Source: Sphingopyxis sp. OPL5
GTDB lineage: Bacteria; Pseudomonadota; Alphaproteobacteria; Sphingomonadales; Sphingomonadaceae
Length of the DNA: 64,000 nt
Assembly (NCBI RefSeq): GCF_003797775.2
Contig: NZ_CP060725.1
Coordinates: 3,094,001-3,158,000 of the forward strand
Direction of reading: 5' to 3'
Part shown: positions 1 to 64,000 of the stretch, in pieces
Layout of the letters: each line of letters opens with the position of its first letter
Position numbering within the stretch: the first letter of the stretch is position 1
Notes under the pieces: model-generated
Database searches by the model: none
What the model was told of the DNA's origin: nothing
The model's input: the letters and a program-made list of their open reading frames with translations, nothing else
Program-made: the position numbers and the translations under genes

Positions 1-170
1 CCCTTCAGGGGAGAGGTACGCAGGCTTGCCAGCTTGCTGGCTAGCCTAAGTAGAGAGGGGTTTGGCTGCGTTCCCCTCTCCAAGCTTCACTAGCTCCTGA
101 CGGAGCAAGCTGCGCTATCCTCTCCCCTCAAGGGGAGAGGGCTTTCGGCGGCTTCTATGTCCAGAACAGC
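1..170. repeat. GC-rich intergenic repeat cluster
   Basis: This non-coding stretch is built from inverted GC-rich blocks: CCCCTCTCC-type arms recur near 75-85 and 120-140. The 21-bp sequence at 24-44 is found again in reverse complement at 30282-30302, beside another CCCCTCCCC/GGGGAGGGG hairpin. This is a dispersed intergenic repeat family of this genome rather than a gene. The left part may continue outside the window. Confidence 0.6.
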
Positions 171-179
171 GGCCCTTGG

Positions 180-1130
180 CTATGGCGCGATCGCCAGCCC
201 GTCGCCATTTTTGCCCGCCGCGATCCGGCGCAGCACTTCGCCGCTCGCGACGTCGATTTCCGCGATCATGTCGTGCCCCGTCTCGGCCGCGTAAAGCCGC
301 TTCGAATCGGCGCTGAACAACAGGGTCACCTGTCCCTTTTCCTGCTCGCCCGATACCTTGATCGTCTTGAGCGGCGCGCGCGTTTCGGCGTCGAACAGGC
401 TGATCGTTCCCGCGCCGATATTGCTCGTCGCGATCAGTCTGCCGTCGGGGCTGGCGAGCACGCGTATCGCGACCGGATCCACGGGTAATTCGACGATCTT
501 CTCGCCCGTCGCGACATCCCACACCGACACCCGCGGCGCTTCGAGGTCGCCGACCCACAATTCGCGCCCGCCCTTCGCCAGCGCCAGCCCCTCGGGTTTG
601 CCGCCGACGGGCAGGTCGCGCAGCTTTTTCGCGTCCTTCAAATCGAGTATGCTGACCGTGCCCGACGCGATATTGGCGGTGTAAGCCGTGCGATTGTCGG
701 GCGCGACGACGATCATGTGCGTGCCCTGTTGCCCTGTGGCAATCGAGGTCACCGCGCCGTCGGGCGCGACCACCGCGACCGACTGGCTCGCCTCCGCCGT
801 CGCGACCAGCCGCCCGTCGGACAGCCACACCAGCCCGTGTGGCCGCTGGTTCGGGCTGAGGTCGATCGTCCGCAACTTCTTGCGCCCCGCGACATCGAAC
901 ACGTCGATCGTCGTCGCGCCATAGGCGACCACCGCGGCCTGCTTGCCGTCGGGAGAGATGGCGATCTCGTGCGGCATCTTGCCGGTCGGCAGGCGCGCCA
1001 GTTCGGCGCCGGTGTCGAGCGCGACGAGGCTCAGCGTATCCTCGCCCTTGTTGCCGATCAGCAAGGTTTCGGCCGCAACCGGCGCGGCGGCGAGCAGCAG
1101 GGTGGAAAGGACGGTGATGGCGTGGCGCAT
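180..1130 (-). CDS. Secreted YVTN-type beta-propeller protein
   Basis: A 316-aa protein with an N-terminal signal peptide (residues 1-20, ending in APVAA). The rest consists of repeated propeller blades of about 40 residues, each with a PHEIAISPDGK-like or PHGLVWLSDGR-like strand (near residues 53, 97, 185 and 230). This is the YVTN/lactonase-like propeller fold found in exported proteins; the substrate or partner is unknown. I chose the Met at 1130 because a GGGAG ribosome site lies 7-11 bases upstream and it begins the signal peptide directly. A longer start at 1160 would add ten charged residues before it. The gene stands alone, followed by repeat DNA and divergent from the peptide locus. 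Confidence 0.85.
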   Translation of the reverse strand: MRHAITVLSTLLLAAAPVAAETLLIGNKGEDTLSLVALDTGAELARLPTGKMPHEIAISPDGKQAAVVAYGATTIDVFDVAGRKKLRTIDLSPNQRPHGLVWLSDGRLVATAEASQSVAVVAPDGAVTSIATGQQGTHMIVVAPDNRTAYTANIASGTVSILDLKDAKKLRDLPVGGKPEGLALAKGGRELWVGDLEAPRVSVWDVATGEKIVELPVDPVAIRVLASPDGRLIATSNIGAGTISLFDAETRAPLKTIKVSGEQEKGQVTLLFSADSKRLYAAETGHDMIAEIDVASGEVLRRIAAGKNGDGLAIAP

Positions 1131-1306
1131 GGAGCGTCTCCCGGTGGCTGTCGCGGCCATCCTAGGCGCCGTGCCGGTGGCGGCAACCGCGCTTCGACGA
1201 ACGGCCTTACTCCCATATTACGATAAGTTAACTGGCGTCGGCTCCGCCTGCTTCGCACCATCCGTCGGCGGCCGATCCGCGCCGCCATTGACTGGGGAGC
1301 GAAGCT

Positions 1307-1453
1307 ATGAACCTGCCATCCATCGACATCGACGCCATACCGTTGCTCGACACCGCGGTCGGGCTGTTCGGCTCGCTCGCGGCGCCGACCGCGTCTTCGG
1401 GGCCATCGGTCTTCGAGGTGTCGGTCACCGTCGTGCTGATCATCTACGACTGA
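1307..1453 (+). CDS. 48-aa peptide, candidate modified-peptide precursor
   Basis: This short gene begins at an ATG preceded by a strong GGGGAGC site (1294-1300) and ends with TGA at 1451. The peptide has an acidic, Leu/Ile-rich N-terminal half (MNLPSIDIDAIPLLDTAVG, then LFGSLAA), a Pro/Ser/Gly-rich hinge (PTASSGPS), and a beta-branched C-terminus ending VTVVLIIYD. It has no Cys, no signal peptide and little positive charge. That layout (leader-like half, small-residue hinge, hydrophobic end) is typical of ribosomal peptide precursors. Only 52 bp separate it from two overlapping genes with cupin-like and HEAT features. Its role as their substrate is inference; I do not recognise a named family. 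Confidence 0.6.
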   Translation: MNLPSIDIDAIPLLDTAVGLFGSLAAPTASSGPSVFEVSVTVVLIIYD

Positions 1454-1505
1454 CCGGGCCGCGGGCGCGCGCTTCAATGCCGCGCCCGCATTCGGTGACC
1501 GCGCC

Positions 1506-2486
1506 ATGCCCGTCCCGTCCCGTCACGATCATTATCCGCGCGCCGATACCCTGCGCACCGCTGCGATCCGTGCCACCGCGAGCGATCTCGCCGCGGGATG
1601 GCGGGCGGCCGATACGGCGCCCGCCGGCCTGCTCACGGCGCTCGCCGCCGCGAGCGATGCCGAACCCGACCAGGCCATCGTGCGCCTCCGCCCATGGCTC
1701 GCCGACCCGCGCTGGCTCGGGGTACGGCTGGCCGAGGCGCTTGCCCTGCTCGCCGCCGATCCGTTTGCCCGGCCGCCGCTGCGCATCGTCGGCGGGGGCG
1801 GCGGACCGGGCGGTCTGATGCTTGCCGAATGCGGCGCGATCCGCCTGTCGCTGCAATTGCTGCCATTCGAGGCGGCGGCGGCTCCGACGACCGCGCTCTT
1901 CGTGCCCGGCCGCGCCGCGATCCGCGTGCTGGCCGCGGGCGGCGCGCGGCTGACGCTCCACCATGTCCCGCTCTCGGCCGCCGAGGAGGGCGGCGCCTTC
2001 ACCGCCGCCGCTGCGTCGCCCTGTCGCAGCGACCCGCCGCGCGCGCTCGTCGCCGGCGACATGCTCGATCTCGACACCGCGCGCACCAGCTTCACCATCG
2101 CCGGCGCGACCGGCGACGTCCTGCTCCTCGAACTCGCGGTGCAGCCGCCGTCGCCGCTGCCGATGCGCACCTACGAACTGGTCAGCCGCCGCCTAACCCA
2201 CCTCTCCGCCTCCCGCCGCGACAGCAGCTTCCGCGCCATGGCGCTCGCCCTGCTCCGTGAAATGGACCGCCGCGACGCCGCCCCACTGTTCGTCGAAGCC
2301 ACGCTCGCCGAAGATTTCGCCGCCCGCTGGAGCGCGATGCGCGATCTCGTCGCGCTCGACCCGGCGACCGCGCGGCCGCGGCTCGCTGACATGGCGACCA
2401 GCGACCCGCACCCCGAAGTCCGCCGCGCCGCCGTGGCGACACTGGCGCTCTTCATGCCAAAGGTTTCCGACCCATGCCTCGCCTGA
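1506..2486 (+). CDS. HEAT-repeat protein with cupin-like middle
   Basis: A 326-aa cytoplasmic protein of no family I can name. Residues 15-95 are helical. Residues 105-215 alternate strands and turns in a pattern that could be a beta barrel (ALFVPGRAAIRV near 130, LTLHHVPLS near 149, AGDMLDLD near 183). Residues 225-315 are helical repeats ending in DPHPEVRRAAVATLALF, a clear HEAT-type unit. A metal-binding HxH is not evident, so this may be the non-catalytic or substrate-binding partner of the next protein. The stop overlaps the next start by 13 bp, so the two are probably made together. The ATG at 1506 has only a weak ribosome site. Confidence 0.75.
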   Translation: MPVPSRHDHYPRADTLRTAAIRATASDLAAGWRAADTAPAGLLTALAAASDAEPDQAIVRLRPWLADPRWLGVRLAEALALLAADPFARPPLRIVGGGGGPGGLMLAECGAIRLSLQLLPFEAAAAPTTALFVPGRAAIRVLAAGGARLTLHHVPLSAAEEGGAFTAAAASPCRSDPPRALVAGDMLDLDTARTSFTIAGATGDVLLLELAVQPPSPLPMRTYELVSRRLTHLSASRRDSSFRAMALALLREMDRRDAAPLFVEATLAEDFAARWSAMRDLVALDPATARPRLADMATSDPHPEVRRAAVATLALFMPKVSDPCLA

Positions 2487-3358
2487 TCGACCCACCCGCC
2501 GGCGGAGTACTCGACCTTGAAGACGTCACCGCCCGGCTCGACGAAACGGGCGTCGACCTCAGCGACGAAGCGAGTCTCGCCCATGCTGCCCACCTCCTCG
2601 CCGGGCTCGCGCGCAACCGCGACTTCCTCGCCGACCGCGTCATCGCCGAACTCAAGGCGAGCTTCGCCGGCCAGCTCGAACTCAGCCGCTATTCGGCGCA
2701 GGTCTTTCTGCTCCACCGTAGCCCGCGCGGCCATTTCCTCCGCGCCAATCTCTGGCCCGCCGCGACCGATGCCGCCTACACCGCCAGCGGCGCGGCGGTC
2801 TTCGCCTATGGCCTGCCGCACGACCATAATTTCAGCTTCCTCACCACCGGCTATTGGGGACCCGGCTACATCAGCGACTATTATGACTATGACCCCGAAG
2901 CGGTCGACGGCTGCCTAGGCGAGCCGCTGAACCTCCGCTTCGTCGAGCGCAGCAGCTTGAGCGAAGGCAGGATGATGCTGTACCGCGCTCACCGCGATAT
3001 CCACAGCCAGCTCCCACCGACAAACCTCTCGGTCAGCCTCAACATCATGGAGGAAGGCGAGCATATCCCCTGGCGCGACCAATATATCGTCGACCTGGAA
3101 AGCGGGACGATTGCGCGCCGCCCGACGCTGACCCAGGCCGAGATGCTGCTCCGCTGCGCCGTGCACCTGACCGACAATGGCAAGGACATCGCCGAGCAGT
3201 TCGCGAAGGTGCACCCGGTGCCGCGCGTCCGCGCCAACGCCATCGCGGCGCTGGCGGCGGTTGAAGAAGGCAACGCCCGCGCGGCGGTGCTCGAACGCGG
3301 ATTGTACGATCGCGACGCACGGGTGCGCGATGATTGCACGCGCTGGCTGGGGTTGTAG
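2474..3358 (+). CDS. 3-His cupin plus HEAT protein, candidate peptide-modifying oxygenase
   Basis: A 294-aa soluble protein. Residues 72-210 look like a cupin. GLPHDHNF (H116, H118) followed by strand and turn residues matches the first cupin motif of thiol-dioxygenase-like enzymes. YRAHRDIHSQLPP (H173, H177) followed by SVSLNIM can supply the third histidine. Residues 220-294 form HEAT-type helices (VHPVPRVRANAIAALAAV). A 3-His non-haem iron centre is inferred. The architecture resembles the upstream gene, so the two may be diverged paralogues acting as a pair. The likely substrate, from position only, is the 48-aa peptide encoded at 1307. No transporter or protease gene lies beside it. Confidence 0.7.
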   Translation: MPRLIDPPAGGVLDLEDVTARLDETGVDLSDEASLAHAAHLLAGLARNRDFLADRVIAELKASFAGQLELSRYSAQVFLLHRSPRGHFLRANLWPAATDAAYTASGAAVFAYGLPHDHNFSFLTTGYWGPGYISDYYDYDPEAVDGCLGEPLNLRFVERSSLSEGRMMLYRAHRDIHSQLPPTNLSVSLNIMEEGEHIPWRDQYIVDLESGTIARRPTLTQAEMLLRCAVHLTDNGKDIAEQFAKVHPVPRVRANAIAALAAVEEGNARAAVLERGLYDRDARVRDDCTRWLGL

Positions 3359-3402
3359 CTTCGGCTGCTGACAGCGCGGCTTTCCGCTGCTAACGGCGCG
3401 GC

Positions 3403-5223
3403 ATGACAACTTCTCTTTCGCATATCCGTAATTTCTCGATCATCGCGCACATCGACCATGGCAAGTCGACGCTCGCCGACCGGTTGATCCAGTTCACCGG
3501 CGGGCTGACCGCGCGTGAGATGTCGGCGCAAGTCCTTGATAACATGGACATCGAGAAGGAGCGCGGGATCACCATCAAGGCGCAGACGGTGCGCCTGTCG
3601 TACAAGGCGCATGATGGTGAGACCTATGAGCTCAACCTGATGGACACGCCCGGCCATGTCGACTTCGCCTATGAAGTGTCGCGCAGCCTGGCGGCGTGCG
3701 AGGGCGCGCTGCTGGTCGTCGACGCGGCGCAGGGGGTCGAGGCGCAGACGCTGGCGAATGTCTATCAGTCGATCGAGCACGACCATGAAATCGTGCCGGT
3801 GATCAACAAGATCGACCTGCCCGCGGCCGACGTCGACAAGGTGAAGGCCGAGATCGAGGACATCATCGGGCTGCCCGCCGACGACGCGGTGCTGGCCAGC
3901 GCGAAGGCCGGCATCGGCATCGAGGAAGCGCTGGAGGCGATCGTCACGCGCATCCCGCCGCCGAAGGGCGATGCCAATGCGCCGCTCGTCGCGATGCTCG
4001 TCGACAGCTGGTACGACCCCTATCTCGGCGTCGTCATCCTGATCCGCGTGATCGATGGCGTGCTGAAAAAAGGCCAGCAGATCAAGTTCATGCAGGCGGG
4101 CACCACCCATCTGATCGACCGCGTCGGCTGTTTCACGCCCAAGATCGAGCAGCTGACCGAACTCGGCCCCGGCGAGATCGGCTTCATCACCGCGCAGATC
4201 AAGGACGTCGCGCAGGCGCGCGTCGGCGACACCGTGACCGACGCCAAGAAACCCGCGGCGCAGGCGCTGCCGGGGTTCAAGGAAGTCCAGCCCGTCGTGT
4301 TCTGCGGCATGTTCCCGACCGACGCCAACGACTTCGAGAAGCTCCGCGAGAGCATCCAGAAGCTGCGGCTCAACGACGCGAGCTTCAGTTTCGAGATGGA
4401 GAGCAGCGCGGCCTTGGGCTTCGGCTTTCGCTGCGGTTTCCTCGGCCTGTTGCACCTCGAGATCATCCAGGAGCGGCTGACCCGCGAGTACGACCTCGAC
4501 CTGATCACCACCGCGCCGTCGGTGGTGTACAAATTGAAGCTCGGCCATACCAAGAATGAGGCGGCGAAGGAGATCGAGCTCCACAACCCCGCCGACATGC
4601 CCGACCCGAACCGCATCGACGAGATCGAGGAACCGTGGATCGAGGCGGTGATTTACGTGCCCGACGACTATCTCGGCCCGATCCTGAAGCTGTGCCAGGA
4701 CCGCCGCGGGGTGCAGAAGAATTTGACCTATGTCGGCGGCCGCGCGCAAATCACCTATGAACTGCCGCTCAACGAGGTGGTGTTCGATTTCTATGACCGG
4801 CTGAAGAGCATCAGCCGCGGTTACGCCAGCTTCGACTATCACCAGATCGGCCACCGCCCCGGCGACCTCGTCAAGATGAGCATCCTCGTCAACAACGAGC
4901 CGGTCGACGCGCTGAGCATGATCGTCCACCGCGGCACCGCCGAAACGCGCGGCCGCGGCATGTGCGAGCGGCTGAAGGACCTGATCCCGCGCCACATGTT
5001 CAAGATCCCGATCCAGGCCGCGATCGGCGGCAAGGTGATCGCCCGCGAAACCATCGCCGCGCTGCGCAAGGACGTGACCGCCAAATGCTATGGCGGCGAC
5101 GCGACCCGCAAGAAAAAGCTGCTGGAAAAGCAGAAAGAGGGTAAAAAGCGGATGCGGGAATATGGGAATGTGAACATCCCACAGGAGGCGTTTATCGCGG
5201 CGCTGCGGATGGGGGAGGAGTAG
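3403..5223 (+). CDS. lepA: Elongation factor 4 (LepA), ribosomal back-translocase GTPase
   Basis: A 606-aa translational GTPase of normal family length. The G motifs are clear: AHIDHGKS at 15-22, RGIT at 54-57, DTPGH at 81-85 and NKID at 135-138. Domains II, III and V follow, then the LepA-specific C-terminal domain with the lysine-rich [19 protein letters not shown] segment. LepA binds ribosomes at the cytoplasmic membrane and helps under ionic or temperature stress and in initiation. The gene stands alone, 44 bp after the cupin/HEAT gene, and lacks lepB beside it. Identification is secure. Confidence 0.98.
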
Positions 5224-5241
5224 TCAGGTCGCAGCAGGCGC

Positions 5242-5766
5242 TTAGTTCGGTGGAACGGGTGTTTGCATAGCGGACTCGGCTGTCTCTTTCGTGCGGGTCG
5301 CGATCCCGGCGCGCCAAGCATCGGCGCGGCATTTCATCAAGTTGTTGGTAAGGAAAGTCGGCAGGCCGCCCAAAGCGATCTCGTGAAATTTCTTTCTTGG
5401 TCCGGACCATATATACACGGCCACCGGCAGAGTGCAGGGGGGCACGTCGTCCTTCGCCAGCTCGACCGTGAGAACTCCTTTGTGAACCAGCTTGACTGGG
5501 GTACCATCCGGAACTCCCTTGAAATCCGCGATGCTGTGGATCCCGTCCTTCTTACCCGGTCGGTTGAGCGCAATGCCATGAATTTCCAATGTGTCGGGAC
5601 CGTAATTCTGTACCGCGATGACAAAGGGCCCGGTCTCGACGCTTCTGCCTTTTGCTTCGCTAGCTTGATACCAGGCGGCGCGCAGCGGCGGGACGCTGGT
5701 ACAACCTGCGAGCGCAAGCGCTGTGGCCGAGGTCATCAGGGCGGTATATCTGCGATACCGGATCAT
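5242..5766 (-). CDS. Predicted lipoprotein coupled to the patatin gene
   Basis: A 174-aa protein with a type II signal: positive MIRYRRY, a short hydrophobic core and lipobox LALAGC with Cys22. The mature part has beta-rich text (GPFVIAVQNYGPDTLEIHGIAL) and three further Cys. I do not recognise a family. Its ATG at 5766 overlaps the stop of the upstream lipase gene by 4 bp (ATGA), so it is translated from the same message. It is probably an envelope-anchored partner of that lipase. Base composition is slightly richer in A and T than the neighbours. It converges on lepA with an 18-bp gap. Confidence 0.75.
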   Translation of the reverse strand: MIRYRRYTALMTSATALALAGCTSVPPLRAAWYQASEAKGRSVETGPFVIAVQNYGPDTLEIHGIALNRPGKKDGIHSIADFKGVPDGTPVKLVHKGVLTVELAKDDVPPCTLPVAVYIWSGPRKKFHEIALGGLPTFLTNNLMKCRADAWRAGIATRTKETAESAMQTPVPPN

Positions 5767-8700
5767 CGCGAACTCGGATTCTGCTTTGGACTCGCGGCCC
5801 GGATTTCCGTGGCGATCGAGGCCTTGAGCATCGCAATTTGGCCGAGCAATTTCTTGTAGTCGTCGTTGCTCATGTTCTTCGCTTCGGTCACCGCTGTGGT
5901 GAGAGCATTGAGGGCTTCCCTGTGGTCGGGCACAAAGATCGTACCATTGCCGCCGCCGACGGGCCTAGGAAACTCGTCGATCAGCGCCTTGAGCCGCACG
6001 ATTTGCGCCTCGAGTTCCAAGTTGGGACCGGTCTCGCCCCCGGCTCCAGGCGTCATCTTCGAAAGCCGTGTCACTTCCACGGTCAGCCGATCGGTGATAT
6101 CATTTAGCTTGACGAGCGCCTCGGGGGCGAGGCCAATCTTAATGCCGTCGGCGGCGAGATCCTGCGCTTCCTTCGACAGCTTCAACTCGACCGGATCGAT
6201 GCTGACCTTGGCGGGCGCGATCTGGAGCGCATCGCGCAACTTGCGTGCCGCTTCGTCGCCGACCGTCAAACCCGCGCTGACAAGACCGGCGGTCACGACG
6301 GTGCTCGTGATCAGCTTGGCGGTGCTCATCGCTTCGACAGCGGCGACCAAGCCGTTCCAGCCGCGCGCGGCGGGGGGTGGGGGCGTGGCCTCGATCGCCA
6401 TCGAGTATTCGTCGGGGTGAGTTCCCGCCGTGCGCGACACCAACTGTTCGCCGCGCGAGAGCGGATAGGCGGCCTGGACCTTTGCCACGGTGGCTTCAAG
6501 GTCTTCGATCTCGACCGGCGTCGGCATCGCGCCCCGGCCATAGCTGTCCATCGCGTCGCACAGGTCCTCAGCGGACACGTCGCCGAGCAGGCGATAGCTT
6601 TCGAACTGCGTCTCGTTGAAGAACTGGTCGAGCGTGCTGTGGTGCGGAAAGGTCTGCCCGCCACGCCGGCTGGTCTGCGCGTAATGGGTCAGCGCGGGCG
6701 GTTCGTCGCCGTTCAGGATCGGCTTCACGCAGTAGATCTCGCCATCGACGAGTCCCTCGTTGAGCGCCGAATAGCCGATCCGCCCCACGACCACTCGCTG
6801 GTTCTGGCCCGGCCCCGGTTGACCCGGCAGCGTCGGCGGCAGGTCGATCCGTACCCCGAAATCGACCTGCGCCTTGCGAATTGCGTTGTGCAGGTCCGAA
6901 TATCTGAATTCGCCGTCGCAGGTCCCGTCGATCACCACGATCCGATGGCACCGTCGCCGCACCATCTCGTAAAGCCCGAGATTGTCAAAGTGGCCACCAT
7001 CGGACAGGTATAGCCACGATTTGTCATCGGCCAAACCCAGTGCTTCCTTGACGACATGCAGCAGCCGACCCTTCGGCTCTTCCTCGCGCGCCTGATCTTC
7101 GGGCGCATCGGGATGTGGCAGCCACCAGCCCAGCCGCACGTTGAAGAAGGTCATCACCATCGTGACAAACGGAGCGCTGTGATAGCCCATATTGGGGGTC
7201 GCCGCCGCGCCTGAGATGGTCATCGCGCGGCCCAGCGTGAGCCCGCCCTGCTTGTCTGGCTCCGTGCCTGCTTTGCCGCCATAGTCTTCGGTGTCGGCAT
7301 AGCCGGTGCAGGCCGAGCCGCAGTGCAGTGCGGTCGCTGTGAAGGACGCCGCCTTGCGTTCCTGCCAGTCGCGCCGGTCAGGCGAGCTGCGCGTCAGGTT
7401 GAGCGTCATATTGACGACGTGAAACAGGACAGGTCGATCGCTATCCGGCATTTTTTGGCTAGGGAACAACTGCGCGAGTGCGACGTCGTCGGCGGGATCG
7501 AGATCGGTGAAAGGATCAGGATTGCGTACGCTGCGCGCGGTGCCGAGGTAGGCACGGGTCAGGCGGTTACCATACATTGCGTGGAGCGAAAACCGGTTGG
7601 CGCCGACGAAGAATGAAATGACGACCGCGATGCCGAGGAAGGCGGCAAGGACCGCGAGCGAAATTAGTAGTTGCGACGGCGATGATCCGTTATCGAGCCA
7701 GAGCGCATGATCAAACGCTTCGACCCAGTCGATCGACCGGGGAGCCGGCAATTCCCTCCAGGTGGCAATCCGACCGAACAGGGTATTGACCGCAATGGCG
7801 GCCGCCACGAGAATAGCCAGCACCGCCGCCGCGCCCGTCAAGTTGAATAGTTGGGCGCCAAGCCTGTCAAACGCGCTTTGCGCTTCGCGCCTGATCCGCG
7901 CACCATTGCGGCTCCAGAAGCCGATCATTCCCACCAGCGCGGCGAGCAGTCCGCCACCAATACCTGCCGCGCCCAGATTCGCAGAATCGGCCTGTTTTGC
8001 GTGCAAGCCGATATCCCTGAGCCAGTGCGCGAAGTCATTTCCGGAAACGATAGCAAGCACAAGTCGCGGTAAATAGATCAGCACCCCAAACACAAATATC
8101 CAGCTGACTGCCGCGATCAGTGCGACGGCCGCATAGCGGGAAATTTTCTCGCGCGTTCCTTCTGTGACGTTGAATCCGCCCAGTACTGCCAGCGATAACA
8201 TCACCCAACCTGTGCCCAGCAGCGCCGGAACGCCTAGCGCAATCCACGTGAGGCTTAACGCCGGCCGCCAAGATTCCAGCCCCGGGACCTGTGCGAAGGC
8301 GCCCCATAATCCGATCAGCACATACGGAACCGTCGCAACGGCCAACAGCAGAGGAATCCAGACTAATAGGTTGAATATCAAATTGCGTACGAAAATCGTG
8401 AACACCGTCAGCGTATCAAGCGACACGCCCCACGATGGCGACATGTAATTGCTGAAGCTGCGCAAGCGGCGGATCGGGTGGATCGGTTCGACCTGCCCGC
8501 CCCCACCGTTGCCGCCGCTGCTTTTGAGTTCTTCCCAGTCGAACCCGGGCTCGCCGCGCCAGCGCGATAACCAACTACCCGCATATCCGCCGCCCGAAAC
8601 GGTGGAGAGGTAGTGAAAATCCTTGATTCGGCCCTTGCGTGCCAAGCCCTGCAACACCCCAAGGCAGAAAGTCCCGCTGCGGATTCCTCCACCAGAAAAG

Positions 8701-8807
8701 CACAGCGCGAAGGAAGATTTGGGCACTCCGTCCTTACCAAACAGAGCAGTACGCTCGTTTGATAGCATTTCGGCCTCTGGCAATTTTCGGATTTTAGATC
8801 TGCTCAT
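5763..8807 (-). CDS. Large membrane patatin-like phospholipase
   Basis: A 1014-aa patatin-like protein, much longer than a simple patatin (about 300 aa). The oxyanion motif SGGGIRSG is at 38-45, the nucleophile serine in STVSGGGYAG at 68-77 (S71), and the catalytic aspartate in YLSDGGHFDNLG near residue 600. Between them, about residues 115-430, are six or more hydrophobic segments, so a membrane domain is inserted within the lipase fold. The C-terminal 200 residues are coiled and hydrophilic. It probably hydrolyses membrane phospholipid acyl esters. The ATG at 8807 has GGTGGGGG just upstream; TTG or ATG starts 10-15 bases earlier have none. It is coupled to the downstream lipoprotein. Confidence 0.88.
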   Translation of the reverse strand: MSRSKIRKLPEAEMLSNERTALFGKDGVPKSSFALCFSGGGIRSGTFCLGVLQGLARKGRIKDFHYLSTVSGGGYAGSWLSRWRGEPGFDWEELKSSGGNGGGGQVEPIHPIRRLRSFSNYMSPSWGVSLDTLTVFTIFVRNLIFNLLVWIPLLLAVATVPYVLIGLWGAFAQVPGLESWRPALSLTWIALGVPALLGTGWVMLSLAVLGGFNVTEGTREKISRYAAVALIAAVSWIFVFGVLIYLPRLVLAIVSGNDFAHWLRDIGLHAKQADSANLGAAGIGGGLLAALVGMIGFWSRNGARIRREAQSAFDRLGAQLFNLTGAAAVLAILVAAAIAVNTLFGRIATWRELPAPRSIDWVEAFDHALWLDNGSSPSQLLISLAVLAAFLGIAVVISFFVGANRFSLHAMYGNRLTRAYLGTARSVRNPDPFTDLDPADDVALAQLFPSQKMPDSDRPVLFHVVNMTLNLTRSSPDRRDWQERKAASFTATALHCGSACTGYADTEDYGGKAGTEPDKQGGLTLGRAMTISGAAATPNMGYHSAPFVTMVMTFFNVRLGWWLPHPDAPEDQAREEEPKGRLLHVVKEALGLADDKSWLYLSDGGHFDNLGLYEMVRRRCHRIVVIDGTCDGEFRYSDLHNAIRKAQVDFGVRIDLPPTLPGQPGPGQNQRVVVGRIGYSALNEGLVDGEIYCVKPILNGDEPPALTHYAQTSRRGGQTFPHHSTLDQFFNETQFESYRLLGDVSAEDLCDAMDSYGRGAMPTPVEIEDLEATVAKVQAAYPLSRGEQLVSRTAGTHPDEYSMAIEATPPPPAARGWNGLVAAVEAMSTAKLITSTVVTAGLVSAGLTVGDEAARKLRDALQIAPAKVSIDPVELKLSKEAQDLAADGIKIGLAPEALVKLNDITDRLTVEVTRLSKMTPGAGGETGPNLELEAQIVRLKALIDEFPRPVGGGNGTIFVPDHREALNALTTAVTEAKNMSNDDYKKLLGQIAMLKASIATEIRAASPKQNPSSR

Positions 8808-9004
8808 GGCCCCCACCATCAAGCGTCGAATCGCGATTTATAATCGTTTCATGCTTGTCCGCGGCTGTCCAATTTTTTTTCAACCAATTCGCGTTCAATA
8901 GATGATCTGCGATGTCGATGTCGATTTCGTTTCCAGAACCAAACTCAACGACAACAGTTGTCAGAGGTCTTGTTCGGAGCTGCGTTCGCCGAAGCTTCGT
9001 TCAG

Positions 9005-9331
9005 CTACGAAACTTCAGGGGATACCTCCACCAACCGCACAATCCGCACCACGCACCGCGCCGGAATCTCGATCACCCCGCTGAGCATCACGTGCTGGTC
9101 GTCGCCGACGATCATCGCCGATCCGGCGAGGATCTTCACGCAATCGTCGTCGTGGACGAGGCGGCCGACCGAGTAGCAGGTCTGGACCGGCTGGGGCTCG
9201 ATGTGCGCGAGGTCGGTCCAGCCGCCCGCGGGTTCGGGCGGCTGGATCCATTCGATCGCGACATTGCGGCCGAAGCGGGCCGGGCGGTCCGGGTGGGGGC
9301 GCCCTTCGTGCAGCTCCTGTTCGAGGCTCAT
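9005..9331 (-). CDS. Small conserved-type protein coupled to an HTH gene
   Basis: A 108-aa hydrophilic protein starting MSLEQELHEG. Its ATG at 9331 overlaps the stop of the upstream helix-turn-helix gene in an ATGA arrangement, so the two are co-translated. The second half is beta-rich (CVKILAGSAMIVGDDQ, then HVMLSGVIEIPARCVVRIVRL) and the end is acidic. There are no membrane segments or signal. I do not recognise the family. Between it and the patatin gene (8808-9004) is about 200 bp of comparatively AT-rich DNA with no gene, which probably holds the lipase promoter. Confidence 0.65.
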   Translation of the reverse strand: MSLEQELHEGRPHPDRPARFGRNVAIEWIQPPEPAGGWTDLAHIEPQPVQTCYSVGRLVHDDDCVKILAGSAMIVGDDQHVMLSGVIEIPARCVVRIVRLVEVSPEVS

Positions 9332-10581
9332 GCGTCGCCGCCTTCGGCCGGGGGTCCGCCGCCGACCTCGCCCGCCTTCCATGCGGCCCAGCTTTCGTCG
9401 CTGTAGGCGGCGGCATATTCGCGTTCGAGCTGCCGGATGTCGCGCTCGACCCGGCGGCGGGTGGCGTCGCGGTCCTTGAGGGTGGTGCCGCCCCGCATAT
9501 GGTCCGCTTTCGGAATGCCATAGGGGCGGTCGAGCACGGGCGGGCGCGCGGCCTGCCAGGCCTCGGCGCGTTCGCGGACCGTGTGGGCGACGGGGCGCAT
9601 GTCGCCGCGGGTGATCGTGCCGTCGAGAAGGTTGCTTTCGCCATAGGCGCCCTCGACGATATGGTCGCCATAGTGGCCGAACCAGATTTCGTCGGTCTGG
9701 CCCTTGCTGCCGTCGGGGTCTTCGGCGGGCGGGTGCCATTCGACGTGCGACAGGTCGCCGCCTTCCTCCGCCTCCCAGTCGATATTGCCCGCGCCGGCGG
9801 CGAGCGGGACGATCATGTCGGGGTGGTGCATGTGCCACTCATGCTTTTGCGGGTGGAGGAAGGCGTCGGCCTTTTGCACCGCGTCCCAATCGGTGCCGGG
9901 GCCGGTGAGCATGTCCCACGCGGCGCGCTTGACCGGGTCGTGCGAAATGCGGCGCTGATAGGCGGTGCGGATGGTGCGCAGGCGATCGTCGAGGTCGGTC
10001 TCCTGCCGGTTCTGGTTGCCGTTGTTTTCCTGGATCCGCGCCTGACGCTCGGCCTCCCACTCGGCGCGCCACTTGTCGCGCAGGCGGCGGATGCTGTGCG
10101 GGACCGCGGTGTCGGGGCCGTCGACGGGGTTGAGGTTGGCGCCGAAACCCTCGGGAAAGCGGCTCGCGGCGATATGCTGCATCGCGCGGATGTTGGGACG
10201 ACGGCGTTCGAGGATGACGCGGCCCTCCTTCGACAGCGTTTCGGGGACGCCATAGATGGCATATTCCATGAGCAGGTCGGCGACGCGGCGCGCGCCCGTA
10301 TCGACCGCGCGGTCCCACGCCGCGGCAAAGCTGTCGGCGCCGTCGCGCTTGCGCAGCTGGTAGAGCGCCGAACTGCTGTGGCCGATCGCCTTCGCGGCCA
10401 TGCTGACCGCGCCGGTCGCGGCGAGCCGGGCGATGAAGATCCGCTGTTTCTGGGCGTTGATGCCGGTCCAGGGTTTGCCGTGACGCGCGACGGGGGTGAA
10501 GGCGAGCTCTTCGGGCAAGTCTTCGTCGTCGAACATGGCGGCGGGATCGGCGGGGAGCGGCGGGAGGATTTCCTGTGTCAT
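9328..10581 (-). CDS. Helix-turn-helix protein, terminase-small-subunit-like
   Basis: A 417-aa protein. After an acidic start (FDDEDLPEELAFTPVARHG), residues 38-75 read as a helix-turn-helix: FIARLAATGAVSMAAKAIGH, then SSSALYQLRKR. This resembles the DNA-binding part of phage small terminases and related regulators. The remainder is rich in Trp, Arg and His with charged helices (DKWRAEWEAERQARIQEN) and has no recognisable catalytic motif. I chose the ATG at 10581, beginning MTQEILPPLP; an upstream Met at 10626 lies in the AT-rich promoter. No other phage gene is present. It is coupled to the small gene at 9005, and a 7+7 inverted repeat lies just upstream. Confidence 0.7.
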   Translation of the reverse strand: MTQEILPPLPADPAAMFDDEDLPEELAFTPVARHGKPWTGINAQKQRIFIARLAATGAVSMAAKAIGHSSSALYQLRKRDGADSFAAAWDRAVDTGARRVADLLMEYAIYGVPETLSKEGRVILERRRPNIRAMQHIAASRFPEGFGANLNPVDGPDTAVPHSIRRLRDKWRAEWEAERQARIQENNGNQNRQETDLDDRLRTIRTAYQRRISHDPVKRAAWDMLTGPGTDWDAVQKADAFLHPQKHEWHMHHPDMIVPLAAGAGNIDWEAEEGGDLSHVEWHPPAEDPDGSKGQTDEIWFGHYGDHIVEGAYGESNLLDGTITRGDMRPVAHTVRERAEAWQAARPPVLDRPYGIPKADHMRGGTTLKDRDATRRRVERDIRQLEREYAAAYSDESWAAWKAGEVGGGPPAEGGDA

Positions 10582-10598
10582 CGGTGAGACTCGCTTTC

Positions 10599-10624
10599 GG
10601 TTCGTGTGATTCGCATAACGAACC
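10599..10624. promoter_or_regulatory. Inverted repeat upstream of the HTH gene
   Basis: GGTTCGT at 10599-10605 and ACGAACC at 10618-10624 form perfect 7-bp arms with 12 bp between them. The dyad starts 18 bp upstream of the HTH gene's ATG, inside the AT-rich divergent gap (10582-10749). It could be an autoregulatory operator, but that is inference from position only. Confidence 0.4.
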
Positions 10625-10749
10625 ATATAGGAATAAAATAGGAAAGCGTTTTTTCCGTTTCGGCGTGCGGGGCGGGGGAACGGGGCGGCGATTGCCAGCG
10701 GGGGCGGCGCGGCCTAGGTTGGCAGACAGGCGCGGCAGCGGAGACGGCG

Positions 10750-11361
10750 ATGGCACAGGGACAGCGGCAGGCACTGACCGACATCGTCGTGCACAGCCGG
10801 CTGAACGACGGCACCGCGGTGTGCCTGCGCACGATCACCCCCGACGACGCGCCGTTACTGCGCGCCGGGATCGCGACGCTGTCGGCGGAGTCGCGCTATC
10901 TGCGGTTTTTCTCGCCGGCGGCGGTGTTGCCCGAGCCGGTGATCGAGCGGCTGGTCGATGTCGACGGGCACGACCATATCGGCTGGGGCGCGATCTGTAC
11001 CGAGTGCGCGGGCGAGCCGGCGATCGGCGCGGTGCATGCGGTGCGCGACCGCCACGACGGGCCGGTGGGCGAATATTCGGTCGCGGTGGCCGACGCGTTC
11101 CAGGGGCAGGGGCTGGGGCGGATGCTGACCGCGGCGCTGCTGATCGATTGCCGCGCGGAGGGGCTGGAGGCGCTCGACCTGCATGTGCTGTCGGAGAATG
11201 GCGCGGCGCGGCATCTGGTCAAATCGCTGGGCGCGACGTGGAAGGGCGAGAGCGCGGGGGTCGCCGACTATCGGCTCGACGTCGCGGCGGCGCTGGCGGC
11301 GCTGCGCTCCGACGGTGCGGCGCAGGGGGTGCAGGATGTGTTCGCGCAGCTCGCGGGTTAA
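10750..11361 (+). CDS. GNAT-family N-acetyltransferase
   Basis: A 203-aa acyltransferase of the GNAT fold. The core strand EYSVAVADAFQGQGLGRML holds the acetyl-CoA loop (QGQGLG at about 118-123), followed by DLHVLSENGAARHLVKSLGA, the usual beta-5/alpha-4 segment. The N-terminus (VCLRTITPDDAPLLRAGI, then SRYLRFF) resembles the family attached to or near acyl-CoA synthetases. The acceptor is unknown. It lies 10 bp upstream of the hydrolase gene and so probably heads the hydrolase/kynureninase unit. Start ATG at 10750; the first visible ribosome-site candidate is GCGGAGACGGCG just upstream. Confidence 0.85.
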   Translation: MAQGQRQALTDIVVHSRLNDGTAVCLRTITPDDAPLLRAGIATLSAESRYLRFFSPAAVLPEPVIERLVDVDGHDHIGWGAICTECAGEPAIGAVHAVRDRHDGPVGEYSVAVADAFQGQGLGRMLTAALLIDCRAEGLEALDLHVLSENGAARHLVKSLGATWKGESAGVADYRLDVAAALAALRSDGAAQGVQDVFAQLAG

Positions 11362-11371
11362 GGGGGTGACG

Positions 11372-12280
11372 ATGCGGATGACCGCGATGGCGATGCTGAC
11401 GGCGGCGCTGGTCGGCTGCTCGGCGCCCGCGGCGACGGAAGAGGGCGCGGCGATGCAGAAACCGATCATGGGGTGGGGCGATTTGCTGAACCGGCCGCAG
11501 CCGAAGCCCGACGCGAGCTTGTCCTATGGCACGGACGCGTTGCAGGTCGTCGATGTCTGGGTGCCGACGGGGGAGGGGCCGTTTCCGGCGGTGATCATGC
11601 TCCATGGCGGGTGCTGGCAGACCGCGGTCGCGGAGCGCGACATCATGAACTGGATCGCCGACGACCTGCGGTTGCACGGCGTCGGGGTGTGGAACATCGA
11701 ATATCGCGGCGTTGATCGCGGCGGCGGCTATCCGGGGACCTATCAGGATGTCGGCGCGGCGGCGGATCTGTTCGCGCGCGCGGGGGCGAAATATCGGCTG
11801 AAGACCGACGCGCCGCGGATCGCGATCGGGCATAGCGCGGGCGGGCACCTGGCGCTGTGGCTGGCGCGGCGGCCGGGGTTGGCGGCGGACGATGCGCTGC
11901 GCGGGGCCGACCCGATCCGAATCGACGTCGCGATCAGCCAGGGCGGACTGCCCGACCTGCGCGCGGGCGCGGCGAGCCGCGGCCATGGGTGCGGGGCCGA
12001 GGCGCCGGCGGCGATGGCGCGGGGGGAGTATGTGCGGACCTCGCCGCCCGAAATGCCGGTGGGCGACGCGGTGGAGATGCAGTTCAACAACGACCGCGAC
12101 CCGATCACCCCGCCCGCGACCGGGGCGGCCTATATCGCGGCGATGGCGAAGCGCGGGCGGACGGTGACGATGGCGGTGACCCCGGGCGAAGGGCATGTCG
12201 AACTGATCGCGCCCGACAGCGTCAGCTGGGGCAAGCAGCGCGCGGCGATCCTGCAGGCGCTGGGGATGGCGGCGCCATGA
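11372..12280 (+). CDS. Alpha/beta hydrolase next to kynureninase, possible formamidase
   Basis: A 302-aa esterase-fold enzyme. The HGGCW oxyanion motif is near residue 79, the nucleophile elbow GHSAGGH near 156, the acid in NNDRDP near 240 and the catalytic His in PGEGHVEL near 273. HGGxW and GHSAGGH are also the signatures of bacterial kynurenine formamidase-like hydrolases. Its stop overlaps the kynureninase start by 4 bp, so an N-formylkynurenine role is likely but unproven. Oddly, it begins like a lipoprotein: MRMTAMAMLTAALVGC with Cys16 in a lipobox. That is unexpected for a cytoplasmic pathway. AGGGGGTGAC at 11361 is a strong ribosome site for the ATG at 11372. Confidence 0.85.
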   Translation: MRMTAMAMLTAALVGCSAPAATEEGAAMQKPIMGWGDLLNRPQPKPDASLSYGTDALQVVDVWVPTGEGPFPAVIMLHGGCWQTAVAERDIMNWIADDLRLHGVGVWNIEYRGVDRGGGYPGTYQDVGAAADLFARAGAKYRLKTDAPRIAIGHSAGGHLALWLARRPGLAADDALRGADPIRIDVAISQGGLPDLRAGAASRGHGCGAEAPAAMARGEYVRTSPPEMPVGDAVEMQFNNDRDPITPPATGAAYIAAMAKRGRTVTMAVTPGEGHVELIAPDSVSWGKQRAAILQALGMAAP

Positions 12281-13506
12281 CGACGCTGGACGAGGCGCGG
12301 GCGATGGACGCGGGCGATGCGCTGGCGCCGCTGCGCGCGCGCTTCGCGGCGCCCGAAGGGCTGATCTATCTCGACGGCAATTCGCTGGGCATGCTGCCGG
12401 CGGACAGCGTCGCGGCGAGCGCCGACATGGTGACGCGGCAATGGGGCGAGCGGCTGATCCGCAGCTGGAACGAGGGGTGGATCGACGCGCCGGCGCGGAT
12501 CGGCGGGCTGATCGCGCCGCTGATCGGCGCCGCGACCGACGAGGTGATCGCGTGCGATTCGACGAGCGTGAACCTGTTCAAGCTGATCGTCGCGGGCCTG
12601 CGCGAAGCGGGGCGCCGCGATCCGAAACGGCGGGTGGTGGTGAGCGAGGCGGGCAATTTCCCGACCGACCTGCATATCGCGGCGGGCGCGGTCGGCTGCG
12701 TCGCGGGCGCCGAATTGCGCGTCGTGCCGCGCGACGGGGTGGCAGAGGCGCTGGGCGACGACACCGCGCTGCTGCTGCTCACCCACGTCCATTACAAGAG
12801 CGGCGCGCGCTTCGACATGGCGGCGTGGACCGCGCGGGCGCAGGCGGCGGGGGCGCTGATGTTGTGGGATCTCAGCCACAGCGCCGGGGCGGTGGCGGTC
12901 GACCTGAACGGCGCGGGTGCCGATCTGGCGGTCGGTTGCGGCTATAAATATCTGAACGGCGGGCCGGGGGCGCCGGCGTTCCTGTTCGTCACGGCGCGCT
13001 GGCAGGCGGAACTGGCCAATCCGCTGTCGGGATGGATGGGGCATGCCGCGCCCTTTGGTTTCGCCGACGGTTATGTGCCCGCCGACGGGATCGAGCGCTG
13101 GCTGACCGGAACGCCGCCGATGCTGGCGATGGGCGCGCTCGAGGCCGGGCTGCGGCTGTGGCAGGGCGCCGATCTGACGGCGGTCGAGGCGAAGTCGGCG
13201 GCGCTGTTCGATATTCTGCTCGCGGCGGGGACGCGGGCGGGGCTCGAATGCGTCACGCCGCGCGACCCCGCAGCGCGCGGCAGCCATATCAGTTTCCGCC
13301 ATCCCGAGGCCCATGCCATCGTCCAGGCGCTGATCGCGCGCGATATAGTCGGCGATTTCCGTGCGCCCGACGTCGCGCGATTCGGGCTGACGCCGCTGAC
13401 GCTGAGCCATGAGGCGGTGTGGCGCGCCGGCGAGGCGCTGGTCGATGTCATCGCGACGGGCGCGTGGGACCGGGCGGAATATCGGGCGCGGGCGGCGGTG
13501 ACGTGA
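12277..13506 (+). CDS. kynU: Kynureninase
   Basis: A 409-aa PLP enzyme that cleaves kynurenine (or 3-hydroxykynurenine) to anthranilate and alanine in tryptophan breakdown. Diagnostic features are IYLDGNSLGMLP near 28, the phosphate-binding CDSTSVNLFK near 92, WDLSHSAGA near 198, and the Schiff-base lysine in VGCGYKYLNGGPG near 225. Length is normal (about 410). Start ATG at 12277 overlaps the hydrolase stop (ATGA). Tryptophan 2,3-dioxygenase is not in the window, so the pathway is only partly clustered here. Confidence 0.96.
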   Translation: MTTLDEARAMDAGDALAPLRARFAAPEGLIYLDGNSLGMLPADSVAASADMVTRQWGERLIRSWNEGWIDAPARIGGLIAPLIGAATDEVIACDSTSVNLFKLIVAGLREAGRRDPKRRVVVSEAGNFPTDLHIAAGAVGCVAGAELRVVPRDGVAEALGDDTALLLLTHVHYKSGARFDMAAWTARAQAAGALMLWDLSHSAGAVAVDLNGAGADLAVGCGYKYLNGGPGAPAFLFVTARWQAELANPLSGWMGHAAPFGFADGYVPADGIERWLTGTPPMLAMGALEAGLRLWQGADLTAVEAKSAALFDILLAAGTRAGLECVTPRDPAARGSHISFRHPEAHAIVQALIARDIVGDFRAPDVARFGLTPLTLSHEAVWRAGEALVDVIATGAWDRAEYRARAAVT

Positions 13507-13517
13507 TGGAGGCTAGT

Positions 13518-13557
13518 CCCTCCCGCCGCCGCGGGTCGCAAGACGGCGGCGGGAGGG
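13518..13557 (+). terminator. Strong hairpin after kynU
   Basis: Perfect 14-bp arms, CCCTCCCGCCGCCG (13518-13531) and its complement (13544-13557), enclose a 12-base loop. The hairpin starts 11 bp after the kynU stop. There is no U tract, so it may act as a stabilising 3' hairpin or a factor-assisted terminator. Confidence 0.6.
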
Positions 13558-13679
13558 TGTAGCGGTGGCCGGTCGGGCGGTGCCCCCGTCCACATGACCC
13601 GTTTAGCCGGCGCGGAGGCACGGCGCGGTGACGCGCGTCACAGGTCCGGACATTGTCCGAAAAAATCGCGCACACGACA

Positions 13680-13708
13680 AAGGGCGCCGGAATCGATCCG
13701 GCGCCCTT
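13680..13708. terminator. Hairpin downstream of the 13738 lipoprotein gene
   Basis: AAGGGCGCCGG (13680-13690) pairs with CCGGCGCCCTT (13698-13708) around AATCGAT. On the minus strand it follows the 91-aa lipoprotein gene by 30 bp and is trailed by only a short T run. Confidence 0.6.
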
Positions 13709-13737
13709 CACCCTGCCCTTTAGGGGAGGCAGCCCTG

Positions 13738-14013
13738 TTATTTCTTTTCGGGCGTCGCGCCGGGCACTTCCGACGGGGCGATTTCGCCGTTGTCGTCCAT
13801 GGCGTTCGCCTTTTCTTCGCCCGCCGCTTCGACCGCGTCGGCCTTGGCTTCGGTCGCTTCCTTCGCGGCGCCTTCGGGCATCGCGTCGGCTTGGGCGTCG
13901 ATCGCGTCGGCCTTGGCTTCGGCCTGGTCTTCGACCTTGTCGGCGGCCGGGCTCTGGCAGGCGCCGAGCGCGAGGGCCGAGGTGGCGGCGAGGGTAATGA
14001 GGATCTTACGCAT
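13738..14013 (-). CDS. Small acidic Ala-rich lipoprotein
   Basis: A 91-aa protein with type II signal MRKILITLAATSALALGACQ (lipobox ALGAC, Cys19). The mature part is a low-complexity, highly charged helix (KVEDQAEAKADAIDAQADAM, then EATEAKADAVEAAGEEKANAM) with a heptad-like repeat of Ala, Glu and Lys. This resembles small envelope-anchored Ala-rich coils of sphingomonads. The partner is unknown. I chose the Met at 14013 since the signal peptide starts there; the frame stays open upstream without a sensible leader. The gene at 24417 has a similar start (MRKVLIILSAGTALF). Confidence 0.75.
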   Translation of the reverse strand: MRKILITLAATSALALGACQSPAADKVEDQAEAKADAIDAQADAMPEGAAKEATEAKADAVEAAGEEKANAMDDNGEIAPSEVPGATPEKK

Positions 14014-14437
14014 AGTCGGTGACTCCCGTGGTTGACTTGGGGGCTTAACGCCGGGTGAACGAGAGGGTTGCAAAGAAAATGTCAAATAGCGGGAATCGCA
14101 TGGATTTCCGTCGCAATTTGAGGAAGGGCTCCGCCAGCATGGGACGAACCAGGCGTGGGGTTGGCGATACGGATCGTCCCGGCGCCGGCCAAAAGGCGCG
14201 ATGGTGCGATCTCACCTTCAGGTGGACGGAGCGCCGCGCGCGCAACCCGGCGACGAGGCCTGCGTAGTGTCGGCAACCCCGTCTTCTGAACCCGCTCGTC
14301 TCACGGCGATTCAGGAGACGGGGCCACCGTGCGGCGTCGGCGGCGTCTGTCGTTTCCCCGATACCGCGCGTTGTGGGGGCTTTATCCACACCGGTCGCGC
14401 GACGTCCCGGATCACATGCGTCGATCTGCCCGCTCGT
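14014..14437. other. 424-bp gap without a supported gene
   Basis: This stretch between the lipoprotein start and the ohrR stop contains the lipoprotein promoter region on its left. The rest is GC-rich text with short Arg-rich frames lacking ribosome sites. A weak inverted repeat (CGTCTC ... GAGACG) lies near 14302-14325. I see no tRNA or other structured RNA. Confidence 0.5.
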
Positions 14438-14905
14438 TCACTCCTTTGCCTCCGCGCGGGTCGCGCGGACCAGATTGTCGCGGAGCCTGATCACCGATTG
14501 CTGCACGGCGCGGAAATCGTCGCCGAGGCCGGTGGCGGCGAACAGCGCGGCGGAGCCGGGGTCCCGGTCGACCAGCGTGCGGCCGGCGGCGGTGAGGCTG
14601 AGCCGGACCTGACGTTCGTCCTCTGGGTCGCGGCGGCGGCGGATATATCCCGCCGACTCGAGCTTCTTGAGCAGCGGCGTGAGCGTGTTCGATTCGAGAA
14701 ATAATTTCTCGCCGAGCGCGCCGACGGTCTGCTCGTCGCCGTCGCCGAGTGCGACGAGCGCGATATATTGGGTGTAGGTCAGCCCCAGTTCGTCGAGGAT
14801 CGGTTTATAGGCGCGGCCGAAGGCGAGGTTCGCCGAATAGACGGCGAAGCACAGGAAATCAGCAAGTCCCGCTGCTTTGGCGGGGAATTTTTCGGTGGCG
14901 GTCAT
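14438..14905 (-). CDS. ohrR: OhrR, organic-peroxide-sensing MarR repressor
   Basis: A 155-aa MarR-family winged-helix regulator. DFLCFAVYSANLAF at 16-29 holds the single conserved peroxide-sensing cysteine (Cys19) of OhrR. The wing and recognition helix are EKLFLESNTLTPLLKKLESA, then RRRDPEDERQVRLSLT. There is no second cysteine, so this is a one-Cys type that needs a small thiol on oxidation. It is divergent from ohr, its usual target. Start ATG at 14905 (MTATEKF); a Met four codons earlier is possible. OhrR normally represses ohr until organic hydroperoxide oxidises the cysteine. Confidence 0.93.
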   Translation of the reverse strand: MTATEKFPAKAAGLADFLCFAVYSANLAFGRAYKPILDELGLTYTQYIALVALGDGDEQTVGALGEKLFLESNTLTPLLKKLESAGYIRRRRDPEDERQVRLSLTAAGRTLVDRDPGSAALFAATGLGDDFRAVQQSVIRLRDNLVRATRAEAKE

Positions 14906-14942
14906 GGCAGTCTCCACGGTGGGTGCGTGCGCCTATATAGAT

Positions 14943-14961
14943 CGTATGCGATTAAATCGGA
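14943..14961. promoter_or_regulatory. OhrR-like site, copy 1
   Basis: The segment CGTATGCGATTAAATCGGA has the same layout as the core of the larger dyad 58 bp to the right (CGTATCCGATCTAATCGGA). Both fit an imperfect AT-centred palindrome of the OhrR type. Copy 1 lies about 40 bp upstream of the ohrR start, consistent with autorepression. Confidence 0.5.
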
Positions 14962-14967
14962 AGGGGG

Positions 14968-14996
14968 TTGACATCGGATATCGAGGCATCTATTTG
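14968..14996 (+). promoter_or_regulatory. ohr promoter
   Basis: TTGACA (14968-14973), a 17-bp spacer and TATTTG (14991-14996) form a good sigma-70-like promoter for ohr. The left arm of the long dyad overlaps the spacer and -10, so a bound repressor would block it. Confidence 0.55.
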
Positions 14997-15039
14997 CATC
15001 GTATCCGATCTAATCGGACACGATGCAAATAGATGCCTC
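14983..15039. promoter_or_regulatory. 57-bp near-perfect dyad in the ohrR-ohr gap, OhrR-like site copy 2
   Basis: Arms of 27 bp (14983-15009 and 15013-15039) match with one mismatch around a 3-bp centre. The middle (CGTATCCGATCTAATCGGAC) looks like the OhrR operator. The outer arms (GAGGCATCTATTTGCAT and complement) extend far beyond a normal operator. If transcribed from the predicted promoter, the right part lies in the ohr 5' leader, ending 21 bp before the ATG. Confidence 0.7.
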
Positions 15040-15059
15040 TCTTCGAAAAGGAAACCACC

Positions 15060-15455
15060 ATGACCGATAAAATCCTGTTCAGCGGATCCACCCACACCGT
15101 CGGCGGCGCCGAAGGCTATGCACGCAGCGCCGATGGCAGCTTCGAGATCGAGCTGCCCGAACCGCACCCGGCGGCCGAGAATCTGTTCGCCGCCGCCTGG
15201 TCGGCGTGCTTCCTCGGCGCGGTCGGACTGGTCGCCGGCCAGCGCAAGATCGCGTTGCCCGAAACCCCCTCGGTCGATGCGACGATCGACCTGCTCCACC
15301 GTGGTGGCGGTTTTGAACTGCGCGCGCGGCTGGACGTCGCCGTTCCCGGGATCGACCGCGAAGTGGCGCGCGAACTGATCGAAGCCGCGCACAAGGTCTG
15401 CCCCTATTCGAAGGCGATCGCGGGCAATATCGAGGTCGAGCTCAACCTCGCCTGA
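15060..15455 (+). CDS. ohr: Ohr, organic hydroperoxide reductase
   Basis: A 131-aa Ohr/OsmC-fold thiol peroxidase that reduces organic hydroperoxides in the cytoplasm. The redox pair is Cys50 in AAAWSACFLGA and Cys114 in AHKVCPYSKA, the standard positions. The N-terminal SGSTHTVGGAEGYARSADG and C-terminal GNIEVELNL are typical. I chose the ATG at 15060 (MTDKILFSG) with GAAAAGGAAACC upstream. An earlier Met at 15033 lies inside the right arm of the dyad. It is regulated by the divergent ohrR gene. Confidence 0.96.
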   Translation: MTDKILFSGSTHTVGGAEGYARSADGSFEIELPEPHPAAENLFAAAWSACFLGAVGLVAGQRKIALPETPSVDATIDLLHRGGGFELRARLDVAVPGIDREVARELIEAAHKVCPYSKAIAGNIEVELNLA

Positions 15456-15483
15456 GATCATCCGCCCGTCATCGACGGACAAA

Positions 15484-15510
15484 AAAAGGGCGCCCCGCGG
15501 GCGCCCTTTT
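15484..15510. terminator. Bidirectional terminator between ohr and sciP
   Basis: AAAAGGGCGCCC and GGGCGCCCTTTT pair around CGC (loop 15496-15498). A-rich sequence lies to the left and T-rich to the right, so it can end both ohr (plus) and sciP (minus) transcripts. Confidence 0.85.
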
Positions 15511-15531
15511 CCCTTTTTTTTGCTCGCGCGA

Positions 15532-15837
15532 TCAGAAGCGCTGCTGGCGCTCATAGAGGTCGCGATAGTGCTGGATTCGCGTGACGCGCAGGCCCGGCAT
15601 GCCGCTGCGATCGATCGAGCGCTGCCAGCTCGCGAATTCCTCGAGCGTCAGCGAATAGCGTTCGCACACCTCGTCGACGGTCAGCAGGCCGCCGTTAACG
15701 GCCGCGACGACCTCGGCCTTGCGACGCACGACCCAGCGAGTCGTGTTCGGCGGCGGCAGCGAATCGATCGTCAGGGGCTCCCCGAGGGGGCCAATGACTT
15801 GAGCCGGACGGATTTTCTGATTTTCGATCATTGTCAT
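15532..15837 (-). CDS. sciP: SciP-like CtrA inhibitor (DUF1153)
   Basis: A 101-aa small DNA-binding protein. VIGPLGEPLTIDSLPPPNTT (14-33), then RWVVRRKAEVVAAVNGG and LLTVDEVCERYSLTLEEFAS, is the DUF1153 signature with its helix-turn-helix, as in Caulobacter SciP. That protein blocks CtrA-dependent transcription in the cell cycle. The tail SIDRSGMPGLRVTRIQHYR is also conserved. The ATG at 15837 overlaps the stop of the preceding gene (ATGA), which decides this start over the Met at 15831. A CtrA-like site lies upstream of the pair. Confidence 0.9.
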   Translation of the reverse strand: MTMIENQKIRPAQVIGPLGEPLTIDSLPPPNTTRWVVRRKAEVVAAVNGGLLTVDEVCERYSLTLEEFASWQRSIDRSGMPGLRVTRIQHYRDLYERQQRF

Positions 15838-16214
15838 TCCATTTTTTCGCCGTCGGACAGGGGGGCATCCGACGCGAGCATGTCTACTGTGGAGGAGTTC
15901 AACATCGGCTGAAATCCTCTGGTAAACAGGCTGTTCACAGTTTCCGGCAGAACGGTCACTTCTTCCGACAGGTCGAAAAAGCGTGCCGGCCGCGGCCCGA
16001 ACGCCCATGATCCCGCCATCGTTCCACACAGCATCGCCCGCCGCGCCGACGAGAGGTCGGCGCGACCGTCGCGTGCCGTCCGCTCATGCAGCAGACCGGT
16101 GGTCGGCAGCATCGCCTGACGCGCGGCGGAGACGGCCAGGATGATATCGAAGCCGGGCTTCGACAGGCTGGCCGCACCGGCAAGGCGCGGAAGGTCGGAC
16201 GGGGCGAGGTTCAT
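15834..16214 (-). CDS. Unknown 126-aa protein coupled to sciP
   Basis: A soluble 126-aa protein starting MNLAPSDLPRLAGAASLSKP. It has no signal, no membrane segment and no motif I can name. The middle is helical (FDIILAVSAARQAMLPTTGL) and the end is acidic and rich in Ser, Asp and Met. Its stop overlaps the sciP start, so the two are expressed together. A role in cell-cycle or motility control is a guess from this linkage only. GGAGGT lies 11-16 bases upstream of the ATG at 16214. Confidence 0.65.
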   Translation of the reverse strand: MNLAPSDLPRLAGAASLSKPGFDIILAVSAARQAMLPTTGLLHERTARDGRADLSSARRAMLCGTMAGSWAFGPRPARFFDLSEEVTVLPETVNSLFTRGFQPMLNSSTVDMLASDAPLSDGEKME

Positions 16215-16270
16215 GAGGCCGGTCTACCTCCGACCGCCTAAGGTCCCGTAAATGCCCGTTTCATCCCTCG

Positions 16271-16285
16271 TTAGCGAAGCTTAAC
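16271..16285. promoter_or_regulatory. Possible CtrA site upstream of the sciP pair
   Basis: TTAGCGAAGCTTAAC reads as two TTAA-like halves six bases apart, close to the alphaproteobacterial CtrA pattern (TTAA-N6/7-TTAAC) with one mismatch. It lies 57 bp upstream of the first gene of the sciP unit and about 60 bp upstream of mnmA. Confidence 0.35.
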
Positions 16286-16346
16286 CCGCGTCAATATCTT
16301 GACAGGTGGCGCGGAAAAGCTGGTATTTTCGGCGCATCGTCCCTAG

Positions 16347-17495
16347 ATGGCGGCGATCATGGCCACGCTGATTTCTTCCCCCGCCGGGCTCGCCCGGGCC
16401 GACTTCCAGCTCGCCGAGCCGCTGAAGGATCGGCGAATCGTCGTCGCGATGTCGGGCGGAGTCGATTCGAGCGTCGTCGCGGCGCTCGCAGCGCGATCGG
16501 GCGCCGAGGTGATCGGGGTGACGCTGCAACTCTATGACTATGGCGCCAAGGCGAAGCGCGTCGGAGCGTGCTGCGCGGGGCAGGATATTCGCGACGCGCG
16601 GGCGGTCGCCGACCGGCTGGGCTTCGCGCATCATGTCTATGACCATGAAAGCCGCTTTCGCGATACGGTGATCGACCAGTTCGCCGATGAATATCTGGCG
16701 GGGCGGACGCCGATCCCGTGCGTGCGGTGCAACATGGGGGTGAAGTTCACCGACCTGTTCGCGCTGGCGAAGGAATTGGGCGCCGACTGCCTCGCGACCG
16801 GCCATTATGTGCGGCGGGTGATGGGTCCCGCGGGTGCCGAATTGCACCGCGCGGTCGATCCGGCGCGCGACCAGAGCTATTTCCTGTTCGCGACGACGCA
16901 GGACCAGCTCGACTTTTTGCGCTTTCCGCTCGGCGGACTCGAGAAGAGCGTCGTGCGCGAGATCGCGCGCGAGCTGGGCCTCGGCGTCGCGGGCAAGCCC
17001 GACAGCCAGGACATCTGCTTCGTCCCCGACGGCGACTATGCGACGCTGGTCCGCAAGCTGCGCCCCGAGGCCGACGACCAGGGCGAGATCGTCCATGTCG
17101 ACGGCACCGTGCTGGGCGCGCACAAGGGCCTCATTCATTATACGGTCGGGCAGCGGCGCGGGATCGAGATCGGTGGGCAGGCCGAGCCGCTGTATGTCGT
17201 GCGCCTCGATGCGCCGGCTAAGCAGGTCGTGGTCGGGCCGCGGCGCGCGCTGGCGGTGGCGGGCGCGCGGCTGGGCGAGGCGAACTGGCTCGGCGATGTC
17301 GACGGGCGCGATGTGCTGGCGAAGGTGCGCAGCATGGCGCGGCCGGTGGCGGCGCGGGTCGAAGGCGAGCGGCTGATCTTCGCCGAACCCGAATATGGCG
17401 TCGCACCGGGACAGGCGGCGGTGCTTTACGATGCCGGAGACGCGTCGCGCGTGCTGGGCGGCGGCTGGATCGAAGCGACGTTCGCGGCGGAATAG
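16347..17495 (+). CDS. mnmA: tRNA-specific 2-thiouridylase MnmA
   Basis: A 382-aa enzyme that thiolates U34 of Lys, Glu and Gln tRNAs. The PP-loop SGGVDSS is at 36-42. The catalytic cysteines are Cys128 ([10 protein letters not shown]) and Cys224 ([10 protein letters not shown]), both present. YTVGQRRGI marks the tRNA-binding central domain and the C-terminal barrel is complete. Start could be 16347 or the Met at 16359; neither has a clear ribosome site. TTGACA at 16299-16304 with TATTTT at 16324 is a possible promoter with a long spacer (19 bp). Confidence 0.97.
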
Positions 17496-17548
17496 ATTGC
17501 ACATTCGCTCCCGATGCCGCAGCTTGGCGGCCAAACAGGGAGAAGAAA

Positions 17549-17959
17549 ATGGTCAACTGGGTCTTGCGCGGCGCCGTCCTGTTGTGGGCGGTGTTTTTTT
17601 TCATGATCGGCGCACGCGGGGTGATCGATCCGGCGAGCTATTCGGAAACCTTCGGCTTCACGATCAGCGGCGTCGCGATCAACACCTTGCGCGCCGACCT
17701 GTCGTCCTTCTTCCTCGTGTCGGCGGGATCGGCGGCGCTCGGCGCGCTGATGCCGGGGTGGGTGCGGGCGTTGCTGGTGCCGGCGGCGCTATATGGCACC
17801 GCGCTCACCGGCAGGCTGATCGGGGTCGCGCTGGGCGATCCGACCAATTTCGGAATCGTGCAGGGGATGATCATCGAGGCGCTGTCGGTGCTGTTGATGG
17901 TCGGCAGCTGGTGGGTGTTGTCGCGCCCGGCGCCGGCGCCGGCCGATCCGCTCGGCTGA
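17549..17959 (+). CDS. Small four-helix membrane protein, DUF4345-like
   Basis: A 136-aa protein with four hydrophobic segments (about 3-24, 48-68, 72-92 and 103-125) and a GVIDPASYSETFGF loop after the first helix. This pattern resembles the DUF4345 group of small inner-membrane proteins of unknown function. AGGGAGAAGAAA just before the ATG is a strong ribosome site. It follows mnmA by 53 bp and may share its message. Confidence 0.75.
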   Translation: MVNWVLRGAVLLWAVFFFMIGARGVIDPASYSETFGFTISGVAINTLRADLSSFFLVSAGSAALGALMPGWVRALLVPAALYGTALTGRLIGVALGDPTNFGIVQGMIIEALSVLLMVGSWWVLSRPAPAPADPLG

Positions 17960-17965
17960 ACCGGA

Positions 17966-17973
17966 TTAACCAT
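17966..17973. promoter_or_regulatory. CtrA-type half site
   Basis: TTAACCAT matches the CtrA half-site seen in Caulobacter-type promoters. It lies 60 bp upstream of the 47-aa gene at 18033. An 8-bp half-site can occur by chance. Confidence 0.3.
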
Positions 17974-18032
17974 TTTTCATCGCCTTTCTGCGATGGTCCC
18001 CTTCTTGCCGTGGGCGGTAAAGGAGGGACCAG

Positions 18033-18176
18033 ATGGAAACCCAACAGAACAAGCGTGGCGGCCCGGGACGCCGTGCCGAGGATCGGCGCCAGGCGCAGGA
18101 CCCCGATTATCGCGGACCCGAACGTCGTTCGGGCGTCGATCGCCGGTCGGGTAGCGATCGCCGCATCGTCTTTTAG
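18033..18176 (+). CDS. 47-aa Arg-rich small protein
   Basis: A short gene with a near-perfect AGGAGGGA ribosome site (18021-18028) before the ATG at 18033. The peptide METQQNKRGGPGRRAEDRRQ continues into a double RRSG repeat (ERRSGVDRRSGSDRRIVF). It is very basic and probably disordered, with nucleic-acid or envelope binding possible. The strong ribosome site, clean stop and upstream TTAACCAT support a real gene. I do not recognise a named family. Confidence 0.65.
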   Translation: METQQNKRGGPGRRAEDRRQAQDPDYRGPERRSGVDRRSGSDRRIVF

Positions 18177-18243
18177 GCGGTTCCGATCGGGGGTGGCGTC
18201 CGGAAATTCGGGGGGCTAGGCTGGGCCAGTGAAAGGCCCCGTC

Positions 18244-18936
18244 ATGACCCAAGCCCCGCTTCCGCGTCTCAGCGTCGATATCGTGTCAGACGTGATGTGC
18301 CCCTGGTGCATCATCGGCTGGCTGAAGTTCGAGACTGTGATGGCGCATTTCGCCGGGCGGCTGGAATTTCGGGTGCAATGGCATCCCTTCGAGCTCAACC
18401 CCGACATGCCGCCCGAGGGCGAGGATGCCGCCGCCCATGTGATGCGCAAATATGGCGTCAGCGCCGAACAGAGCCGCGCCAACAGCGGCAAGATGGCGGG
18501 GGTCGCGGCCGACCTCGGTTTCGCCTTCAACCGCGGGCCGGGTTTCCGGATGCGCAACAGTTTCGACGCCCACCGGTTGCTGACCTGGGCGGGGTCGCGC
18601 GAGGACCCCGAGCAGTCCGAGCCGACGGGGGTGCAGACCGCGCTCAAGCTCGCGCTGTTCAAGGCGCATTTCACCGACAACCGCGATGTGAGCGATCATG
18701 CGGTGCTTGCCGATGTTGCGGCGTCGGTCGGGCTCGATCGCGCGCGCGCCGCAGCGATCCTCGGCGGCGACGAGTTCGGCGAGATGGTGCGCACCGAAGA
18801 GGCCTATTGGGCCGACCAGAATATCACCGGCGTGCCCGCCTTCATCCTCGGCGGACGGATGCTGGTGCCCGGCGCGCAGGACCCCGAGGTCTTTATCCGG
18901 GTGATCGAGCGCAAAGTGCTGGCCGACGCGGCCTGA
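18244..18936 (+). CDS. DsbA-family oxidoreductase, FrnE-like
   Basis: A 230-aa thioredoxin-fold protein without a signal peptide. VDIVSDVMCPWCIIG places the CPWC active site at about residues 19-22. The helical insert and the C-terminal NITGVPAFILGGRMLVPGAQ with its cis-Pro (VPAF) match the cytoplasmic FrnE/DsbA-like group related to 2-hydroxychromene-2-carboxylate isomerases. It may act as a disulfide reductase or isomerase in stress. I chose the ATG at 18244, with GAAAGG eight bases upstream, over a GTG at 18229. Confidence 0.9.
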   Translation: MTQAPLPRLSVDIVSDVMCPWCIIGWLKFETVMAHFAGRLEFRVQWHPFELNPDMPPEGEDAAAHVMRKYGVSAEQSRANSGKMAGVAADLGFAFNRGPGFRMRNSFDAHRLLTWAGSREDPEQSEPTGVQTALKLALFKAHFTDNRDVSDHAVLADVAASVGLDRARAAAILGGDEFGEMVRTEEAYWADQNITGVPAFILGGRMLVPGAQDPEVFIRVIERKVLADAA

Positions 18937-18991
18937 GGAACGGAGGGCGCGCGCGGTGCGTTGATCGGTCATCCCCATCAAGGAGCCGGCC

Positions 18992-19297
18992 ATGATCGAC
19001 GAACCCCGCGAAGACCAAGCCCCCGAAGTGGTCAACCGCGAGCAGGAGGATGAGGAAGCGCAGGCGCAGACCGTCGCCGAGGCGGCGCGCCGCGCGCGGC
19101 CGCTGGGCGACAGCGTCAAGGCGAAGGGGCCGGGCGACAGCGACGACATGCAGGATCTGGTCGACCATATGCGCCAGATGGAACGCTCGGGCCGCATCGA
19201 CATGGGCGCCTATCGCGGCGAACGCAGCGACGACGACGAGGATGGCGAGCTCGGCGAAGGCGGCATCGAGGACGATGAGCCGCGCGGCGCGCCCTGA
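18992..19297 (+). CDS. Small highly acidic protein
   Basis: A 101-aa hydrophilic protein with many Glu, Asp and Arg, starting MIDEPREDQAPEVVNREQED. The central stretch DMQDLVDHMRQMERSGRIDM is a likely amphipathic helix. The C-terminus is an acidic, Gly-rich tail. No Cys, membrane segment or named domain is visible. AAGGAG lies seven bases before the ATG. The layout resembles small conserved sphingomonad proteins, but I cannot assign a role. Confidence 0.75.
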   Translation: MIDEPREDQAPEVVNREQEDEEAQAQTVAEAARRARPLGDSVKAKGPGDSDDMQDLVDHMRQMERSGRIDMGAYRGERSDDDEDGELGEGGIEDDEPRGAP

Positions 19298-19409
19298 CGC
19301 CTGTTTTCGTCCCATCCGGCACCGCTGCGGCGCAATCTGACGGCGGTCGCCGCCATAGCGGAGCGGGCCTGTCGGGATTTTGGTAAGCGGGTGATGGCAG
19401 GGTCGCGGC

Positions 19410-19979
19410 ATGGCCGGACCCGACTTTCTTTCGACCCATCGCCGCCAGCGGCGGTATCGCAAACCCATCCGCCCGACACGCGGGGTCGGCGCGATCCGGT
19501 GGATCACGCCGGTCATGGCGCTGGGCTTTCTGGGAACGCTGGCGGCGCTGCAATTCTCGCCCGCTCTCGCCGATGGCGCCAAGGCCGACGGCCTTGCAGT
19601 TCGGGCAGCGCCGGTGATGCCGGGCGGCCGCCATGCCGCGCGGTTCGGTTTCTGTCATAGCGGGGGCGGGCGCGACTGTGTCGTCGACGGCGACACCTTC
19701 TGGTTCGCGGGCGAGAAATATCGTATCGCCGACATCGATACGCCCGAAACGCATCCGGCGCGCTGCGCGGAAGAGGCGGCACTGGGCAAGGCGGCGACCC
19801 GGCGGCTGCAGGCGTGGCTGAACGCCGGGTCCTTCAGCCTCGAAAGTGCCGGGCGCGACGGTGATCGTTACGGGCGCAAGCTACGCATCGTGACGCGCGG
19901 CGGCGCGAGTGTCGGCGATGTGCTTGTCGGCGAGGGGCTGGCGAGGCGGTGGGAAGGGGCGCGGCGGCCGTGGTGCTGA
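19410..19979 (+). CDS. Membrane-anchored thermonuclease-family protein
   Basis: A 189-aa SNase-like protein. The basic N-terminus (HRRQRRYRKPIRPTR) and a hydrophobic segment at about 31-50 suggest a membrane anchor or uncleaved signal. The nuclease core shows CVVDGDTFWF (metal-binding Asp), YRIADIDTPETHP and DRYGRKLR (catalytic Arg). These are the expected calcium- and phosphate-binding residues of staphylococcal nuclease, so activity is likely. It probably cleaves DNA or RNA in the periplasm. It converges on the next gene with a 4-bp gap. Confidence 0.88.
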   Translation: MAGPDFLSTHRRQRRYRKPIRPTRGVGAIRWITPVMALGFLGTLAALQFSPALADGAKADGLAVRAAPVMPGGRHAARFGFCHSGGGRDCVVDGDTFWFAGEKYRIADIDTPETHPARCAEEAALGKAATRRLQAWLNAGSFSLESAGRDGDRYGRKLRIVTRGGASVGDVLVGEGLARRWEGARRPWC

Positions 19980-19983
19980 CGGT

Positions 19984-20645
19984 TCAGTCTTCGGGCGCCG
20001 GCGGCAGTTCTCCGCGCAGCGGCGGGTTCGGACCCGCGAGCTGGCGATCGATATCGAGCGCCATCAGTTGCGCGACCGGATCGTCGCCCAGCGCCCCCCA
20101 AAAAGCGCGGCGTTCGATCAGCGCCGCGTCGCGCTCGGCCTCGGGCAGCGCCTGGACCTTGAGATAGAAGCGCACGAGCCGCAGCCAGGGCGCATCGTCG
20201 ATGAGTACGTCCTCGGCCCAGCGGCTGAACGGGCCGCCGGCTTCGCGCCAATGGCCGTCCTCTTTGGTGAGGAAGAAAAGCACGCGCGATCCGCTGGGGA
20301 AGGCGTAGCGGGTGCACGATCCGGTGTAGCTTTGCGGATGCGCCTCGTTCAGCTCATAGGGGTTGCTGAGCATCGCTTCGGCATCGGTCGCGATCATCGC
20401 CGACAGCGCCAGCGGCCCGTCGGGGATCGTCCCCTTGAGCACCGCGACGGGTTGCAGCAGGATTTGCTGGGTCGGCGGGCCGTCGGGTTCGAAATCGCCG
20501 GGACTCACCGTCGCCAGCAGGATCAGGTCGGCCTGTCCGACGAGTTCCATATTGGTCGGCACCCGGTAGCCGGGGGCGGGCGAGCAGGCGGCGGCGGGGG
20601 CGCGGCGAAGAGCGCGAGGGCGATGAAGAGGGCCGGGAAACGCAT
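19984..20645 (-). pseudogene. Secreted protein with an apparent frameshift in its signal peptide
   Basis: The body (about 205 aa) is open from the region near 20590 to the stop at 19984: CSPAPGYRVPTNMELVGQAD, then LILLATVSPGDFEPDG and a Cys-containing C-terminal part. A proper signal start, MRFPALFIALALFAAP, begins at the ATG at 20645 but is one base out of frame with the body. The break falls in a C-rich run (GCGCCCCCGCCGCCGCC, minus strand, about 20590-20606); one extra C restores the frame. It is either a sequencing error or a recent loss. The only in-frame Met near the start of the body (about 20550) would drop the signal. Function unknown. Confidence 0.6.
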
Positions 20646-20794
20646 GCGCCGAGCTTAGCCGCTTCGCGCCCGAATGAAAGGCGAACGCGGCTTTGGGGCG
20701 GATCGTCGAAGCCGGTGGATCGAATGCCAGGATCGGGCGTATGATGCGCAGGACTCGCCCGGAACAGCCCCCGCGAGCGGCAAGGAGACTCCCC

Positions 20795-21052
20795 ATGGCA
20801 GAGCATGACCATAGCGCGATCAAGGAAAATATGACTGTCGTCGGCGCCGACGGTGTCCATGTCGGCACCGTCGACCATCTTGACGGCGAGCGCATCAAGC
20901 TGACCAAGGCCGACAGCCCGCAGGCCGAAGACGGCGAGGGCGGCAAGCATCATTATCTGCCCGCCGGGCTCGTCGCGTCGGTCGAAGGCGACACGATCCG
21001 CCTGTCGGCGACCGCCGCCAATGCGGTCGACCTGTTCGAGGAGGCCGAATAA
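20795..21052 (+). CDS. DUF2171-type PRC-barrel-like small protein
   Basis: An 85-aa soluble protein: MAEHDHSAIKENMTVVGADG, then VHVGTVDHLDGERIKLTKAD and a short beta-rich end (HHYLPAGLVASVEGDTIRLS). This follows the DUF2171 pattern, a small barrel of unknown role, often stress-linked. AAGGAG lies eight bases before the ATG at 20795. The open frame extends upstream but lacks a ribosome site. Confidence 0.85.
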   Translation: MAEHDHSAIKENMTVVGADGVHVGTVDHLDGERIKLTKADSPQAEDGEGGKHHYLPAGLVASVEGDTIRLSATAANAVDLFEEAE

Positions 21053-21101
21053 GCAAGAGCGGGTTGGCGGCGCGGACCGCGCGCCGCCACGGCATCGAAA
21101 C

Positions 21102-21133
21102 CGGCCCATCCCGCCGACGCGCGGAGTGGGCCG
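21102..21133 (+). terminator. Terminator after the DUF2171 gene
   Basis: CGGCCCATCCC pairs with GGAGTGGGCCG, followed by TTTTCG. It lies 50 bp after the stop and beside the convergent gene ending at 21143. Confidence 0.65.
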
Positions 21134-21142
21134 TTTTCGTTG

Positions 21143-21496
21143 CTAGCCGACCGCGTGGACCACGAGCGCGACGACGCCGAGACCGTAGGCGAGCAGTTGG
21201 AGTCCGTAGAACAGGCGGAGTCCGGGGGCATAGCTGTTGGGGGTATCGACCTTGTCGCTGCCCAGTTGTCCGGCGATCGCGCCGAGCGCCATCAGCCCGC
21301 CCAGCACGCTGAACGCCAGCAGCATCAGCCCGATTCGGACCCAGAGGTCGGCGGGGCCGAAGTCGATGCCCGCTTTGGCGCCGTCGTCGAACAAGGCGAT
21401 CGCGCCGCCGATCGACGCCGTCGCGAGAGCCAGCAATTGCTTCACCGTGTCGCTCGCCGCGCCGAAGGCGGCGCCGATGCGCTCGTCGAAGGCCAT
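21143..21496 (-). CDS. Small membrane protein with two to three helices
   Basis: A 117-aa protein. The N-terminal helix carries FDERIGAAFGAASDTVKQLL. Hydrophobic segments lie at about 20-36, 50-72 and 93-115. No catalytic motif or family is visible. Its ATG at 21496 overlaps the stop of the preceding gene by one base (TGATG), so the two form a translationally coupled pair in the inner membrane and cytoplasm. Confidence 0.65.
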   Translation of the reverse strand: MAFDERIGAAFGAASDTVKQLLALATASIGGAIALFDDGAKAGIDFGPADLWVRIGLMLLAFSVLGGLMALGAIAGQLGSDKVDTPNSYAPGLRLFYGLQLLAYGLGVVALVVHAVG

Positions 21497-21828
21497 CAGC
21501 AGAAAGGCCAGATCGGGCAGAGGCGTGCGAGGGCCTCGCCGAGGGTGACTTCGCCGATGATGTCCGAGGCGAGCCGGTCGGGATCGTCGGCATAGGCCGC
21601 AGGGCGCGCGGCGATCATCGCATCGATCAGCGCGCGCGTGTTGGCGATGGCCAAGTCGAAGCCTTCGTCGTTCGCCGCGCCCGCCAGTTGCCGCGCGGCG
21701 TCACCGGAGCGTTGGCGAAAATAATGATCGGCGCCGTCGCCGAGGCGGAAACCGCGGCTTTGGGCATGGGCGACCGCGGCGGCGTACAGCCGCTCGCCCG
21801 CGTCTTCGCTGTCGGTTGCACCGTCCAT
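21496..21828 (-). CDS. Unknown 110-aa soluble protein coupled to the membrane gene
   Basis: A helical, acidic protein of 110 aa with EDAGERLYAAAVAHAQSRGF near the start and the tail LARLCPIWPFC, an unusual aromatic Cys-containing end. There is no signal or named motif. It precedes and overlaps the small membrane gene at 21143, suggesting a shared function. The upstream gap (21829-21954) is divergent from the sulfatase-fold gene and holds both promoters. Confidence 0.6.
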   Translation of the reverse strand: MDGATDSEDAGERLYAAAVAHAQSRGFRLGDGADHYFRQRSGDAARQLAGAANDEGFDLAIANTRALIDAMIAARPAAYADDPDRLASDIIGEVTLGEALARLCPIWPFC

Positions 21829-21954
21829 CGTGTCGGCCTCCCCATCGTCGTCGCGCCGGCCTATCCTATCGCAACGGGGGCGGGCAGGCCAGCTTGCGGA
21901 AGCGGCACATCTTTTTGCTATTTTTCAACGAGTTTGCCCTAATTCGGCGCGCGT

Positions 21955-23565
21955 ATGGCGAATTGGGCGAAACAGCGACGACCGCAGGGCGCAGCAATCG
22001 GGGCATGGCGGGTCGCCGCCGGGCTGCTGTTGTTTGCGGCCGGCTATGCCGTTGCCAACCGGTACCAGCTCACCCACGACGTCGTCTATCGGCTCGCGGC
22101 GGGCGACCCGCGCAATGCCGTCGGCGCCTTTGCAGTCCTCGCGGCGCAGGCGACCGGTTTGCTCGCGGCGCTGGCCTGGCTGCCGCGGCGCTGGGCGATG
22201 CTGCTGCTCGGTCTCGCCGGGGTCTCGATCCTCGTCAACCATGGCTATAGCGGGCTGGTCAGCGAATTGATGGGCGCGGGCACGCTCGCGTGGATGGCGG
22301 CCGAGGCGCGGCAGGCGGGCAATGCCGCGGGTGCATTCGGCGGGGCGTTCATGCTGGCGGCCGTGCAGGCGGCGGCGGCGGTCGCCTTGTTCGCGGGCGC
22401 GCGGTCCATGCTGCTGCGATCCGGACGGCTGCCCGCCGGCCGGATCTTCGCCTGGGCCGGCGCCGCCTTGTTCCTGTTGCCCGGATTGCTGATCCGCCCG
22501 CTCGACCGCTGGCCCGAAGGCGCCGAGCGCAATCTGTACGGGCTGGCATGGGAGCTCGCGAGCGCGGCGCCGCCGCCGGTGCGCGAAGCGGTGACGCTGG
22601 TGCCCGATACCGGCGATGCGCCGCGGCACATCGTCTGGTTGATCGACGAAAGCGTCGCGGCGGCACCCTTCGCGCGGTTGATCGCTCCGTCGCTACACGG
22701 TGTGGCGCATCGGGACTTCGGGGTGGCGGCGGCGCTGGGGCATTGCAGCGCGCCGGCGCAGGTCGCGTTGCGGTCGGGGGTCGACGTGCGGCATGTCGGA
22801 AAGGACAGCGACCTGCGGGCGACGCCGTCGATCTGGGGCTATGCGAAGCGCGCCGGGTATCGCACGATCCTGATCGACGGGCAGACCGCGGGGGCGCCGC
22901 AGAATTTGCTGCTGCCGCCCGAGCGCGCGCTGATCGACGATTTCCGGTCGATGGCGGGGGGCATGGACACCGACCTGCGGATCGCCCGGACGCTGAACGT
23001 GCAGATGAAATCGCCGGGGAAAAGCTTTGCCTTTGTGGTGCTGCGCGGTGTCCATTTCCAGTATCGCGACCATTATCCCGCAGGCACGATCCCCGCCGAC
23101 GCGCCGGTCGCGCGTCAATATGACACGGCGCTGGCCTGGTCGAAACGGGGTTTCTTCGATACGCTGCTCGCCGGGGTCGACCGCGAGGCGGTGGCGATCG
23201 TCTATACGTCGGACCATGGCCAGAACCTGGCCCCCGGGGCCTTGCCGCATTGCAGCCGGGCGCCGGTCGCCGACGAGTTTCGCGTGCCGCTATTGGCCTT
23301 CGTGCCCGACCGGCTGGCGGCGGACTATGCCGCGGCGCCCGGGGGCGGGCGGTCGGCGAGCCAGATCTTTCCGGCGACCCTGGGGTGGATGGGATATGAT
23401 CGCGCGGCGGTGGCGGCGCGCTACGACCACGACCTCGACGCACCGACGGCGCGCTATGTGTGGTTCGGGCGCAGCGTGATCCCGGTACGCGAAGGCGGCG
23501 AGATCGCGGTCAGCGCGGGCCGCGCCTTTCCGGGGACGGCCGCGGATGTGCCGCCGGTCGATTGA
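21955..23565 (+). CDS. Membrane sulfatase-fold hydrolase or phosphoethanolamine-transferase-like
   Basis: A 536-aa protein with five hydrophobic helices in the first 185 residues and a periplasmic alkaline-phosphatase-superfamily domain. HIVWLIDESV near 223 supplies the first metal Asp/Glu. GHCSAPAQVALRSG near 262 is where the nucleophile (Thr or Ser) sits in EptA-like enzymes. YTSDHGQNLAPGA near 421 gives the metal-binding Asp-His. The layout suits transferases that decorate lipid A or glycans, though it is shorter than typical EptA and the nucleophile is not certain. No regulator or LPS gene lies nearby. Confidence 0.8.
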   Translation: MANWAKQRRPQGAAIGAWRVAAGLLLFAAGYAVANRYQLTHDVVYRLAAGDPRNAVGAFAVLAAQATGLLAALAWLPRRWAMLLLGLAGVSILVNHGYSGLVSELMGAGTLAWMAAEARQAGNAAGAFGGAFMLAAVQAAAAVALFAGARSMLLRSGRLPAGRIFAWAGAALFLLPGLLIRPLDRWPEGAERNLYGLAWELASAAPPPVREAVTLVPDTGDAPRHIVWLIDESVAAAPFARLIAPSLHGVAHRDFGVAAALGHCSAPAQVALRSGVDVRHVGKDSDLRATPSIWGYAKRAGYRTILIDGQTAGAPQNLLLPPERALIDDFRSMAGGMDTDLRIARTLNVQMKSPGKSFAFVVLRGVHFQYRDHYPAGTIPADAPVARQYDTALAWSKRGFFDTLLAGVDREAVAIVYTSDHGQNLAPGALPHCSRAPVADEFRVPLLAFVPDRLAADYAAAPGGGRSASQIFPATLGWMGYDRAAVAARYDHDLDAPTARYVWFGRSVIPVREGGEIAVSAGRAFPGTAADVPPVD

Positions 23566-23663
23566 ACAATATTGATTTGGCTTTCTAACCTTTTTCGCTC
23601 ATTCTTCCGATCGGTGAAAAAATACTGAGTCGCGACGCCATAGATTTTTGGGGGAGCGTTGCC

Positions 23664-24302
23664 ATGACTATATTTACCGATAAACTTGCTCAGATTTGTC
23701 TCGCAGAATATGCCCGTTGGGACAACGGTGCGGGACGCGAAACCCAGGGTACAGATGATCCGGGAATCGCGAAGGACTATTATCTATTCGTCGAAGAGTA
23801 TTGGAAGAGCATCAACATCAACAATCTGACGGGCCGGACGGTCCAAGGCGGCATCCGGCCGGCCTGGTCGTCGGCCTTTGTTTCTTTCTGCATCCGCAAG
23901 GCGGGGGCGGGCACGAAGTTCAAATATAGCCAGGCCCATTGCCACTATATCGACGCCGCGATGAAGGCGAGCGCGGGGGCCAACGCCGGTTATGGATATC
24001 GAGCGATGAAACCCGCGGCCTATACGCCGAAGGTCGGCGACATCATCTGTGGCGGCCGGGAATATGCCAAAACCTATGATTACGACCAAGCCAAGATGAT
24101 CTATCAGGCCGACAGCTTCTATCCGTCGCACGGAGATATCGTCATCGAGGTGACGACGACCCATGCCATTACCATCGGCGGTAACATCATCCACAATGTG
24201 GACCGCAAGAAGCTATCGCTCGATGGCAATGGACGACTGCTTCCGCGCAAGGACGGGAGCAAAAGCTATCCGTGGATAGCGGTGCTCGCCTGCGAAATCT
24301 GA
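23664..24302 (+). CDS. DUF2272 protein, NlpC/P60-like putative cell-wall hydrolase
   Basis: A 212-aa protein without a signal peptide. GGIRPAWSSAFVSFCIRKAG places a likely nucleophile Cys at 76, and FYPSHGDIVIEV near residue 155 gives the His, as in CHAP/NlpC-P60-type peptidases. The overall pattern matches DUF2272. It is visibly less GC-rich than its neighbours and has isolated promoter-like AT sequence upstream (23566-23650) with GGGGGAG before the ATG. Lack of a secretion signal means it acts inside the cell or leaves by another route. The substrate is inferred. Confidence 0.75.
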   Translation: MTIFTDKLAQICLAEYARWDNGAGRETQGTDDPGIAKDYYLFVEEYWKSININNLTGRTVQGGIRPAWSSAFVSFCIRKAGAGTKFKYSQAHCHYIDAAMKASAGANAGYGYRAMKPAAYTPKVGDIICGGREYAKTYDYDQAKMIYQADSFYPSHGDIVIEVTTTHAITIGGNIIHNVDRKKLSLDGNGRLLPRKDGSKSYPWIAVLACEI

Positions 24303-24346
24303 CTCAGGCGACGACCCAAGCCTCGGTAACATCGCGAAAGCCAAAA

Positions 24347-24372
24347 GGGAGCCGGGTGCGCACCCGGCTCCC
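24347..24372. terminator. 26-bp perfect palindrome between convergent genes
   Basis: GGGAGCCGGGTG and its complement pair around CG. AAAA precedes it on the left. It can serve the DUF2272 gene and the convergent gene at 24417. Confidence 0.75.
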
Positions 24373-24416
24373 GATGCGTGGCGACGTCCCGGCATGCGAG
24401 GGGTCGCCGTCGCCGG

Positions 24417-24878
24417 TCAGTTGCCCTTGACCTCGGCACCCGCGACCGCGCGGGCCTTGATCTCGCCGGACGACAGCCTGGTCACAAGGCCGTTCGCGGT
24501 GCCGCTCGCGTCGTGGTAAATGTCGGACAGCGGGATATTGTAGAGCTTGCCGCCGCGCACGACGACCGCGGTGTCGCCCTCGACGCTCTGCACCGTGCCG
24601 ATGCTGTTGCCGCGGCCATCGCGGATGTCGGCGCCCGCGCGCACCTGCTCGCGCGTCGCGACGCGGAGGTTGGTCCTGTCGACGGTGCGGTTCACGGTGC
24701 CGTCGACGCGATCGACGGTTGCCGACAGACGGTCGCTGACGGTGCCGAGCGTCGCGCCGGTATCGACGCCGACCTGGCCGCCGACCCCGACTTGCCCGCC
24801 GACGCCCGCGACCTGCGCGAGCACGGGAGCGGCGAACAGCGCCGTGCCGGCGGACAAGATGATGAGGACCTTACGCAT
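24417..24878 (-). CDS. Secreted small PRC-barrel-like protein
   Basis: A 153-aa protein with signal peptide MRKVLIILSAGTALFAAPVLA. The mature part starts with a Gly/Val repeat (GVGGQVGVGGQVGVD), continues with VSDRLSATVDRVDGTVNRTV, and ends in a barrel-like domain: RAGADIRDGRGNSIGTVQSV, then DTAVVVRGGKLYNIPLSDIY. The latter is like the PRC-barrel/DUF2171 domains of envelope proteins. Periplasmic role unknown. The RBS-like GGGAGTTAT precedes the ATG, similar to the lipoprotein gene at 13738. Confidence 0.8.
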   Translation of the reverse strand: MRKVLIILSAGTALFAAPVLAQVAGVGGQVGVGGQVGVDTGATLGTVSDRLSATVDRVDGTVNRTVDRTNLRVATREQVRAGADIRDGRGNSIGTVQSVEGDTAVVVRGGKLYNIPLSDIYHDASGTANGLVTRLSSGEIKARAVAGAEVKGN

Positions 24879-25171
24879 GATATAACTCCCGAAATGGATT
24901 TGCCGTGCCGTCGAAACGGCGGTGCCGGCGGCGCGTTGCGCGCGCTGCGGGCGAATCGGACGGGGCGCCGCGAAGGCACGACGAAGGGTCTGGTGGGGGC
25001 CGCAATTGCCGGTGCGAGGGCCCGTCGTACCGGTTAATCACGCGTTCACTACACGCTTTTCCGCGCTTTTCGCGGGCGCCTCCACCCCTCGGTTCGTCGC
25101 ACGAGGAAAACGCTTTACCGTTGCATTTTTTGCATCCATCACGACGTTGGTTTCAACAAGGGGGAATACCA

Positions 25172-25675
25172 GTGAAAGCGAAAATTTCTGTGGCGGTCGC
25201 AGCAGCCCTGTCCTTCGGACTCGGGGGTTGCGCCACGGTAGTGAACGGTACCAAGACCGATTATTCGACCGAGACGAACCCGGGCGGGGCGCTCGTCAAA
25301 TTCACCAGCGGCGACAGCTGCACGACGCCGTGCAAGCTTGAGTTCAAGCGCAAGAATGACCAGCGCGCGGACATCACGCTGCCGGGTTATAAGCCGACCT
25401 ATGTGCTGATCCAGTCGAAGCTCGGCGGTTCGGCGTTCGGCAACATCCTGCTCGGCGGCATCGTCGGCGGTGTGGTCGATGGCAGCAACGGGGCGAGCAA
25501 CCGCCTCTATCCGCGCCCGCTGATCGTCAAGCTCGCGCCCGAGGGCTCGAACGAGGAAGCGGTGCTGCTCGACAAGGACGGCAAGGTCGTGATGACCGTC
25601 GCCGAACATAATGCCTCGGTTCGCGTCGACGTCGCCAAGACGATCGGTCCGAAGCTCGCCGGGCTCGAAGAATAA
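25172..25675 (+). CDS. Lipoprotein with PEGA-like beta domain
   Basis: A 167-aa protein starting at GTG with AAGGGGGAATACCA just upstream. Type II signal: VKAKISVAVAAALSFGLGGC (lipobox GLGGC, Cys20). ATVVNGTKTDYSTETNPGGA and SGDSCTTPCKLEFKRKNDQR form a short beta-sandwich with a probable Cys-Cys disulfide, as in proteins annotated as surface or PEGA-type lipoproteins. A Gly-rich hydrophobic stretch (GNILLGGIVGGVVDGSNG) follows. The upstream gap 24879-25171 is AT-rich on its right side and holds the promoter. Confidence 0.82.
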   Translation: MKAKISVAVAAALSFGLGGCATVVNGTKTDYSTETNPGGALVKFTSGDSCTTPCKLEFKRKNDQRADITLPGYKPTYVLIQSKLGGSAFGNILLGGIVGGVVDGSNGASNRLYPRPLIVKLAPEGSNEEAVLLDKDGKVVMTVAEHNASVRVDVAKTIGPKLAGLEE

Positions 25676-25683
25676 GCCAGCGA

Positions 25684-25704
25684 CGCGCCGGCGATGCCGG
25701 CGCG
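25684..25704 (+). terminator. Hairpin after the 25172 lipoprotein gene
   Basis: CGCGCCGGC and GCCGGCGCG pair around GAT nine bases after the stop, followed by CCTTTG. Confidence 0.6.
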
Positions 25705-25775
25705 CCTTTGCAACAGGATCGGCGGGGTGCGCGGTTTCGGCCGCCGCCCCGCCTTTCTTTTGCCCGTCGTGCGGG

Positions 25776-25925
25776 TCAGTGTCGCTTCGACGGGACCGTG
25801 ACGAGCTTGCTCAGCGTTGCGAGGCGGCGGCGCGCGGCGCTCCAGTCGCGTTCGGGATGCGCCTCGATCTGGTGCAGCAGCACACGGATTTCCTTGCGGC
25901 GGTCGTCTTCGGTTACGGCCTGCAT
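25776..25925 (-). CDS. 49-aa basic helical protein
   Basis: A small gene with AAGGAG seven bases before the ATG at 25925. The peptide MQAVTEDDRRKEIRVLLHQI, then EAHPERDWSAARRRLATLSK and a Lys/Arg/His end, is a single amphipathic helical unit with many Arg. It is intact and well spaced between neighbours, so I treat it as real. The name and role are unknown; it could bind RNA or another protein. Confidence 0.65.
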   Translation of the reverse strand: MQAVTEDDRRKEIRVLLHQIEAHPERDWSAARRRLATLSKLVTVPSKRH

Positions 25926-26000
25926 GGGCTGTCTCCTTCCGCCACCGGCATAGCAGGATTTCGCGGCGCGCGGCGACGGCTTGTCGCGCCGGTGAGGCGG

Positions 26001-26612
26001 TCAGTCGCTGTGGGGTACGATGACCGGGATCGGGGCTTCGGGGTCGATCGCGCCGCGGCAGTCGATCGCGCCATCGCCGCGGCCGATCGCCCAGAGTTCG
26101 CCCGCCTCGCGCAGCGTGGCGACATGGTTGCCGCGAAAGGTGACGAGCCAGGCGTTGCGGCTTGGTTCATAATGCGGATCGGGTTCGTAGACGGGCATCA
26201 GCAGGCCGTCGGTGCCGGTGTAGCGGGTGAGTTCCCAGCGGTCGCGTTCGACCGTCGCGACATAGAGCGCGCGTGTCTTGTCGCCGCCGTCGTCGAGGCG
26301 GCGCAGTGAGAGCAGGCGGAGCGGCACGCGGTCGGGCTGGCCCGCGTGGCTGCCGAGTTCGGCGGCGAGCGCGGCATTGTCCTCCCACGTCGCCGTGCCG
26401 AGCGCATCGGTGGTGACGCTGACGCCGAGCAGCGCGTTGGGGCGCGGGCTGGCGTTGGCGACGAGTCCGGCAAGCACGTCGGCGGCGATCGCGCAGGCGC
26501 GGTCGGTCCGGTGCGGCGGGGTCGCGACCACCGAGGTCGCGGCGGCGGGCGGCGGTGCGAGGAGGAGCAGCGCAGGGAGCAAGGCGGCGACGGTGCGGTG
26601 GCGGACGGTCAT
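26001..26612 (-). CDS. Secreted protein of unknown function
   Basis: A 203-aa protein with signal MTVRHRTVAALLPALLLLAP ending near ATS. The mature region carries RTDRACAIAADVLAGLVANA and later ERDRWELTRYTGTDGLLMPV, with two Cys (CAIAAD and AIDCRGAID) likely to form a disulfide. It is periplasmic by prediction; no family is recognised. GGAGAGAGA lies before the ATG at 26612. The frame continues upstream in Arg-rich text without a better start. Confidence 0.7.
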   Translation of the reverse strand: MTVRHRTVAALLPALLLLAPPPAAATSVVATPPHRTDRACAIAADVLAGLVANASPRPNALLGVSVTTDALGTATWEDNAALAAELGSHAGQPDRVPLRLLSLRRLDDGGDKTRALYVATVERDRWELTRYTGTDGLLMPVYEPDPHYEPSRNAWLVTFRGNHVATLREAGELWAIGRGDGAIDCRGAIDPEAPIPVIVPHSD

Positions 26613-26761
26613 CGGTTGATCTCTCTCCGGCGAGCGCTGCGGTCGCCCGTATCCGGGGTGCGCCCGTCGCCGTCCCGCTGTCAAGCGCGCGCCGTTTACC
26701 GATCGATCAGCAATTTGTGCGAGGAGGAGGACGGGGCGTTTGGACCGGCAGGGGGATGGCG

Positions 26762-27052
26762 ATGGCGGAATATAATGGCGACCTTTACGCCTTTTCGGAC
26801 GTGCGTTTCGAACGGCGCGACCAGAAATCGATCCTGGTGGCGTATCTGCTGTGGTTCTTCCTCGGCGGGGTCGCGGCGCACCGTTTCTACCTCGGTTACA
26901 ACAACAGCGGCATCGCGATGGTGCTGCTGCTCGCGGGCACGCTGGTCGTCGGTATCGCGGCCTTCCTGTCGCCGATCCTCTATATCGGGCTGATCCTCTG
27001 GTCGCTGTGGGTGTTCGCCGACGCGGTGATGATCCCGTTCATGGCGCGCTAG
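26762..27052 (+). CDS. TM2-domain membrane protein
   Basis: A 96-aa protein with two hydrophobic helices. KSILVAYLLWFFLGGVAAHR, FYLG and ILYIGLILWSLWVFADAVMI give the TM2 signature (GxxxxHRFYLG ... DxxxIP). TM2 proteins sit in the inner membrane; function unknown. I prefer the Met at 26762 because GGGGG lies seven bases upstream. The ATG at 26756 is too close to that site. Its 3' end overlaps the convergent gene by 14 bp. Confidence 0.9.
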   Translation: MAEYNGDLYAFSDVRFERRDQKSILVAYLLWFFLGGVAAHRFYLGYNNSGIAMVLLLAGTLVVGIAAFLSPILYIGLILWSLWVFADAVMIPFMAR

Positions 27053-27575
27053 ACGGCGCAGCCGGTGCGGGCGCCGCGGCGCCATGGTCGTAGCTGAGGC
27101 TTTCGGTCAGGCGGAAACGGCCCTCGGCGGGCATCCATTGCCAGACATGCATGTAGCGCGCGCCGCCGACCATGTCCCAGCGGTCGGCCTTTGCATTCCA
27201 TTCGAAGAAGACATGGCTCGCTTCCTCGAGCGCGCCCCAGTCGCCCATGGCGCGGACGGTGCGCGATCCGGGGACGAGCAGGCGGCGGTTCCTGTACCCC
27301 GCGTTGGTGCCGCCGGGTTCCCGCGCGGCGCATTGCTTTTCGAGCCCCGCGACGAAGGCGGCGCGGTCGGGGATGGCGAGGCCGTCCTTGTCGTGGATCA
27401 TCCGGTAACCGGGGGAGAGCAGGTCGGTCAGCGCCTGCGGCCGGCAGCCTTCGAACACCGCCTGGAACAGCTGCGCGTCTTCGCTGGCGATCTGCGCGGT
27501 GAGCGCCTCGCCGGTCGGCATTGGCTGGGGAGCGGGGGCGGCGAGCGCGGCGGCGAGAAGCAAGCTGAGGGACAT
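27039..27575 (-). CDS. Secreted NTF2/SnoaL-fold (DUF4440-like) protein
   Basis: A 178-aa protein with a short signal (MSLSLLLAAALAAPAPQPMP). The mature part begins with a helix (LTAQIASEDAQLFQAVFEGC) followed by LTDLLSPGYRMIHDKDGLAI, then alternating strands with HVFFEWNAKADRWDMVGGAR and YMHVWQWM. This is the SnoaL/NTF2-like cone fold, often annotated DUF4440. No catalytic residues can be assigned. It is driven by a predicted promoter at 27602-27629 and ends in an Ala/Pro-rich tail overlapping the convergent TM2 gene. Confidence 0.8.
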   Translation of the reverse strand: MSLSLLLAAALAAPAPQPMPTGEALTAQIASEDAQLFQAVFEGCRPQALTDLLSPGYRMIHDKDGLAIPDRAAFVAGLEKQCAAREPGGTNAGYRNRRLLVPGSRTVRAMGDWGALEEASHVFFEWNAKADRWDMVGGARYMHVWQWMPAEGRFRLTESLSYDHGAAAPAPAAPSSAP

Positions 27576-27601
27576 GGCGGTTTTCCTGCTGTGTTGTTTT
27601 T

Positions 27602-27629
27602 ATAATACAGTCCGGGCGATGGGATGCAA
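27602..27629 (-). promoter_or_regulatory. Promoter for the NTF2-like gene
   Basis: On the minus strand TTGCAT (27624-27629), a 16-bp spacer and TATTAT (27602-27607) precede the ATG at 27575. It lies in a distinctly AT-rich island right after the stop of the upstream HExxH gene. Confidence 0.5.
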
Positions 27630-27637
27630 GCGATCGC

Positions 27638-28399
27638 TCAGTCGGCGGTATCGCGCAGGGTCGCGCCGCCATAGATGCGGTCGATCAGCGCGAAGAGCAG
27701 GGGGTCGTAGGCGCGCAGTTCGGCGCGGGTGTTGCGGTCGTTGTGGACGCCGTCGCCGCCCGGGGGGCCTTCGCGATTGACGTCGAAATAGGCCTGCACC
27801 CCTTCGGCCCAATATTCGTCGCGGCTGCTGCCCGCGTAAGTGTTCGCCCACAGCCGCGCCTTGCGGGCGTGGGTCCAGGCGGCGGTCAGGCCCTTCGCGA
27901 AAGCGGGGTCGGCGGCGAGCGCCATTTCGGCGACCGTATGCGCGAATTCATGGACGAAGACATTTTCGTCATTCTGGCCGTCGATCAAATTCGCCTCGGT
28001 CCCCGCGACGATCGGCAGCGTCGGCGTCGCGCCGAAGCCGCCCCAGAAGCGTTTGTCGAGCGAACGGTCGGGAAAGGCGGCGCGATATTCGGGGATGGCG
28101 CCGACGGTCTCACCGCGCGCGAGGATGACGACGCGGACGCGCTGCGAGCGCAGCCGCGCCGCGACCCCGGGGCGCGTCGCGAGCAGGGTGAGGACATTGG
28201 CGCGCGCCTTTTGCAGCGCGGCGTCGCCGACCGCGGCCGAGCCGAGGACGGGGATGCCGCCGGCGTCGAGATATTTGGCATAGGCACGCGGCGGCAGGTC
28301 GAATTCGGCGCGAATCGCCGCGGGGACAGGGGTGACGGTCTGCGCGGCGGCGGGGGCGGCGAGGAGGAACAGAAGGGCCGCGATGGCGCTTAAGGTCAC
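27638..28399 (-). CDS. Secreted HExxH metalloprotein
   Basis: A 253-aa exported protein starting at GTG (28399) with GGGGAA upstream and signal VTLSAIAALLFLLAAPAAAQ. ENVFVHEFAHTVAEMAL holds a zinc HEFAH motif. Downstream, SSRDEYWAEGVQAYFDVN gives the extra Glu seen in gluzincin-like or lethal-factor-like metalloproteins. It is probably a periplasmic zinc peptidase or its relative; the substrate is unknown. An earlier Met (28528) would add about 43 residues before the signal and is less likely. Confidence 0.78.
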   Translation of the reverse strand: MTLSAIAALLFLLAAPAAAQTVTPVPAAIRAEFDLPPRAYAKYLDAGGIPVLGSAAVGDAALQKARANVLTLLATRPGVAARLRSQRVRVVILARGETVGAIPEYRAAFPDRSLDKRFWGGFGATPTLPIVAGTEANLIDGQNDENVFVHEFAHTVAEMALAADPAFAKGLTAAWTHARKARLWANTYAGSSRDEYWAEGVQAYFDVNREGPPGGDGVHNDRNTRAELRAYDPLLFALIDRIYGGATLRDTAD

Positions 28400-28660
28400 A
28401 AGATTCCCCGGTGCGCGCAGCGAAATTGTGCCCTTTGTGCCCTTAAGCGGCCCGACGTTGGACCATGGGGCGGCGAGAGGGCGGGCGGGCGCGTGCGTCA
28501 TCGCACCGGGTGAAGCATGGCGGAACAAATTAGGAAAGCCGCGAATGGCAGCGACCGATCCTATTTCGTCACGCCGTCCTTTGTCGGGTTCGTGCGACCG
28601 CCGTCTGGCGCTGCCGCGTGGGCGTGCCTATCTAGGCCCGCGATGAGAACTGGGGACCGG

Positions 28661-29140
28661 ATGACGATCGTGATCGCGCGGCTGCGGCCGAAACCGCTGG
28701 CGGCGGGGCAATTGCTGTGCGCGCTGGCGCTCGCCGCGCTGGTCGCCATGCAGGCGCGCGGCGACACGGTCGGCGAGGTCGTGCGGCACATAGTGTTCGG
28801 CGATGTCGTGATGACCGCGCTGATGGCGGTTGCTCTATTGGGCTTCGTCTATTTCCGGCGGCTGTGGCGGTGGCGGAACGCCTATGTCCGCCACGACGGC
28901 GTGACGCTGTACCGCGGCGGCAGCGCGCGCTGGCCGCTGGCGCTGGTCCGCGACGTGGTGTTGGCGAAGGACGGGGTCGGGGTGGAATCGCTGCGGCTGG
29001 TGGTCGACGACGACAGCGAGGTGACGCGCGAGTTGGTGAAGCTCGCGCTGCTGGAGGACACGCCCGAGGCGGTGCGCGGCGGGGTGATGTTCGCGGCAGC
29101 CGGCATGCGCGGGGTGCCGGGTGGGGTTACGGTGAACTAG
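28661..29140 (+). CDS. Two-helix membrane protein of unknown function
   Basis: A 159-aa protein. Helices lie at about 17-34 and 49-67 (AGQLLCALALAALVAMQA and DVVMTALMAVALLGFVYF), followed by a soluble part with a PH-like strand pattern (RHDGVTLYRGGSARWPLALV, then RDVVLAKDGVGVESLRLVVD). GGGGACCGG lies before the Met at 28661; a Met at 28643 is an alternative. It converges on the next gene with a 6-bp gap. No family recognised. Confidence 0.65.
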   Translation: MTIVIARLRPKPLAAGQLLCALALAALVAMQARGDTVGEVVRHIVFGDVVMTALMAVALLGFVYFRRLWRWRNAYVRHDGVTLYRGGSARWPLALVRDVVLAKDGVGVESLRLVVDDDSEVTRELVKLALLEDTPEAVRGGVMFAAAGMRGVPGGVTVN

Positions 29141-29146
29141 GCTTGA

Positions 29147-29926
29147 TCAATTTTGGAACCGTACGGGGAAACGTGTGCGTAGGCCGACGGTTGGACGTCC
29201 GTCAGGCAGCGTTGCGGGCATGCGCACTTCGCGGCTCCGGTGCTCAGCCCAGCGAGAGAAATAGCCAGCGAATTCTGGCGGGTTCGCGCTAGTGGTCCGG
29301 CAAATCAACGAATAGTCGGTCTGCACTTGGCATTCGACGGAGAGCGTCCCTTGTGCATTATAGCGCATCGCGCGCGCTGGATAGTCGCCCGCCGTGATCC
29401 TGAACAACGGCCCGAGCAGGGCGCTATCGACGAACTCGCCGTTGTCGAGATCGAGCGCAGGGCGCGTTGCGGGGTCGATATCCACGTCGAAGCGGACGCT
29501 GCGCCAGGGGCCGTTTTCGACACTGGCTTCGATCGCTCCGAACGGCGTGAAGGATGGATGCGCGTAATAGAGCAAATCTTTGGCGATCGCCGCCGTGGGA
29601 CTATCGGCGTCAAAACCTTCGGCGGTGCAATCGAAGCTGACGGCCCCGTTGGGCAAGACCGGGCAGAGCATCGATACGCGCGTCGAGCCTACGCTTTCCC
29701 TTCCGGCGCCGGACCACAGCGCGTAGCGTTCAGCGATAGTAAGCGGGCGTATAGCGGGCTCGTCAGGCGATGGGGACAGGACTTGGACGTCCCTTACCGT
29801 GCCGTAACGGTCGGTTACGCGTTCGACCTTGGGCGTAGCGGCCGGTGTTGCTGACGCGGGCGCGGTCACAGCGAGCGCCAGCGCGACGACTCCGGCGGCG
29901 CTGGCAATAGCATGGTACGGCGTCAT
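29147..29926 (-). CDS. Exported protein with TonB-C-like domain
   Basis: A 259-aa protein with signal MTPYHAIASAAGVVALALAV ending near ASA. The last 85 residues (DYPARAMRYNAQGTLSVECQ ... TLPDGRPTVGLRTRFPVRF) follow the TonB C-terminal pattern: YPxxA, G-V/L strand, then PxxxDGxPV and a hydrophobic end. There is no Pro-rich spanner or N-terminal anchor, so it is not a normal TonB. Four Cys occur before and in this domain. It is somewhat less GC-rich than its neighbours, which may mean transfer. Confidence 0.7.
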   Translation of the reverse strand: MTPYHAIASAAGVVALALAVTAPASATPAATPKVERVTDRYGTVRDVQVLSPSPDEPAIRPLTIAERYALWSGAGRESVGSTRVSMLCPVLPNGAVSFDCTAEGFDADSPTAAIAKDLLYYAHPSFTPFGAIEASVENGPWRSVRFDVDIDPATRPALDLDNGEFVDSALLGPLFRITAGDYPARAMRYNAQGTLSVECQVQTDYSLICRTTSANPPEFAGYFSRWAEHRSREVRMPATLPDGRPTVGLRTRFPVRFQN

Positions 29927-29984
29927 GGATGCTCTGTTCCGTAAAGTCTTGCGCTGTCTAGATAACGGCCTTCGAATGCCACCA

Positions 29985-30212
29985 TTAAACCGAAAACCCG
30001 CCCGAATTCCGCCGGTTCGAGCTCGCCGCCAGCACCTTCTTGCCCTGCGGGGTCAGCGCCCATTTGGTGCCCTGTGCGACCACCAGTCCCAGCGTGACGA
30101 GTTCTTCGCGGATCGGGTCGGTGGGGAGTTGGGGGCGGCGGTTCGACAGGCCTTCGAGCGTCGCGCGCTGCGGCTGGCTGAGGATGAGGAGCTTGGGTTT
30201 CTTGTCGGTCAT
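29985..30212 (-). CDS. Small winged-helix-like protein
   Basis: A 75-aa basic protein: MTDKKPKLLILSQPQRATLE, then GLSNRRPQLPTDPIREELVT, then GLVVAQGTKWALTPQGKKVL. The last two segments read like a short winged helix with a strand-turn-strand wing (GTKWALTPQGKK), as in MarR-type or archaeal-like small regulators. No other domain is present. It may bind DNA. The start ATG lies after GGCAAAGACA; the ribosome site is weak. Confidence 0.6.
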   Translation of the reverse strand: MTDKKPKLLILSQPQRATLEGLSNRRPQLPTDPIREELVTLGLVVAQGTKWALTPQGKKVLAASSNRRNSGGFSV

Positions 30213-30281
30213 TGTCTTTGCCTTGTTCTGTTTATTGGGCGGGGGCCTGTGCCCTGAGGTTCCTGGCCCACCCCGCTGCGA

Positions 30282-30331
30282 CTAGCCAGCAAGCTGGCAA
30301 GCTTTGCTGCCCCTCCCCTGAAGGGGAGGGG
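30282..30331. repeat. Intergenic repeat and terminator after nrdB
   Basis: The 21 bp at 30282-30302 are the exact complement of 24-44. A GC hairpin at 30310-30331 (CCCCTCCC ... GGGAGGGG) follows. On the minus strand it lies just after the nrdB stop, so it can also end that transcript. Confidence 0.6.
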
Positions 30332-30339
30332 TTTGGTTA

Positions 30340-31404
30340 TCACTCCGCGGCGATCCCGGCCTTGGCGAACATGTCTTCGCCCTCGTCGCCGGCGTCGTTC
30401 ACCGCGGGGGCGTCGTCGCTGGTCTTGGCCTTTTTGCGGTTGTCGAAGCTCGACCACACGCTGTTCCATTCGCCGCGGGTCGCGCCCTTGCTGTACTCGG
30501 TCGCGCGCGTCTCGAAGAAGTTGGCGTGCTCGACGCCGTTGAGCAGCGGGGCGAGCCAGGGGAGGGGGTGTTCGTCGATCATGTAGATCGGCTGGAAGCC
30601 GAGCTGCCCCAGGCGCCAGTCGGCGATGTAGCGGATGTAGCGCTTGATCTCCTTGGGCGTCATGCCGGGGACCTGGCCCTGTTCGAAGGCCAGGTCGATG
30701 AACGCATCCTCGAGCCGCACGGTTTTCTGGCAGGTGTCGATGATGTCTTCGCGCACCGCCTTGGTCAGGCAGCCGCGTTCCTTGGTGAAGGTGTGGAACA
30801 GCTTGATGATGCCTTCGCAGTGGAGGCTTTCGTCGCGGATCGACCAGCTGACGATCTGGCCCATGCCCTTCATCTTGTTGAAGCGCGGGAAGTTCATCAG
30901 CATCGCGAAGCTGGCGAAGAGCTGCAGGCCCTCGGTAAAGCCGCCGAACATCGCGAGGGTGCGCGCGATATCCTCGTCATTCTCGACCCCGAACTGCTGC
31001 ATATAATCATGCTTGGCGCGCATCTCGTCATATTCGAGGAACATGCCATATTCGCTCTCGGGCATGCCGATGGTGTCGAGCAGGTGGCTGTACGCCGCGA
31101 TGTGCACGGTTTCCATGTTGCTGAACGCGGTCAGCATCATCTTGATCTCGGTCGGCTTGAACACGCGGCCATATTTGTCGTGGTAGCAATCCTGCACCTC
31201 GATATCGGCCTGGGTGAAGAAGCGGAAGATCTGGGTGAGCAGGTTGCGTTCATGGTCGCTGATCTTCTGCGCCCAGTCGCGGCAATCCTCGCCCAGCGGC
31301 ACTTCCTCGGGAACCCAGTGGATCTGCTGCTGGCGCTTCCAGAAATCGAACGCCCACGGATATTCGAAGGGCTTGTAGGTCTTGCGGGCTTCTAGAAGGG
31401 GCAT
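30340..31404 (-). CDS. nrdB: Ribonucleotide reductase beta subunit (class Ia)
   Basis: A 354-aa R2 protein carrying the di-iron tyrosyl radical for dNTP synthesis. METVHIAAYSHLL gives Glu-x-x-His and the radical Tyr four residues after the His (Glu115, His118, Tyr122 in E. coli numbering). IRDESLHCEGI gives the second Glu-x-x-His pair. The first carboxylate lies in the FFTQADIEVQD helix. I chose the Met at 31404 (MPLLEARKTYK) with AAGGA seven bases upstream. It lies downstream of nrdA in the same direction, with a DUF559 cassette between them. Confidence 0.95.
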   Translation of the reverse strand: MPLLEARKTYKPFEYPWAFDFWKRQQQIHWVPEEVPLGEDCRDWAQKISDHERNLLTQIFRFFTQADIEVQDCYHDKYGRVFKPTEIKMMLTAFSNMETVHIAAYSHLLDTIGMPESEYGMFLEYDEMRAKHDYMQQFGVENDEDIARTLAMFGGFTEGLQLFASFAMLMNFPRFNKMKGMGQIVSWSIRDESLHCEGIIKLFHTFTKERGCLTKAVREDIIDTCQKTVRLEDAFIDLAFEQGQVPGMTPKEIKRYIRYIADWRLGQLGFQPIYMIDEHPLPWLAPLLNGVEHANFFETRATEYSKGATRGEWNSVWSSFDNRKKAKTSDDAPAVNDAGDEGEDMFAKAGIAAE

Positions 31405-31432
31405 CAGTCTATCCTTGCGTTCGAACTTCATT

Positions 31433-31492
31433 CCCTCTCCCCTTGTGGGAGAGGGAGGGGCCCAAGGCGTCAGCCTTGGGAGGGTGAGGGGG
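31433..31492. repeat. Left terminal inverted repeat of the DUF559 cassette
   Basis: Conserved arm 31433-31463 (beginning CCCTCTCCCCTTGTGGGAGA), then a variable hairpin 31464-31477 (AAGGC GTCA GCCTT), then GGGAGGGTGAGGGGG to 31492. The reverse complement of the right repeat shows the same conserved arms around a different hairpin. Confidence 0.85.
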
Positions 31493-31865
31493 CCAGGGCG
31501 GCGTCGATTTGTGCCAGCACTCCCTCGATATTCGTCATCACATCGTCATTCCAAAACCGGATCACCTTGTAGCCTTCGCCGGTGATGAAGCGGGTTCGTG
31601 CTTCGTCATAGGCGAGGGCTTCGTCATGCTGTCCCCCGTCGATTTCGATCACCAGCCGTTCGGCGTGCGATGCGAAATCGGCGAAATAGGGCCCGAGAGC
31701 TTGCTGGCGGCGGAACTTTGCGAGAGGGAAAGCCTCCCGCAAGGCGCGCCACATGCGCTTCTCTGCGTCGGTGGCTTCGCGGCGGAGCTTACGCGCTCTT
31801 TCGGTTGTCCACCAAGGGAGGTCGGCACGCTTGCCTCGCCCCCTCACCCTCCCATCGCCGCTCAC
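31470..31865 (-). CDS. DUF559 (Vsr-like) endonuclease-domain protein
   Basis: A 131-aa protein. ARKLRREATDAEKRMWRALR, then FPLAKFRRQQALGPYFADFA, then LVIEIDGGQHDEALAYDEAR and GYKVIRFWNDDVM match the DUF559 family, related to Vsr-type nicking endonucleases. Key residues include the FADF strand, EIDGGQH with metal-binding Asp/Glu, and RFWNDDV. Function in the cell is unknown. The first about ten and last about eight codons fall within the flanking repeats, so the true start is uncertain. It would be co-transcribed between nrdA and nrdB. Confidence 0.85.
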   Translation of the reverse strand: MSGDGRVRGRGKRADLPWWTTERARKLRREATDAEKRMWRALREAFPLAKFRRQQALGPYFADFASHAERLVIEIDGGQHDEALAYDEARTRFITGEGYKVIRFWNDDVMTNIEGVLAQIDAALAPSPSQG

Positions 31866-31904
31866 GCGGCGACGGGCCCCTCCCTCTCCGACAAGGGGAG
31901 AGGG
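31839..31904. repeat. Right terminal inverted repeat of the DUF559 cassette
   Basis: CCCCCTCACCCTCCC (31839-31853), hairpin ATCGCCGCTCACGCGGCGAC (31854-31873), then the arm beginning GGGCCCCTCCCTCTCC (31874-31904). Arms match the left repeat in reverse complement with few mismatches; only the central hairpin differs. Confidence 0.85.
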
Positions 31905-31914
31905 GTTTTATGCT

Positions 31915-33855
31915 TTACTGACAGGCCAGGCACTCGTCATAATCGGTGCTCTCCAGCTGATACACCGGCGCTTCGGCGGTGTTGTCGGCCTCGACCCCGC
32001 CCGCGAAGCCGGCGCGCTGCACCGATTTCGAGCGGAGATAATAGAGCGATTTGATGCCGAGTTCCCACGCGCGATAGTGGAGCATGAGCAGGTCCCATTT
32101 CTCGACGTCGGCCGGGATGAACAGGTTCAGCGACGCGGCCTGGTCGATATAGGGGGTGCGGTCGGCGGCGAGTTCGAGCAGCCAGCGCTGGTCGATCTCG
32201 AAGCTGGTCTTGTAGCAGTCCTTCTCGTCCTGGGTCAGGAAGTCGAGGTGCTGGACGCTGCCGCCCTTTTCGAGGATCGAGTTCCACACATTGTCGCTGT
32301 TCTTCGCCTTGTCGACGAGCAGGCTTTCGAGGTGCGGGTTGCGGATCGAGAAGCTGCCCGACAGCGTCTTGTGGGTGTAGATGTTCGCGGGGATCGGCTC
32401 GATGCACGCGCTGGTGCCGCCGCAGATGATCGAAATCGACGCGGTCGGCGCGATCGCCATCTTGCAGCTGAAGCGCTCCATCACGCCCTGATCGGCGGCG
32501 TCGGGGCAGGGGCCGCGCTCGTTGGCGAGCAGCATCGACGCCTGATCGACCTGCGCGCGGATATGCTTGAAAACGCGCAGGTTCGACGATTTCGCCATCG
32601 CGCCCTCGAAGGGCAGGCCGCGCGCCTGGAGGAAGCTGTGGAAGCCCATGACGCCGAGGCCGACCGAACGTTCGCGGCTGGCGCTATATTTGGCGCGCGC
32701 CATTTCGGGCGGGGCGCGGTCGATATAATCCTGCAGGACGTTGTCGAGCATGCGCATGACATCCTCGATGAACATCTTGTCGCCGTTCCACTCGTCCCAG
32801 GTTTCGAGGTTGAGCGACGAGAGGCAGCAGACCGCGGTGCGATCGTTGCCGAGATGGTCGCGGCCGGTCGGCAGCGTGATTTCGCTGCACAGGTTCGAGG
32901 TGGTGACCTTGAGCCCGAGATCGCGGTGATGCTTGGGCATCATGCGGTTCACCTGGTCGATGAAGATGATGTAGGGTTCGCCGGTCGCGAGGCGCGTTTC
33001 GACGAGCTTCTGGAACAGGCTGCGCGCGTCGACGGCGCCGCGGACGCTCTGGTCCTTGGGGCTGCGCAGGTTGAATTCGGTGCCGTCGCGGACGGCCTCC
33101 ATGAACTCGTCGGTGATCAGCACGCCGTGGTGGAGGTTGAGCGCCTTGCGGTTGAAGTCGCCCGAGGGTTTGCGGATTTCGAGGAACTCCTCAATCTCGG
33201 GGTGCGAGATGTCGAGGTAGCAGGCGGCCGAGCCGCGGCGCAGGCTGCCCTGCGAGATGGCGAGGGTGAGTGAGTCCATCACGCGGACGAAGGGAATGAT
33301 GCCGCTGGTCTTGCCGTTGAGGCCGACCGGTTCGCCGATGCCGCGCACGCTGCCCCAATAGGTGCCGATGCCGCCGCCGCGGCTGGCGAGCCAGACATTT
33401 TCGTTCCACGTCTCGACAATGCCTTCGAGGCTGTCGGGGACCGAGTTCAGATAGCAGCTGATCGGCAGGCCGCGGCCGGTGCCGCCGTTCGAGAGAACGG
33501 GGGTCGCGGGCATGAACCACAGCTTCGAGATATAGTCGTAGAGGCGCTGGGCGTGGTCCTGATCGTCGGCATAGGCCGACGCGACGCGCGCGAAGAGATC
33601 CTGATAGGATTCGCCGGGAAGCAGATAGCGGTCTTCGAGCGTTTCCTTGCCGAAGTCGGTGAGCAGCGCGTCGCGGCTGCGGTCGGTGACGACCTCGAAC
33701 CGGCGCGCGTGGACTTTCGCCTCGCCGCTGTCGTTGAGCTTTGCCGTTGCGGGCGAATCGCCCTTTGATTCGGGGGCCGCCTGCGTGTCGTTTTTCGTCA
33801 ATTCCATCGTCGCCACGTCGCTCGTCTCCACCCGGTCCGTTTCCCGAAAATCCAT
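31915..33855 (-). CDS. nrdA: Ribonucleotide reductase alpha subunit without ATP-cone
   Basis: A 646-aa R1 protein that reduces NDPs. Active-site Cys residues are in LPISCYLNS, SNLCSEITLP (Asn, Cys and Glu) and AVCCLSSLN. The redox pair is in the C-terminal ECLACQ. The radical-transfer Tyr pair is in IKSLYYLRS. The usual 90-residue N-terminal ATP-cone is missing: after about 50 polar residues it goes directly to RRFEVVTDRSRDALLTDFGK. So overall activity control by dATP is probably absent or located elsewhere. Start ATG at 33855 with GAGGG eight bases upstream. Two NrdR-like boxes lie about 180-225 bp upstream. Confidence 0.96.
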   Translation of the reverse strand: MDFRETDRVETSDVATMELTKNDTQAAPESKGDSPATAKLNDSGEAKVHARRFEVVTDRSRDALLTDFGKETLEDRYLLPGESYQDLFARVASAYADDQDHAQRLYDYISKLWFMPATPVLSNGGTGRGLPISCYLNSVPDSLEGIVETWNENVWLASRGGGIGTYWGSVRGIGEPVGLNGKTSGIIPFVRVMDSLTLAISQGSLRRGSAACYLDISHPEIEEFLEIRKPSGDFNRKALNLHHGVLITDEFMEAVRDGTEFNLRSPKDQSVRGAVDARSLFQKLVETRLATGEPYIIFIDQVNRMMPKHHRDLGLKVTTSNLCSEITLPTGRDHLGNDRTAVCCLSSLNLETWDEWNGDKMFIEDVMRMLDNVLQDYIDRAPPEMARAKYSASRERSVGLGVMGFHSFLQARGLPFEGAMAKSSNLRVFKHIRAQVDQASMLLANERGPCPDAADQGVMERFSCKMAIAPTASISIICGGTSACIEPIPANIYTHKTLSGSFSIRNPHLESLLVDKAKNSDNVWNSILEKGGSVQHLDFLTQDEKDCYKTSFEIDQRWLLELAADRTPYIDQAASLNLFIPADVEKWDLLMLHYRAWELGIKSLYYLRSKSVQRAGFAGGVEADNTAEAPVYQLESTDYDECLACQ

Positions 33856-34033
33856 GTATCACGCCCTCGATTACACCGGCGCGCATCGCGCGCCTGTTCC
33901 TGTCTTGTTCGACTCGGGACGAAACCCCAGCCTAGCATCTAAACCGTCCTCGGGGGCACATATTTTTGGGCGCAAAACGCTCTTTCCCGTGCCCATGTCT
34001 CATGAGCGACGGAAAACCGCCATTTCCAGCCAA

Positions 34034-34081
34034 ACACTATTTCTTGGGGTGCCCCCGTGGTCTACCCACCATCCATAGTGC
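34034..34081. promoter_or_regulatory. Pair of NrdR-like boxes
   Basis: ACACTATTTCTTGGGG (34034-34049) and CCACCATCCATAGTGC (34066-34081) match the NrdR consensus (acaCwAtATaTwGtgt) at about 12 and 11 of 16 positions. They are 32 bp apart start to start, the three-turn spacing known for NrdR. They sit in the divergent gap between nrdA and hscC (33856-34340, 485 bp). I see no gene in the rest of that gap; the coding-looking frame upstream of hscC lacks a start and ribosome site. Confidence 0.5.
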
Positions 34082-34340
34082 CACGTCGGCGCTGAGACGC
34101 AAGAGAGTAAATGACAGATTAGGGACTCGACTCGTCGCCATTTTGATTCGTTTCGTCGATGGCAAAGCACGCTTCGCGGAGTCGGGCCGCGGCTTTCCGC
34201 GGGTCCGGCGCGGGCGTGACAAAAGTGCCGCACCGGCAAAAATTATTTCGGGTGACACAAGATATGGGGGAGCGGCTTTTCATCGCGGCACGCAGCCTTT
34301 AGGCGGTGTGCCCTGGAAGCGCGTTGGGGGACAGGCACTT

Positions 34341-36047
34341 ATGCTGGTGGGGATCGATCTGGGGACGACGAACAGCGCGGTCGCGGTGTGGCGCGACGGC
34401 GGGCCCGAACTGATTCCCAACGCGCTCGGCGACCTGCTCACCCCCTCTGCGGTCAGCGTCGGCGACGACGGCGCGCTGCTCGTCGGCCTCGCGGCGCGTG
34501 AGCGGCAGGCGACGCATCCCGAGGCGACCGCGACGATCTTCAAGCGGCGGATGGGCACGACCGAGGAAGCGCGATTGGGCAAGCGCCGCTACCGCCCCGA
34601 AGAGCTGTCGGCGATGGTGCTCGGCGCACTCAAGGCCGATGCCGAGGCGTTTCTGGGCGAACCGGTCACCGGCGCGATCATCACCGTTCCCGCTTATTTC
34701 AACGACCGCCAGCGCAAGGCGACGCGGCGCGCGGGCGAACTCGCCGGGCTGAAGGTCGAGCGGCTGATCAACGAGCCGACCGCGGCGGCGCTGGCCTATG
34801 GCATCCATGAGCTCGAGGAGGAGCGCCCGTTTCTGGTCTTCGACCTTGGCGGCGGCACCTTCGACGTCTCGCTGGTCGAGATTTTCGACGGGGTGATCGA
34901 GGTGCGCGCCTCGGCGGGCGACAACCGGCTGGGCGGCGAGGATTTCAACGCGGCGATCGTCGCGCTGGCGCGCGATGCGCTGGGCGAGGGGCTGAAGGCG
35001 AAGCCGGGCGACAGCGCGATGCTCGACGAGGTGATGCGTGCCGCCGCCGAACGCACCCGCCGCGCGCTGAGCGACGCCGACCGCGCGCCGTTCCAGATCG
35101 TGTGGAGGGGCGAGGCGTTCGAATGCGAGATTACCGGCGAGGCGTTCGAGGCGCGGGCGCAGCCGTTGATCGACCGATTGCGCGACCCGGTGCTGCGCGC
35201 GCTGCGCGACGGCAATGTCCGCGCCGAGGGCCTGTCGGAGATCGTGATGGTCGGCGGCGCGACGCGGATGCCGCTGGTCCGCCGCGCGGTGACGCGGATG
35301 TTCGGGCGCTTTCCCAATGCGCAGATCAACCCCGACCATGCGATCGCGCTGGGCGCGGCGGTGCAGGCGGGGCTGAAGAGCCGCGACGCGGCGCTCAAGG
35401 AGATCCGCCTGACCGACGTCTGCCCTTTCACGCTGGGGGTCGATACGGGGCACCGCGATGCGGGCGGCAAGGTGACCACCGGGCTGTTCTCGCCGATCAT
35501 CGAACGCAACACGGTGATCCCGGCGAGCCGCAGCGAGGTCTATTCGCCGATGGAGGCGCACCAGCAGAGCGTGACCTTTGGTATCTATCAGGGCGAATCG
35601 CGCTTCGTCGCGCAGAACGTCAAGCTGGGGCAACTCGACGTGCCGTTGCCGCAGGGGCATGGCGGACAGATCGGCATCGCGGTGCGCTTCACCTATGACG
35701 TGTCGGGGCTGCTCGAGATCGACGTCGAAGTGCCGGGCACTGGAACGCGGCGCCAGCTCGTCATCCGCGACGAGGAGGATCGCGAGAGCGAGGCCGATTT
35801 CGCCAAGCGCCGCAAGGCGCTGGAGGCGCTGAAGATCCATCCGCGCGAGGAAGCCGCGAACGCCGCGACGCTGGCGCGTGCCAACCAGCTGTTCGAAAAC
35901 CGGCTGGGCTATGAGCGGCAACTGGTCGGCGAATGGATCGCGCAATTCGAAGCGGTGCTGGCGCGGCAGGAACCGCGCGAGATCGAGGCGGCACGGACCG
36001 AACTCGACAAGGCGGTCGACGGCATGGACGGAGAGCAGTTCCTGTGA
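34341..36047 (+). CDS. hscC: HscC-type Hsp70 chaperone
   Basis: A 568-aa Hsp70 family protein, shorter than DnaK (about 640). ATPase motifs: GIDLGTTNSAVAV at 4-16, FDLGGGTFDVSL near 168-179 and VGGATRMPL near 302. The substrate-binding beta domain follows (FTLGVDTGHRDAGGKVTTGL, then FSPIIERNTVIPAS). The lid is short. This matches HscC, a specialised Hsp70. Start ATG at 34341 with GGGGGACAGG just upstream. Its stop overlaps a GTG start of a J-domain-like membrane protein, the expected co-chaperone partner. Confidence 0.9.
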   Translation: MLVGIDLGTTNSAVAVWRDGGPELIPNALGDLLTPSAVSVGDDGALLVGLAARERQATHPEATATIFKRRMGTTEEARLGKRRYRPEELSAMVLGALKADAEAFLGEPVTGAIITVPAYFNDRQRKATRRAGELAGLKVERLINEPTAAALAYGIHELEEERPFLVFDLGGGTFDVSLVEIFDGVIEVRASAGDNRLGGEDFNAAIVALARDALGEGLKAKPGDSAMLDEVMRAAAERTRRALSDADRAPFQIVWRGEAFECEITGEAFEARAQPLIDRLRDPVLRALRDGNVRAEGLSEIVMVGGATRMPLVRRAVTRMFGRFPNAQINPDHAIALGAAVQAGLKSRDAALKEIRLTDVCPFTLGVDTGHRDAGGKVTTGLFSPIIERNTVIPASRSEVYSPMEAHQQSVTFGIYQGESRFVAQNVKLGQLDVPLPQGHGGQIGIAVRFTYDVSGLLEIDVEVPGTGTRRQLVIRDEEDRESEADFAKRRKALEALKIHPREEAANAATLARANQLFENRLGYERQLVGEWIAQFEAVLARQEPREIEAARTELDKAVDGMDGEQFL

Positions 36048-37741
36048 GCCGCCGCCGGCCGCCGTGGAGCAGCCTGGGGATCGATCCGACGAGCGACGAG
36101 CGGGCGATCAAGCGCGCCTATGCCGGGAAGCTGAAAGAGATCGACGTCGAGGCCGAACCGGCGAAATTCATCGCGCTGCGCGGACGTCTGGAAGACGCGC
36201 TGCGACAAGCGCGCTGGATCGACGACGGCGCGATCGAAGACGCAGGCGACGACGGACCCGAGGATGCGCCGGACGACCCGGCGATGTCGGAGGACAGGCT
36301 GGCGGAGAGCGGCTGGACGATGCTGTCCGGCGATCCGGTGGATGAGGCGGCGCTATCGATCCGGTCGCCCGAACGGATCAATCCGTGGACGGCGCCCGCG
36401 GTGGATCCCGTCGCGGCGCGCTTCGCGGCGATCGAGGCGGCACTGGTGGCGGGCGGCGAGGCGCGCGAGCGGACCCTCGACCGCGAGATGCGTGCGCTGT
36501 GGGCCGAACCCGCGCTGGAGACGGTCGATGCGGCGGAGGATGCCGAGCATCGCCTCGCCCATCTCGCGCTCGACCATGGCGCCGACGCCTCTTATCTCTT
36601 GCGGCTGGCGAGCTGGCATTATGGCTGGGTGCGGCGTTCGCAGCGGGTCGGGACCGACTGGGCGATCCGTGAAGTCGGGCAGCGCGCCGCGGCCGAGCAT
36701 TGGTTCCAGCAGATCGGCGAGGGCGTCATCGCCGGCCATGCGAAGCAGGTGATCGACGATATCGAACAGGCGCCGAGCGGCCGCTGGTGGCGCGACTTTT
36801 TCCCGAAGCGGCGGATCACCGCTTTCCTCGACGAGCTGCGACGGCGGCATCCCGAGGGCGAATACCGGTTCGATGCCGACATCGTCGCGGCGTGGGAGCG
36901 GATGCGCAACCCCGGCATTTCGCTGGGATCGTTGTTCGGGCTTGTGGTGCTCGGCGCCATCGCGGCGATCGCGGCGAGCTGGATCGACCTCGATGCCGCC
37001 GCCGGCAATGCCGCCTTCTGGGGTTTTTTCCTGGCCGGGCTGATCGGGTTTGCCGCGTATCGCTGGGGATTGCGGCGCATCCGCCCTACGCGCCCGTCGC
37101 GCTATGGCGGCCCGCTGGCGGCGCGGCAGGCCGGCGCGCTCGCGCTGATGCTGGTGGTATTCGCGCTCGCCGCTCTGCTGCCGCCGCATTGGGCGATCGG
37201 CATCGCCCTCGCGCTGGCGAATGTCGCGCTGTTGCCGCTCAGCGGGGCGGTTCTGCCGTCCGAAGAAGAGCGCGATCCGGCGCTGTGGGGCCTGTACAAT
37301 GGGCGCTATCCGATCATGGCGGCGGGGCTGTTCGGCGCCTTTGCGATGGTCCATGCACCCGGATGGGTGCAGGCGATCGCCCCGGGGCTGCTGGTCGTGG
37401 CGGCGGCGCAGTTGCTGCGCGAACGGCTGGTGGCGACATGGGAGGCCCTGCCCGCGACGATGCTCGGTGCGGTGCGGGCGGGCCTGCTGATCGCGGCGGT
37501 GATCGTGGTCGTTGCGGGGACCCAAACCATGCCCGACCTGCCGGCCGCGCCGGTGGTGCTGGCGGGGATATTGCTGCTGCTGGTGCAGGACGCGGCGGTG
37601 AACGCCTGGCGTCCGCCGCTCTCCACCGCCTTCTACTTCGCCTATATCGTGCTGATCGTGCTGTTGATGGCGTTCCCTTTGCTCGTCCCGATGGCGCTCG
37701 TTGTGCGGCGGCTTGCCGACCGGCTGTTCATCAAGGGGTGA
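36044..37741 (+). CDS. Membrane J-like protein paired with HscC
   Basis: A 565-aa protein starting at GTG in the hscC stop (GTGA overlap). Residues 8-50 resemble a J domain: WSSLGIDPTSDERAIKRAYA, then GKLKEIDVEAEPAKFIALRG. The HPD triad is absent (EAEPA stands where it would lie), as in divergent DjlC-like partners of HscC. Residues 60-290 are soluble. From about 305 to 565 there are seven or more hydrophobic helices. It probably tethers HscC to the membrane. Whether it can stimulate Hsp70 ATPase without HPD is open. Confidence 0.8.
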   Translation: MSRRRPPWSSLGIDPTSDERAIKRAYAGKLKEIDVEAEPAKFIALRGRLEDALRQARWIDDGAIEDAGDDGPEDAPDDPAMSEDRLAESGWTMLSGDPVDEAALSIRSPERINPWTAPAVDPVAARFAAIEAALVAGGEARERTLDREMRALWAEPALETVDAAEDAEHRLAHLALDHGADASYLLRLASWHYGWVRRSQRVGTDWAIREVGQRAAAEHWFQQIGEGVIAGHAKQVIDDIEQAPSGRWWRDFFPKRRITAFLDELRRRHPEGEYRFDADIVAAWERMRNPGISLGSLFGLVVLGAIAAIAASWIDLDAAAGNAAFWGFFLAGLIGFAAYRWGLRRIRPTRPSRYGGPLAARQAGALALMLVVFALAALLPPHWAIGIALALANVALLPLSGAVLPSEEERDPALWGLYNGRYPIMAAGLFGAFAMVHAPGWVQAIAPGLLVVAAAQLLRERLVATWEALPATMLGAVRAGLLIAAVIVVVAGTQTMPDLPAAPVVLAGILLLLVQDAAVNAWRPPLSTAFYFAYIVLIVLLMAFPLLVPMALVVRRLADRLFIKG

Positions 37742-37785
37742 GGGAAGGGAGGATTGTATTGGGAAAGACGCGGACGGTTGTAACC

Positions 37786-37983
37786 TCGTCATCCCGGACT
37801 TGATCCGGGACCCGCCGTTCTTCTTCAGAGCGGCAAAGGCTCGAACCCGAAATCCTCGGCGAGCTTGCGCCAGGTCATATTCGAGGATCGCAGTCCTCGC
37901 TTGATCCGCTCGTCGCGCAGGATCGCCGCGTCATCCTCGCGGGAAAAGGCAAGGCAGGCCCCGGGTCAAGCCCGGGGTGACGA
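37786..37983. repeat. Inverted pair of CGTCATCCCGG repeats
   Basis: TCGTCATCCCGGACTTGATC (from 37786) and, reversed, the unit at 37959-37983 are two copies of one palindromic element, facing each other 150 bp apart. This stem type is widespread in alphaproteobacteria as a REP-like element. They lie in the about 400-bp gap between the J-like gene and the tiny gene at 38141. The rest of the gap shows only the gene remnant at 37825. Confidence 0.7.
37825..37948 (-). pseudogene. Possible 3' gene remnant between the REP copies
   Basis: On the minus strand the frame SREDDAAILRDERIKRGLRS, then SNMTWRKLAEDFGFEPLPL and a stop, reads like the C-terminus of a real protein, with a DNA-binding-like helix pair. 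Upstream it runs into the REP element and a stop, with no usable start. It may be a gene tail left after deletion or repeat insertion. Evidence is weak. Confidence 0.3.
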
Positions 37984-38092
37984 TGGTGGCCGATGTCCGC
38001 AGCCCGTCGCTTGAAGAAGAGGCGGGACCGCAATCGGTCGAGCGTTGCCAGGCCTCGTTCCGCCCGCCCGGTCGATTTCCACCACCCCAAAC

Positions 38093-38123
38093 GAAAAAAG
38101 GCCCCGGCGATGCCGAGGCCCTT
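38093..38123 (-). terminator. Terminator of the 20-aa gene
   Basis: On the minus strand AAAGGGCCTCGGC pairs with GCCGGGGCCTTTT around ATC, with a run of T after it. It begins 18 bases after the stop of the gene at 38141. This is a classic factor-independent terminator. Confidence 0.8.
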
Positions 38124-38140
38124 TCTCTATTTCGTTCGGA

Positions 38141-38203
38141 TTAGGCTTGGCCACCACCGCTACCGGTGCCGCCGCCGCCCATGAACCGCCAGAACCAACC
38201 CAT
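38141..38203 (-). CDS. 20-aa Gly-rich micropeptide
   Basis: ATG at 38203, stop TAA at 38141. The peptide MGWFWRFMGGGGTGSGGGQA has an aromatic, slightly basic head and a Gly-rich tail. AGGAG lies about nine bases before the ATG and a strong terminator follows 18 bases after the stop, so the unit is complete although tiny. It could be a membrane-binding micropeptide, or the region could be a small RNA with a chance frame. It is downstream of, and in the same direction as, the EAL gene. Confidence 0.5.
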   Translation of the reverse strand: MGWFWRFMGGGGTGSGGGQA

Positions 38204-38296
38204 GTGCTGTCTCCTAGATGCATCGCGTGCACTGCCCAAGCAGAGCAGTTAACAGAGCGTATACCCTAAGAGACGTGGTAAATCGAGTCTTAACTA

Positions 38297-38318
38297 GTTT
38301 TGGTACCATTTTGGTAAC
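38297..38318. repeat. Tandem 11-bp direct repeat
   Basis: GTTTTGGTACC and ATTTTGGTAAC stand head to tail right after the stop of the EAL gene. They lie in the AT-rich island (about 38225-38320) upstream of the 20-aa gene, where its promoter should be. A regulator site is possible. Confidence 0.45.
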
Positions 38319-38320
38319 GA

Positions 38321-40612
38321 TTAGGCGGAGCGGCTGTGCGGGGTGGTCGCGAGCGAGGTCGTGAGTTCGGTAAATAGTTGCGGCTTGCCAAGGTGATAGC
38401 CCTGGCCAACGTCGCAGCCGAGCTCTTCGAGCAGCGCCATGGTGGGGGCATCCTCGATGCCTTCGGCGACCGCGACGGCGCCGAGGCGGTGCGCGAGGTC
38501 GATCGTGGACTTAACCACTTCGAAGTTGCGCTGCGAATCGCGCATCGTCATCACGAAGCGCTTGTCGATCTTGATTTCGTCGGCTTCGATTTCGGTCAGA
38601 TATTCGAGGTTCGACTGGCCGGTGCCATAGTCGTCGATCGACAGACGGATGCCCGCGCGGCGCAGTTGCGCAAGGGTCTGGCGCGCCTGGCGGCTGTTTT
38701 CGATCTGCGCGGTTTCGGTAATCTCGATCGTCAGCATTTCGGGCGGCAAATGATGCGCGGTCAGCATGACGCGGATCGTGCCGACAAGGTCGGCGTGGTC
38801 GAGGAGGGTGGCCGAGAGATTGACCGACATGTTGATCCGGAGCCCGCGGTCGCGCAGTTGCGCCGCCGAGCGGATCGCCTGGTCCATCACGAACAGGGTG
38901 AGGCGATAAATGTCCTGGCTCTTTTCGGCCTGGACGATGAATTCGTCGGGCGGGATCGGCCCGCGCGTCGGGTGGGTCCAGCGCGCGAGCGCCTCGACCC
39001 CGACAAGCTCGCGGGTGCGGATCTCATATTGCGGCTGAAAGGCGACCCAAATGTCGCCGCCGGTGAGTGCGTCCTCGAGCTGCGAGTGGAAGCTGAGCTG
39101 CCAGCCGGCGTCTTCCTTCTGGCGCGGCGAATATTTGGTCCACAGCGCGCGGGTGCGGATCGCGCGTTCGGCGGCGACGAGCGCGGCGGCGAGGCGCTGG
39201 GCGTTCGATCCCTCGAACTCGTCGTTGACCCCGAAGGCGATCGCGACGTCGACGCGCAGCTCGCCGATCGTCAGCGGGGCGTTGAACAGCGCGGCGAGGC
39301 CGGCGAGATGTCCCTCGATCTGGCTGTGCTGATAATAGGGGACGAGCCAGGCGAAGGTGCCGTCGAGGTCGTGATGGAGCTGGGTGCCGTGGCACGCGAG
39401 CGTCAGGCGGCGTGCGACCTGATCGACGAGCTGCTGGCTGCCCTCGCCGGGGAGGAAGGCGGCGAGATCCTCGAAATTGACGAGCTTGGCGGCGATCACC
39501 GTCGCGCTGCCGAAGGCGGGCTGCGTGCGCAGCGCTTCGAAATTGGGCAGGCCCGACACCGGGTTTTCGCGCTGGGCGGAGAAGCGGCGGCGCTTGCGGC
39601 TGACATTGGCGCTGACCGCCGCGATCAGGAACAGCGAGGCGCCGATCGAGGTGGTGATGAGCAGCGTCGTGAGCAGGACCTTGCCGACGATCGCGATCCC
39701 CACCGCGGCGAGCGCGACCGGGGCGTACCAGCGTTGAAAGCGCGGCAGCAGCGCGGCGAGCAGGAGCAAGGCGACGAACGCCAGCGGCGGCGCCCAGCCG
39801 ATGTCGACCGGATTGCCGCGCTTCAGCGTCTCGCCCGCGATCAGATGGATATAGGCACCGGGGACAAGGTCGTGGCCGGGGAGATAATGGGCGTCCTGAA
39901 AGGTCGAGGCGGTCGGCGCGAAAATGACGTCCTTGCCGCGGAGCTGCGCCGCACCGACGCGGCCGGCGAGCAGGTCGGCGGCGCCATATTGCGGGATGCT
40001 GCTGGTGTTGTACGAAAAATCGAGGCGGAAGCTTTTCGGTTCGGCCGAGCTTTTGCCGCCGAGCAGCGACGCGAAGCTGGGCAGCTTGCGGCCGTCGGCG
40101 ACATAGGTGATCGGCACGTTCCACACCTGCCAATATTCGAAATCCCACGCGATGCTGGCGAGCTGCGCCTTGTCGCCGAACGCCGGATTGGGAAAGATGG
40201 AGCGGCTGCGGTCGGTGCCGGGCATCGACTTGGTCGCGACCGCGAGTACGGCGCGGTCGCCCATCTTGCGCACCGCGGCGGTCAGCCGCGAGAAGTCGGG
40301 GTCCGATTCGCGGCGGTCGAAATAGAAATCGAGGAACATGCGCTTCGCGCCGGCCTTGTCGATCGCGCTGATCACCTCGCCATATTGGGTCATCGAAAAA
40401 CTGCCGCCGGGGGTCTGGCCCAGCGTGCGATCGTCGAGCGCGACGATGACGATATCGCCCGAAACCGGGCGGTCGCCGACCCGGCTGGTCACCATCGCGA
40501 TCAATCGGTCGGGAAGTTCGCCGATGCCCGACACGCCGACCGCGATGCTGAGCAGCAGCGCGAGCCCGAGGGTGCGCCAGCTGACGATCATCCTGTTGAC
40601 ACCAATCGGCAC
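38321..40612 (-). CDS. CHASE2 sensor with degenerate GGDEF and EAL phosphodiesterase
   Basis: A 763-aa inner-membrane signalling protein. One N-terminal helix (about 12-30) is followed by a periplasmic CHASE2 domain (about 35-270, with GDIVIVALDDRTL and FLDFYFDRRES), then three helices (about 275-345). A GGDEF domain at 350-480 has LDGTFAWL in place of the GG(D/E)EF signature, so it is not a cyclase. EAL domain 500-750 keeps VEALARW, the NMSVNLSATLL helix, and IDDYGTGQSNLEYL. It probably degrades cyclic di-GMP in response to an envelope signal. The GTG start at 40612 has GGGAG nine bases upstream; the ATG at 40591 is an alternative. Confidence 0.9.
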   Translation of the reverse strand: MPIGVNRMIVSWRTLGLALLLSIAVGVSGIGELPDRLIAMVTSRVGDRPVSGDIVIVALDDRTLGQTPGGSFSMTQYGEVISAIDKAGAKRMFLDFYFDRRESDPDFSRLTAAVRKMGDRAVLAVATKSMPGTDRSRSIFPNPAFGDKAQLASIAWDFEYWQVWNVPITYVADGRKLPSFASLLGGKSSAEPKSFRLDFSYNTSSIPQYGAADLLAGRVGAAQLRGKDVIFAPTASTFQDAHYLPGHDLVPGAYIHLIAGETLKRGNPVDIGWAPPLAFVALLLLAALLPRFQRWYAPVALAAVGIAIVGKVLLTTLLITTSIGASLFLIAAVSANVSRKRRRFSAQRENPVSGLPNFEALRTQPAFGSATVIAAKLVNFEDLAAFLPGEGSQQLVDQVARRLTLACHGTQLHHDLDGTFAWLVPYYQHSQIEGHLAGLAALFNAPLTIGELRVDVAIAFGVNDEFEGSNAQRLAAALVAAERAIRTRALWTKYSPRQKEDAGWQLSFHSQLEDALTGGDIWVAFQPQYEIRTRELVGVEALARWTHPTRGPIPPDEFIVQAEKSQDIYRLTLFVMDQAIRSAAQLRDRGLRINMSVNLSATLLDHADLVGTIRVMLTAHHLPPEMLTIEITETAQIENSRQARQTLAQLRRAGIRLSIDDYGTGQSNLEYLTEIEADEIKIDKRFVMTMRDSQRNFEVVKSTIDLAHRLGAVAVAEGIEDAPTMALLEELGCDVGQGYHLGKPQLFTELTTSLATTPHSRSA

Positions 40613-40703
40613 GCGCGCACGTCTCCCAGCGACTACCCCATGTGCCTAGGCCGCGATGGTTATCATCGCGTTAATCATGGGAAGGGTGGCTGGTTTGGGC
40701 GTG

Positions 40704-42437
40704 TTATCCCAGCGCAGGAAGCGCCGCGTCGCCGGCGAGAGCCGACGGGGCGAGGCCGACGGCGGCGGGGACGATCTGTTGCAGGTAGAAACGCGTCGAG
40801 GCGATTTTCGCTGCGAGGAAGGCGGCGTCGCCCTGGCCCTCTTCGAGCGCGGTTTTCGCCGCCTTGTGCTGCAGCGCCATCAGCCAGCCGCAGGTCGCGG
40901 TCGACAGCATGGTGAGATAGGGATAGCTGCCCGCGAGCCGGTCGCCGGTGGGGGCGGTGACCATCCAGTCGGTGACTGCGCGGCACGCGTCGACGAGTTG
41001 CTGCAATTCGGGGAAATCGGCCGCGCCACGGGCGATGTCGTCGATCAGTCCGCGGACGAGGTCGCCGCCCGCCATGCCGAGCTTGCGTCCGACCAGATCC
41101 GCAGCCTGAATGCCGTTGGTGCCTTCGTAGATCGGGGCGATGCGGGCGTCGCGATAATGCTGCGCGGCGCCGGTTTCCTCGATGAAACCCATGCCGCCAT
41201 GGACCTGGATGCCGAGGCTGGCGACCTCGCAGCCGATGTCGGTGGCATGCGCCTTGACCAGCGGGATCAGGATTTCGGCGCGCATCGCGGCGCCCTCGTC
41301 GCCCAATTTGCCGAAATCGATCTGCGCGGCGGCATAATAGGTCAGCGCGCGCGCCGCCTCGGTCTGGGCGCGCATCCGCCACAGCATGCGGCGGACGTCG
41401 GGGTGCCGGTCGATCGGGACGGGGTTGCGGTCGGTGCCGCCGCCGAGCGCCGACTGGACGCGCTCGGCGGCGAAAGTCTGGGCCTGTTGCGTCGCTCGCT
41501 CGGCGATCTGGACCCCCTGGCAGCCGACCATCAGGCGCGCGTTGTTCATCATCACGAACATCGCGCGCATCCCGCCCATTTCGGCGCCGACGATCTCGCC
41601 GAGGCAATCCTCGTCCTCGCCGTAAACCATCACTGCGGTCGGCGACCCGTGGATGCCGAGCTTGTGCTCGATCGACGCGCAATGGACGCCGTTCGAAATC
41701 GTCGAATTGCCGGCGGCGTCGAGGCGATATTTGGGGACGAGGAACAGCGAAATGCCGCGCGTCCCCTCGGGCGCGCCGGGGGTGCGGGCGAGGACGAGGT
41801 GGACGATATTGTCGGTGAGGTCATGCTCGCCGAAGGTGATGAAGATTTTTTGCCCGCGGATCTTGTAGAGGCCGGCGTCGGGGCCTTCGGTGATCGCTTC
41901 GGCGGTCGAACGCAGCGCGCCGACATCGCTGCCGGCGCTCGGTTCGGTCAGGTTCATCGTGCCGTTCCATGCGCCCGACACGAGGTTCGGGAGCCACGTC
42001 CGGCGCTGATCCTCGGTGCCATAGGCCATCAGCGCGTGGATCGCGCCGGGGGTCAGGATGTTGCAGAGGGTGAAGCCCATGTCGGCGCTGCCGAGCGCCT
42101 CGATCACCACCGTGGCGAGGGTGAAGGGCAGGCCCTGCCCGCCATATTCGGTCGGGCCGTCGATGCTGCCCCAGCCGGCGTCGACGAACGCCCGATAGGC
42201 CTCCTTGAACCCCGGGGGCATAGTGACCTTGCCATTGTCCCATTTGGGATTCTGGACGTCGCCGACGCGGTTGAGCGGCGCATAGACCTCTGCCGCGAAT
42301 TCGCCGATCCCGGTGACGATCGCCTCGACCATGTCGGGGGTCGCGTCGGCGAAACGTTCATGCTGCGCCATCGCGTCGATGCGCGCGATATGGTCGAGGA
42401 CGAAAAGTTGCTCGGTGGTCGGCGGCGTATAGGTCAT
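40704..42437 (-). CDS. Acyl-CoA dehydrogenase, long DmdC-type
   Basis: A 577-aa FAD enzyme of the long acyl-CoA dehydrogenase group (about 580-600 aa, including methylthiopropionyl-CoA dehydrogenases). NLTEPSAGSDVGALRSTA near 155 binds the flavin and acyl-CoA. IQVHGGMGFIEETGAAQHYR near 405 and RIAPIYEGTNGIQAADLVGR near 427 carry the catalytic Glu. The last 130 residues are the extra C-terminal domain. The substrate is unknown. Start at 42437 (MTYTPPTTEQL). The 5' leader overlaps the arm of the inverted repeat at 42441. Confidence 0.92.
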   Translation of the reverse strand: MTYTPPTTEQLFVLDHIARIDAMAQHERFADATPDMVEAIVTGIGEFAAEVYAPLNRVGDVQNPKWDNGKVTMPPGFKEAYRAFVDAGWGSIDGPTEYGGQGLPFTLATVVIEALGSADMGFTLCNILTPGAIHALMAYGTEDQRRTWLPNLVSGAWNGTMNLTEPSAGSDVGALRSTAEAITEGPDAGLYKIRGQKIFITFGEHDLTDNIVHLVLARTPGAPEGTRGISLFLVPKYRLDAAGNSTISNGVHCASIEHKLGIHGSPTAVMVYGEDEDCLGEIVGAEMGGMRAMFVMMNNARLMVGCQGVQIAERATQQAQTFAAERVQSALGGGTDRNPVPIDRHPDVRRMLWRMRAQTEAARALTYYAAAQIDFGKLGDEGAAMRAEILIPLVKAHATDIGCEVASLGIQVHGGMGFIEETGAAQHYRDARIAPIYEGTNGIQAADLVGRKLGMAGGDLVRGLIDDIARGAADFPELQQLVDACRAVTDWMVTAPTGDRLAGSYPYLTMLSTATCGWLMALQHKAAKTALEEGQGDAAFLAAKIASTRFYLQQIVPAAVGLAPSALAGDAALPALG

Positions 42438-42440
42438 GTG

Positions 42441-42707
42441 AGGGTCACCATCCGTTGCTGGCACGCTCGAGGCGTCGAAATGGCGAAGATATCGCCTTCG
42501 TGGGGCCGCTGCTGATGGTGGTTCCATCAGCAAGGCCGCACGGAGGCGAGATCGAAGCCATTTCGGCGTCCCTGCGGGATTTGGTCGATTTTGTCCATGG
42601 CTGCGTCAGCGAGCCTTGGAATATGTTTATATGCCTTCGTCTCGCTTCCTTGCCCTGAACAAAATCGCCTCAAACCTCGAGCGCGCCAGCAACGGATGGT
42701 GACCCTG
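42441..42707. mobile_element. MITE-like element with 31-bp terminal inverted repeats
   Basis: The arm 42441-42471 (starting AGGGTCACCATCCGTTGCTG) and the arm 42677-42707 are reverse complements with one mismatch. A second, inner hairpin with about 30-bp imperfect arms lies at 42488-42553. The total is 267 bp with no gene, within the 319-bp gap between the divergent acyl-CoA dehydrogenase and sua5 genes. No clear target duplication is visible. It may also be an inverted duplication of the dehydrogenase leader. Confidence 0.5.
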
Positions 42708-42756
42708 CGTTCCCCTTTTAGGGATGATTCCACAGGTGGCGGCGCTATAGCGCGGC

Positions 42757-43716
42757 ATGGCCGAGGGTCAAACAACACCGCTTACCATCACCGATACCCG
42801 CGCTTTCTCCGCGGATGCAATCGCGCGCGCCGGGGGGCTGATCGGGGAGGGGTGGCCGGTCGCGGTGCCCACCGAGACGGTTTACGGTCTCGCCGCCGAC
42901 GCGCGCAACGCGGGGGCGGTGGCGCGGATTTACGCGGCGAAGGGGCGGCCCGACTTCAACCCGCTGATCGTGCATGTGCAGGACCTCTCGGCGGCGGAAA
43001 AGCTGGGGGTGTTTGGCAAAGTCGAGCGGGCGCTCGCGGATCGCTTCTGGCCGGGACCTTTGACTTTGGTGGTGCCGCGCACGGCGGGCTGCCCGGTCGC
43101 GAGCATCGCGACGGCGGGGCTCGATACGATTGCGCTGCGGGTGCCGGGGCACCGCGCGATGCAGGCGCTGCTGGCGGAAAGCGGCGCGCCGCTGGCGGCG
43201 CCGAGCGCCAATGCGAGCGGCGGAGTGAGTCCGACCAAGGCAAGCCATGTGCTCGCGACGCTCGACGGGCGGATCGCGATGGTGATCGACGACGGGCCGA
43301 CGACGGCGGGCGTCGAATCGACGATCGCGCGGGTGCGCGACGGCGCGGTCGAAATCCTGCGGCCGGGGCCGGTGACGGCGGCGATGCTGGCCGAGGCGTC
43401 GGGGCTGGCGGTGACCGGCGTCGAGGGATCGGAGATCGTCGCGCCGGGGATGCTCGCGAGCCATTATGCGCCGGGCAAGCCGGTGCGGCTGGGCGCGACG
43501 GGTTTTGCGGACGACGAGTTCGGCATCGGCTTTGGCGCGCTCGCGGGCGATTATCAGTTGAGCGCGGCGGGCGACCTGACCGAAGCGGCGGCGCGGCTGT
43601 TCGATGCGCTGCACGCGGGGGCGGCGAGCGCGAAGACGAAGATCGCGGTGGCGGCGATTCCGACCGAGGGGCTGGGCGCGGCGATCAACGACCGGCTGTC
43701 GCGCGCGGCGGCCTAG
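42757..43716 (+). CDS. sua5: Threonylcarbamoyl-AMP synthase, Sua5 type
   Basis: A 319-aa enzyme making the threonylcarbamoyl-AMP precursor of t6A in ANN-decoding tRNAs. The YrdC domain shows PVAVPTETVYGLAADARNAG near 34, KGRPDFNPLIVHV near 62 and PLAAPSANASGGVSPTKASH near 144. The C-terminal Sua5 extension (about 215-319), with APGMLASHYAPGKP as the linker, distinguishes it from short TsaC. Terminated by the hairpin at 43722. Confidence 0.95.
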   Translation: MAEGQTTPLTITDTRAFSADAIARAGGLIGEGWPVAVPTETVYGLAADARNAGAVARIYAAKGRPDFNPLIVHVQDLSAAEKLGVFGKVERALADRFWPGPLTLVVPRTAGCPVASIATAGLDTIALRVPGHRAMQALLAESGAPLAAPSANASGGVSPTKASHVLATLDGRIAMVIDDGPTTAGVESTIARVRDGAVEILRPGPVTAAMLAEASGLAVTGVEGSEIVAPGMLASHYAPGKPVRLGATGFADDEFGIGFGALAGDYQLSAAGDLTEAAARLFDALHAGAASAKTKIAVAAIPTEGLGAAINDRLSRAAA

Positions 43717-43721
43717 CTTCT

Positions 43722-43743
43722 CCCCTCCCGCAAGCGGGAGGGG
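43722..43743. terminator. Bidirectional hairpin between sua5 and the EamA gene
   Basis: CCCCTCCCGC and GCGGGAGGGG pair around AA between two convergent genes. Confidence 0.65.
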
Positions 43744-43745
43744 GA

Positions 43746-44648
43746 CTAAGCCGCCGCCGGCTCGACGGGATCGTCGTGCGGGACCTTGCGCGCCACGATC
43801 AAACACGCTGCGACGATCAGCAGCGCGCCGGCGATCGTCGGCCAGGTCACGCGTTCGTCGAAGAAGAACCAGCCGAACATCATCGCCCACAGGAAGCCGG
43901 TATATTCGGTGGTCGCGAGGATCTGCGCCTCGGCGCGGGCATAGGCCCAGCTCAGCAGCAGCAGCGACAGGGTCGCGAGGATCGCGGCGCCGAGGATATG
44001 CGGCGCATGGTCGCCGCCCGGCACTGCGAGGAACCAGGGCGCGCCCAGCGCGATGATCAGCGCGACGAAGAAATTCTGGAAAAAGGCGATTTCGAGCGGC
44101 TCGGCCATCTTCGCCTGCCGCCGCGCGAGGATGAGGTTATAGGCGTAGAGCATCGCCGAGAAAAACACCGCGCCGACCGCCCATAACGCCTCGGGCGCAT
44201 AGTCGCCGCGGCCCAATTTGCCCGCGACGATGACGAGCACCCCCGCGATGCCGAGCAGCGACGCGGCGATCGAACGCGGGCCGATCTTCTCGCCGAGGAA
44301 CAGCGCCGCCATGTAGAGGGTGAGCAAGGGCGCGACGAAGGCGATCGCGATCGCCTCGGCCATCGGCAGCCGCGCGAGGCCCCAGAAGAAGCTCAATGCC
44401 ATACCCGCGACGAACAGCGAGCGGACCGCGTGGATTTTCATCGTGGCGCGGTCGGGCATCGTCGGGCGACTGACGGCATAGATCGCGCCGCTGACCAGCG
44501 CGCCGGTGCCGGTGCGCCAGAGCACCGCGTTATACGCGCCGATGTCGATCGACAGCCCCTTCATGAGCACGTCCATCGCCGAGAAGGTCGCGATGCCGGC
44601 GCACGCGATCAGGAAGGGGACGAGTGGCGAGGGCGAATCGGGGCGCAT
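43746..44648 (-). CDS. EamA-family drug/metabolite transporter
   Basis: A 300-aa inner-membrane permease with ten hydrophobic segments in two EamA halves. The first half has LIACAGIATFSAMDVLMKGL and EAIAIAFVAPLLTLYMAALF. The second has AQILATTEYTGFLWAMMFGW and FFFDERVTWPTIAGALLIV. Substrate unknown; relatives export amino acids or nucleosides. Start Met at 44648 (MRPDSPSPLVPF). The frame extends upstream without a ribosome site. Confidence 0.92.
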   Translation of the reverse strand: MRPDSPSPLVPFLIACAGIATFSAMDVLMKGLSIDIGAYNAVLWRTGTGALVSGAIYAVSRPTMPDRATMKIHAVRSLFVAGMALSFFWGLARLPMAEAIAIAFVAPLLTLYMAALFLGEKIGPRSIAASLLGIAGVLVIVAGKLGRGDYAPEALWAVGAVFFSAMLYAYNLILARRQAKMAEPLEIAFFQNFFVALIIALGAPWFLAVPGGDHAPHILGAAILATLSLLLLSWAYARAEAQILATTEYTGFLWAMMFGWFFFDERVTWPTIAGALLIVAACLIVARKVPHDDPVEPAAA

Positions 44649-44718
44649 GGCGGTCGCTCTAGTCCACCTTCTCCGTTGAGGGGAGAAGGATACGCGCCTC
44701 AACCCCGCGGCCGATCAC

Positions 44719-45273
44719 TTAATGCCGGTGCAGCAAGATGATTTCGGGGGCCTGTGCGTCCATGAACATATAGGCTCTGCCGAGCAGTGCCTGTTTGCCG
44801 AAATCGTCGAACTTGTTCGGTCCGAGCGGGGTGAGGAGTACCTCTTCTGCAGCCAAGCCATCGAGGTGCCGCGCTTCGACTTCGGCCCAATGGCTCCGCG
44901 CGACATCGCTTAGAACCACGTTGGCGGCGGGATGATTGTACGACACGAGGATGTTGCCGTCATCCATTGACGTCGGGTTCATGTCGGGATGAGCATTGAA
45001 AATGCGACTGAGGACGCCCAGCCCGGTAGCATATGCCTGCGCATCGGTCAGGCCCGGTTCGAGAATGACACATGTCCCGTGGCGCAGGATCGCAAAATCC
45101 CGCGTACGATTCCAATAATAGGACATGCGATCGGCAATCTGATCGAGAGGCTGCGCGAAGGACGGCCGCCATTTCGGAACCGGCGGGAAGGACGCCTCTT
45201 CCTTGGTCGCCGCTGGTTTTGCACCCACGCCTACGAGCGCAGCAAGTCCCGCGAGAAGCGACCGCCGCGCCAT
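44719..45273 (-). CDS. Unknown protein with Tat-like or Sec-like start
   Basis: A 184-aa protein starting MARRSLLAGLAALVGVGAKP. The twin Arg followed by a hydrophobic stretch suggests a Tat or Sec signal. The mature part has SYYWNRTRDFAILRHGTCVI and later VLSDVARSHWAEVEARHLDG. No motif is recognised. Its start overlaps the SDR stop (TGATG), making a coupled pair. Slightly lower GC than neighbours. Confidence 0.65.
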   Translation of the reverse strand: MARRSLLAGLAALVGVGAKPAATKEEASFPPVPKWRPSFAQPLDQIADRMSYYWNRTRDFAILRHGTCVILEPGLTDAQAYATGLGVLSRIFNAHPDMNPTSMDDGNILVSYNHPAANVVLSDVARSHWAEVEARHLDGLAAEEVLLTPLGPNKFDDFGKQALLGRAYMFMDAQAPEIILLHRH

Positions 45274-46052
45274 CACCGAAACGTCGCCATGCCCGCGCCG
45301 TCGATGTTGAGCTTTTGCCCCGAGCAATAGGGGTTCGCATCGCTGACGAACCACAGCACCGCCGCGGCGACATCTTCGGGCAGCGAGACGCGGCCGAAGG
45401 GGAATTTGGCGTCGAGGTGATGGATGTCGTCCTGCCCGGTGATCGCGCGTGCCAGCTTGTCGCCCATGTCGCTGACGGTCAGCGAGGGCGAGACGATGTT
45501 GACCCGGACGCCGTTCGCCATCTCTTCCTTGGCGAGCGTCAGCGCGAGCGCCTCGCCCGCGGCCTTGCCCATGTTGTACGGCGCGCCATTGGCGCTGTGG
45601 CTGAGCGTCGCGACACTGGAAATGACGATGATGTCGCTGCGCTTGTGGGTTCGCAACTGCGGCAGCGCGAGGCGGCTGACGCGGTGCGGGCCGAGCGCGT
45701 GGGTCGCGATGACGCGTTCGAGTTCGGCGGGATCGGTGTCGGCGACGGTGCGGCCGCGGCTGGCGATGCCGGCGTTGTTGATCAGGATCGACATCGGGCC
45801 GAGGTCGGTTTCGATGTCCGCGACCATCGCGGCGCACGCGTCCTCGTCGGTGACCGACGCCTGATAGGCCTTGGCCTTGCGCCCGAGCGCCTCGATCTCT
45901 GCGACGGTTGCGGCGGCGGCGTCGGCGTCGCGGGTGTAGTTGACCGCGATGTCGGCGCCTGCCCTCGCCAGCGCCAGCGCGATGCCGCGGCCGATGCCGC
46001 GCGACGCGCCGGTGACGAGCGCGGTGCGCCCCGCAAGGTTGATCTCGGCCAT
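45273..46052 (-). CDS. Short-chain dehydrogenase/reductase
   Basis: A 259-aa classical SDR. Cofactor motif TGASRGIGRGIALAL at about 14-28 with a following NYTRD that suits NADP(H). NNAGIAS near 90 and the catalytic Tyr-Lys in YNMGKAAGEALAL (about 157-161) with Ser in VISSVATLSHS. The C-terminal YCSGQKLNIDGAG is typical of FabG-like enzymes. Substrate unknown. It lies 11 bp after the thioredoxin-like gene and overlaps the next gene. Confidence 0.92.
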   Translation of the reverse strand: MAEINLAGRTALVTGASRGIGRGIALALARAGADIAVNYTRDADAAAATVAEIEALGRKAKAYQASVTDEDACAAMVADIETDLGPMSILINNAGIASRGRTVADTDPAELERVIATHALGPHRVSRLALPQLRTHKRSDIIVISSVATLSHSANGAPYNMGKAAGEALALTLAKEEMANGVRVNIVSPSLTVSDMGDKLARAITGQDDIHHLDAKFPFGRVSLPEDVAAAVLWFVSDANPYCSGQKLNIDGAGMATFR

Positions 46053-46062
46053 GTCTCTCTCC

Positions 46063-46569
46063 CTATTGCATCAATTCGGTCTGGATTTCGGTCATATTGC
46101 GGCTCGCGGCGTTGCGCCATTTGGGCGCCGCCTTGCGGTTGAGGACATGGCCGCGCGCGTCGAGGATCGCGACCGTAGGCGTGCCCTTGATTTTCCTGAA
46201 GCCGAAGCGCGTCGGGATTTCCGGGTTCCGGCCGCGCCCGACCTGCGGCATGCCGATATCGACGAAGACGATATGGTAGCGGGTGGCGAGGGTGGCGGCG
46301 AGGTCGGCGCTGGTCACCGCATTGGCGAGCCAGGCGCTGTCGTGGCAATCGTTCGCCCCCATCACGAGCAACACGCGCTTGCCCGACCGGCGTGCCGCAT
46401 CGAGCGCTGCGTCGACCGCCGCCATCGCGTCGGCATCGGGATCGAAGGCGGTGGTTTGATAGGGTTGTTCAACGCCGGGAATACTGCGGAGCGGCGCGTC
46501 TTCGTTGGCTGAAACGGGCGTCAGCGGGAGCAGCAGGGCGGCGAAAGCGAGGGCGATTTTGCGCGTCAT
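46063..46569 (-). CDS. Secreted thioredoxin-like protein with non-standard active site
   Basis: A 168-aa protein with signal MTRKIALAFAALLLPLTPVS. RSGKRVLLVMGANDCHDSAW is where the active site of a thioredoxin-fold protein should be, but it reads CHDS rather than CxxC; a one-Cys or non-redox role follows. The fold is supported by FRKIKGTPTVAILDARGHVL with its cis-Pro. Probably periplasmic. Start Met at 46569 just before the signal. First gene of a three-gene unit with the SDR. Confidence 0.75.
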   Translation of the reverse strand: MTRKIALAFAALLLPLTPVSANEDAPLRSIPGVEQPYQTTAFDPDADAMAAVDAALDAARRSGKRVLLVMGANDCHDSAWLANAVTSADLAATLATRYHIVFVDIGMPQVGRGRNPEIPTRFGFRKIKGTPTVAILDARGHVLNRKAAPKWRNAASRNMTEIQTELMQ

Positions 46570-46625
46570 GGACCGACGATAGGTTTCGCATGACGTTTCC
46601 GTCAACGTAAGATAGCCTTCCTCCC

Positions 46626-48143
46626 ATGAGCTGGAAAAAAGAAGTCGACGAACTCGCCGCGCGCCGCGCCATGGCCGAGAAGATGGGCGGGGATGAAAAG
46701 GTCGCGCGCCAGCACGGGCGCGGCAAGATGGACGCGCGGGCGCGGCTCGATGCGATCGTCGATCCCGGCAGCTTTCGCGAGATCGGCAAGATCGCGGGGC
46801 GTGGAAAATATGACGCCGATGGCGAACTCGAAGACTTGGCGGCGTCGAACTTCATCTTCGGCCGCGCCAATATCGACGGCCGGCCGGTCGTCGCCTCGGC
46901 CGACGATTTCACCGTGCGCGGCGGCGCGGCCGATGCGGCGCTGCACCGCAAATTCGTCCAGTGCGAGGCGATGGCGCATGAATATCGCCTGCCGCTGATC
47001 CGCATGATCGACGGCACCGGCGGCGGTGGGTCGGTGAAGACGCTCGAGGATATGGGCTATACCTATATTCCGCATGTTCCGGGGTGGCATGAGATCATCG
47101 CCAATCTGGATACCGTGCCGGTGGTGGCGCTGGCGCTGGGACCGACCGCTGGGCTGGGCGCGGCGCGGGTGGTGGCGAGCCATTACAGCATCATGGTGCG
47201 TGGGCTGTCGCAGCTGTTCGCGGCGGGGCCGGCGGTCGCGGCGGCGATCGGCGATACGCTCGACCGCGAGGAACTGGGCGGGGTCGACGTGCATACGCGC
47301 AACGGCGTGGTCGACGACGAGGTCGCGAGCGAGGCTGAGGCGTTCGCGGCGGCGCGGCGCTTTTTGTCGTATTTGCCCTCGTCGATCCACGACCGCGCGG
47401 CGCGGACCGAATGCCGCGATCCGATCGACCGGCGCGAGGAAAGCCTGCTCTCGATCGTCCCGCGCGAGGCGAAGCAGGTCTATTCGATGCGGCGCATCGC
47501 GGGTGCGGTGTTCGATCAGGGCAGCTTTTTCGAGATGGGCGCGCGCTGGGGGCGAGCCGCGATCACCGCCTTTGCGCGATTGGACGGCTATCCGGTCGCG
47601 GTGCTGGCGAGCGATCCGTCGTTCCTTGGCGGGTCGTGGGACGCGAAGACGAGCGAGAAGGCCGAGCGCTTCGTCAAGATGGCCGACCAGTTCCGGCTGC
47701 CGATCGTGCATCTGGTCGACAATCCGGGCTTCATGATCGGCGGCGAGGCCGAGCGGACGGGGACGATCCGTTACGGGGTGCAGGCGATGAACGCCATTTA
47801 CCGCGCGACGGTGCCGCTGGCGTCGGTGGTGGTGCGCCGCGCCTACGGGATCGCGGGAAGCGCGATGTCGAACGCCGAGCGTTTCCAGTACCGCTTCGCC
47901 TGGCCCTCGGGCGACTGGGGCAGCCTGCCGATCGAGGGCGGGGTCGAGGTCGCGTACAAGAGCGAGCTCGAGGCGGCGGCGGACCCCGCGGCGCATCTGG
48001 AAGCGATCCGCGAACGATTGAACCGCGTGCGATCGCCGTTCCGCACGGCGGAGAAATATGGGGTGGAGGATATCATCGACCCGCGCGATACGCGGCCGCT
48101 CTTGTGCGAGTTTGCCGAACTGGCGTGGCGGGTTCTCCGGTAA
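46626..48143 (+). CDS. Acyl-CoA carboxylase carboxyltransferase (beta) subunit
   Basis: A 505-aa biotin-dependent carboxyl transferase. The N half has DDFTVRGGAADAALHRKFVQ, RMIDGTGGGGSVKTLEDMG and ALALGPTAGLGAARVVASHY. The C half has VAVLASDPSFLGGSWDAKTS and LVDNPGFMIGGEAERTGTIR. The GG-containing oxyanion loops are kept in both halves. It belongs with propionyl-, methylcrotonyl- or geranyl-CoA carboxylases; the alpha (biotin) subunit is not in this window. Start at 46626 with no strong ribosome site. Confidence 0.93.
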   Translation: MSWKKEVDELAARRAMAEKMGGDEKVARQHGRGKMDARARLDAIVDPGSFREIGKIAGRGKYDADGELEDLAASNFIFGRANIDGRPVVASADDFTVRGGAADAALHRKFVQCEAMAHEYRLPLIRMIDGTGGGGSVKTLEDMGYTYIPHVPGWHEIIANLDTVPVVALALGPTAGLGAARVVASHYSIMVRGLSQLFAAGPAVAAAIGDTLDREELGGVDVHTRNGVVDDEVASEAEAFAAARRFLSYLPSSIHDRAARTECRDPIDRREESLLSIVPREAKQVYSMRRIAGAVFDQGSFFEMGARWGRAAITAFARLDGYPVAVLASDPSFLGGSWDAKTSEKAERFVKMADQFRLPIVHLVDNPGFMIGGEAERTGTIRYGVQAMNAIYRATVPLASVVVRRAYGIAGSAMSNAERFQYRFAWPSGDWGSLPIEGGVEVAYKSELEAAADPAAHLEAIRERLNRVRSPFRTAEKYGVEDIIDPRDTRPLLCEFAELAWRVLR

Positions 48144-48146
48144 ATT

Positions 48147-48222
48147 CGTCATTGCGAGCGCAGCGAAGCAATCCAGGGTTGCGTAACCCGCTCTGGATTG
48201 CTTCGCTGCGCTCGCAATGACG
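48147..48222. repeat. REP-like palindrome, 30-bp perfect arms
   Basis: The arm 48147-48176 (starting CGTCATTGCGAGCGCAGCGA) and 48193-48222 are exact reverse complements with a 16-base loop. A second copy is at 63045-63127. It also ends the carboxylase transcript. Confidence 0.85.
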
Positions 48223-48236
48223 GGGTGAGGGGGCCG

Positions 48237-49370
48237 ATGAGCACGCAACGCCATTACGGGATGGACTGGCTCCGCATCGGGGCGTTCGGGCTGTTGATCC
48301 TCTATCATATCGGCATGTATTTCGTACCGTGGGGCTGGCATGTGAAGATCGCCCAGCCGCTGGACTGGGTGGCGATCCCGATGCTCGCGACGAACAGCTG
48401 GCGGCTTGCGCTGCTGTTCCTGGTGTCGGGTTATGCGAGCGCGGCGCTGTTCGCGAAGCTCGGCGGTCCGGGCGGTTTCGCGAAATCGCGCAGCGCGCGG
48501 CTGTTGATCCCGCTAGTGTTCGGCATGGCGGTGATCGTCCCGCCGCAGCCATGGATCGACCTCAAGGGCCAGCACGGCTATCCGCACGGCTTCCTGTATT
48601 TCTGGCTGCACGATTATTTCGGCTTCCGGTTCATCGACGGCATCGCGCTGCCGACCTGGCAGCATCTGTGGTTCGTCGTGTACCTGTGGGTCTATACGAT
48701 GCTCGCGGCACTGTTGCTGGCGCTGATCCCCGCCGCAGCGCGGGCGCGGATCGCCGACGGCGCGGCGCACCTTCTCGGCGGGTGGCGGCTGCTGGTCGTG
48801 CCGGCTTTCTGGTGGATCGCGCTCTACCTCGCCTTTCCCGACCATGACGAGACGCACGCGCTGTTCGACGACGGGCCGTCGCACCTCCATTATCTCGCCG
48901 CCTTCGGCATCGGCTGGCTGCTGCGCGTGCGGCCCATATTGTTCGAAGCGGTCGCGCGCTGGTGGAAGGTCGCGCTGGTCGTCGGGCTGCTCGCCTTCGT
49001 TCCCGTCGCGTGGGTCGAAGGAACATGGCCGGGCGACACGGTCGCGCCCGATTGGGTGTTCCTGCCCTATCATGTCGCGCGCAATATCAACGGCTGGCTG
49101 GTGATCGTCGCACTGGTCGGGATTGCCGATCGCTGGTGGAACCGCGACCATCCGAAGCGCGCGATGCTCGCCGAGGCGGTGTTCCCATTCTACATCATTC
49201 ACCAGACGATCATCGTTGTGGTCGGCTGGTGGCTGTTACAGGCGGGGGTCGGTGCGTTGCCGTCGTTCCTCGTGCTGCTCGCGGCGACCGTCACGGGATG
49301 CTGGCTTTTCTACCGGATCGGGCGCAGCATCACCTGGCTGCGGCCGCTGATCGGACTGCAGCGCCGATAG
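48237..49370 (+). CDS. Membrane acyltransferase, OpgC/acyltransferase-3 type
   Basis: A 377-aa protein with about ten hydrophobic helices. The N-terminus RHYGMDWLRIGAFGLLILYH is the acyltransferase-3 start with the conserved His after the first helix. LLFLVSGYASAALF and HLWFVVYLWVYTMLAALL follow. It probably O-acylates an exported glycan. I chose the ATG at 48237, with GTGAGGGGG upstream; the frame before it is the REP repeat. The last gene 12 bp downstream may be co-transcribed. Confidence 0.88.
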   Translation: MSTQRHYGMDWLRIGAFGLLILYHIGMYFVPWGWHVKIAQPLDWVAIPMLATNSWRLALLFLVSGYASAALFAKLGGPGGFAKSRSARLLIPLVFGMAVIVPPQPWIDLKGQHGYPHGFLYFWLHDYFGFRFIDGIALPTWQHLWFVVYLWVYTMLAALLLALIPAAARARIADGAAHLLGGWRLLVVPAFWWIALYLAFPDHDETHALFDDGPSHLHYLAAFGIGWLLRVRPILFEAVARWWKVALVVGLLAFVPVAWVEGTWPGDTVAPDWVFLPYHVARNINGWLVIVALVGIADRWWNRDHPKRAMLAEAVFPFYIIHQTIIVVVGWWLLQAGVGALPSFLVLLAATVTGCWLFYRIGRSITWLRPLIGLQRR

Positions 49371-49382
49371 GGGAGAGCGGGC

Positions 49383-49583
49383 ATGGGTGCAGCGAAGGGC
49401 ATTATCGCGGTCATCGGGATCGCGGCGATCATGATGGGCGGGCTGTGGATCCTGCAGGGACTCGACATCGTGCGCTGGCCGGCGAGCAGTTTCATGCTCG
49501 GCGACACGACCTGGACGCGCAACGGCACGGTGCTCGCGGTGGTCGGCGTGTTCCTGATCTGGTTCGCGCGCAAGAAGCCGTGA
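49383..49583 (+). CDS. 66-aa small membrane protein
   Basis: A short protein with two hydrophobic helices (about 5-27 and 48-62): GIIAVIGIAAIMMGGLWILQ and TVLAVVGVFLIWFARKKP. The link GLDIVRWPASSFMLGDTTWT contains WP and a polar loop. GGGAGAGCGGGC precedes the ATG. Probably an inner-membrane helper protein; no name. Confidence 0.75.
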   Translation: MGAAKGIIAVIGIAAIMMGGLWILQGLDIVRWPASSFMLGDTTWTRNGTVLAVVGVFLIWFARKKP

Positions 49584-49593
49584 ATCGCGTTCG

Positions 49594-49607
49594 ACTACAA
49601 ATGTAGT
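49594..49607. promoter_or_regulatory. BlaI/CopY-type operator
   Basis: ACTACAAATGTAGT is a perfect dyad with a 2-bp centre and has the TACAnnTGTA core of BlaI/MecI/CopY regulators. It lies 60 bp upstream of the S41 peptidase gene. No BlaI-type repressor or M56 sensor gene is in the window. Confidence 0.55.
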
Positions 49608-49666
49608 TGATCTGTATTGATGATGTGATACACCTTCGTCCGACCGGGGTTGGATTGGAGACCAAG

Positions 49667-50779
49667 ATGATTCGTTCGCCGCGCCTTTTTCCTGCCCTTT
49701 TGCTTGCGGGGATGGCGGCGTTACCGCTTGCCGCGTCATCCCCGGCGCTCGCCGCCGACGAGGCCGCGCCGGTGAGCGGCAATGCCGTCGCCGAAGCCTA
49801 TGCCGCGCTGCTGGCGCGCGACTATGTCTATCCCGAGACCGGCGAGCGTTATGCCGCCGCGATCCGCGCCGCGATCAAGGCGGGCCGCTATGCGCCGCTG
49901 ACCGGCGAGGCGCTCGGCCGCGCGATCGACGCCGATATCAATGCGGTGTCGCCCGACGGGCATCTGCGGTTGCGCACGCCGCTCGCCGCCCCGCCGGCGG
50001 GAGCAGTGCCCGGCGCGCCCGCGCCGATGCCGCGCCCGAAAAAGGTCCCGGTCGAGCAGCCGGGCTGGATCGCCCCCGGCATCGCCTTCGTCCGCTTCAA
50101 CGTCTTTCCCGACGATGCCGCGGTGACCGCCGAAGCCGCCAAGTTCATGGCCGACCATGCCGATGCGAAGGCGATCATTTTCGACATCCGGACGCATAAT
50201 GGCGGCGGGCTCGCGCAGATGGACGTCATCTTTCCCTGGCTGTTCGGCCAGGAGACGCGGCTGGTGACGATGGCGACGCGCGCCTCGGTCGATGCGCGCG
50301 GCGGATCGCCGATCGACGGGGTGCCGTCGATGCGGCCGGTCACGGGCGATGCGGCGATGGTGACGCGCGAACATTGGGCGACGCCGAATAGCGACACGCG
50401 GCTGCGCGATGCGAAGGTCTATGTGCTGACCTCGGGCGCGAGCGCGTCGGCGGCCGAGCATTTTGCGCTCGCGATGAAGCATACCGGGCGCGGCGTGCTG
50501 GTCGGCGATCCGACCGCGGGTGCCAATCATTTCGGGTTCGGCGAGGATCTGGGCGGCGGCTATGGCGCCTTCATCCCGGTCGGGCGCACCTATGATCCCA
50601 CGACCGGCAAGGATTGGGAAGGCAGCGGCGTGCTGCCCGACATCCAGGTCGCCCCCGCAGAGGCGCTCGAACGCGCGCTGACCGAGCTGGGCGTCGATGC
50701 CGCCGAGGCGAAGCGCCTGTCCGACGCGCACAAGCCGGGCTGGCCGATGGAGCGGCGGCGCCCCAAGCCCGCGGGCTGA
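49667..50779 (+). CDS. Secreted S41-family peptidase
   Basis: A 370-aa exported protein: signal MIRSPRLFPALLLAGMAALP, then an N-terminal helical domain (AVAEAYAALLARDYVYPETG). The S41 core has ADAKAIIFDIRTHNGGGLAQ, then YVLTSGASASAAEHFALAMK with the nucleophile Ser and GDPTAGANHFGFGEDLGGGY. The usual Lys of CtpA is not obvious, so it fits the tricorn/IRBP-like subgroup. A BlaI-type operator lies upstream, so induction by cell-wall stress or beta-lactam is possible. The ATG at 49667 is chosen for the signal peptide. Confidence 0.88.
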   Translation: MIRSPRLFPALLLAGMAALPLAASSPALAADEAAPVSGNAVAEAYAALLARDYVYPETGERYAAAIRAAIKAGRYAPLTGEALGRAIDADINAVSPDGHLRLRTPLAAPPAGAVPGAPAPMPRPKKVPVEQPGWIAPGIAFVRFNVFPDDAAVTAEAAKFMADHADAKAIIFDIRTHNGGGLAQMDVIFPWLFGQETRLVTMATRASVDARGGSPIDGVPSMRPVTGDAAMVTREHWATPNSDTRLRDAKVYVLTSGASASAAEHFALAMKHTGRGVLVGDPTAGANHFGFGEDLGGGYGAFIPVGRTYDPTTGKDWEGSGVLPDIQVAPAEALERALTELGVDAAEAKRLSDAHKPGWPMERRRPKPAG

Positions 50780-50977
50780 CCGCACCCCGATTTGCCGGAT
50801 TGATTGGCGTCGTTGGTGCGGCCCGCCGCGCCGTTCGTCCGTTCGTCGGCGTGGCAAGTGTGTTGGTCTAACAACACGCCTAGGCGCTGCGAAAATTCTC
50901 TATACCGCGCGTGCATCCGATCATCAGGTTGCTGGCGTCTAGCTGCTGTCATCTGTCGCCACAAAGGGAGGAATATC

Positions 50978-51730
50978 ATGTCGCGTCCGGCACTGCTTCG
51001 CAGCACCAGCTATTTTTTCGCCGCCTTCGGGCTCGCCGTCGCCGGGGTAGCGGTCGCGCTGCCGGTCGAACCCGCGCACGCGCAGGTCGCGGCGGTCGAG
51101 CCCGGCCGCCCCGCCGCCGACAAGGCGCAGGATGTGAATCGCAAGCCCGGGATGATGGTCAAGTTCGCGCGGATCAAGCGCGGCGACACCGTCGTCGAAA
51201 TCCTGCCCGGCGAGGGCTATTTCACCCGCATCTTTTCGAACGCGGTGGGGCCGAAGGGCAAGGTCTATGCGACCGAGCTGCGCGACCCGGCGAAGGCGCA
51301 GGCGATCGCCGCCGAACCGGGGCGCGGCAATATCGAGGTGTTCACCGGCAAGCTCGACGACATTGCCCCGGCGGGTGTCGCCGACGTCGTCTGGACGTCG
51401 CGCAACTATCACGACCTGAAAGGGCCGAAGGTCCCCGCCGATGGCGCCGCGCGGATCAACAAGGCGGCGTTCGCGGCGCTCAAGCCCGGCGGCTATTATG
51501 TCGTGCTCGACCATAGCGCGGCGGCGGGATCGGGGCTGCGCGACGTCGACACGCTGCACCGCATCGACGCCGAGGCGGTGAAGGCCGAGGTGCTCGCGGC
51601 GGGCTTCGTGCTTGAGGGTGAAAGCCCGATGCTGATCAACAAGGCTGATACACGCACGCTGCCGGTGTTCGACGATGCGATCAAGGGCAGGACTGACCAG
51701 TTCGTGCTGCGGTTCAAGAAGCCGGGGTGA
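50978..51730 (+). CDS. Exported SAM-methyltransferase-like protein
   Basis: A 250-aa protein with signal MSRPALLRSTSYFFAAFGLA ... AHAQV. The mature part carries GDTVVEILPGEGYFTRIFSN, which has the SAM-binding G-x-G-x-G pattern modified to PGEGYF, then DVVWTSRNYHDLKGP and ALKPGGYYVVLDHSA. Periplasmic relatives occur in sphingomonads; a methyl acceptor is unknown and the SAM source outside the cytoplasm is a puzzle. AAGGGAGGA precedes the ATG. The gap 50780-50977 has only weak inverted repeats. Confidence 0.85.
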   Translation: MSRPALLRSTSYFFAAFGLAVAGVAVALPVEPAHAQVAAVEPGRPAADKAQDVNRKPGMMVKFARIKRGDTVVEILPGEGYFTRIFSNAVGPKGKVYATELRDPAKAQAIAAEPGRGNIEVFTGKLDDIAPAGVADVVWTSRNYHDLKGPKVPADGAARINKAAFAALKPGGYYVVLDHSAAAGSGLRDVDTLHRIDAEAVKAEVLAAGFVLEGESPMLINKADTRTLPVFDDAIKGRTDQFVLRFKKPG

Positions 51731-51735
51731 GATTT

Positions 51736-51826
51736 CCCCTCCCTGCAAGGGGTGGGTAGGGCGGACAGCGCGGACGCTCGCTTTGCTCGCGACCCACCCC
51801 CAACCCCTCCCTTGCAGGGAGGGGAG
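51736..51826. repeat. 91-bp GC-rich palindrome between convergent genes
   Basis: The left side (starting CCCCTCCCTGCAAGGGGTGG) and right side (ending CTTGCAGGGAGGGG) are imperfect reverse complements, with the small hairpins CTCCCTGCAAGG nested in each arm. Same family style as the elements near 31433 and 30310. It probably also ends both transcripts. Confidence 0.7.
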
Positions 51827-52306
51827 TTAGCTGCGTGCCAGCCTGGTCAGCGCGTCGCCGTCGACGCGCATCACGGTCCATTCGTCCATCAGCTTCGCAT
51901 CGAGGCTCTGGTAGAAACCGATCGCCGGGGCGTTCCAGTCGAGCACCGACCATTCGAGGCGCGCGCAGTCGCGCTCCACGCAGAGCTTCGCGAGATGCGC
52001 GAGCAGCGCCTTGCCGAGCCCCGATCCGCGCGCGGCGGGGCGGACGAACAGATCCTCGAGATAGATCCCCGGCTTGCCTTCGAAGGTCGAGAAATTGTGG
52101 AAGAAGAGCGCGAAGCCCTGCGGCGCCCCGTCGATCTCGCCGATCACCACCTCGGCATAGGGTCGTGCGCCGAACAGCCGGTCGCCGAGCACTGCCTCGT
52201 CGAAGCGCACCTCATGCGCGAGTTTTTCATAATCGGCGAGGTCGCGGATGAACTGCGCGATCAGCGGTAGGTCGGCGGGCGTGGCGGGGCGGATGGCGAG
52301 GGTCAA
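51827..52306 (-). CDS. GNAT N-acetyltransferase, diamine-acetyltransferase-like
   Basis: A 159-aa GNAT enzyme: TLAIRPATPADLPLIAQFIR and DLADYEKLAHEV at the start, GIYLEDLFVRPAARGSGLGK in the core with the acetyl-CoA loop RGSGLGKALL, and EWSVLDWNAPAIGFYQSLDA. The start (IRDLADYEK) and the EDLFVRPAARG strand resemble spermidine/spermine-type acetyltransferases. Polyamine or amino-group acceptor inferred. Confidence 0.88.
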   Translation of the reverse strand: MTLAIRPATPADLPLIAQFIRDLADYEKLAHEVRFDEAVLGDRLFGARPYAEVVIGEIDGAPQGFALFFHNFSTFEGKPGIYLEDLFVRPAARGSGLGKALLAHLAKLCVERDCARLEWSVLDWNAPAIGFYQSLDAKLMDEWTVMRVDGDALTRLARS

Positions 52307-52413
52307 AGCGGTCTCCTGAATGGTCGCCTACGGCGCGCGCCGCCTCTTTGCCCGGCCCGTAATTCACCGTCCAGACGCAAATTTCCGCCGCCCGAGCGCG
52401 GTCCGTGCGCCGC

Positions 52414-53706
52414 TCAGGATTTCCAGTGAATGAGCAGCGAGCCACCCATCAGCGCGGGGATCACCTTGGCCACATCGCCCATTTCGATAGCCGGGCAACC
52501 GAGGCTGCGGCCGATGCGGCCGGTCTGCGCGATGACGCTTGGTGATACATAGTCGGCGCCGTGCATGACGATGTGGCGGCGGCGGGCATTGGTGTTCGTG
52601 GCCTCAAGCCCATCAAGGTAGAGCGATTTGCCGTGCGCGCCGACATAGGTGAGGTCGCAATGGTAAATACCCAGCGAGGTGCAATTCGATCCGTCGGCGT
52701 TCGAGAAGACTTCGGCATAACCGTCGTCCTCCGGCCCCTCCGAGCCGCGTCCATGGGCACAGAGATGTTTCGACACCGTGCCGCCGACGCAGTCGAACAA
52801 AAACAGGCGCGGTTTGGCCGAATGGAGGTCGAAATTGACGACTGCCCAATAGCGGGGATTGCTGGTCGGCCGATATTTGTCGCGATAGGCGATCAGCCTT
52901 TCGACCGGGGCGATGGCACCGACGCTTCCGGCAAGCTGCCGCAACATGTCGGTGCGGCTCGGCAGGGCTGCGATTGGGGCGGGTGCCACGGCCGCGACGA
53001 GGGTTGCCGGGGGCGCGGCGCCATCGTCATTGACGGGCGTGCCATTGGCCATGAACGGAATCTGGTCGAGCTTCCAATTGCCCCGCCTGACCTCGCGCTG
53101 AAAATCTCGCGTGCGATAGGCCGATGGTCGGACCTCCGGATTTCGGTGCGTCTGCAGCCATTCGTCGCGGATGTTGACATATTGTTCGATCCAGACCTTC
53201 TCGCGTCCGCCTGCAGCGGGGGTCGCCTCGGGAAAGCGATCGCGCAGTTCCTTGCGAATACGTCCGCTATGAATGAAGCTGTCGTAGATGACGAGCATCG
53301 ATAACGGCAGCGTGAAGCCATTCGCATCGGCCCATTTTTGCGCAGGCTGGAAATAGATTTCGTCGAAGAAACGATCCTGCGTCTGCCGCATGACGGGGTC
53401 TTCGTTGCCGGCTTTGCGCAGGAGCGATTTGAACCGTTCGTCATCGACCAGCGCGACAGTACCGATCTTGGGCAGATAGGGCGAAAACTCCGCCGCCAGC
53501 GAGCCATCCGCCGCGACATACATTTCGACGAGGCGTTTCAGATTGCCATATTCGGTCGTCTGCGACCGCCCATAGGTGATCTGCCGGATATCGCCCGGGC
53601 CATCCTTGAAGATGCTGATCGCGCCATATTTGCCGCCGACTGTCCCGGTTTCGAAAACATTGATGACGCGATCACAGATCAAGCGTTGGCCAGCCGTCAG
53701 TTTCAT
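52414..53706 (-). CDS. Chitosanase-like/L,D-transpeptidase-like fusion
   Basis: A 430-aa protein of two apparently wall-acting domains and no signal peptide. Residues 1-200 resemble GH46 chitosanase: RLICDRVINVFETGT (Glu19) and GPGDIRQITYGRSQ (Asp39) match the catalytic pair of that family. Residues 300-430 resemble the YkuD-type-2 transpeptidase: HIVMHGADYVSPS (His) and GRIGRSLGCPAIEMG with a likely Cys404 in SLGCPA. The linker (225-255) is rich in Ala and Pro. It is less GC-rich than neighbours and stands alone. It may be a lysis- or toxin-type enzyme released by a non-Sec route; function inferred. Confidence 0.75.
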   Translation of the reverse strand: MKLTAGQRLICDRVINVFETGTVGGKYGAISIFKDGPGDIRQITYGRSQTTEYGNLKRLVEMYVAADGSLAAEFSPYLPKIGTVALVDDERFKSLLRKAGNEDPVMRQTQDRFFDEIYFQPAQKWADANGFTLPLSMLVIYDSFIHSGRIRKELRDRFPEATPAAGGREKVWIEQYVNIRDEWLQTHRNPEVRPSAYRTRDFQREVRRGNWKLDQIPFMANGTPVNDDGAAPPATLVAAVAPAPIAALPSRTDMLRQLAGSVGAIAPVERLIAYRDKYRPTSNPRYWAVVNFDLHSAKPRLFLFDCVGGTVSKHLCAHGRGSEGPEDDGYAEVFSNADGSNCTSLGIYHCDLTYVGAHGKSLYLDGLEATNTNARRRHIVMHGADYVSPSVIAQTGRIGRSLGCPAIEMGDVAKVIPALMGGSLLIHWKS

Positions 53707-54019
53707 CAGCTTTCTCCCGGGTTAAAGTTGCAATTCCTTATGCTTTCTCATTTTTCCGCCAATGTTGTTCCTTGCGAACGGCGCGCACGAAATGCAGGAA
53801 ATGGAAGGCGGGTGGCGCGCAATCGGTCAGGCATTTCATGCCGACTTGCGTCTGCGCGGGCCGCACCACTCTTCCACTTCCGGCAATCGGTGCCGGAAAT
53901 ATTCGATTCGACCCACATTATGATTATGAATACTTCCGAATATTAATCCGGATGGCTTGCGTTGCAAGAAATATCCGGTCGGTAACGGACCTTCCGGTGG
54001 TGGGGCTTGGCCGCCTCGC
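53707..54019. other. 313-bp gap without a gene
   Basis: AT-richer DNA (53707-53990) upstream of the fusion gene, probably its promoter region. A short inverted repeat TTCCGGCA ... TGCCGGAA lies near 53878-53899 and an AT-rich patch with TATGATTATGAATA near 53920. No structured RNA recognised. Confidence 0.45.
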
Positions 54020-54457
54020 TCAGCCTTGGCTGCCGCGCCCGATGCGCCCGCGTGCGCCAAGGATCGCGAGCGCGGCGATGACGAGTGCGGGCTGGCCGAT
54101 CACGGCCGGGGCGTCGGCCCAGAAGGTCGCGGGGCCGCAGATGCCGGTGGCGACCTCATAGATGTGGAGCGCGCCGTGGAGCGCGAGCCACAGCCCGCCA
54201 ACGATCGCGGCGCGCCAGCGGCGGATCGGGTTGGCGGTCGCGTAGAGCAGGATCAGGCCCGAGCCGATATAGGCGAGGCCGATGTCGCGGATGAAATGCT
54301 GGTTCGGCGGGCCGGTGGTGACGACGGTGGGCACGAACACATACCAGTCGAGCGGCCTCGCCAACATGAAGAGGCCGTTGGCGAGGGTGGTGAGCGCCGC
54401 GACCAGCAGGAGCAGCTGGGCGAGACGGTCTAGCGCGTCGAGCTTTGAATTTGTCAT
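54020..54457 (-). CDS. Four-helix membrane protein
   Basis: A 145-aa protein with four hydrophobic segments: LAQLLLLVAALTTLANGLFM, HFIRDIGLAYIGSGLILLY, AIVGGLWLALHGALHIYEVA and IGQPALVIAALAILG. Likely an inner-membrane protein of unknown function. Last member of the six-gene chain starting at ispG; its start overlaps the stop of the previous gene by 4 bp. Confidence 0.75.
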   Translation of the reverse strand: MTNSKLDALDRLAQLLLLVAALTTLANGLFMLARPLDWYVFVPTVVTTGPPNQHFIRDIGLAYIGSGLILLYATANPIRRWRAAIVGGLWLALHGALHIYEVATGICGPATFWADAPAVIGQPALVIAALAILGARGRIGRGSQG

Positions 54458-55200
54458 GAGGCATTCCCCCGGTGAAACCGATCATAGGCGACGAACAGCG
54501 CCGCGCCGACCGACGACGCCATCAGCCCGACGACGAGCGAGTCGAAGATCATCAGCGCCCAAACCATGGCATCGGGCGCGCCAAGCGCCCATTTGTGGTT
54601 CATCCCGTGCAGCCACGATAGCGGCGCGAAGACGAGCGGCAGGAGCAAGGCGAGCAACAGGAGCCACGGCCAGCTTTTGGCGATCAGCGCCTTCATCGGG
54701 GTGATACGGTCGCCGAACAGCCCCGCGAGCATCACGAACAGGAAGGGCAGCGAGAGCAGACTGAAGACGATCGAGACCGCGACCGGCGCTTTCCGGTCGG
54801 CGATCAGCGCAAAAAGCTCGCCGATCGATCCGATCGCCATGAACAGCACAAAACCGATCACCAACCGTACCCATGCGAGCCGGCGAATATCGTACCAGCG
54901 CCCGCCGTGCGCGCGGCACCACCAGAAGCGCGCCGAGGCGATGAAGGTCAGGACGAGTCCGGCGATCTTCGCATAGCCGAAGGCCCAGCGCAGCGGATCG
55001 TTGCCGGCGAGCTTCGCGGCGGCGACGCTGTCGAACATGCCGAGGTGGATTTCGGCGACATGCTGCGCGAATTCGGGAACGACGACGAGTGCGACGACGA
55101 TCGGGCCGACCCAGAACAGGCTGGCGCTGAGCGTGAGATATTGGGCGACGGCGGAGAGGATCGTGCGAAGGATCGTCATGGCCTTGGATGCGGTGGTCAT
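54454..55200 (-). CDS. Membrane protein, six-helix
   Basis: A 248-aa protein with six hydrophobic helices, among them QYLTLSASLFWVGPIVVALV, VRLVIGFVLFMAIGSIGELF and WPWLLLLALLLPLVFAPLSW. No motif suggests catalysis. Fifth in the chain, joined by 4-bp overlaps on both sides, so it is likely translated in fixed ratio with its neighbours. Pair with the gene at 54020 may form one membrane complex. Confidence 0.75.
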   Translation of the reverse strand: MTTASKAMTILRTILSAVAQYLTLSASLFWVGPIVVALVVVPEFAQHVAEIHLGMFDSVAAAKLAGNDPLRWAFGYAKIAGLVLTFIASARFWWCRAHGGRWYDIRRLAWVRLVIGFVLFMAIGSIGELFALIADRKAPVAVSIVFSLLSLPFLFVMLAGLFGDRITPMKALIAKSWPWLLLLALLLPLVFAPLSWLHGMNHKWALGAPDAMVWALMIFDSLVVGLMASSVGAALFVAYDRFHRGNAS

Positions 55201-55946
55201 TCGGGCTGTTCCCCCTTCAGCAATTCGCCGACCGTGACGATGCGATAGCCTTTGGCAGCGAGTCCGTCGAGGACCAGCGGCACCGCGGCACGTTCGACCC
55301 TGTTGCCGCGGTACATCGGATGGATCAGGATGATCGACCCCGGCCGTGCGCGCGACACGATGTCGCGGGCATAGGTTTCGGGCGTGATGTTGTGCACCGC
55401 GTCGTCGGCGACGTCCCAGGTGATGCTGCGATACCCTTCCTGCTCGACCGCGAGCGGCAGGCCGGCGAGGCGGCGGCCGAAGGGTGGGCGGAACAAGGTC
55501 GGATGCGCCACTCCGGCAGCGCGCAGCAGCGCGTCGGTGCGCGCGATCTCTTCGCGGTAAAACGCCTGCGACCGCCCGATCATCCGCTTGTGCGACCAGC
55601 TGTGGTTGCCGAGTTCGTGCCCCGCGGCGAGCAGGCGCTTCGCCAGTTCGGGGTAGCGCGCCATCTTGCTGCCGATGAGGAAGAAGGTCGCATGGACCCG
55701 GCGCTTCGCCAGTTCGTCGATGACCGCATCGACCCCCTCGGGCGTCGGGCCGTCGTCGAAGGACAGGGCGACGATCTTCTCGCCGGTCTCGATGCGGCAG
55801 GTGACCTCGCCGACCATCTGCCAGCAGGGCAGCTTGGTGATGCGCCAGAGCGCGATCGTGATGACGAGGAGGAGCAGGAGCGCGAGGAGGGCGATCCGGA
55901 ACGGTCTTCGTACAGGACCGCGTTGCGGCCTAGCGCGCGCCGTCAT
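55197..55946 (-). CDS. Membrane-anchored polysaccharide deacetylase
   Basis: A 249-aa NodB-fold enzyme with one N-terminal helix (about 17-36, after a basic head). VALSFDDGPTPEGVDAVIDE gives the metal Asp pair, GHELGNHSWSHKRM the His pair (HSWSH), LFRPPFGRRL the catalytic base motif and IILIHPMYRG the last His. It removes acetyl or formyl groups from a sugar in peptidoglycan or an exopolysaccharide. Fourth member of the ispG chain, with overlaps on both sides. Confidence 0.92.
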   Translation of the reverse strand: MTARARPQRGPVRRPFRIALLALLLLLVITIALWRITKLPCWQMVGEVTCRIETGEKIVALSFDDGPTPEGVDAVIDELAKRRVHATFFLIGSKMARYPELAKRLLAAGHELGNHSWSHKRMIGRSQAFYREEIARTDALLRAAGVAHPTLFRPPFGRRLAGLPLAVEQEGYRSITWDVADDAVHNITPETYARDIVSRARPGSIILIHPMYRGNRVERAAVPLVLDGLAAKGYRIVTVGELLKGEQPE

Positions 55947-56389
55947 CCGCAGCCCGGATTGCCAGTTTGGCGCTCATATTCGGCTTTTTTGGCCGGGACT
56001 TCGTCCCATGAACAGGCGCCGTAAGGGAATGTGGTCGTGATCGTCATCGACGGACCCGCGGTTGTATGCACCACCGTCGTATCGTCGGGTGCCGGCTGTC
56101 CCTTGCGGTCGAAGGTCAGGATCGACGAAGATCCCGCGGCGCAGGCCGAATCGGCGCCGCCGTCGTGCCGGTATTTGGCGATCGTCTCGTTGACCTCCGC
56201 CCAGCAGGATGCTTCGCTGCTCGGGCCCTTCGAGCGCGCGCAGAGGCAGGCTGTCGTGACGGCTTGTTGAATCCGGGGAACCAGCGCCGGGTCGATATAG
56301 GTCGGGATCGCTGCCTTTTCCGTTTCACCGCTGCCGCATCCCGCCAGCGTGACAGCGAGCATCAGCGGAACGGCGCCGCGCAGGATCAA
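55943..56389 (-). CDS. Cys-containing lipoprotein in the ispG chain
   Basis: A 148-aa protein with signal [20 protein letters not shown] (lipobox LAGC, Cys18). The mature part has six Cys: ACLCARSKG, ASCWAE, SACAAG, GACSW and the terminal GCG, so disulfides are likely. Envelope-anchored, unknown function. Third in the chain, overlapping the previous and next genes by 4 bp each. Confidence 0.75.
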   Translation of the reverse strand: MILRGAVPLMLAVTLAGCGSGETEKAAIPTYIDPALVPRIQQAVTTACLCARSKGPSSEASCWAEVNETIAKYRHDGGADSACAAGSSSILTFDRKGQPAPDDTTVVHTTAGPSMTITTTFPYGACSWDEVPAKKAEYERQTGNPGCG

Positions 56390-56601
56390 GGCTTGTCCTC
56401 GCCGAGCCGGACGACCCTGCCGACCTCGAGCTCGTCGATGCGCAGCTTGCGGATGCGCGCCTTGCCGATGCGGAGGCGACCGATGGCGAGCGCGGCGACA
56501 TGGCCCGCGCCGAGCGCTGCGGCGCCGGTCGCCGTCGCGCCGGTGGCGGCGGCTTTTCGCGCGACCGGAGGTTCGATGACGATGTCGGTCTTCGCCTTCA
56601 C
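56386..56601 (-). CDS. 71-aa basic protein between ispG and the lipoprotein
   Basis: Starts at GTG inside the ispG stop (GTGA) and ends overlapping the lipoprotein ATG. The N half is [20 protein letters not shown] plus an Ala/Gly stretch. The second half has a regular five-residue beta-like period: [20 protein letters not shown], then [12 protein letters not shown]. This pattern of hydrophobic-x-R/K repeats resembles a small parallel beta helix or solenoid. No known name. The overlaps on both sides strongly support translation. Confidence 0.65.
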
Positions 56602-57749
56602 GCGGCCTTGCCGTGGAGGGTGTCCATGCTCACCGCGCTGCCCGCGTCGATCTCGGCGGCCTTGGCTTCGACGAGCTTCACGACATGCGCGATCATGTCG
56701 GCGTCCTGGACATGATGGTCGGTGACGCCCGAGAGATAGACCATATGCTTGCCGTTGCCGCCGCCGGTGATGCCGATATCGGTCTCGCGCGCCTCGCCGG
56801 GGCCGTTGACGACGCAGCCGAGGACCGAGAGTGACATCGGGGTCTTGATGTGGCCGAGCGCCTCTTCGAGCGCCTGGACGGTGCGGATGACGTCGAAGCC
56901 CTGCCGCGCGCAGCTGGGGCACGACACCACGCGGACGCCGCGGGTGCGCAGGCCCAGCGATTTCAGAATCTCGTATCCGACGCGCACTTCCTCCTCGGGT
57001 TCGGCCGAGAGGCTGACGCGGATCGTGTCGCCGATGCCGGCCCAGAGCAGATTGCCGATGCCGAGCGCCGACTTGACGGTGCCGCCGATGAGGCCGCCCG
57101 CCTCGGTGATGCCGAGGTGCAGCGGGCAGTCGACCGCATCGGCGAGCTGCATGTAGGCGGCGACGGCGAGGAAGACGTCGCTCGCCTTCACCGCGACCTT
57201 GTATTCGTGAAAATCATGGTCCTGGAGCAGCTTGATATGGTCGAGCGCGCTTTCGGTCAGCGCCTCGGGGCAGGGCTCGCCATATTTTTCGAGCAGATCC
57301 TTTTCGAGGCTGCCCGCGTTGACCCCGATGCGGATCGCGCAGCCATTGGCCTTGGCGGCGCGGACGACCTCGCCGACGCGTTCACTGCTGCCGATGTTGC
57401 CGGGGTTGATGCGCAGGCACGCGGCGCCGGCGTCGGCGGCTTCCAAGGCGCGCTTATAGTGGAAATGAATGTCGGCGATGATCGGTACGCGTGCGGCGCG
57501 GACGATCTTGCCGAGCGCGGCGGTCGAATCGGTGTCGGGGCAGGAGACGCGGATCAGGTCGGCGCCGGCCTCTTCGCAGCGGCGGATCTGGTCGATCGTC
57601 GCGACCGCATCGCTGGTCAGCGTGTTGGTCATCGTCTGCACCGTGATCGGCGCGCCGCCGCCGACGGGGACGGTGCCGACCATGATCTGGCGGCTGGTGC
57701 GCCGCGCGATGTCGCGCCAGGGGCGCAGGCCGGGGTTGTGATCGCTCAT
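56598..57749 (-). CDS. ispG: 4-hydroxy-3-methylbut-2-enyl-diphosphate synthase IspG
   Basis: A 383-aa iron-sulfur enzyme of the MEP isoprenoid pathway. [10 protein letters not shown] and [11 protein letters not shown] near residues 278-315 hold the three cysteines and Glu of the 4Fe-4S site. The TIM-barrel half has [27 protein letters not shown] and [13 protein letters not shown]. Length is standard for alphaproteobacteria. It heads a chain of six genes, each joined to the next by a 4-bp overlap. Confidence 0.97.
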
Positions 57750-57819
57750 TCTTCGGTCCTCGGGAGGGGGTGGGAGGTCTTTAGAGCAGGATTGTGGCGG
57801 GATGAAGCTTTCTATTCAT

Positions 57820-57896
57820 CGTCGCCCCCGCGCAGGCGGGGGCCGCTGGAGGAGTAGCGCAAGGCCGATTGCGGCCCCGCCTGCGCGGGGGCGACG
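57820..57896. repeat. Palindromic CGTCGCCCCCGC repeat
   Basis: Left arm CGTCGCCCCCGCGCAGGCGG... (57820-57846) and right arm 57871-57896 are near-perfect reverse complements; each arm carries its own small hairpin. A REP-like family common in sphingomonads. Lies between ispG and the porin gene. Confidence 0.8.
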
Positions 57897-57964
57897 GATT
57901 AGGTTGCGTCGGCCATCGCACGCCGCCAAGGTCGCGCTCCCCCCAAACACCCCAAGGATTTTCC

Positions 57965-58693
57965 ATGCTTCGCCTGCTTGCCGTCCCGGCGCTCCTGTTC
58001 GCCGTTCCCGCCGCCGGGCAGGAGATCACCGACCCGCCGTCGAGCGCGCTGTCGGTGTCGGGCGGGGTCGATCTGGTGTCGGACTATCGCTTCCGCGGCC
58101 TCTCGCTGTCGGACAAGGACGTCGCGGTGCAGCCGACGATCACGGTCACCCACGACAGCGGCTTCTACCTTGGCGCCTGGGGGTCGAATATCGACGCCGG
58201 GCCGGCGCGGGGCGATGTCGAGGCGCAGCTTTATGGCGGCTATGAGGCCCAGATCGCGTCGGGCACGCGGCTCGACCTGGGGGCCACCTATTATTGGTAT
58301 CCCTACGGCGACAAGGCTTTTGGACCGAGCGATTTCGGCGAAGCGAGTGCGCGCCTGTCCTATATGCTGGGGCCGGTCGAGGCGACGGGGATGGTGGCTT
58401 ATGCCTGGGACCAGGCGGCGCTCGGCGATGCGGACAATCTCTATCTGAGGCTCGGCCTGTCGTCGGGCATTCCGAACACGCCGGTGACGCTGAAGGCCAG
58501 CGTCGGTCATAGCGACGGTGCGCTGGCACCGGGGGGCGATTATCGCGACTGGTCGCTCGGCGCGAGCGCAACCTTCGACCGCTTCACCCTCGGGCTGAAA
58601 TATGTCGACACCGATGTGCGCAAGACCGGGGTGAAGGCGATCGACCGGCGCTATGACGCGACGGTCGTCGCCTCGCTCGGTTTTTCCTTCTAG
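57965..58693 (+). CDS. TorF-family putative porin
   Basis: A 242-aa outer-membrane beta-barrel protein: signal MLRLLAVPALLFAVPAAGQ, then SVSGGVDLVSDYRFRGLSLS with the TorF-type SDYRFRG motif, and alternate strands to the C-terminal Phe (SLGFSF) expected for BAM insertion. Substrate unknown. Start chosen at 57965; the longer frame runs through the REP repeat. A second homologue follows 231 bp downstream. Confidence 0.9.
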   Translation: MLRLLAVPALLFAVPAAGQEITDPPSSALSVSGGVDLVSDYRFRGLSLSDKDVAVQPTITVTHDSGFYLGAWGSNIDAGPARGDVEAQLYGGYEAQIASGTRLDLGATYYWYPYGDKAFGPSDFGEASARLSYMLGPVEATGMVAYAWDQAALGDADNLYLRLGLSSGIPNTPVTLKASVGHSDGALAPGGDYRDWSLGASATFDRFTLGLKYVDTDVRKTGVKAIDRRYDATVVASLGFSF

Positions 58694-58923
58694 CTCCTTC
58701 TGGCCGACGTAATATTGTTTCGGGTGAAACCGGTCTGACGCAAGGTAATTGTTGCATAATTGTCACATCGGCCCTTTTTAAGACAGGGGCCGTAACTTTT
58801 TCGATTGTGCGGCGCAGCAACTTGCCCAAAAGAGACGCACGCATGACCGGACCGGCCCGATACAGAGGCTGGCTGTCACGCAGCAGGCAGGGACGATCCG
58901 TTTTTCCATTTGGGGATCTGTCC

Positions 58924-59658
58924 ATGAAGAAACTCTCCCGCGCATGCCTCGGCATGCTTCTCGCCGCCGTTGCCGTTCCGCAGGCCGCCTACGCCCAGGA
59001 CGCAGAAGAAGACACCGACGGCATCACCATCACCGGTGGTGCAACGGTGGTCAGCGACTATCGTTTCCGCGGTTTCAGCCAGTCGAACGAAGAAGCGGCG
59101 ATCCAGGGCACTTTCACGATCACGCATGAAAGCGGCCTCTATGTCGGCACCTGGGGTTCGAGCATCGGCTTTAACAACGGCACCGAAATCGACGTCTATG
59201 GCGGCTATTCGACCGAACTGACCTCGGGCCTCGTCGGCGACATCGGCGCGACGCTCTATCTCTATCCCGGCGTCGGCAACACCACCGTGATCGAACCCTA
59301 TGCGTCGCTGACCGGCACCGTCGGCCCGGCGTCGATCAAGGGCGGCGTCGCCTGGGCGCCCGGCGGCCAGGATTCGCTCGGCGACGCCAGCGGCATCTAT
59401 CTGTACAGCGATGTCGGCGTCGCGATCCCCGATACCCCGATCAAGCTGAAGGGCCATCTCGGCTATGCCAAGAGCGACAGCTTCCTCGGCGGGCTCGACG
59501 GCGAAGTGTTCGACTATTCGGTCGGGGTCGACTTCACCTGGAAGATGCTGACGCTCGGCATTTCCTACGTCAACACCGACGCCCCCAAGACCCTTGGCTA
59601 CAAGGAAGCCGTGGGTGCCGACGGTGCGGTCCTCTTCTCGCTCGGCGCCTCTTTCTGA
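58924..59658 (+). CDS. TorF-family putative porin, second copy
   Basis: A 244-aa barrel: signal MKKLSRACLGMLLAAVAVPQ ... AYAQD, then GGATVVSDYRFRGFSQSNEE, strands with HESGLYVGTWGSSIGFNNG and final LGASF. Clearly related to the preceding gene (shared SDYRFRG, WGS and Y-GGY text), so a local duplication. The upstream 58694-58923 has AT-rich promoter-like DNA (TTGCAT ... TTTTTA near 58750-58780). Strong double terminator follows; probably well expressed. Confidence 0.92.
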   Translation: MKKLSRACLGMLLAAVAVPQAAYAQDAEEDTDGITITGGATVVSDYRFRGFSQSNEEAAIQGTFTITHESGLYVGTWGSSIGFNNGTEIDVYGGYSTELTSGLVGDIGATLYLYPGVGNTTVIEPYASLTGTVGPASIKGGVAWAPGGQDSLGDASGIYLYSDVGVAIPDTPIKLKGHLGYAKSDSFLGGLDGEVFDYSVGVDFTWKMLTLGISYVNTDAPKTLGYKEAVGADGAVLFSLGASF

Positions 59659-59668
59659 CGCCGGGCCC

Positions 59669-59742
59669 GGAGGCGGCCTCTGGGGGGAGGCCGCCTCCCT
59701 TTTCTCTCTCGACGGAAAGGGCCGGCGTTCGCCGGCCTTTTT
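59669..59742 (+). terminator. Two consecutive terminators after the porin
   Basis: First hairpin GGAGGCGGCCTC ... GAGGCCGCCTCC (59669-59698) then CTTTT. Second hairpin AAAGGGCCGGC GTTC GCCGGCCTTTT (59716-59742). Together they make a strong stop. Confidence 0.85.
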
Positions 59743-59858
59743 CTGTTTAGGAGTGACAATGGGCGGAAATGGGCAAGCCGCCATATAAACTTCGCTCGAC
59801 ACGAACGGAAGAGGGGGCGGTCTGGGGAAGCCACCCCGGACCGGTCGGTGCTTCCAGG

Positions 59859-61421
59859 CTAAGGCTTCTTCGCCGCCAGCGCGTCGCGCGCGCCGCGCAG
59901 GCCGAGGAATTGTTCGGCGAGCATCCAGTCCTGGCGTGCGAGCTTGGGGTCGGAGAGGCTGACCGCCTTCGCCTGATCGAGCAGACCGGCCGCCTTGGTC
60001 GCGGCCTCGCCGCTTAACAGCGGATAGCTTTTCCCCAGCGCATAGACTTCCCAGCCGAACGGCACGTGGCGATAGGTGTCGACATAGGTGTCGCCGCCGG
60101 CGCGGATGACGTTGACGTCGTTCGAGATATTCTGGTCGACCGGCGACAGCTTGTCGATCCCCGCGACATAGGTTTCGGCGATCTCCTTCGCCTCGGCCGC
60201 GCCAACCTCGGGCAACAGCGCGAGCGTCGCCATCGCCGACACCGACGGCGCCTCGGTGCGCAGGCTGTTGTCGGGATAGTCGGACCAGTTGACCCCGGCG
60301 CGCGGGCGGCGTTTCTTGAGCCATTCGACCGCGCGGGCGCGCGCCGCCCTGACCTTCGCCTGCAACGCCGGATCGGCCTTCAGCACCGGGTCGATGTCGC
60401 GCAGCGCGATGACCGACAGCGCGGTGATATAAGTGGCGGCATTGTCGGGGCGGTCGGCGGCGTCCATCGTGCTCGACCACCAGCCTTCGCGATTTTGCGC
60501 GGCGAGCAGCGCGTCGACCACCGGTGCAGGGGGCGCGCGGTCCATCACGCCATAAGCGGTCAGCGTCCAGGTCGAGACGATGGTGAAGGGCGCGCCCTCG
60601 ACCATCACGCAATGGCAGGAGCCGCCGAGGAATTTGGTCACCGCCGCCTCGAAGCGCGCGAGTTCCTCGGCGCTCGGCGATTTTTCGACCGCGATGAGCT
60701 GGGCGAGCGCCCAGAAGACCTTGCCGTTGTTGGTGGTCTCGACGTCGTTCAGCGCGCTGACAAGGGCGTTGGCCATGACGGGTTCGGTGGTCTTGACCGT
60801 CTTGTCGAAGCTCGCGGCGGTGGCGGCCTGGTCGAAGGACGGGCCGCTGCCGGCAAAATACCAGCCGCCGCCCGCGACCGTGGCGATCGCGAGCGCGGCT
60901 GCGCCGCCGAGTGCGAGCGGGGAGAAGCGGCGCTTCTGCGGGCCTGCGGGGCGAATGTCGTCGGTTGGCGGCGCGGCGCCGGTCTTCTTCAGCCGCCGGT
61001 CGATCGCCACGAGCACGCGCTGCCACGCCGGATGCGCCTCGCTGCCGTCGAAGCCCGACATGTCGAGGACGTTGACGTTATAGAATTCGGCGGGCAGCGC
61101 CTCGGGATCGATCTTGTCGAGCGCGATCGCGACGAGCGAACCGCGGTCGAGCCCGATGCGGCTTTCGATGCGCACCCAGCGGCGCTGGATCGCGGCGGGG
61201 GTCCAGCAACCGAGCACGACCCCGGCGCCCTTGACCGCGCGGTCGATGACGTCGGGAAATTCGGCGCCGGCGTCGATCCCCTCGGCATCGAAAAACACAT
61301 GATGGCCGCGCGCGAGCAGCAGGTCGCGCAGTTGCATCGCCTTGTCCGCATCGGCGCGGCTGTAGCTGACGAAGATGTCGTAGGGGCGCTCGTTCGACGC
61401 GTCCCCCTCTTGCGCAGTCAT
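59859..61421 (-). CDS. TIR-domain membrane protein with alpha/alpha-toroid-like C-terminus
   Basis: A 520-aa protein. TIR domain 12-145: ERPYDIFVSYSRADADKAMQ, HHVFFDAEGIDAGAEF and RRWVRIESRIGLDRGSLVAI, where Glu86 is in the place of the NADase glutamate. A single helix at about 168-190 (LALGGAAALAIATVAGGGWY) anchors it. Residues 200-520 have helical repeats with Trp and Asn: STWTLTAYGVMDRA, GWWSSTMDAADRPDNAATYI and NWSDYPDNSLRTEAPSVSAM, resembling the toroid of terpene cyclases or complement-like proteins. The C-terminal part is predicted outside the cytoplasm. Start at 61421 has a weak ribosome site. Confidence 0.8.
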   Translation of the reverse strand: MTAQEGDASNERPYDIFVSYSRADADKAMQLRDLLLARGHHVFFDAEGIDAGAEFPDVIDRAVKGAGVVLGCWTPAAIQRRWVRIESRIGLDRGSLVAIALDKIDPEALPAEFYNVNVLDMSGFDGSEAHPAWQRVLVAIDRRLKKTGAAPPTDDIRPAGPQKRRFSPLALGGAAALAIATVAGGGWYFAGSGPSFDQAATAASFDKTVKTTEPVMANALVSALNDVETTNNGKVFWALAQLIAVEKSPSAEELARFEAAVTKFLGGSCHCVMVEGAPFTIVSTWTLTAYGVMDRAPPAPVVDALLAAQNREGWWSSTMDAADRPDNAATYITALSVIALRDIDPVLKADPALQAKVRAARARAVEWLKKRRPRAGVNWSDYPDNSLRTEAPSVSAMATLALLPEVGAAEAKEIAETYVAGIDKLSPVDQNISNDVNVIRAGGDTYVDTYRHVPFGWEVYALGKSYPLLSGEAATKAAGLLDQAKAVSLSDPKLARQDWMLAEQFLGLRGARDALAAKKP

Positions 61422-61636
61422 GGTCGTCGCAACCTTCTGTCCCCCGTGCGTCGCGATACCCCGATGCAGCGATAGCATTCCCGCGACACATCGCAAGTCG
61501 CTTGACGCTGTCGATGAACCGTTTATTTCCAGCGACGAGTTGAGCGAGAGGAGTCCCCCATGCCCCAAGCCGCGTCCGTTCCCCCGTCCCGTCATCCCCC
61601 AATCCGCCCCGCGAAAAGGGCGAACGCTCGCCGGGC

Positions 61637-63040
61637 GTGAAGCTGGTGATCGCGGTGCTCATCGCGGTTGCGCTGATGGTGCCGCTGCTGATGGTCTATG
61701 GGCTGCTGTGGGACCGGCAGGAACAGGCGCAGACCGCGCAGGCGTCGATCGGGCAGGGCTGGGGCGGGCAACAGACGATCGCCGGGCCGGTGATCGTCAT
61801 CCCCTATCGGGCGACCGAGACACAGACGGTGACCGAAAATGGCCGCGATGTGACGCGGTCGGTGACCGTTCTTCGAAACCTCTATCTCTCGCCGCAGGCG
61901 AACAAGGCCGACGTCGTCATCAAGCCCGAGACGCGCAAGAAGGCGATTTACGAGACCGTCGTCTATGAAAGCCAGATTTCGGGGAGCGCCGATTTCGTGC
62001 TGCCCGCCGACATCGCGCGCTATGGCGTGGCGCGCGAGGCGCTGTTGCTCGACCGCGCCGAACTGCGGCTCGGCGTCAGCGACGCGCGCGGCCTCGTCGA
62101 CGGCAACAGCCTGGCGGTGAACGGCACCGCGGTGCCGCTGCAGCCCGGCAAGGGGCTGCTCTCGACCGGCAATTCGGGAACCTTCGCCTTCGTCGACTGG
62201 ACCGGCGGCGCGCCGATGAAGGTCGATTACAAGATCGGGGTGCGGGGCTTGGGTGATTTCCGGCTGGTCCCGCGCGGGGTCGATACGCGCTGGACGGTTA
62301 AGTCGAGCTGGCCGAACCCCAGCTTCGGCGGCGATTTCCTGCCCGCGACGCGCAGCGTGACGGGGAACGGCTTCACCGCGACCTATGCGATCCCGAACCT
62401 CGCGCTCGGACAGGCGCAGGTGCTGACCGGCGACCTGTCGGCGCCGGAGGTGAGTTATGGCGGCGGGCGCGACCAATATGTCGAAACCGCCGCGGTCGAA
62501 GCCGTCGCGGCGGCCGCCGACGGCGCGAGCGAGGCGTCGGGCGGTACCGCCAAGGCGATCGCGATCAGCCTGATCGAGCCGGTCGACCTCTACAGCCAGG
62601 TCGATCGCAGCATCAAATATGGTTTCCTGTTCATCGGCTTCACCTTCGTCGCCTTCCTGATGTTCGATGTCATCGCCGGTGCGCGCGTCGCGGCGGCCGA
62701 ATATCTGCTGACCGGTGTGGCGCTCGTGCTGTTCTTCGTGCTGCTGCTCGCCTTCGCCGAGGTGATCGGTTTCCTGTTCGCCTATCTGCTCGCGGCGGGC
62801 GCGATCATCGGCTTGCTCGCGGCGTATAGTGCGGCGGTGCTCAAGAGCTGGAAACGCGCGCGGTTCCTCGCGGCGATGCTGCTCGGGCTTTATGCGCTGC
62901 TCTATGTGCTGCTCAACCTCGAGGCCTATTCGCTGCTGATCGGGTCGGTGCTGATGTTCTTCGCGCTCGCGGGCGTGATGTACATGACGCGGAATATCGA
63001 CTGGGGCGGGGTCGGGAAGAAGAGCGAGGTGGCGGCCTAA
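61637..63040 (+). CDS. creD: CreD-family inner-membrane protein, start possibly frameshifted
   Basis: A 467-aa CreD protein: first helix KLVIAVLIAVALMVPLLMVY, large periplasmic domain with GQQTIAGPVIVIPYR, then five helices from about 332 on (KYGFLFIGFTFVAFLMFDVI ... VLMFFALAGVMYMTRNIDWG). CreD is an envelope-stress protein of the CreBC regulon. The GTG at 61637 has no good ribosome site. An ATG at 61560 has GAGAGGAG at the right distance but is one base out of frame; one extra C in CATCCCCCAAT would join it (MPQAASVPPSRHPP, then NPPREKGERSPGVKLV). So 5' end uncertain. Confidence 0.88.
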   Translation: MKLVIAVLIAVALMVPLLMVYGLLWDRQEQAQTAQASIGQGWGGQQTIAGPVIVIPYRATETQTVTENGRDVTRSVTVLRNLYLSPQANKADVVIKPETRKKAIYETVVYESQISGSADFVLPADIARYGVAREALLLDRAELRLGVSDARGLVDGNSLAVNGTAVPLQPGKGLLSTGNSGTFAFVDWTGGAPMKVDYKIGVRGLGDFRLVPRGVDTRWTVKSSWPNPSFGGDFLPATRSVTGNGFTATYAIPNLALGQAQVLTGDLSAPEVSYGGGRDQYVETAAVEAVAAAADGASEASGGTAKAIAISLIEPVDLYSQVDRSIKYGFLFIGFTFVAFLMFDVIAGARVAAAEYLLTGVALVLFFVLLLAFAEVIGFLFAYLLAAGAIIGLLAAYSAAVLKSWKRARFLAAMLLGLYALLYVLLNLEAYSLLIGSVLMFFALAGVMYMTRNIDWGGVGKKSEVAA

Positions 63041-63044
63041 ACCT

Positions 63045-63127
63045 CGTCATTGCGAGCGAAGCGAAGCAATCCAGGGCGGTTTACGCGAGCTCTGGATTGC
63101 CGCGTCGCTTCGCTCCTCGCAATGACG
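63045..63127. repeat. REP-like palindrome, second copy
   Basis: Arms 63045-63074 (starting CGTCATTGCGAGCGAAGCGA) and 63092-63127 pair imperfectly. Same family as 48147-48222. Lies between the convergent creD and lactate dehydrogenase genes. Confidence 0.8.
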
Positions 63128-63134
63128 AGCCGGG

Positions 63135-64000
63135 TTACCGCCAGCGCAGGTTGTCGCGTGACAGGTCCGCGAGGCTCTTCGCCCCCATTAGCTTCATCCC
63201 GCGCTCCATCTCGGCGCGGAGCAGGGCGATCGCGCGGCTCACGCCGTCCTCACCCGCCGCCGCCAGCGCGTAGAGATAAAGCCGCCCGCCCGAGCAGGCC
63301 TTCGCGCCGACCGACAGCGCCTTCAGCACATGCGTCCCGCGCGTGATGCCGCCGTCGCAGATCACCTCGATCCTGTCGCCGACCGCGTCGACGATCTCGG
63401 CGAGCGCGTCGAAGGGTGCGCGGCTGCCGTCGAGCTGGCGCCCGCCATGGTTCGACACCATGATCGCACTCGCGCCGATGTCGACCGCGCGGCGCGCATC
63501 CTCTACCGCGACGATGCCCTTCAAACAGAAGGGGCCGTCCCATTGTTTGCGGATCGCCTCGGCGCGCTTCCAGTCGAGGCTCTGGTCGAGCATCGAGGTG
63601 AAATATTCGGCGACCGATTTGGGCACGCTCGACCCTTCGGAGACATGCGTCGCGAGGTTGGGCAGGCTGAATTTCTCGCGCAGCACATAGTTGAGGCCCC
63701 AGCCGGGCTTGATCGCATAGCTGAGCATGTTGCCCGGCGTGAAGCGCGGCGGCGAGGTGAAGCCCGAGCGCAGGCAGCGTTCGCGGTTGCCCCCGACGAT
63801 CGTGTCGACGGTGAGCGCGACGGCGTCGAACTTCGCGGCGCGCGCCGCGTCGAGCATCGCGGTGTTGAGGCCTTCGTCATGGTGGACGTAGAGCTGGAAC
63901 AGCTTGGGGCCGTCGGTGAGCGCGCCCGCTTCGGCGAGGCTGATCGTCGCGAGGCTCGAGATGCCGGCAACGGTGCCGGCGTTCGCCGCGGCGCGCAGCA
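63135..64000 (-). CDS. lldD: FMN-dependent alpha-hydroxy-acid (L-lactate) dehydrogenase, partial
   Basis: At least 288 codons of the C-terminal two thirds; the 5' end lies beyond the window. NAGTVAGISSLATISLAEAG, FQLYVHHDEGLNTAMLDAAR, VSNHGGRQLDGSRAPFDALA with the catalytic His, and EVICDGGITRGTHVLKALSV show the FMN TIM barrel of lactate/glycolate oxidases. Complete members are about 380 aa. The tail is normal. Exact substrate uncertain; L-lactate most likely. Confidence 0.9.
   Translation of the reverse strand, partial: LRAAANAGTVAGISSLATISLAEAGALTDGPKLFQLYVHHDEGLNTAMLDAARAAKFDAVALTVDTIVGGNRERCLRSGFTSPPRFTPGNMLSYAIKPGWGLNYVLREKFSLPNLATHVSEGSSVPKSVAEYFTSMLDQSLDWKRAEAIRKQWDGPFCLKGIVAVEDARRAVDIGASAIMVSNHGGRQLDGSRAPFDALAEIVDAVGDRIEVICDGGITRGTHVLKALSVGAKACSGGRLYLYALAAAGEDGVSRAIALLRAEMERGMKLMGAKSLADLSRDNLRWR

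Follow-up and report, generated by a model that had tools for sequence, protein, structure and literature searches.

Three genes lie together in the genome of Sphingopyxis sp. OPL5, and they raise the question of whether they work as one system and, if so, on what substrate. Within the window (the whole stretch of 64,000 nucleotides that was analysed), all three are on the forward strand, as is every feature below unless stated otherwise: a gene for a 48-aa peptide (1307–1453), gene A (326 aa, 1506–2486), and gene C (294 aa, 2474–3358). The original prediction read them as a peptide-modification locus of no described class, in which a cupin enzyme hydroxylates or oxidises the peptide with help from a HEAT-repeat partner. 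We consider it likely that the core of the peptide is modified by C with help from A, as a class of the RiPP type.

Layout and distribution of the operon

Every coordinate of the predicted layout, including that of the peptide reading frame, agrees with the sequence. A ribosome-binding site (GGGGAG, 1294–1299) precedes the peptide gene, and a purine-rich site stands before the start in the own-genus copies as well. The gap between the peptide gene and A is 52 bp (1454–1505), and A and C overlap by 13 bp. Two further genes were considered as operon members and set aside: the gene 3′ of C (3403–5223), which we take to be lepA, and a beta-propeller gene of secreted type on the reverse strand 5′ of the peptide gene (180–1160), which is TIGR03866-like but falls below the TIGR03866 cut-off. 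Neither lies beside the trio in loci of other families, and in genome G005 they adjoin, about 400 bp apart, with no trace of the operon; both were therefore left outside it. In several Sphingopyxis the propeller gene adjoins the trio, a pairing absent from the other genera compared.

All counts given here rest on sampled genomes. Within the genus, C was found in 29 of 36 sampled genomes, with fragments only in four (G010, G013, G019, G034). The same draw as a whole gave 29 of 60 genomes, with none beyond the genus at that sensitivity, and a scan of named genomes added 27 loci, partly from the same strains. In the family, a C profile matched 88 of 249 genomes, spread over 41 of 89 genera; it also matched 5 of 387 drawn from the class and 17 of 397 drawn from the phylum, as well as 2 of 370 from the class of genome G766 and 5 of 98 from its family; each draw includes its centre genome, and the draws overlap. 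Four genomes (G739, G1287, G1152, G1346) have two well-matching places for C, and in G739 and G1287 the peptides beside the two places differ in core type. Five genomes of one genus (G1137, G1213, G1266, G1309, G1340) have a stop codon within the matched range of C, possibly reflecting a shorter C or decay.

The peptide is largely found where C is found. Its profile was searched alone with the same settings and handles as the C draw of 249 genomes, which we take to be the same set, and it matched 83 genomes, 82 with C and one (G1326) without. Six had C with no match to the peptide profile (G604, G1178, G1196, G1298, G1330, G1351), and 160 had neither (Fisher p 2.4e-57, with kinship ignored). 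A genus mate of G1326, G1292, holds only a remnant of C, and in G1266 the peptide lies 40 kb from C. In 131 of 133 loci (L059–L191), or 101 of 103 after repeats were removed, A directly precedes C on the same strand; the exceptions are L112, at a contig edge, and L191, a remnant. At 86 of the 101 distinct loci, a leader-profile match (E < 0.01) is in place upstream of A. Nine of the 15 loci with no match at this threshold have candidates chosen by eye that share a Val/Ile-rich end (L063, L084, L092, L094, L095, L172, L186, L187, L188), and two (L189, L190) encode another kind of peptide, whose leader is of the classic double-glycine type. No convincing peptide was found in L064, L081, L131, or L169, with L064 and L131 giving none by the filters applied. 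These counts bear out the expectation that a short peptide gene would stand upstream in other genomes (82 of the 88 family genomes with C) and agree with the linked short precursor gene of a RiPP locus. As far as the sequences go, the trio is conserved, linked, and co-occurring.

When 26 loci were compared, the gene families common to the Sphingomonadaceae loci proved to be housekeeping-like, with shared neighbours that include two thioesterases (10 loci each), a decarboxylase, and a penicillin-binding protein. These neighbours reflect a common chromosomal place, and no recurring transporter or leader protease was found among the annotated neighbours in the Sphingomonadaceae loci. Relatives are also present in two plasmid records, from Alteromonas stellipolaris and Vibrio sp. 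ED002. On the Alteromonas plasmid, pASTE61-200, the overlap of A and C is again 13 bp, and HlyD, MacB-type, and ABC-2 transporter genes surround the operon, much like a RiPP export cluster; only this plasmid has transporters on both sides. This locus (L063) has two unannotated candidate peptides (6621–6737 and 6836–6961) between the MacB-type transporter and A, and a second ABC transporter 3′ of C. At L189 (genome G1437) and L190 (G1408), relatives of A and C lie 3′ of a 53-aa peptide whose leader is of the double-glycine type (MKELTLEDAEFVSGGG), and an NRPS-like adenylation reading frame is nearby. The two loci are perhaps another branch with ABC-type export.

The operon is dispensable, and it decays or has been lost in several Sphingopyxis. 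Fragments of C are kept in G034 and G010, an altered peptide with fragments in G013, and in G019 the peptide and A are kept with a C that lacks about residues 97–235. Two more A genes of the genus seem damaged, one being without its first 178 residues (L036) and one having a frame change (L051). Sporadic loss, a short hydrophobic peptide, and two plasmid relatives could all be features of a toxin–antitoxin or phage-defence unit. However, PADLOC gave no match for A, C, or two relatives, phages gave no match, and the chromosomal neighbours are conserved in the family, and we regard such a unit as highly improbable. Among viral contigs, seven stretches fitted a pattern, with no relatives among them.

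The peptide and its flanking sequences

In the genus Sphingopyxis, tblastn recovered 32 distinct copies of the peptide, 31 of them intact; the copy at L029 belongs to a decayed locus. By this search the reading frame is present in each own-genus locus that reaches 5′ of A, with the exception of the divergent locus of G017, whose divergent peptide was recovered by profile instead. The dN/dS of the 31 intact copies is 0.32, pooled over pairs with no tree correction, and on the same basis it is 0.19 in the leader, 0.55 in the middle or linker, and 0.40 in the core. Judged from its aligned copies, the peptide is a real, conserved gene under purifying selection. Neither Pfam nor NCBIfam returned a match for it.

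In the window, the leader covers about residues 1–23 (MNLPSIDIDAIPLLDTAVGLFGS) and the Val/Ile-rich core about residues 34–48 (SVFEVSVTVVLIIYD), with a variable linker between them. The leader consensus is MxLPxIDLxxLPDLDTxxGLFGS, and four alignment positions are widely kept: P17 (102 of 107), L19 (99 of 107), G24 (94 of 107), and G27 (102 of 107). The leader-like half and hydrophobic end noticed in the single peptide thus recur across copies, the leader conserved and the Val/Ile-rich core variable. Tighter constraint on the leader than on the linker and core is also a trait of RiPP precursors, and it is joined here to the leader–core organisation that these positions mark out. The GLFGS that closes the leader is similar to a double-glycine-type site and, by this likeness, is a candidate cleavage site.

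The core type in Sphingopyxis is SVFEIAVTIALIIHD. An Erythrobacter-type core begins DDRIVVIMVYVYD, and further types are DDRIVVIMVYVYDTMPPESLL, EVGGPLCLGVVVAVLLAL, and FDIVIAVIVSAS, each with its kin. Common to the cores is a Val/Ile-rich stretch of about nine residues, often with an acidic residue ahead of it and an aromatic–acidic pair behind, and this stretch keeps the core recognisable despite differing flanks. No core residue is universal among the peptides, and hence none stands out as the modified position. Cys is absent from all 31 intact Sphingopyxis copies; some peptides of the family have Cys in the core (e.g., L135, L151).

At alignment position 52/53, Tyr is found in 68 of 103 peptides and Asp or Glu in 88 of 100. 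These residues would suit a peptide that acts as a carrier, with C assembling or oxidising a small molecule or cofactor on it, for example at a terminal Tyr/His/Asn–Asp pair. TglA is a carrier peptide of this kind, for 3-thiaglutamate, and vertical inheritance without clustered export would suit an intracellular product. However, the Tyr position holds His, Asn, or another residue in a third of the copies (in Sphingopyxis, 15 of 31 have Tyr, 10 His, 5 Asn, and 1 Ala), and many peptides extend past it. We consider a carrier role decidedly unlikely.

A profile search across 131 loci found no tandem precursors. The peptide might also go unmodified and be a small subunit, structural or regulatory in role, docking on A–C as a beta strand, with another molecule as the substrate. 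Its alternating hydrophobic core could extend a barrel, most family genomes have one peptide copy per operon, and the lack of a recurring transporter or protease among annotated neighbours would fit as well. The low dN/dS of the leader relative to the linker and core, however, suits a substrate better, as do core types that differ widely behind a single leader type. A subunit role seems unlikely to us, and we continue to prefer a peptide whose core is modified.

Upstream of the peptide gene, an element (ATTACGATAAGTTAACT, 1217–1233) is conserved about 90 bp before the start. Its best match lies 83–94 bp before the start in all 32 own-genus copies, with 13–17 of the 17 letters, and the 19-mer searched has only one genomic place within 3 mismatches. 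A looser form, picked after inspection of the data, was found in 31 of 85 other loci and in none of the controls (85 with reversed text, 1700 shuffled). The element is probably a promoter or operator. A CtrA-type reading was dropped because the spacing does not fit. The pattern ATTAC-N6-TTAAYT is an imperfect inverted repeat, specific to the operon and found family-wide.

Between the peptide gene and A lies a G+C-rich stem-loop with a 9-bp stem (1461–1489). Of 30 own-genus intergenic stretches, 21 contain a stem that pairs without interruption over 9 bp or more, and 18 reach p ≤ 0.05 against dinucleotide shuffles; the window's own stem, at p 0.11, is not significant alone. The 5′ arms comprise 18 distinct sequences, so pairing is kept while the sequence changes, and no clear T-run was found at the stem-loop. 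Its presence in many Sphingopyxis could point to an attenuator, with the short reading frame as an upstream leader peptide controlling translation of A and C. However, there is selection on the amino acids, the leader motif persists throughout the family even though the gap to A varies, and it does not consist of rare or regulatory codons in a row. An attenuator is, in our judgement, barely credible, and the precursor reading is retained. A palindromic repeat (CCTCTCCCCTCAAGGGGAGAGG) lies further upstream, at window positions 119–140. Similar repeats seem to extend through the C-terminal tails of A in L004, L009, L019, L032, and others (PPSGETGREGGGGPG...), and palindromic repeats may account for the contig ends just before C in L008, L014, and L022.

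Protein C and its relative A

The model of C (pLDDT 84.0, pTM 0.73) predicts a helical N-terminus, a cupin barrel of the thiol-dioxygenase fold (residues 77–215, 2702–3118), and C-terminal HEAT-like helices (residues 221–293, 3134–3352). Among the matches listed, the nearest solved folds are thiol dioxygenases, which make up 49 of 50 Foldseek rows (counting YubC as a thiol dioxygenase) and 50 of 50 VIA rows. The HEAT units expected at the C-terminus are reflected in a weak Pfam match (PF13646, E 0.0097, below the curated cut-off), and short homologues, L064 (225 aa) and L095 (234 aa) among them, do not have these helices. For the enzyme domain, Pfam and NCBIfam offered no family, with no Pfam match there at E ≤ 1, and CDO_I (PF05995) gave no row for C at E ≤ 1 or for eight distant homologues at E ≤ 0.5. 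Comparison with a cysteine-dioxygenase profile gave a probability of 65.9%, and a PDB sequence search with the C profile returned only HEAT-type or chance rows. For the three genes together, functional names in Pfam and NCBIfam are limited to HEAT.

The HDH (116–118) and HRDIH (173–177) strings that had been placed in cupin positions are both present. H116-D117-H118 (2819–2827) supplies two presumed iron ligands and H177 (3002–3004) the third; H116, H118, and H177 align with the three iron histidines of thiol dioxygenases and are present in all 137 rows that could be scored of 139 (L144 and the remnant L191 have no residues at the triad, and a few genes are represented twice). H173 was rejected as an iron ligand, being His in only 116 of 139 rows compared with the invariant H177. 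Further conserved residues are R90 (136 of 137 rows), Q179 (137), and N190 (136). The HxD/E...H motif of 2-oxoglutarate or JmjC enzymes was not found, the third position of the first motif being His in 137 of 137 scorable rows, and DUF692 (MNIO) had no Pfam match in A or C at E ≤ 1.

Beyond the ligands, C departs from the thiol dioxygenases. Ser188 is kept and aligns with their triad Ser, but Asn190 and Met192 stand where the triad has His and Tyr; across the 137 scorable rows, position 192 is occupied by Met, Val, Leu, Ile, or Cys and in no case by Tyr. C thus combines a CDO-type cupin fold and three His ligands, the latter by alignment and conservation, with neither the Ser-His-Tyr triad nor a CDO_I match. 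Because the His and Tyr are absent, the reaction cannot be transferred from the fold, and the changed triad, together with Sphingopyxis peptides that have no Cys, makes ordinary thiol oxidation (sulfinic acid formation) unlikely. On the strength of the model, C is probably a non-heme iron enzyme with a thiol-dioxygenase fold, and its reaction is probably an O2-dependent oxidation rather than the formation of a sulfinic acid.

A is predicted to be built in the same way (pLDDT 92.6, pTM 0.85), with a helical N-terminus, a cupin-type barrel without metal histidines (residues 93–234, 1782–2207), and C-terminal HEAT repeats (residues 238–314, 2217–2447; PF13646, E 1.5e-7). The HDH string, searched on its own after residue 60 of each match, occurs in 1 of 131. 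In hhalign, A matched the C profile with a probability of 97.0 over 247 columns and a cysteine-dioxygenase profile with a probability of 5.0. VIA-align linked the model to a thiol-dioxygenase-type fold, and Foldseek ranked vicilins first; the tie of A to the cysteine-dioxygenase fold therefore comes from its kinship with C and from VIA-align, not from direct profile comparison. A PDB sequence search with the A profile returned mostly HEAT-type repeat proteins, and an RRE (PqqD-like winged helix) had no match in A in Pfam or NCBIfam. The HEAT units and the beta-rich middle without histidines were correctly foreseen, but since A is a relative of C with the same architecture, the proposed HEAT partner is probably a pseudoenzyme, acting with C, and not a bare HEAT protein. 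The three-His set, the lost His and Tyr, and the kinship of A and C can be read directly from the aligned sequences; the folds of both proteins are predictions.

Proposed mechanism and known systems

We propose that the three genes form one peptide-modification operon. The 48-aa peptide would be a RiPP-type precursor, its conserved leader joined by a variable linker to a Val/Ile-rich core, and C would be an O2-using 3-His non-heme iron enzyme that modifies this core. By analogy with the partners of other peptide-modifying iron enzymes, A, as the metal-free relative of C, would most likely pair with it and hold the leader. The likeliest sites of core oxidation would be the Val/Ile segment or the acidic or aromatic residues that flank it, the leader would be removed by a protease encoded elsewhere, and the stem-loop 3′ of the peptide gene would probably keep the level of the precursor above that of the enzymes. 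Iron, O2, the A–C pairing, leader binding, oxidation or hydroxylation of the core, and leader removal are steps that we infer rather than ones seen as a product. The more specific proposal, that C no longer acts on thiols and instead oxidises core residues, either unactivated Val/Ile or the acidic or aromatic residues beside them, while its dead paralogue holds the leader, is offered tentatively, at a little under an even chance.

The reading as a peptide-modification locus is supported, and none of the three cases that the original prediction had named as counting against it appeared: homologues do have a short peptide nearby, the peptides do share leader residues, and the model of C, with its thiol-dioxygenase neighbours and aligned histidines, does point to a metal site. 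Searches of the open-access literature found no paper on the set of peptide, A, and C (subscription papers lie largely outside it), and a thiol-dioxygenase-fold enzyme was not found in open-access RiPP literature. If the reading is correct, the operon would be a RiPP class with an enzyme fold not met in open-access RiPP papers, carried by roughly one in three of the Sphingomonadaceae genomes sampled. A cysteine-dioxygenase scaffold would have been turned from thiols to peptide side chains, and a paralogous pseudoenzyme would serve as the substrate holder. The trio is a compact three-gene system that is testable in E. coli.

Several known systems resemble parts of this one. In the proteusins (polytheonamide), Val is hydroxylated and a Val/Ile-rich core is the target of an iron oxygenase, although their leader and enzyme families differ from those of the trio. 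The likeness of C to thiol dioxygenases (cysteine dioxygenase, 3-mercaptopropionate dioxygenase, PCO, ADO) covers the predicted fold, the HDH with a distant His, and the conserved Ser. The triad of MDO is reported as Ser155-His157-Tyr159 (PMC10966181), whereas C has Asn190 and Met192 in place of the triad His and Tyr, added HEAT repeats, a pseudoenzyme partner, and, within the genus, peptides without Cys. MbnB/MbnC and TglH/TglI each pair an iron enzyme with a dedicated partner beside a short precursor, according to two papers (PMC8888699, PMC9016710), and the trio is alike in having a probable iron enzyme, a partner, and an adjoining short precursor. Unlike in these MNIO (DUF692) systems, C belongs to another enzyme family, and its partner A is a relative of the enzyme itself. 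PbsQ, in the biphenomycin-type pbs cluster, is described as a cupin-like iron hydroxylase that acts on a RiPP precursor, is related to the JmjC-domain protein BpmG, and is one of several pbs enzymes (PMC12257519). In comparison with PbsQ, C is of the thiol-dioxygenase type, carries a 3-His set, and has only A nearby.
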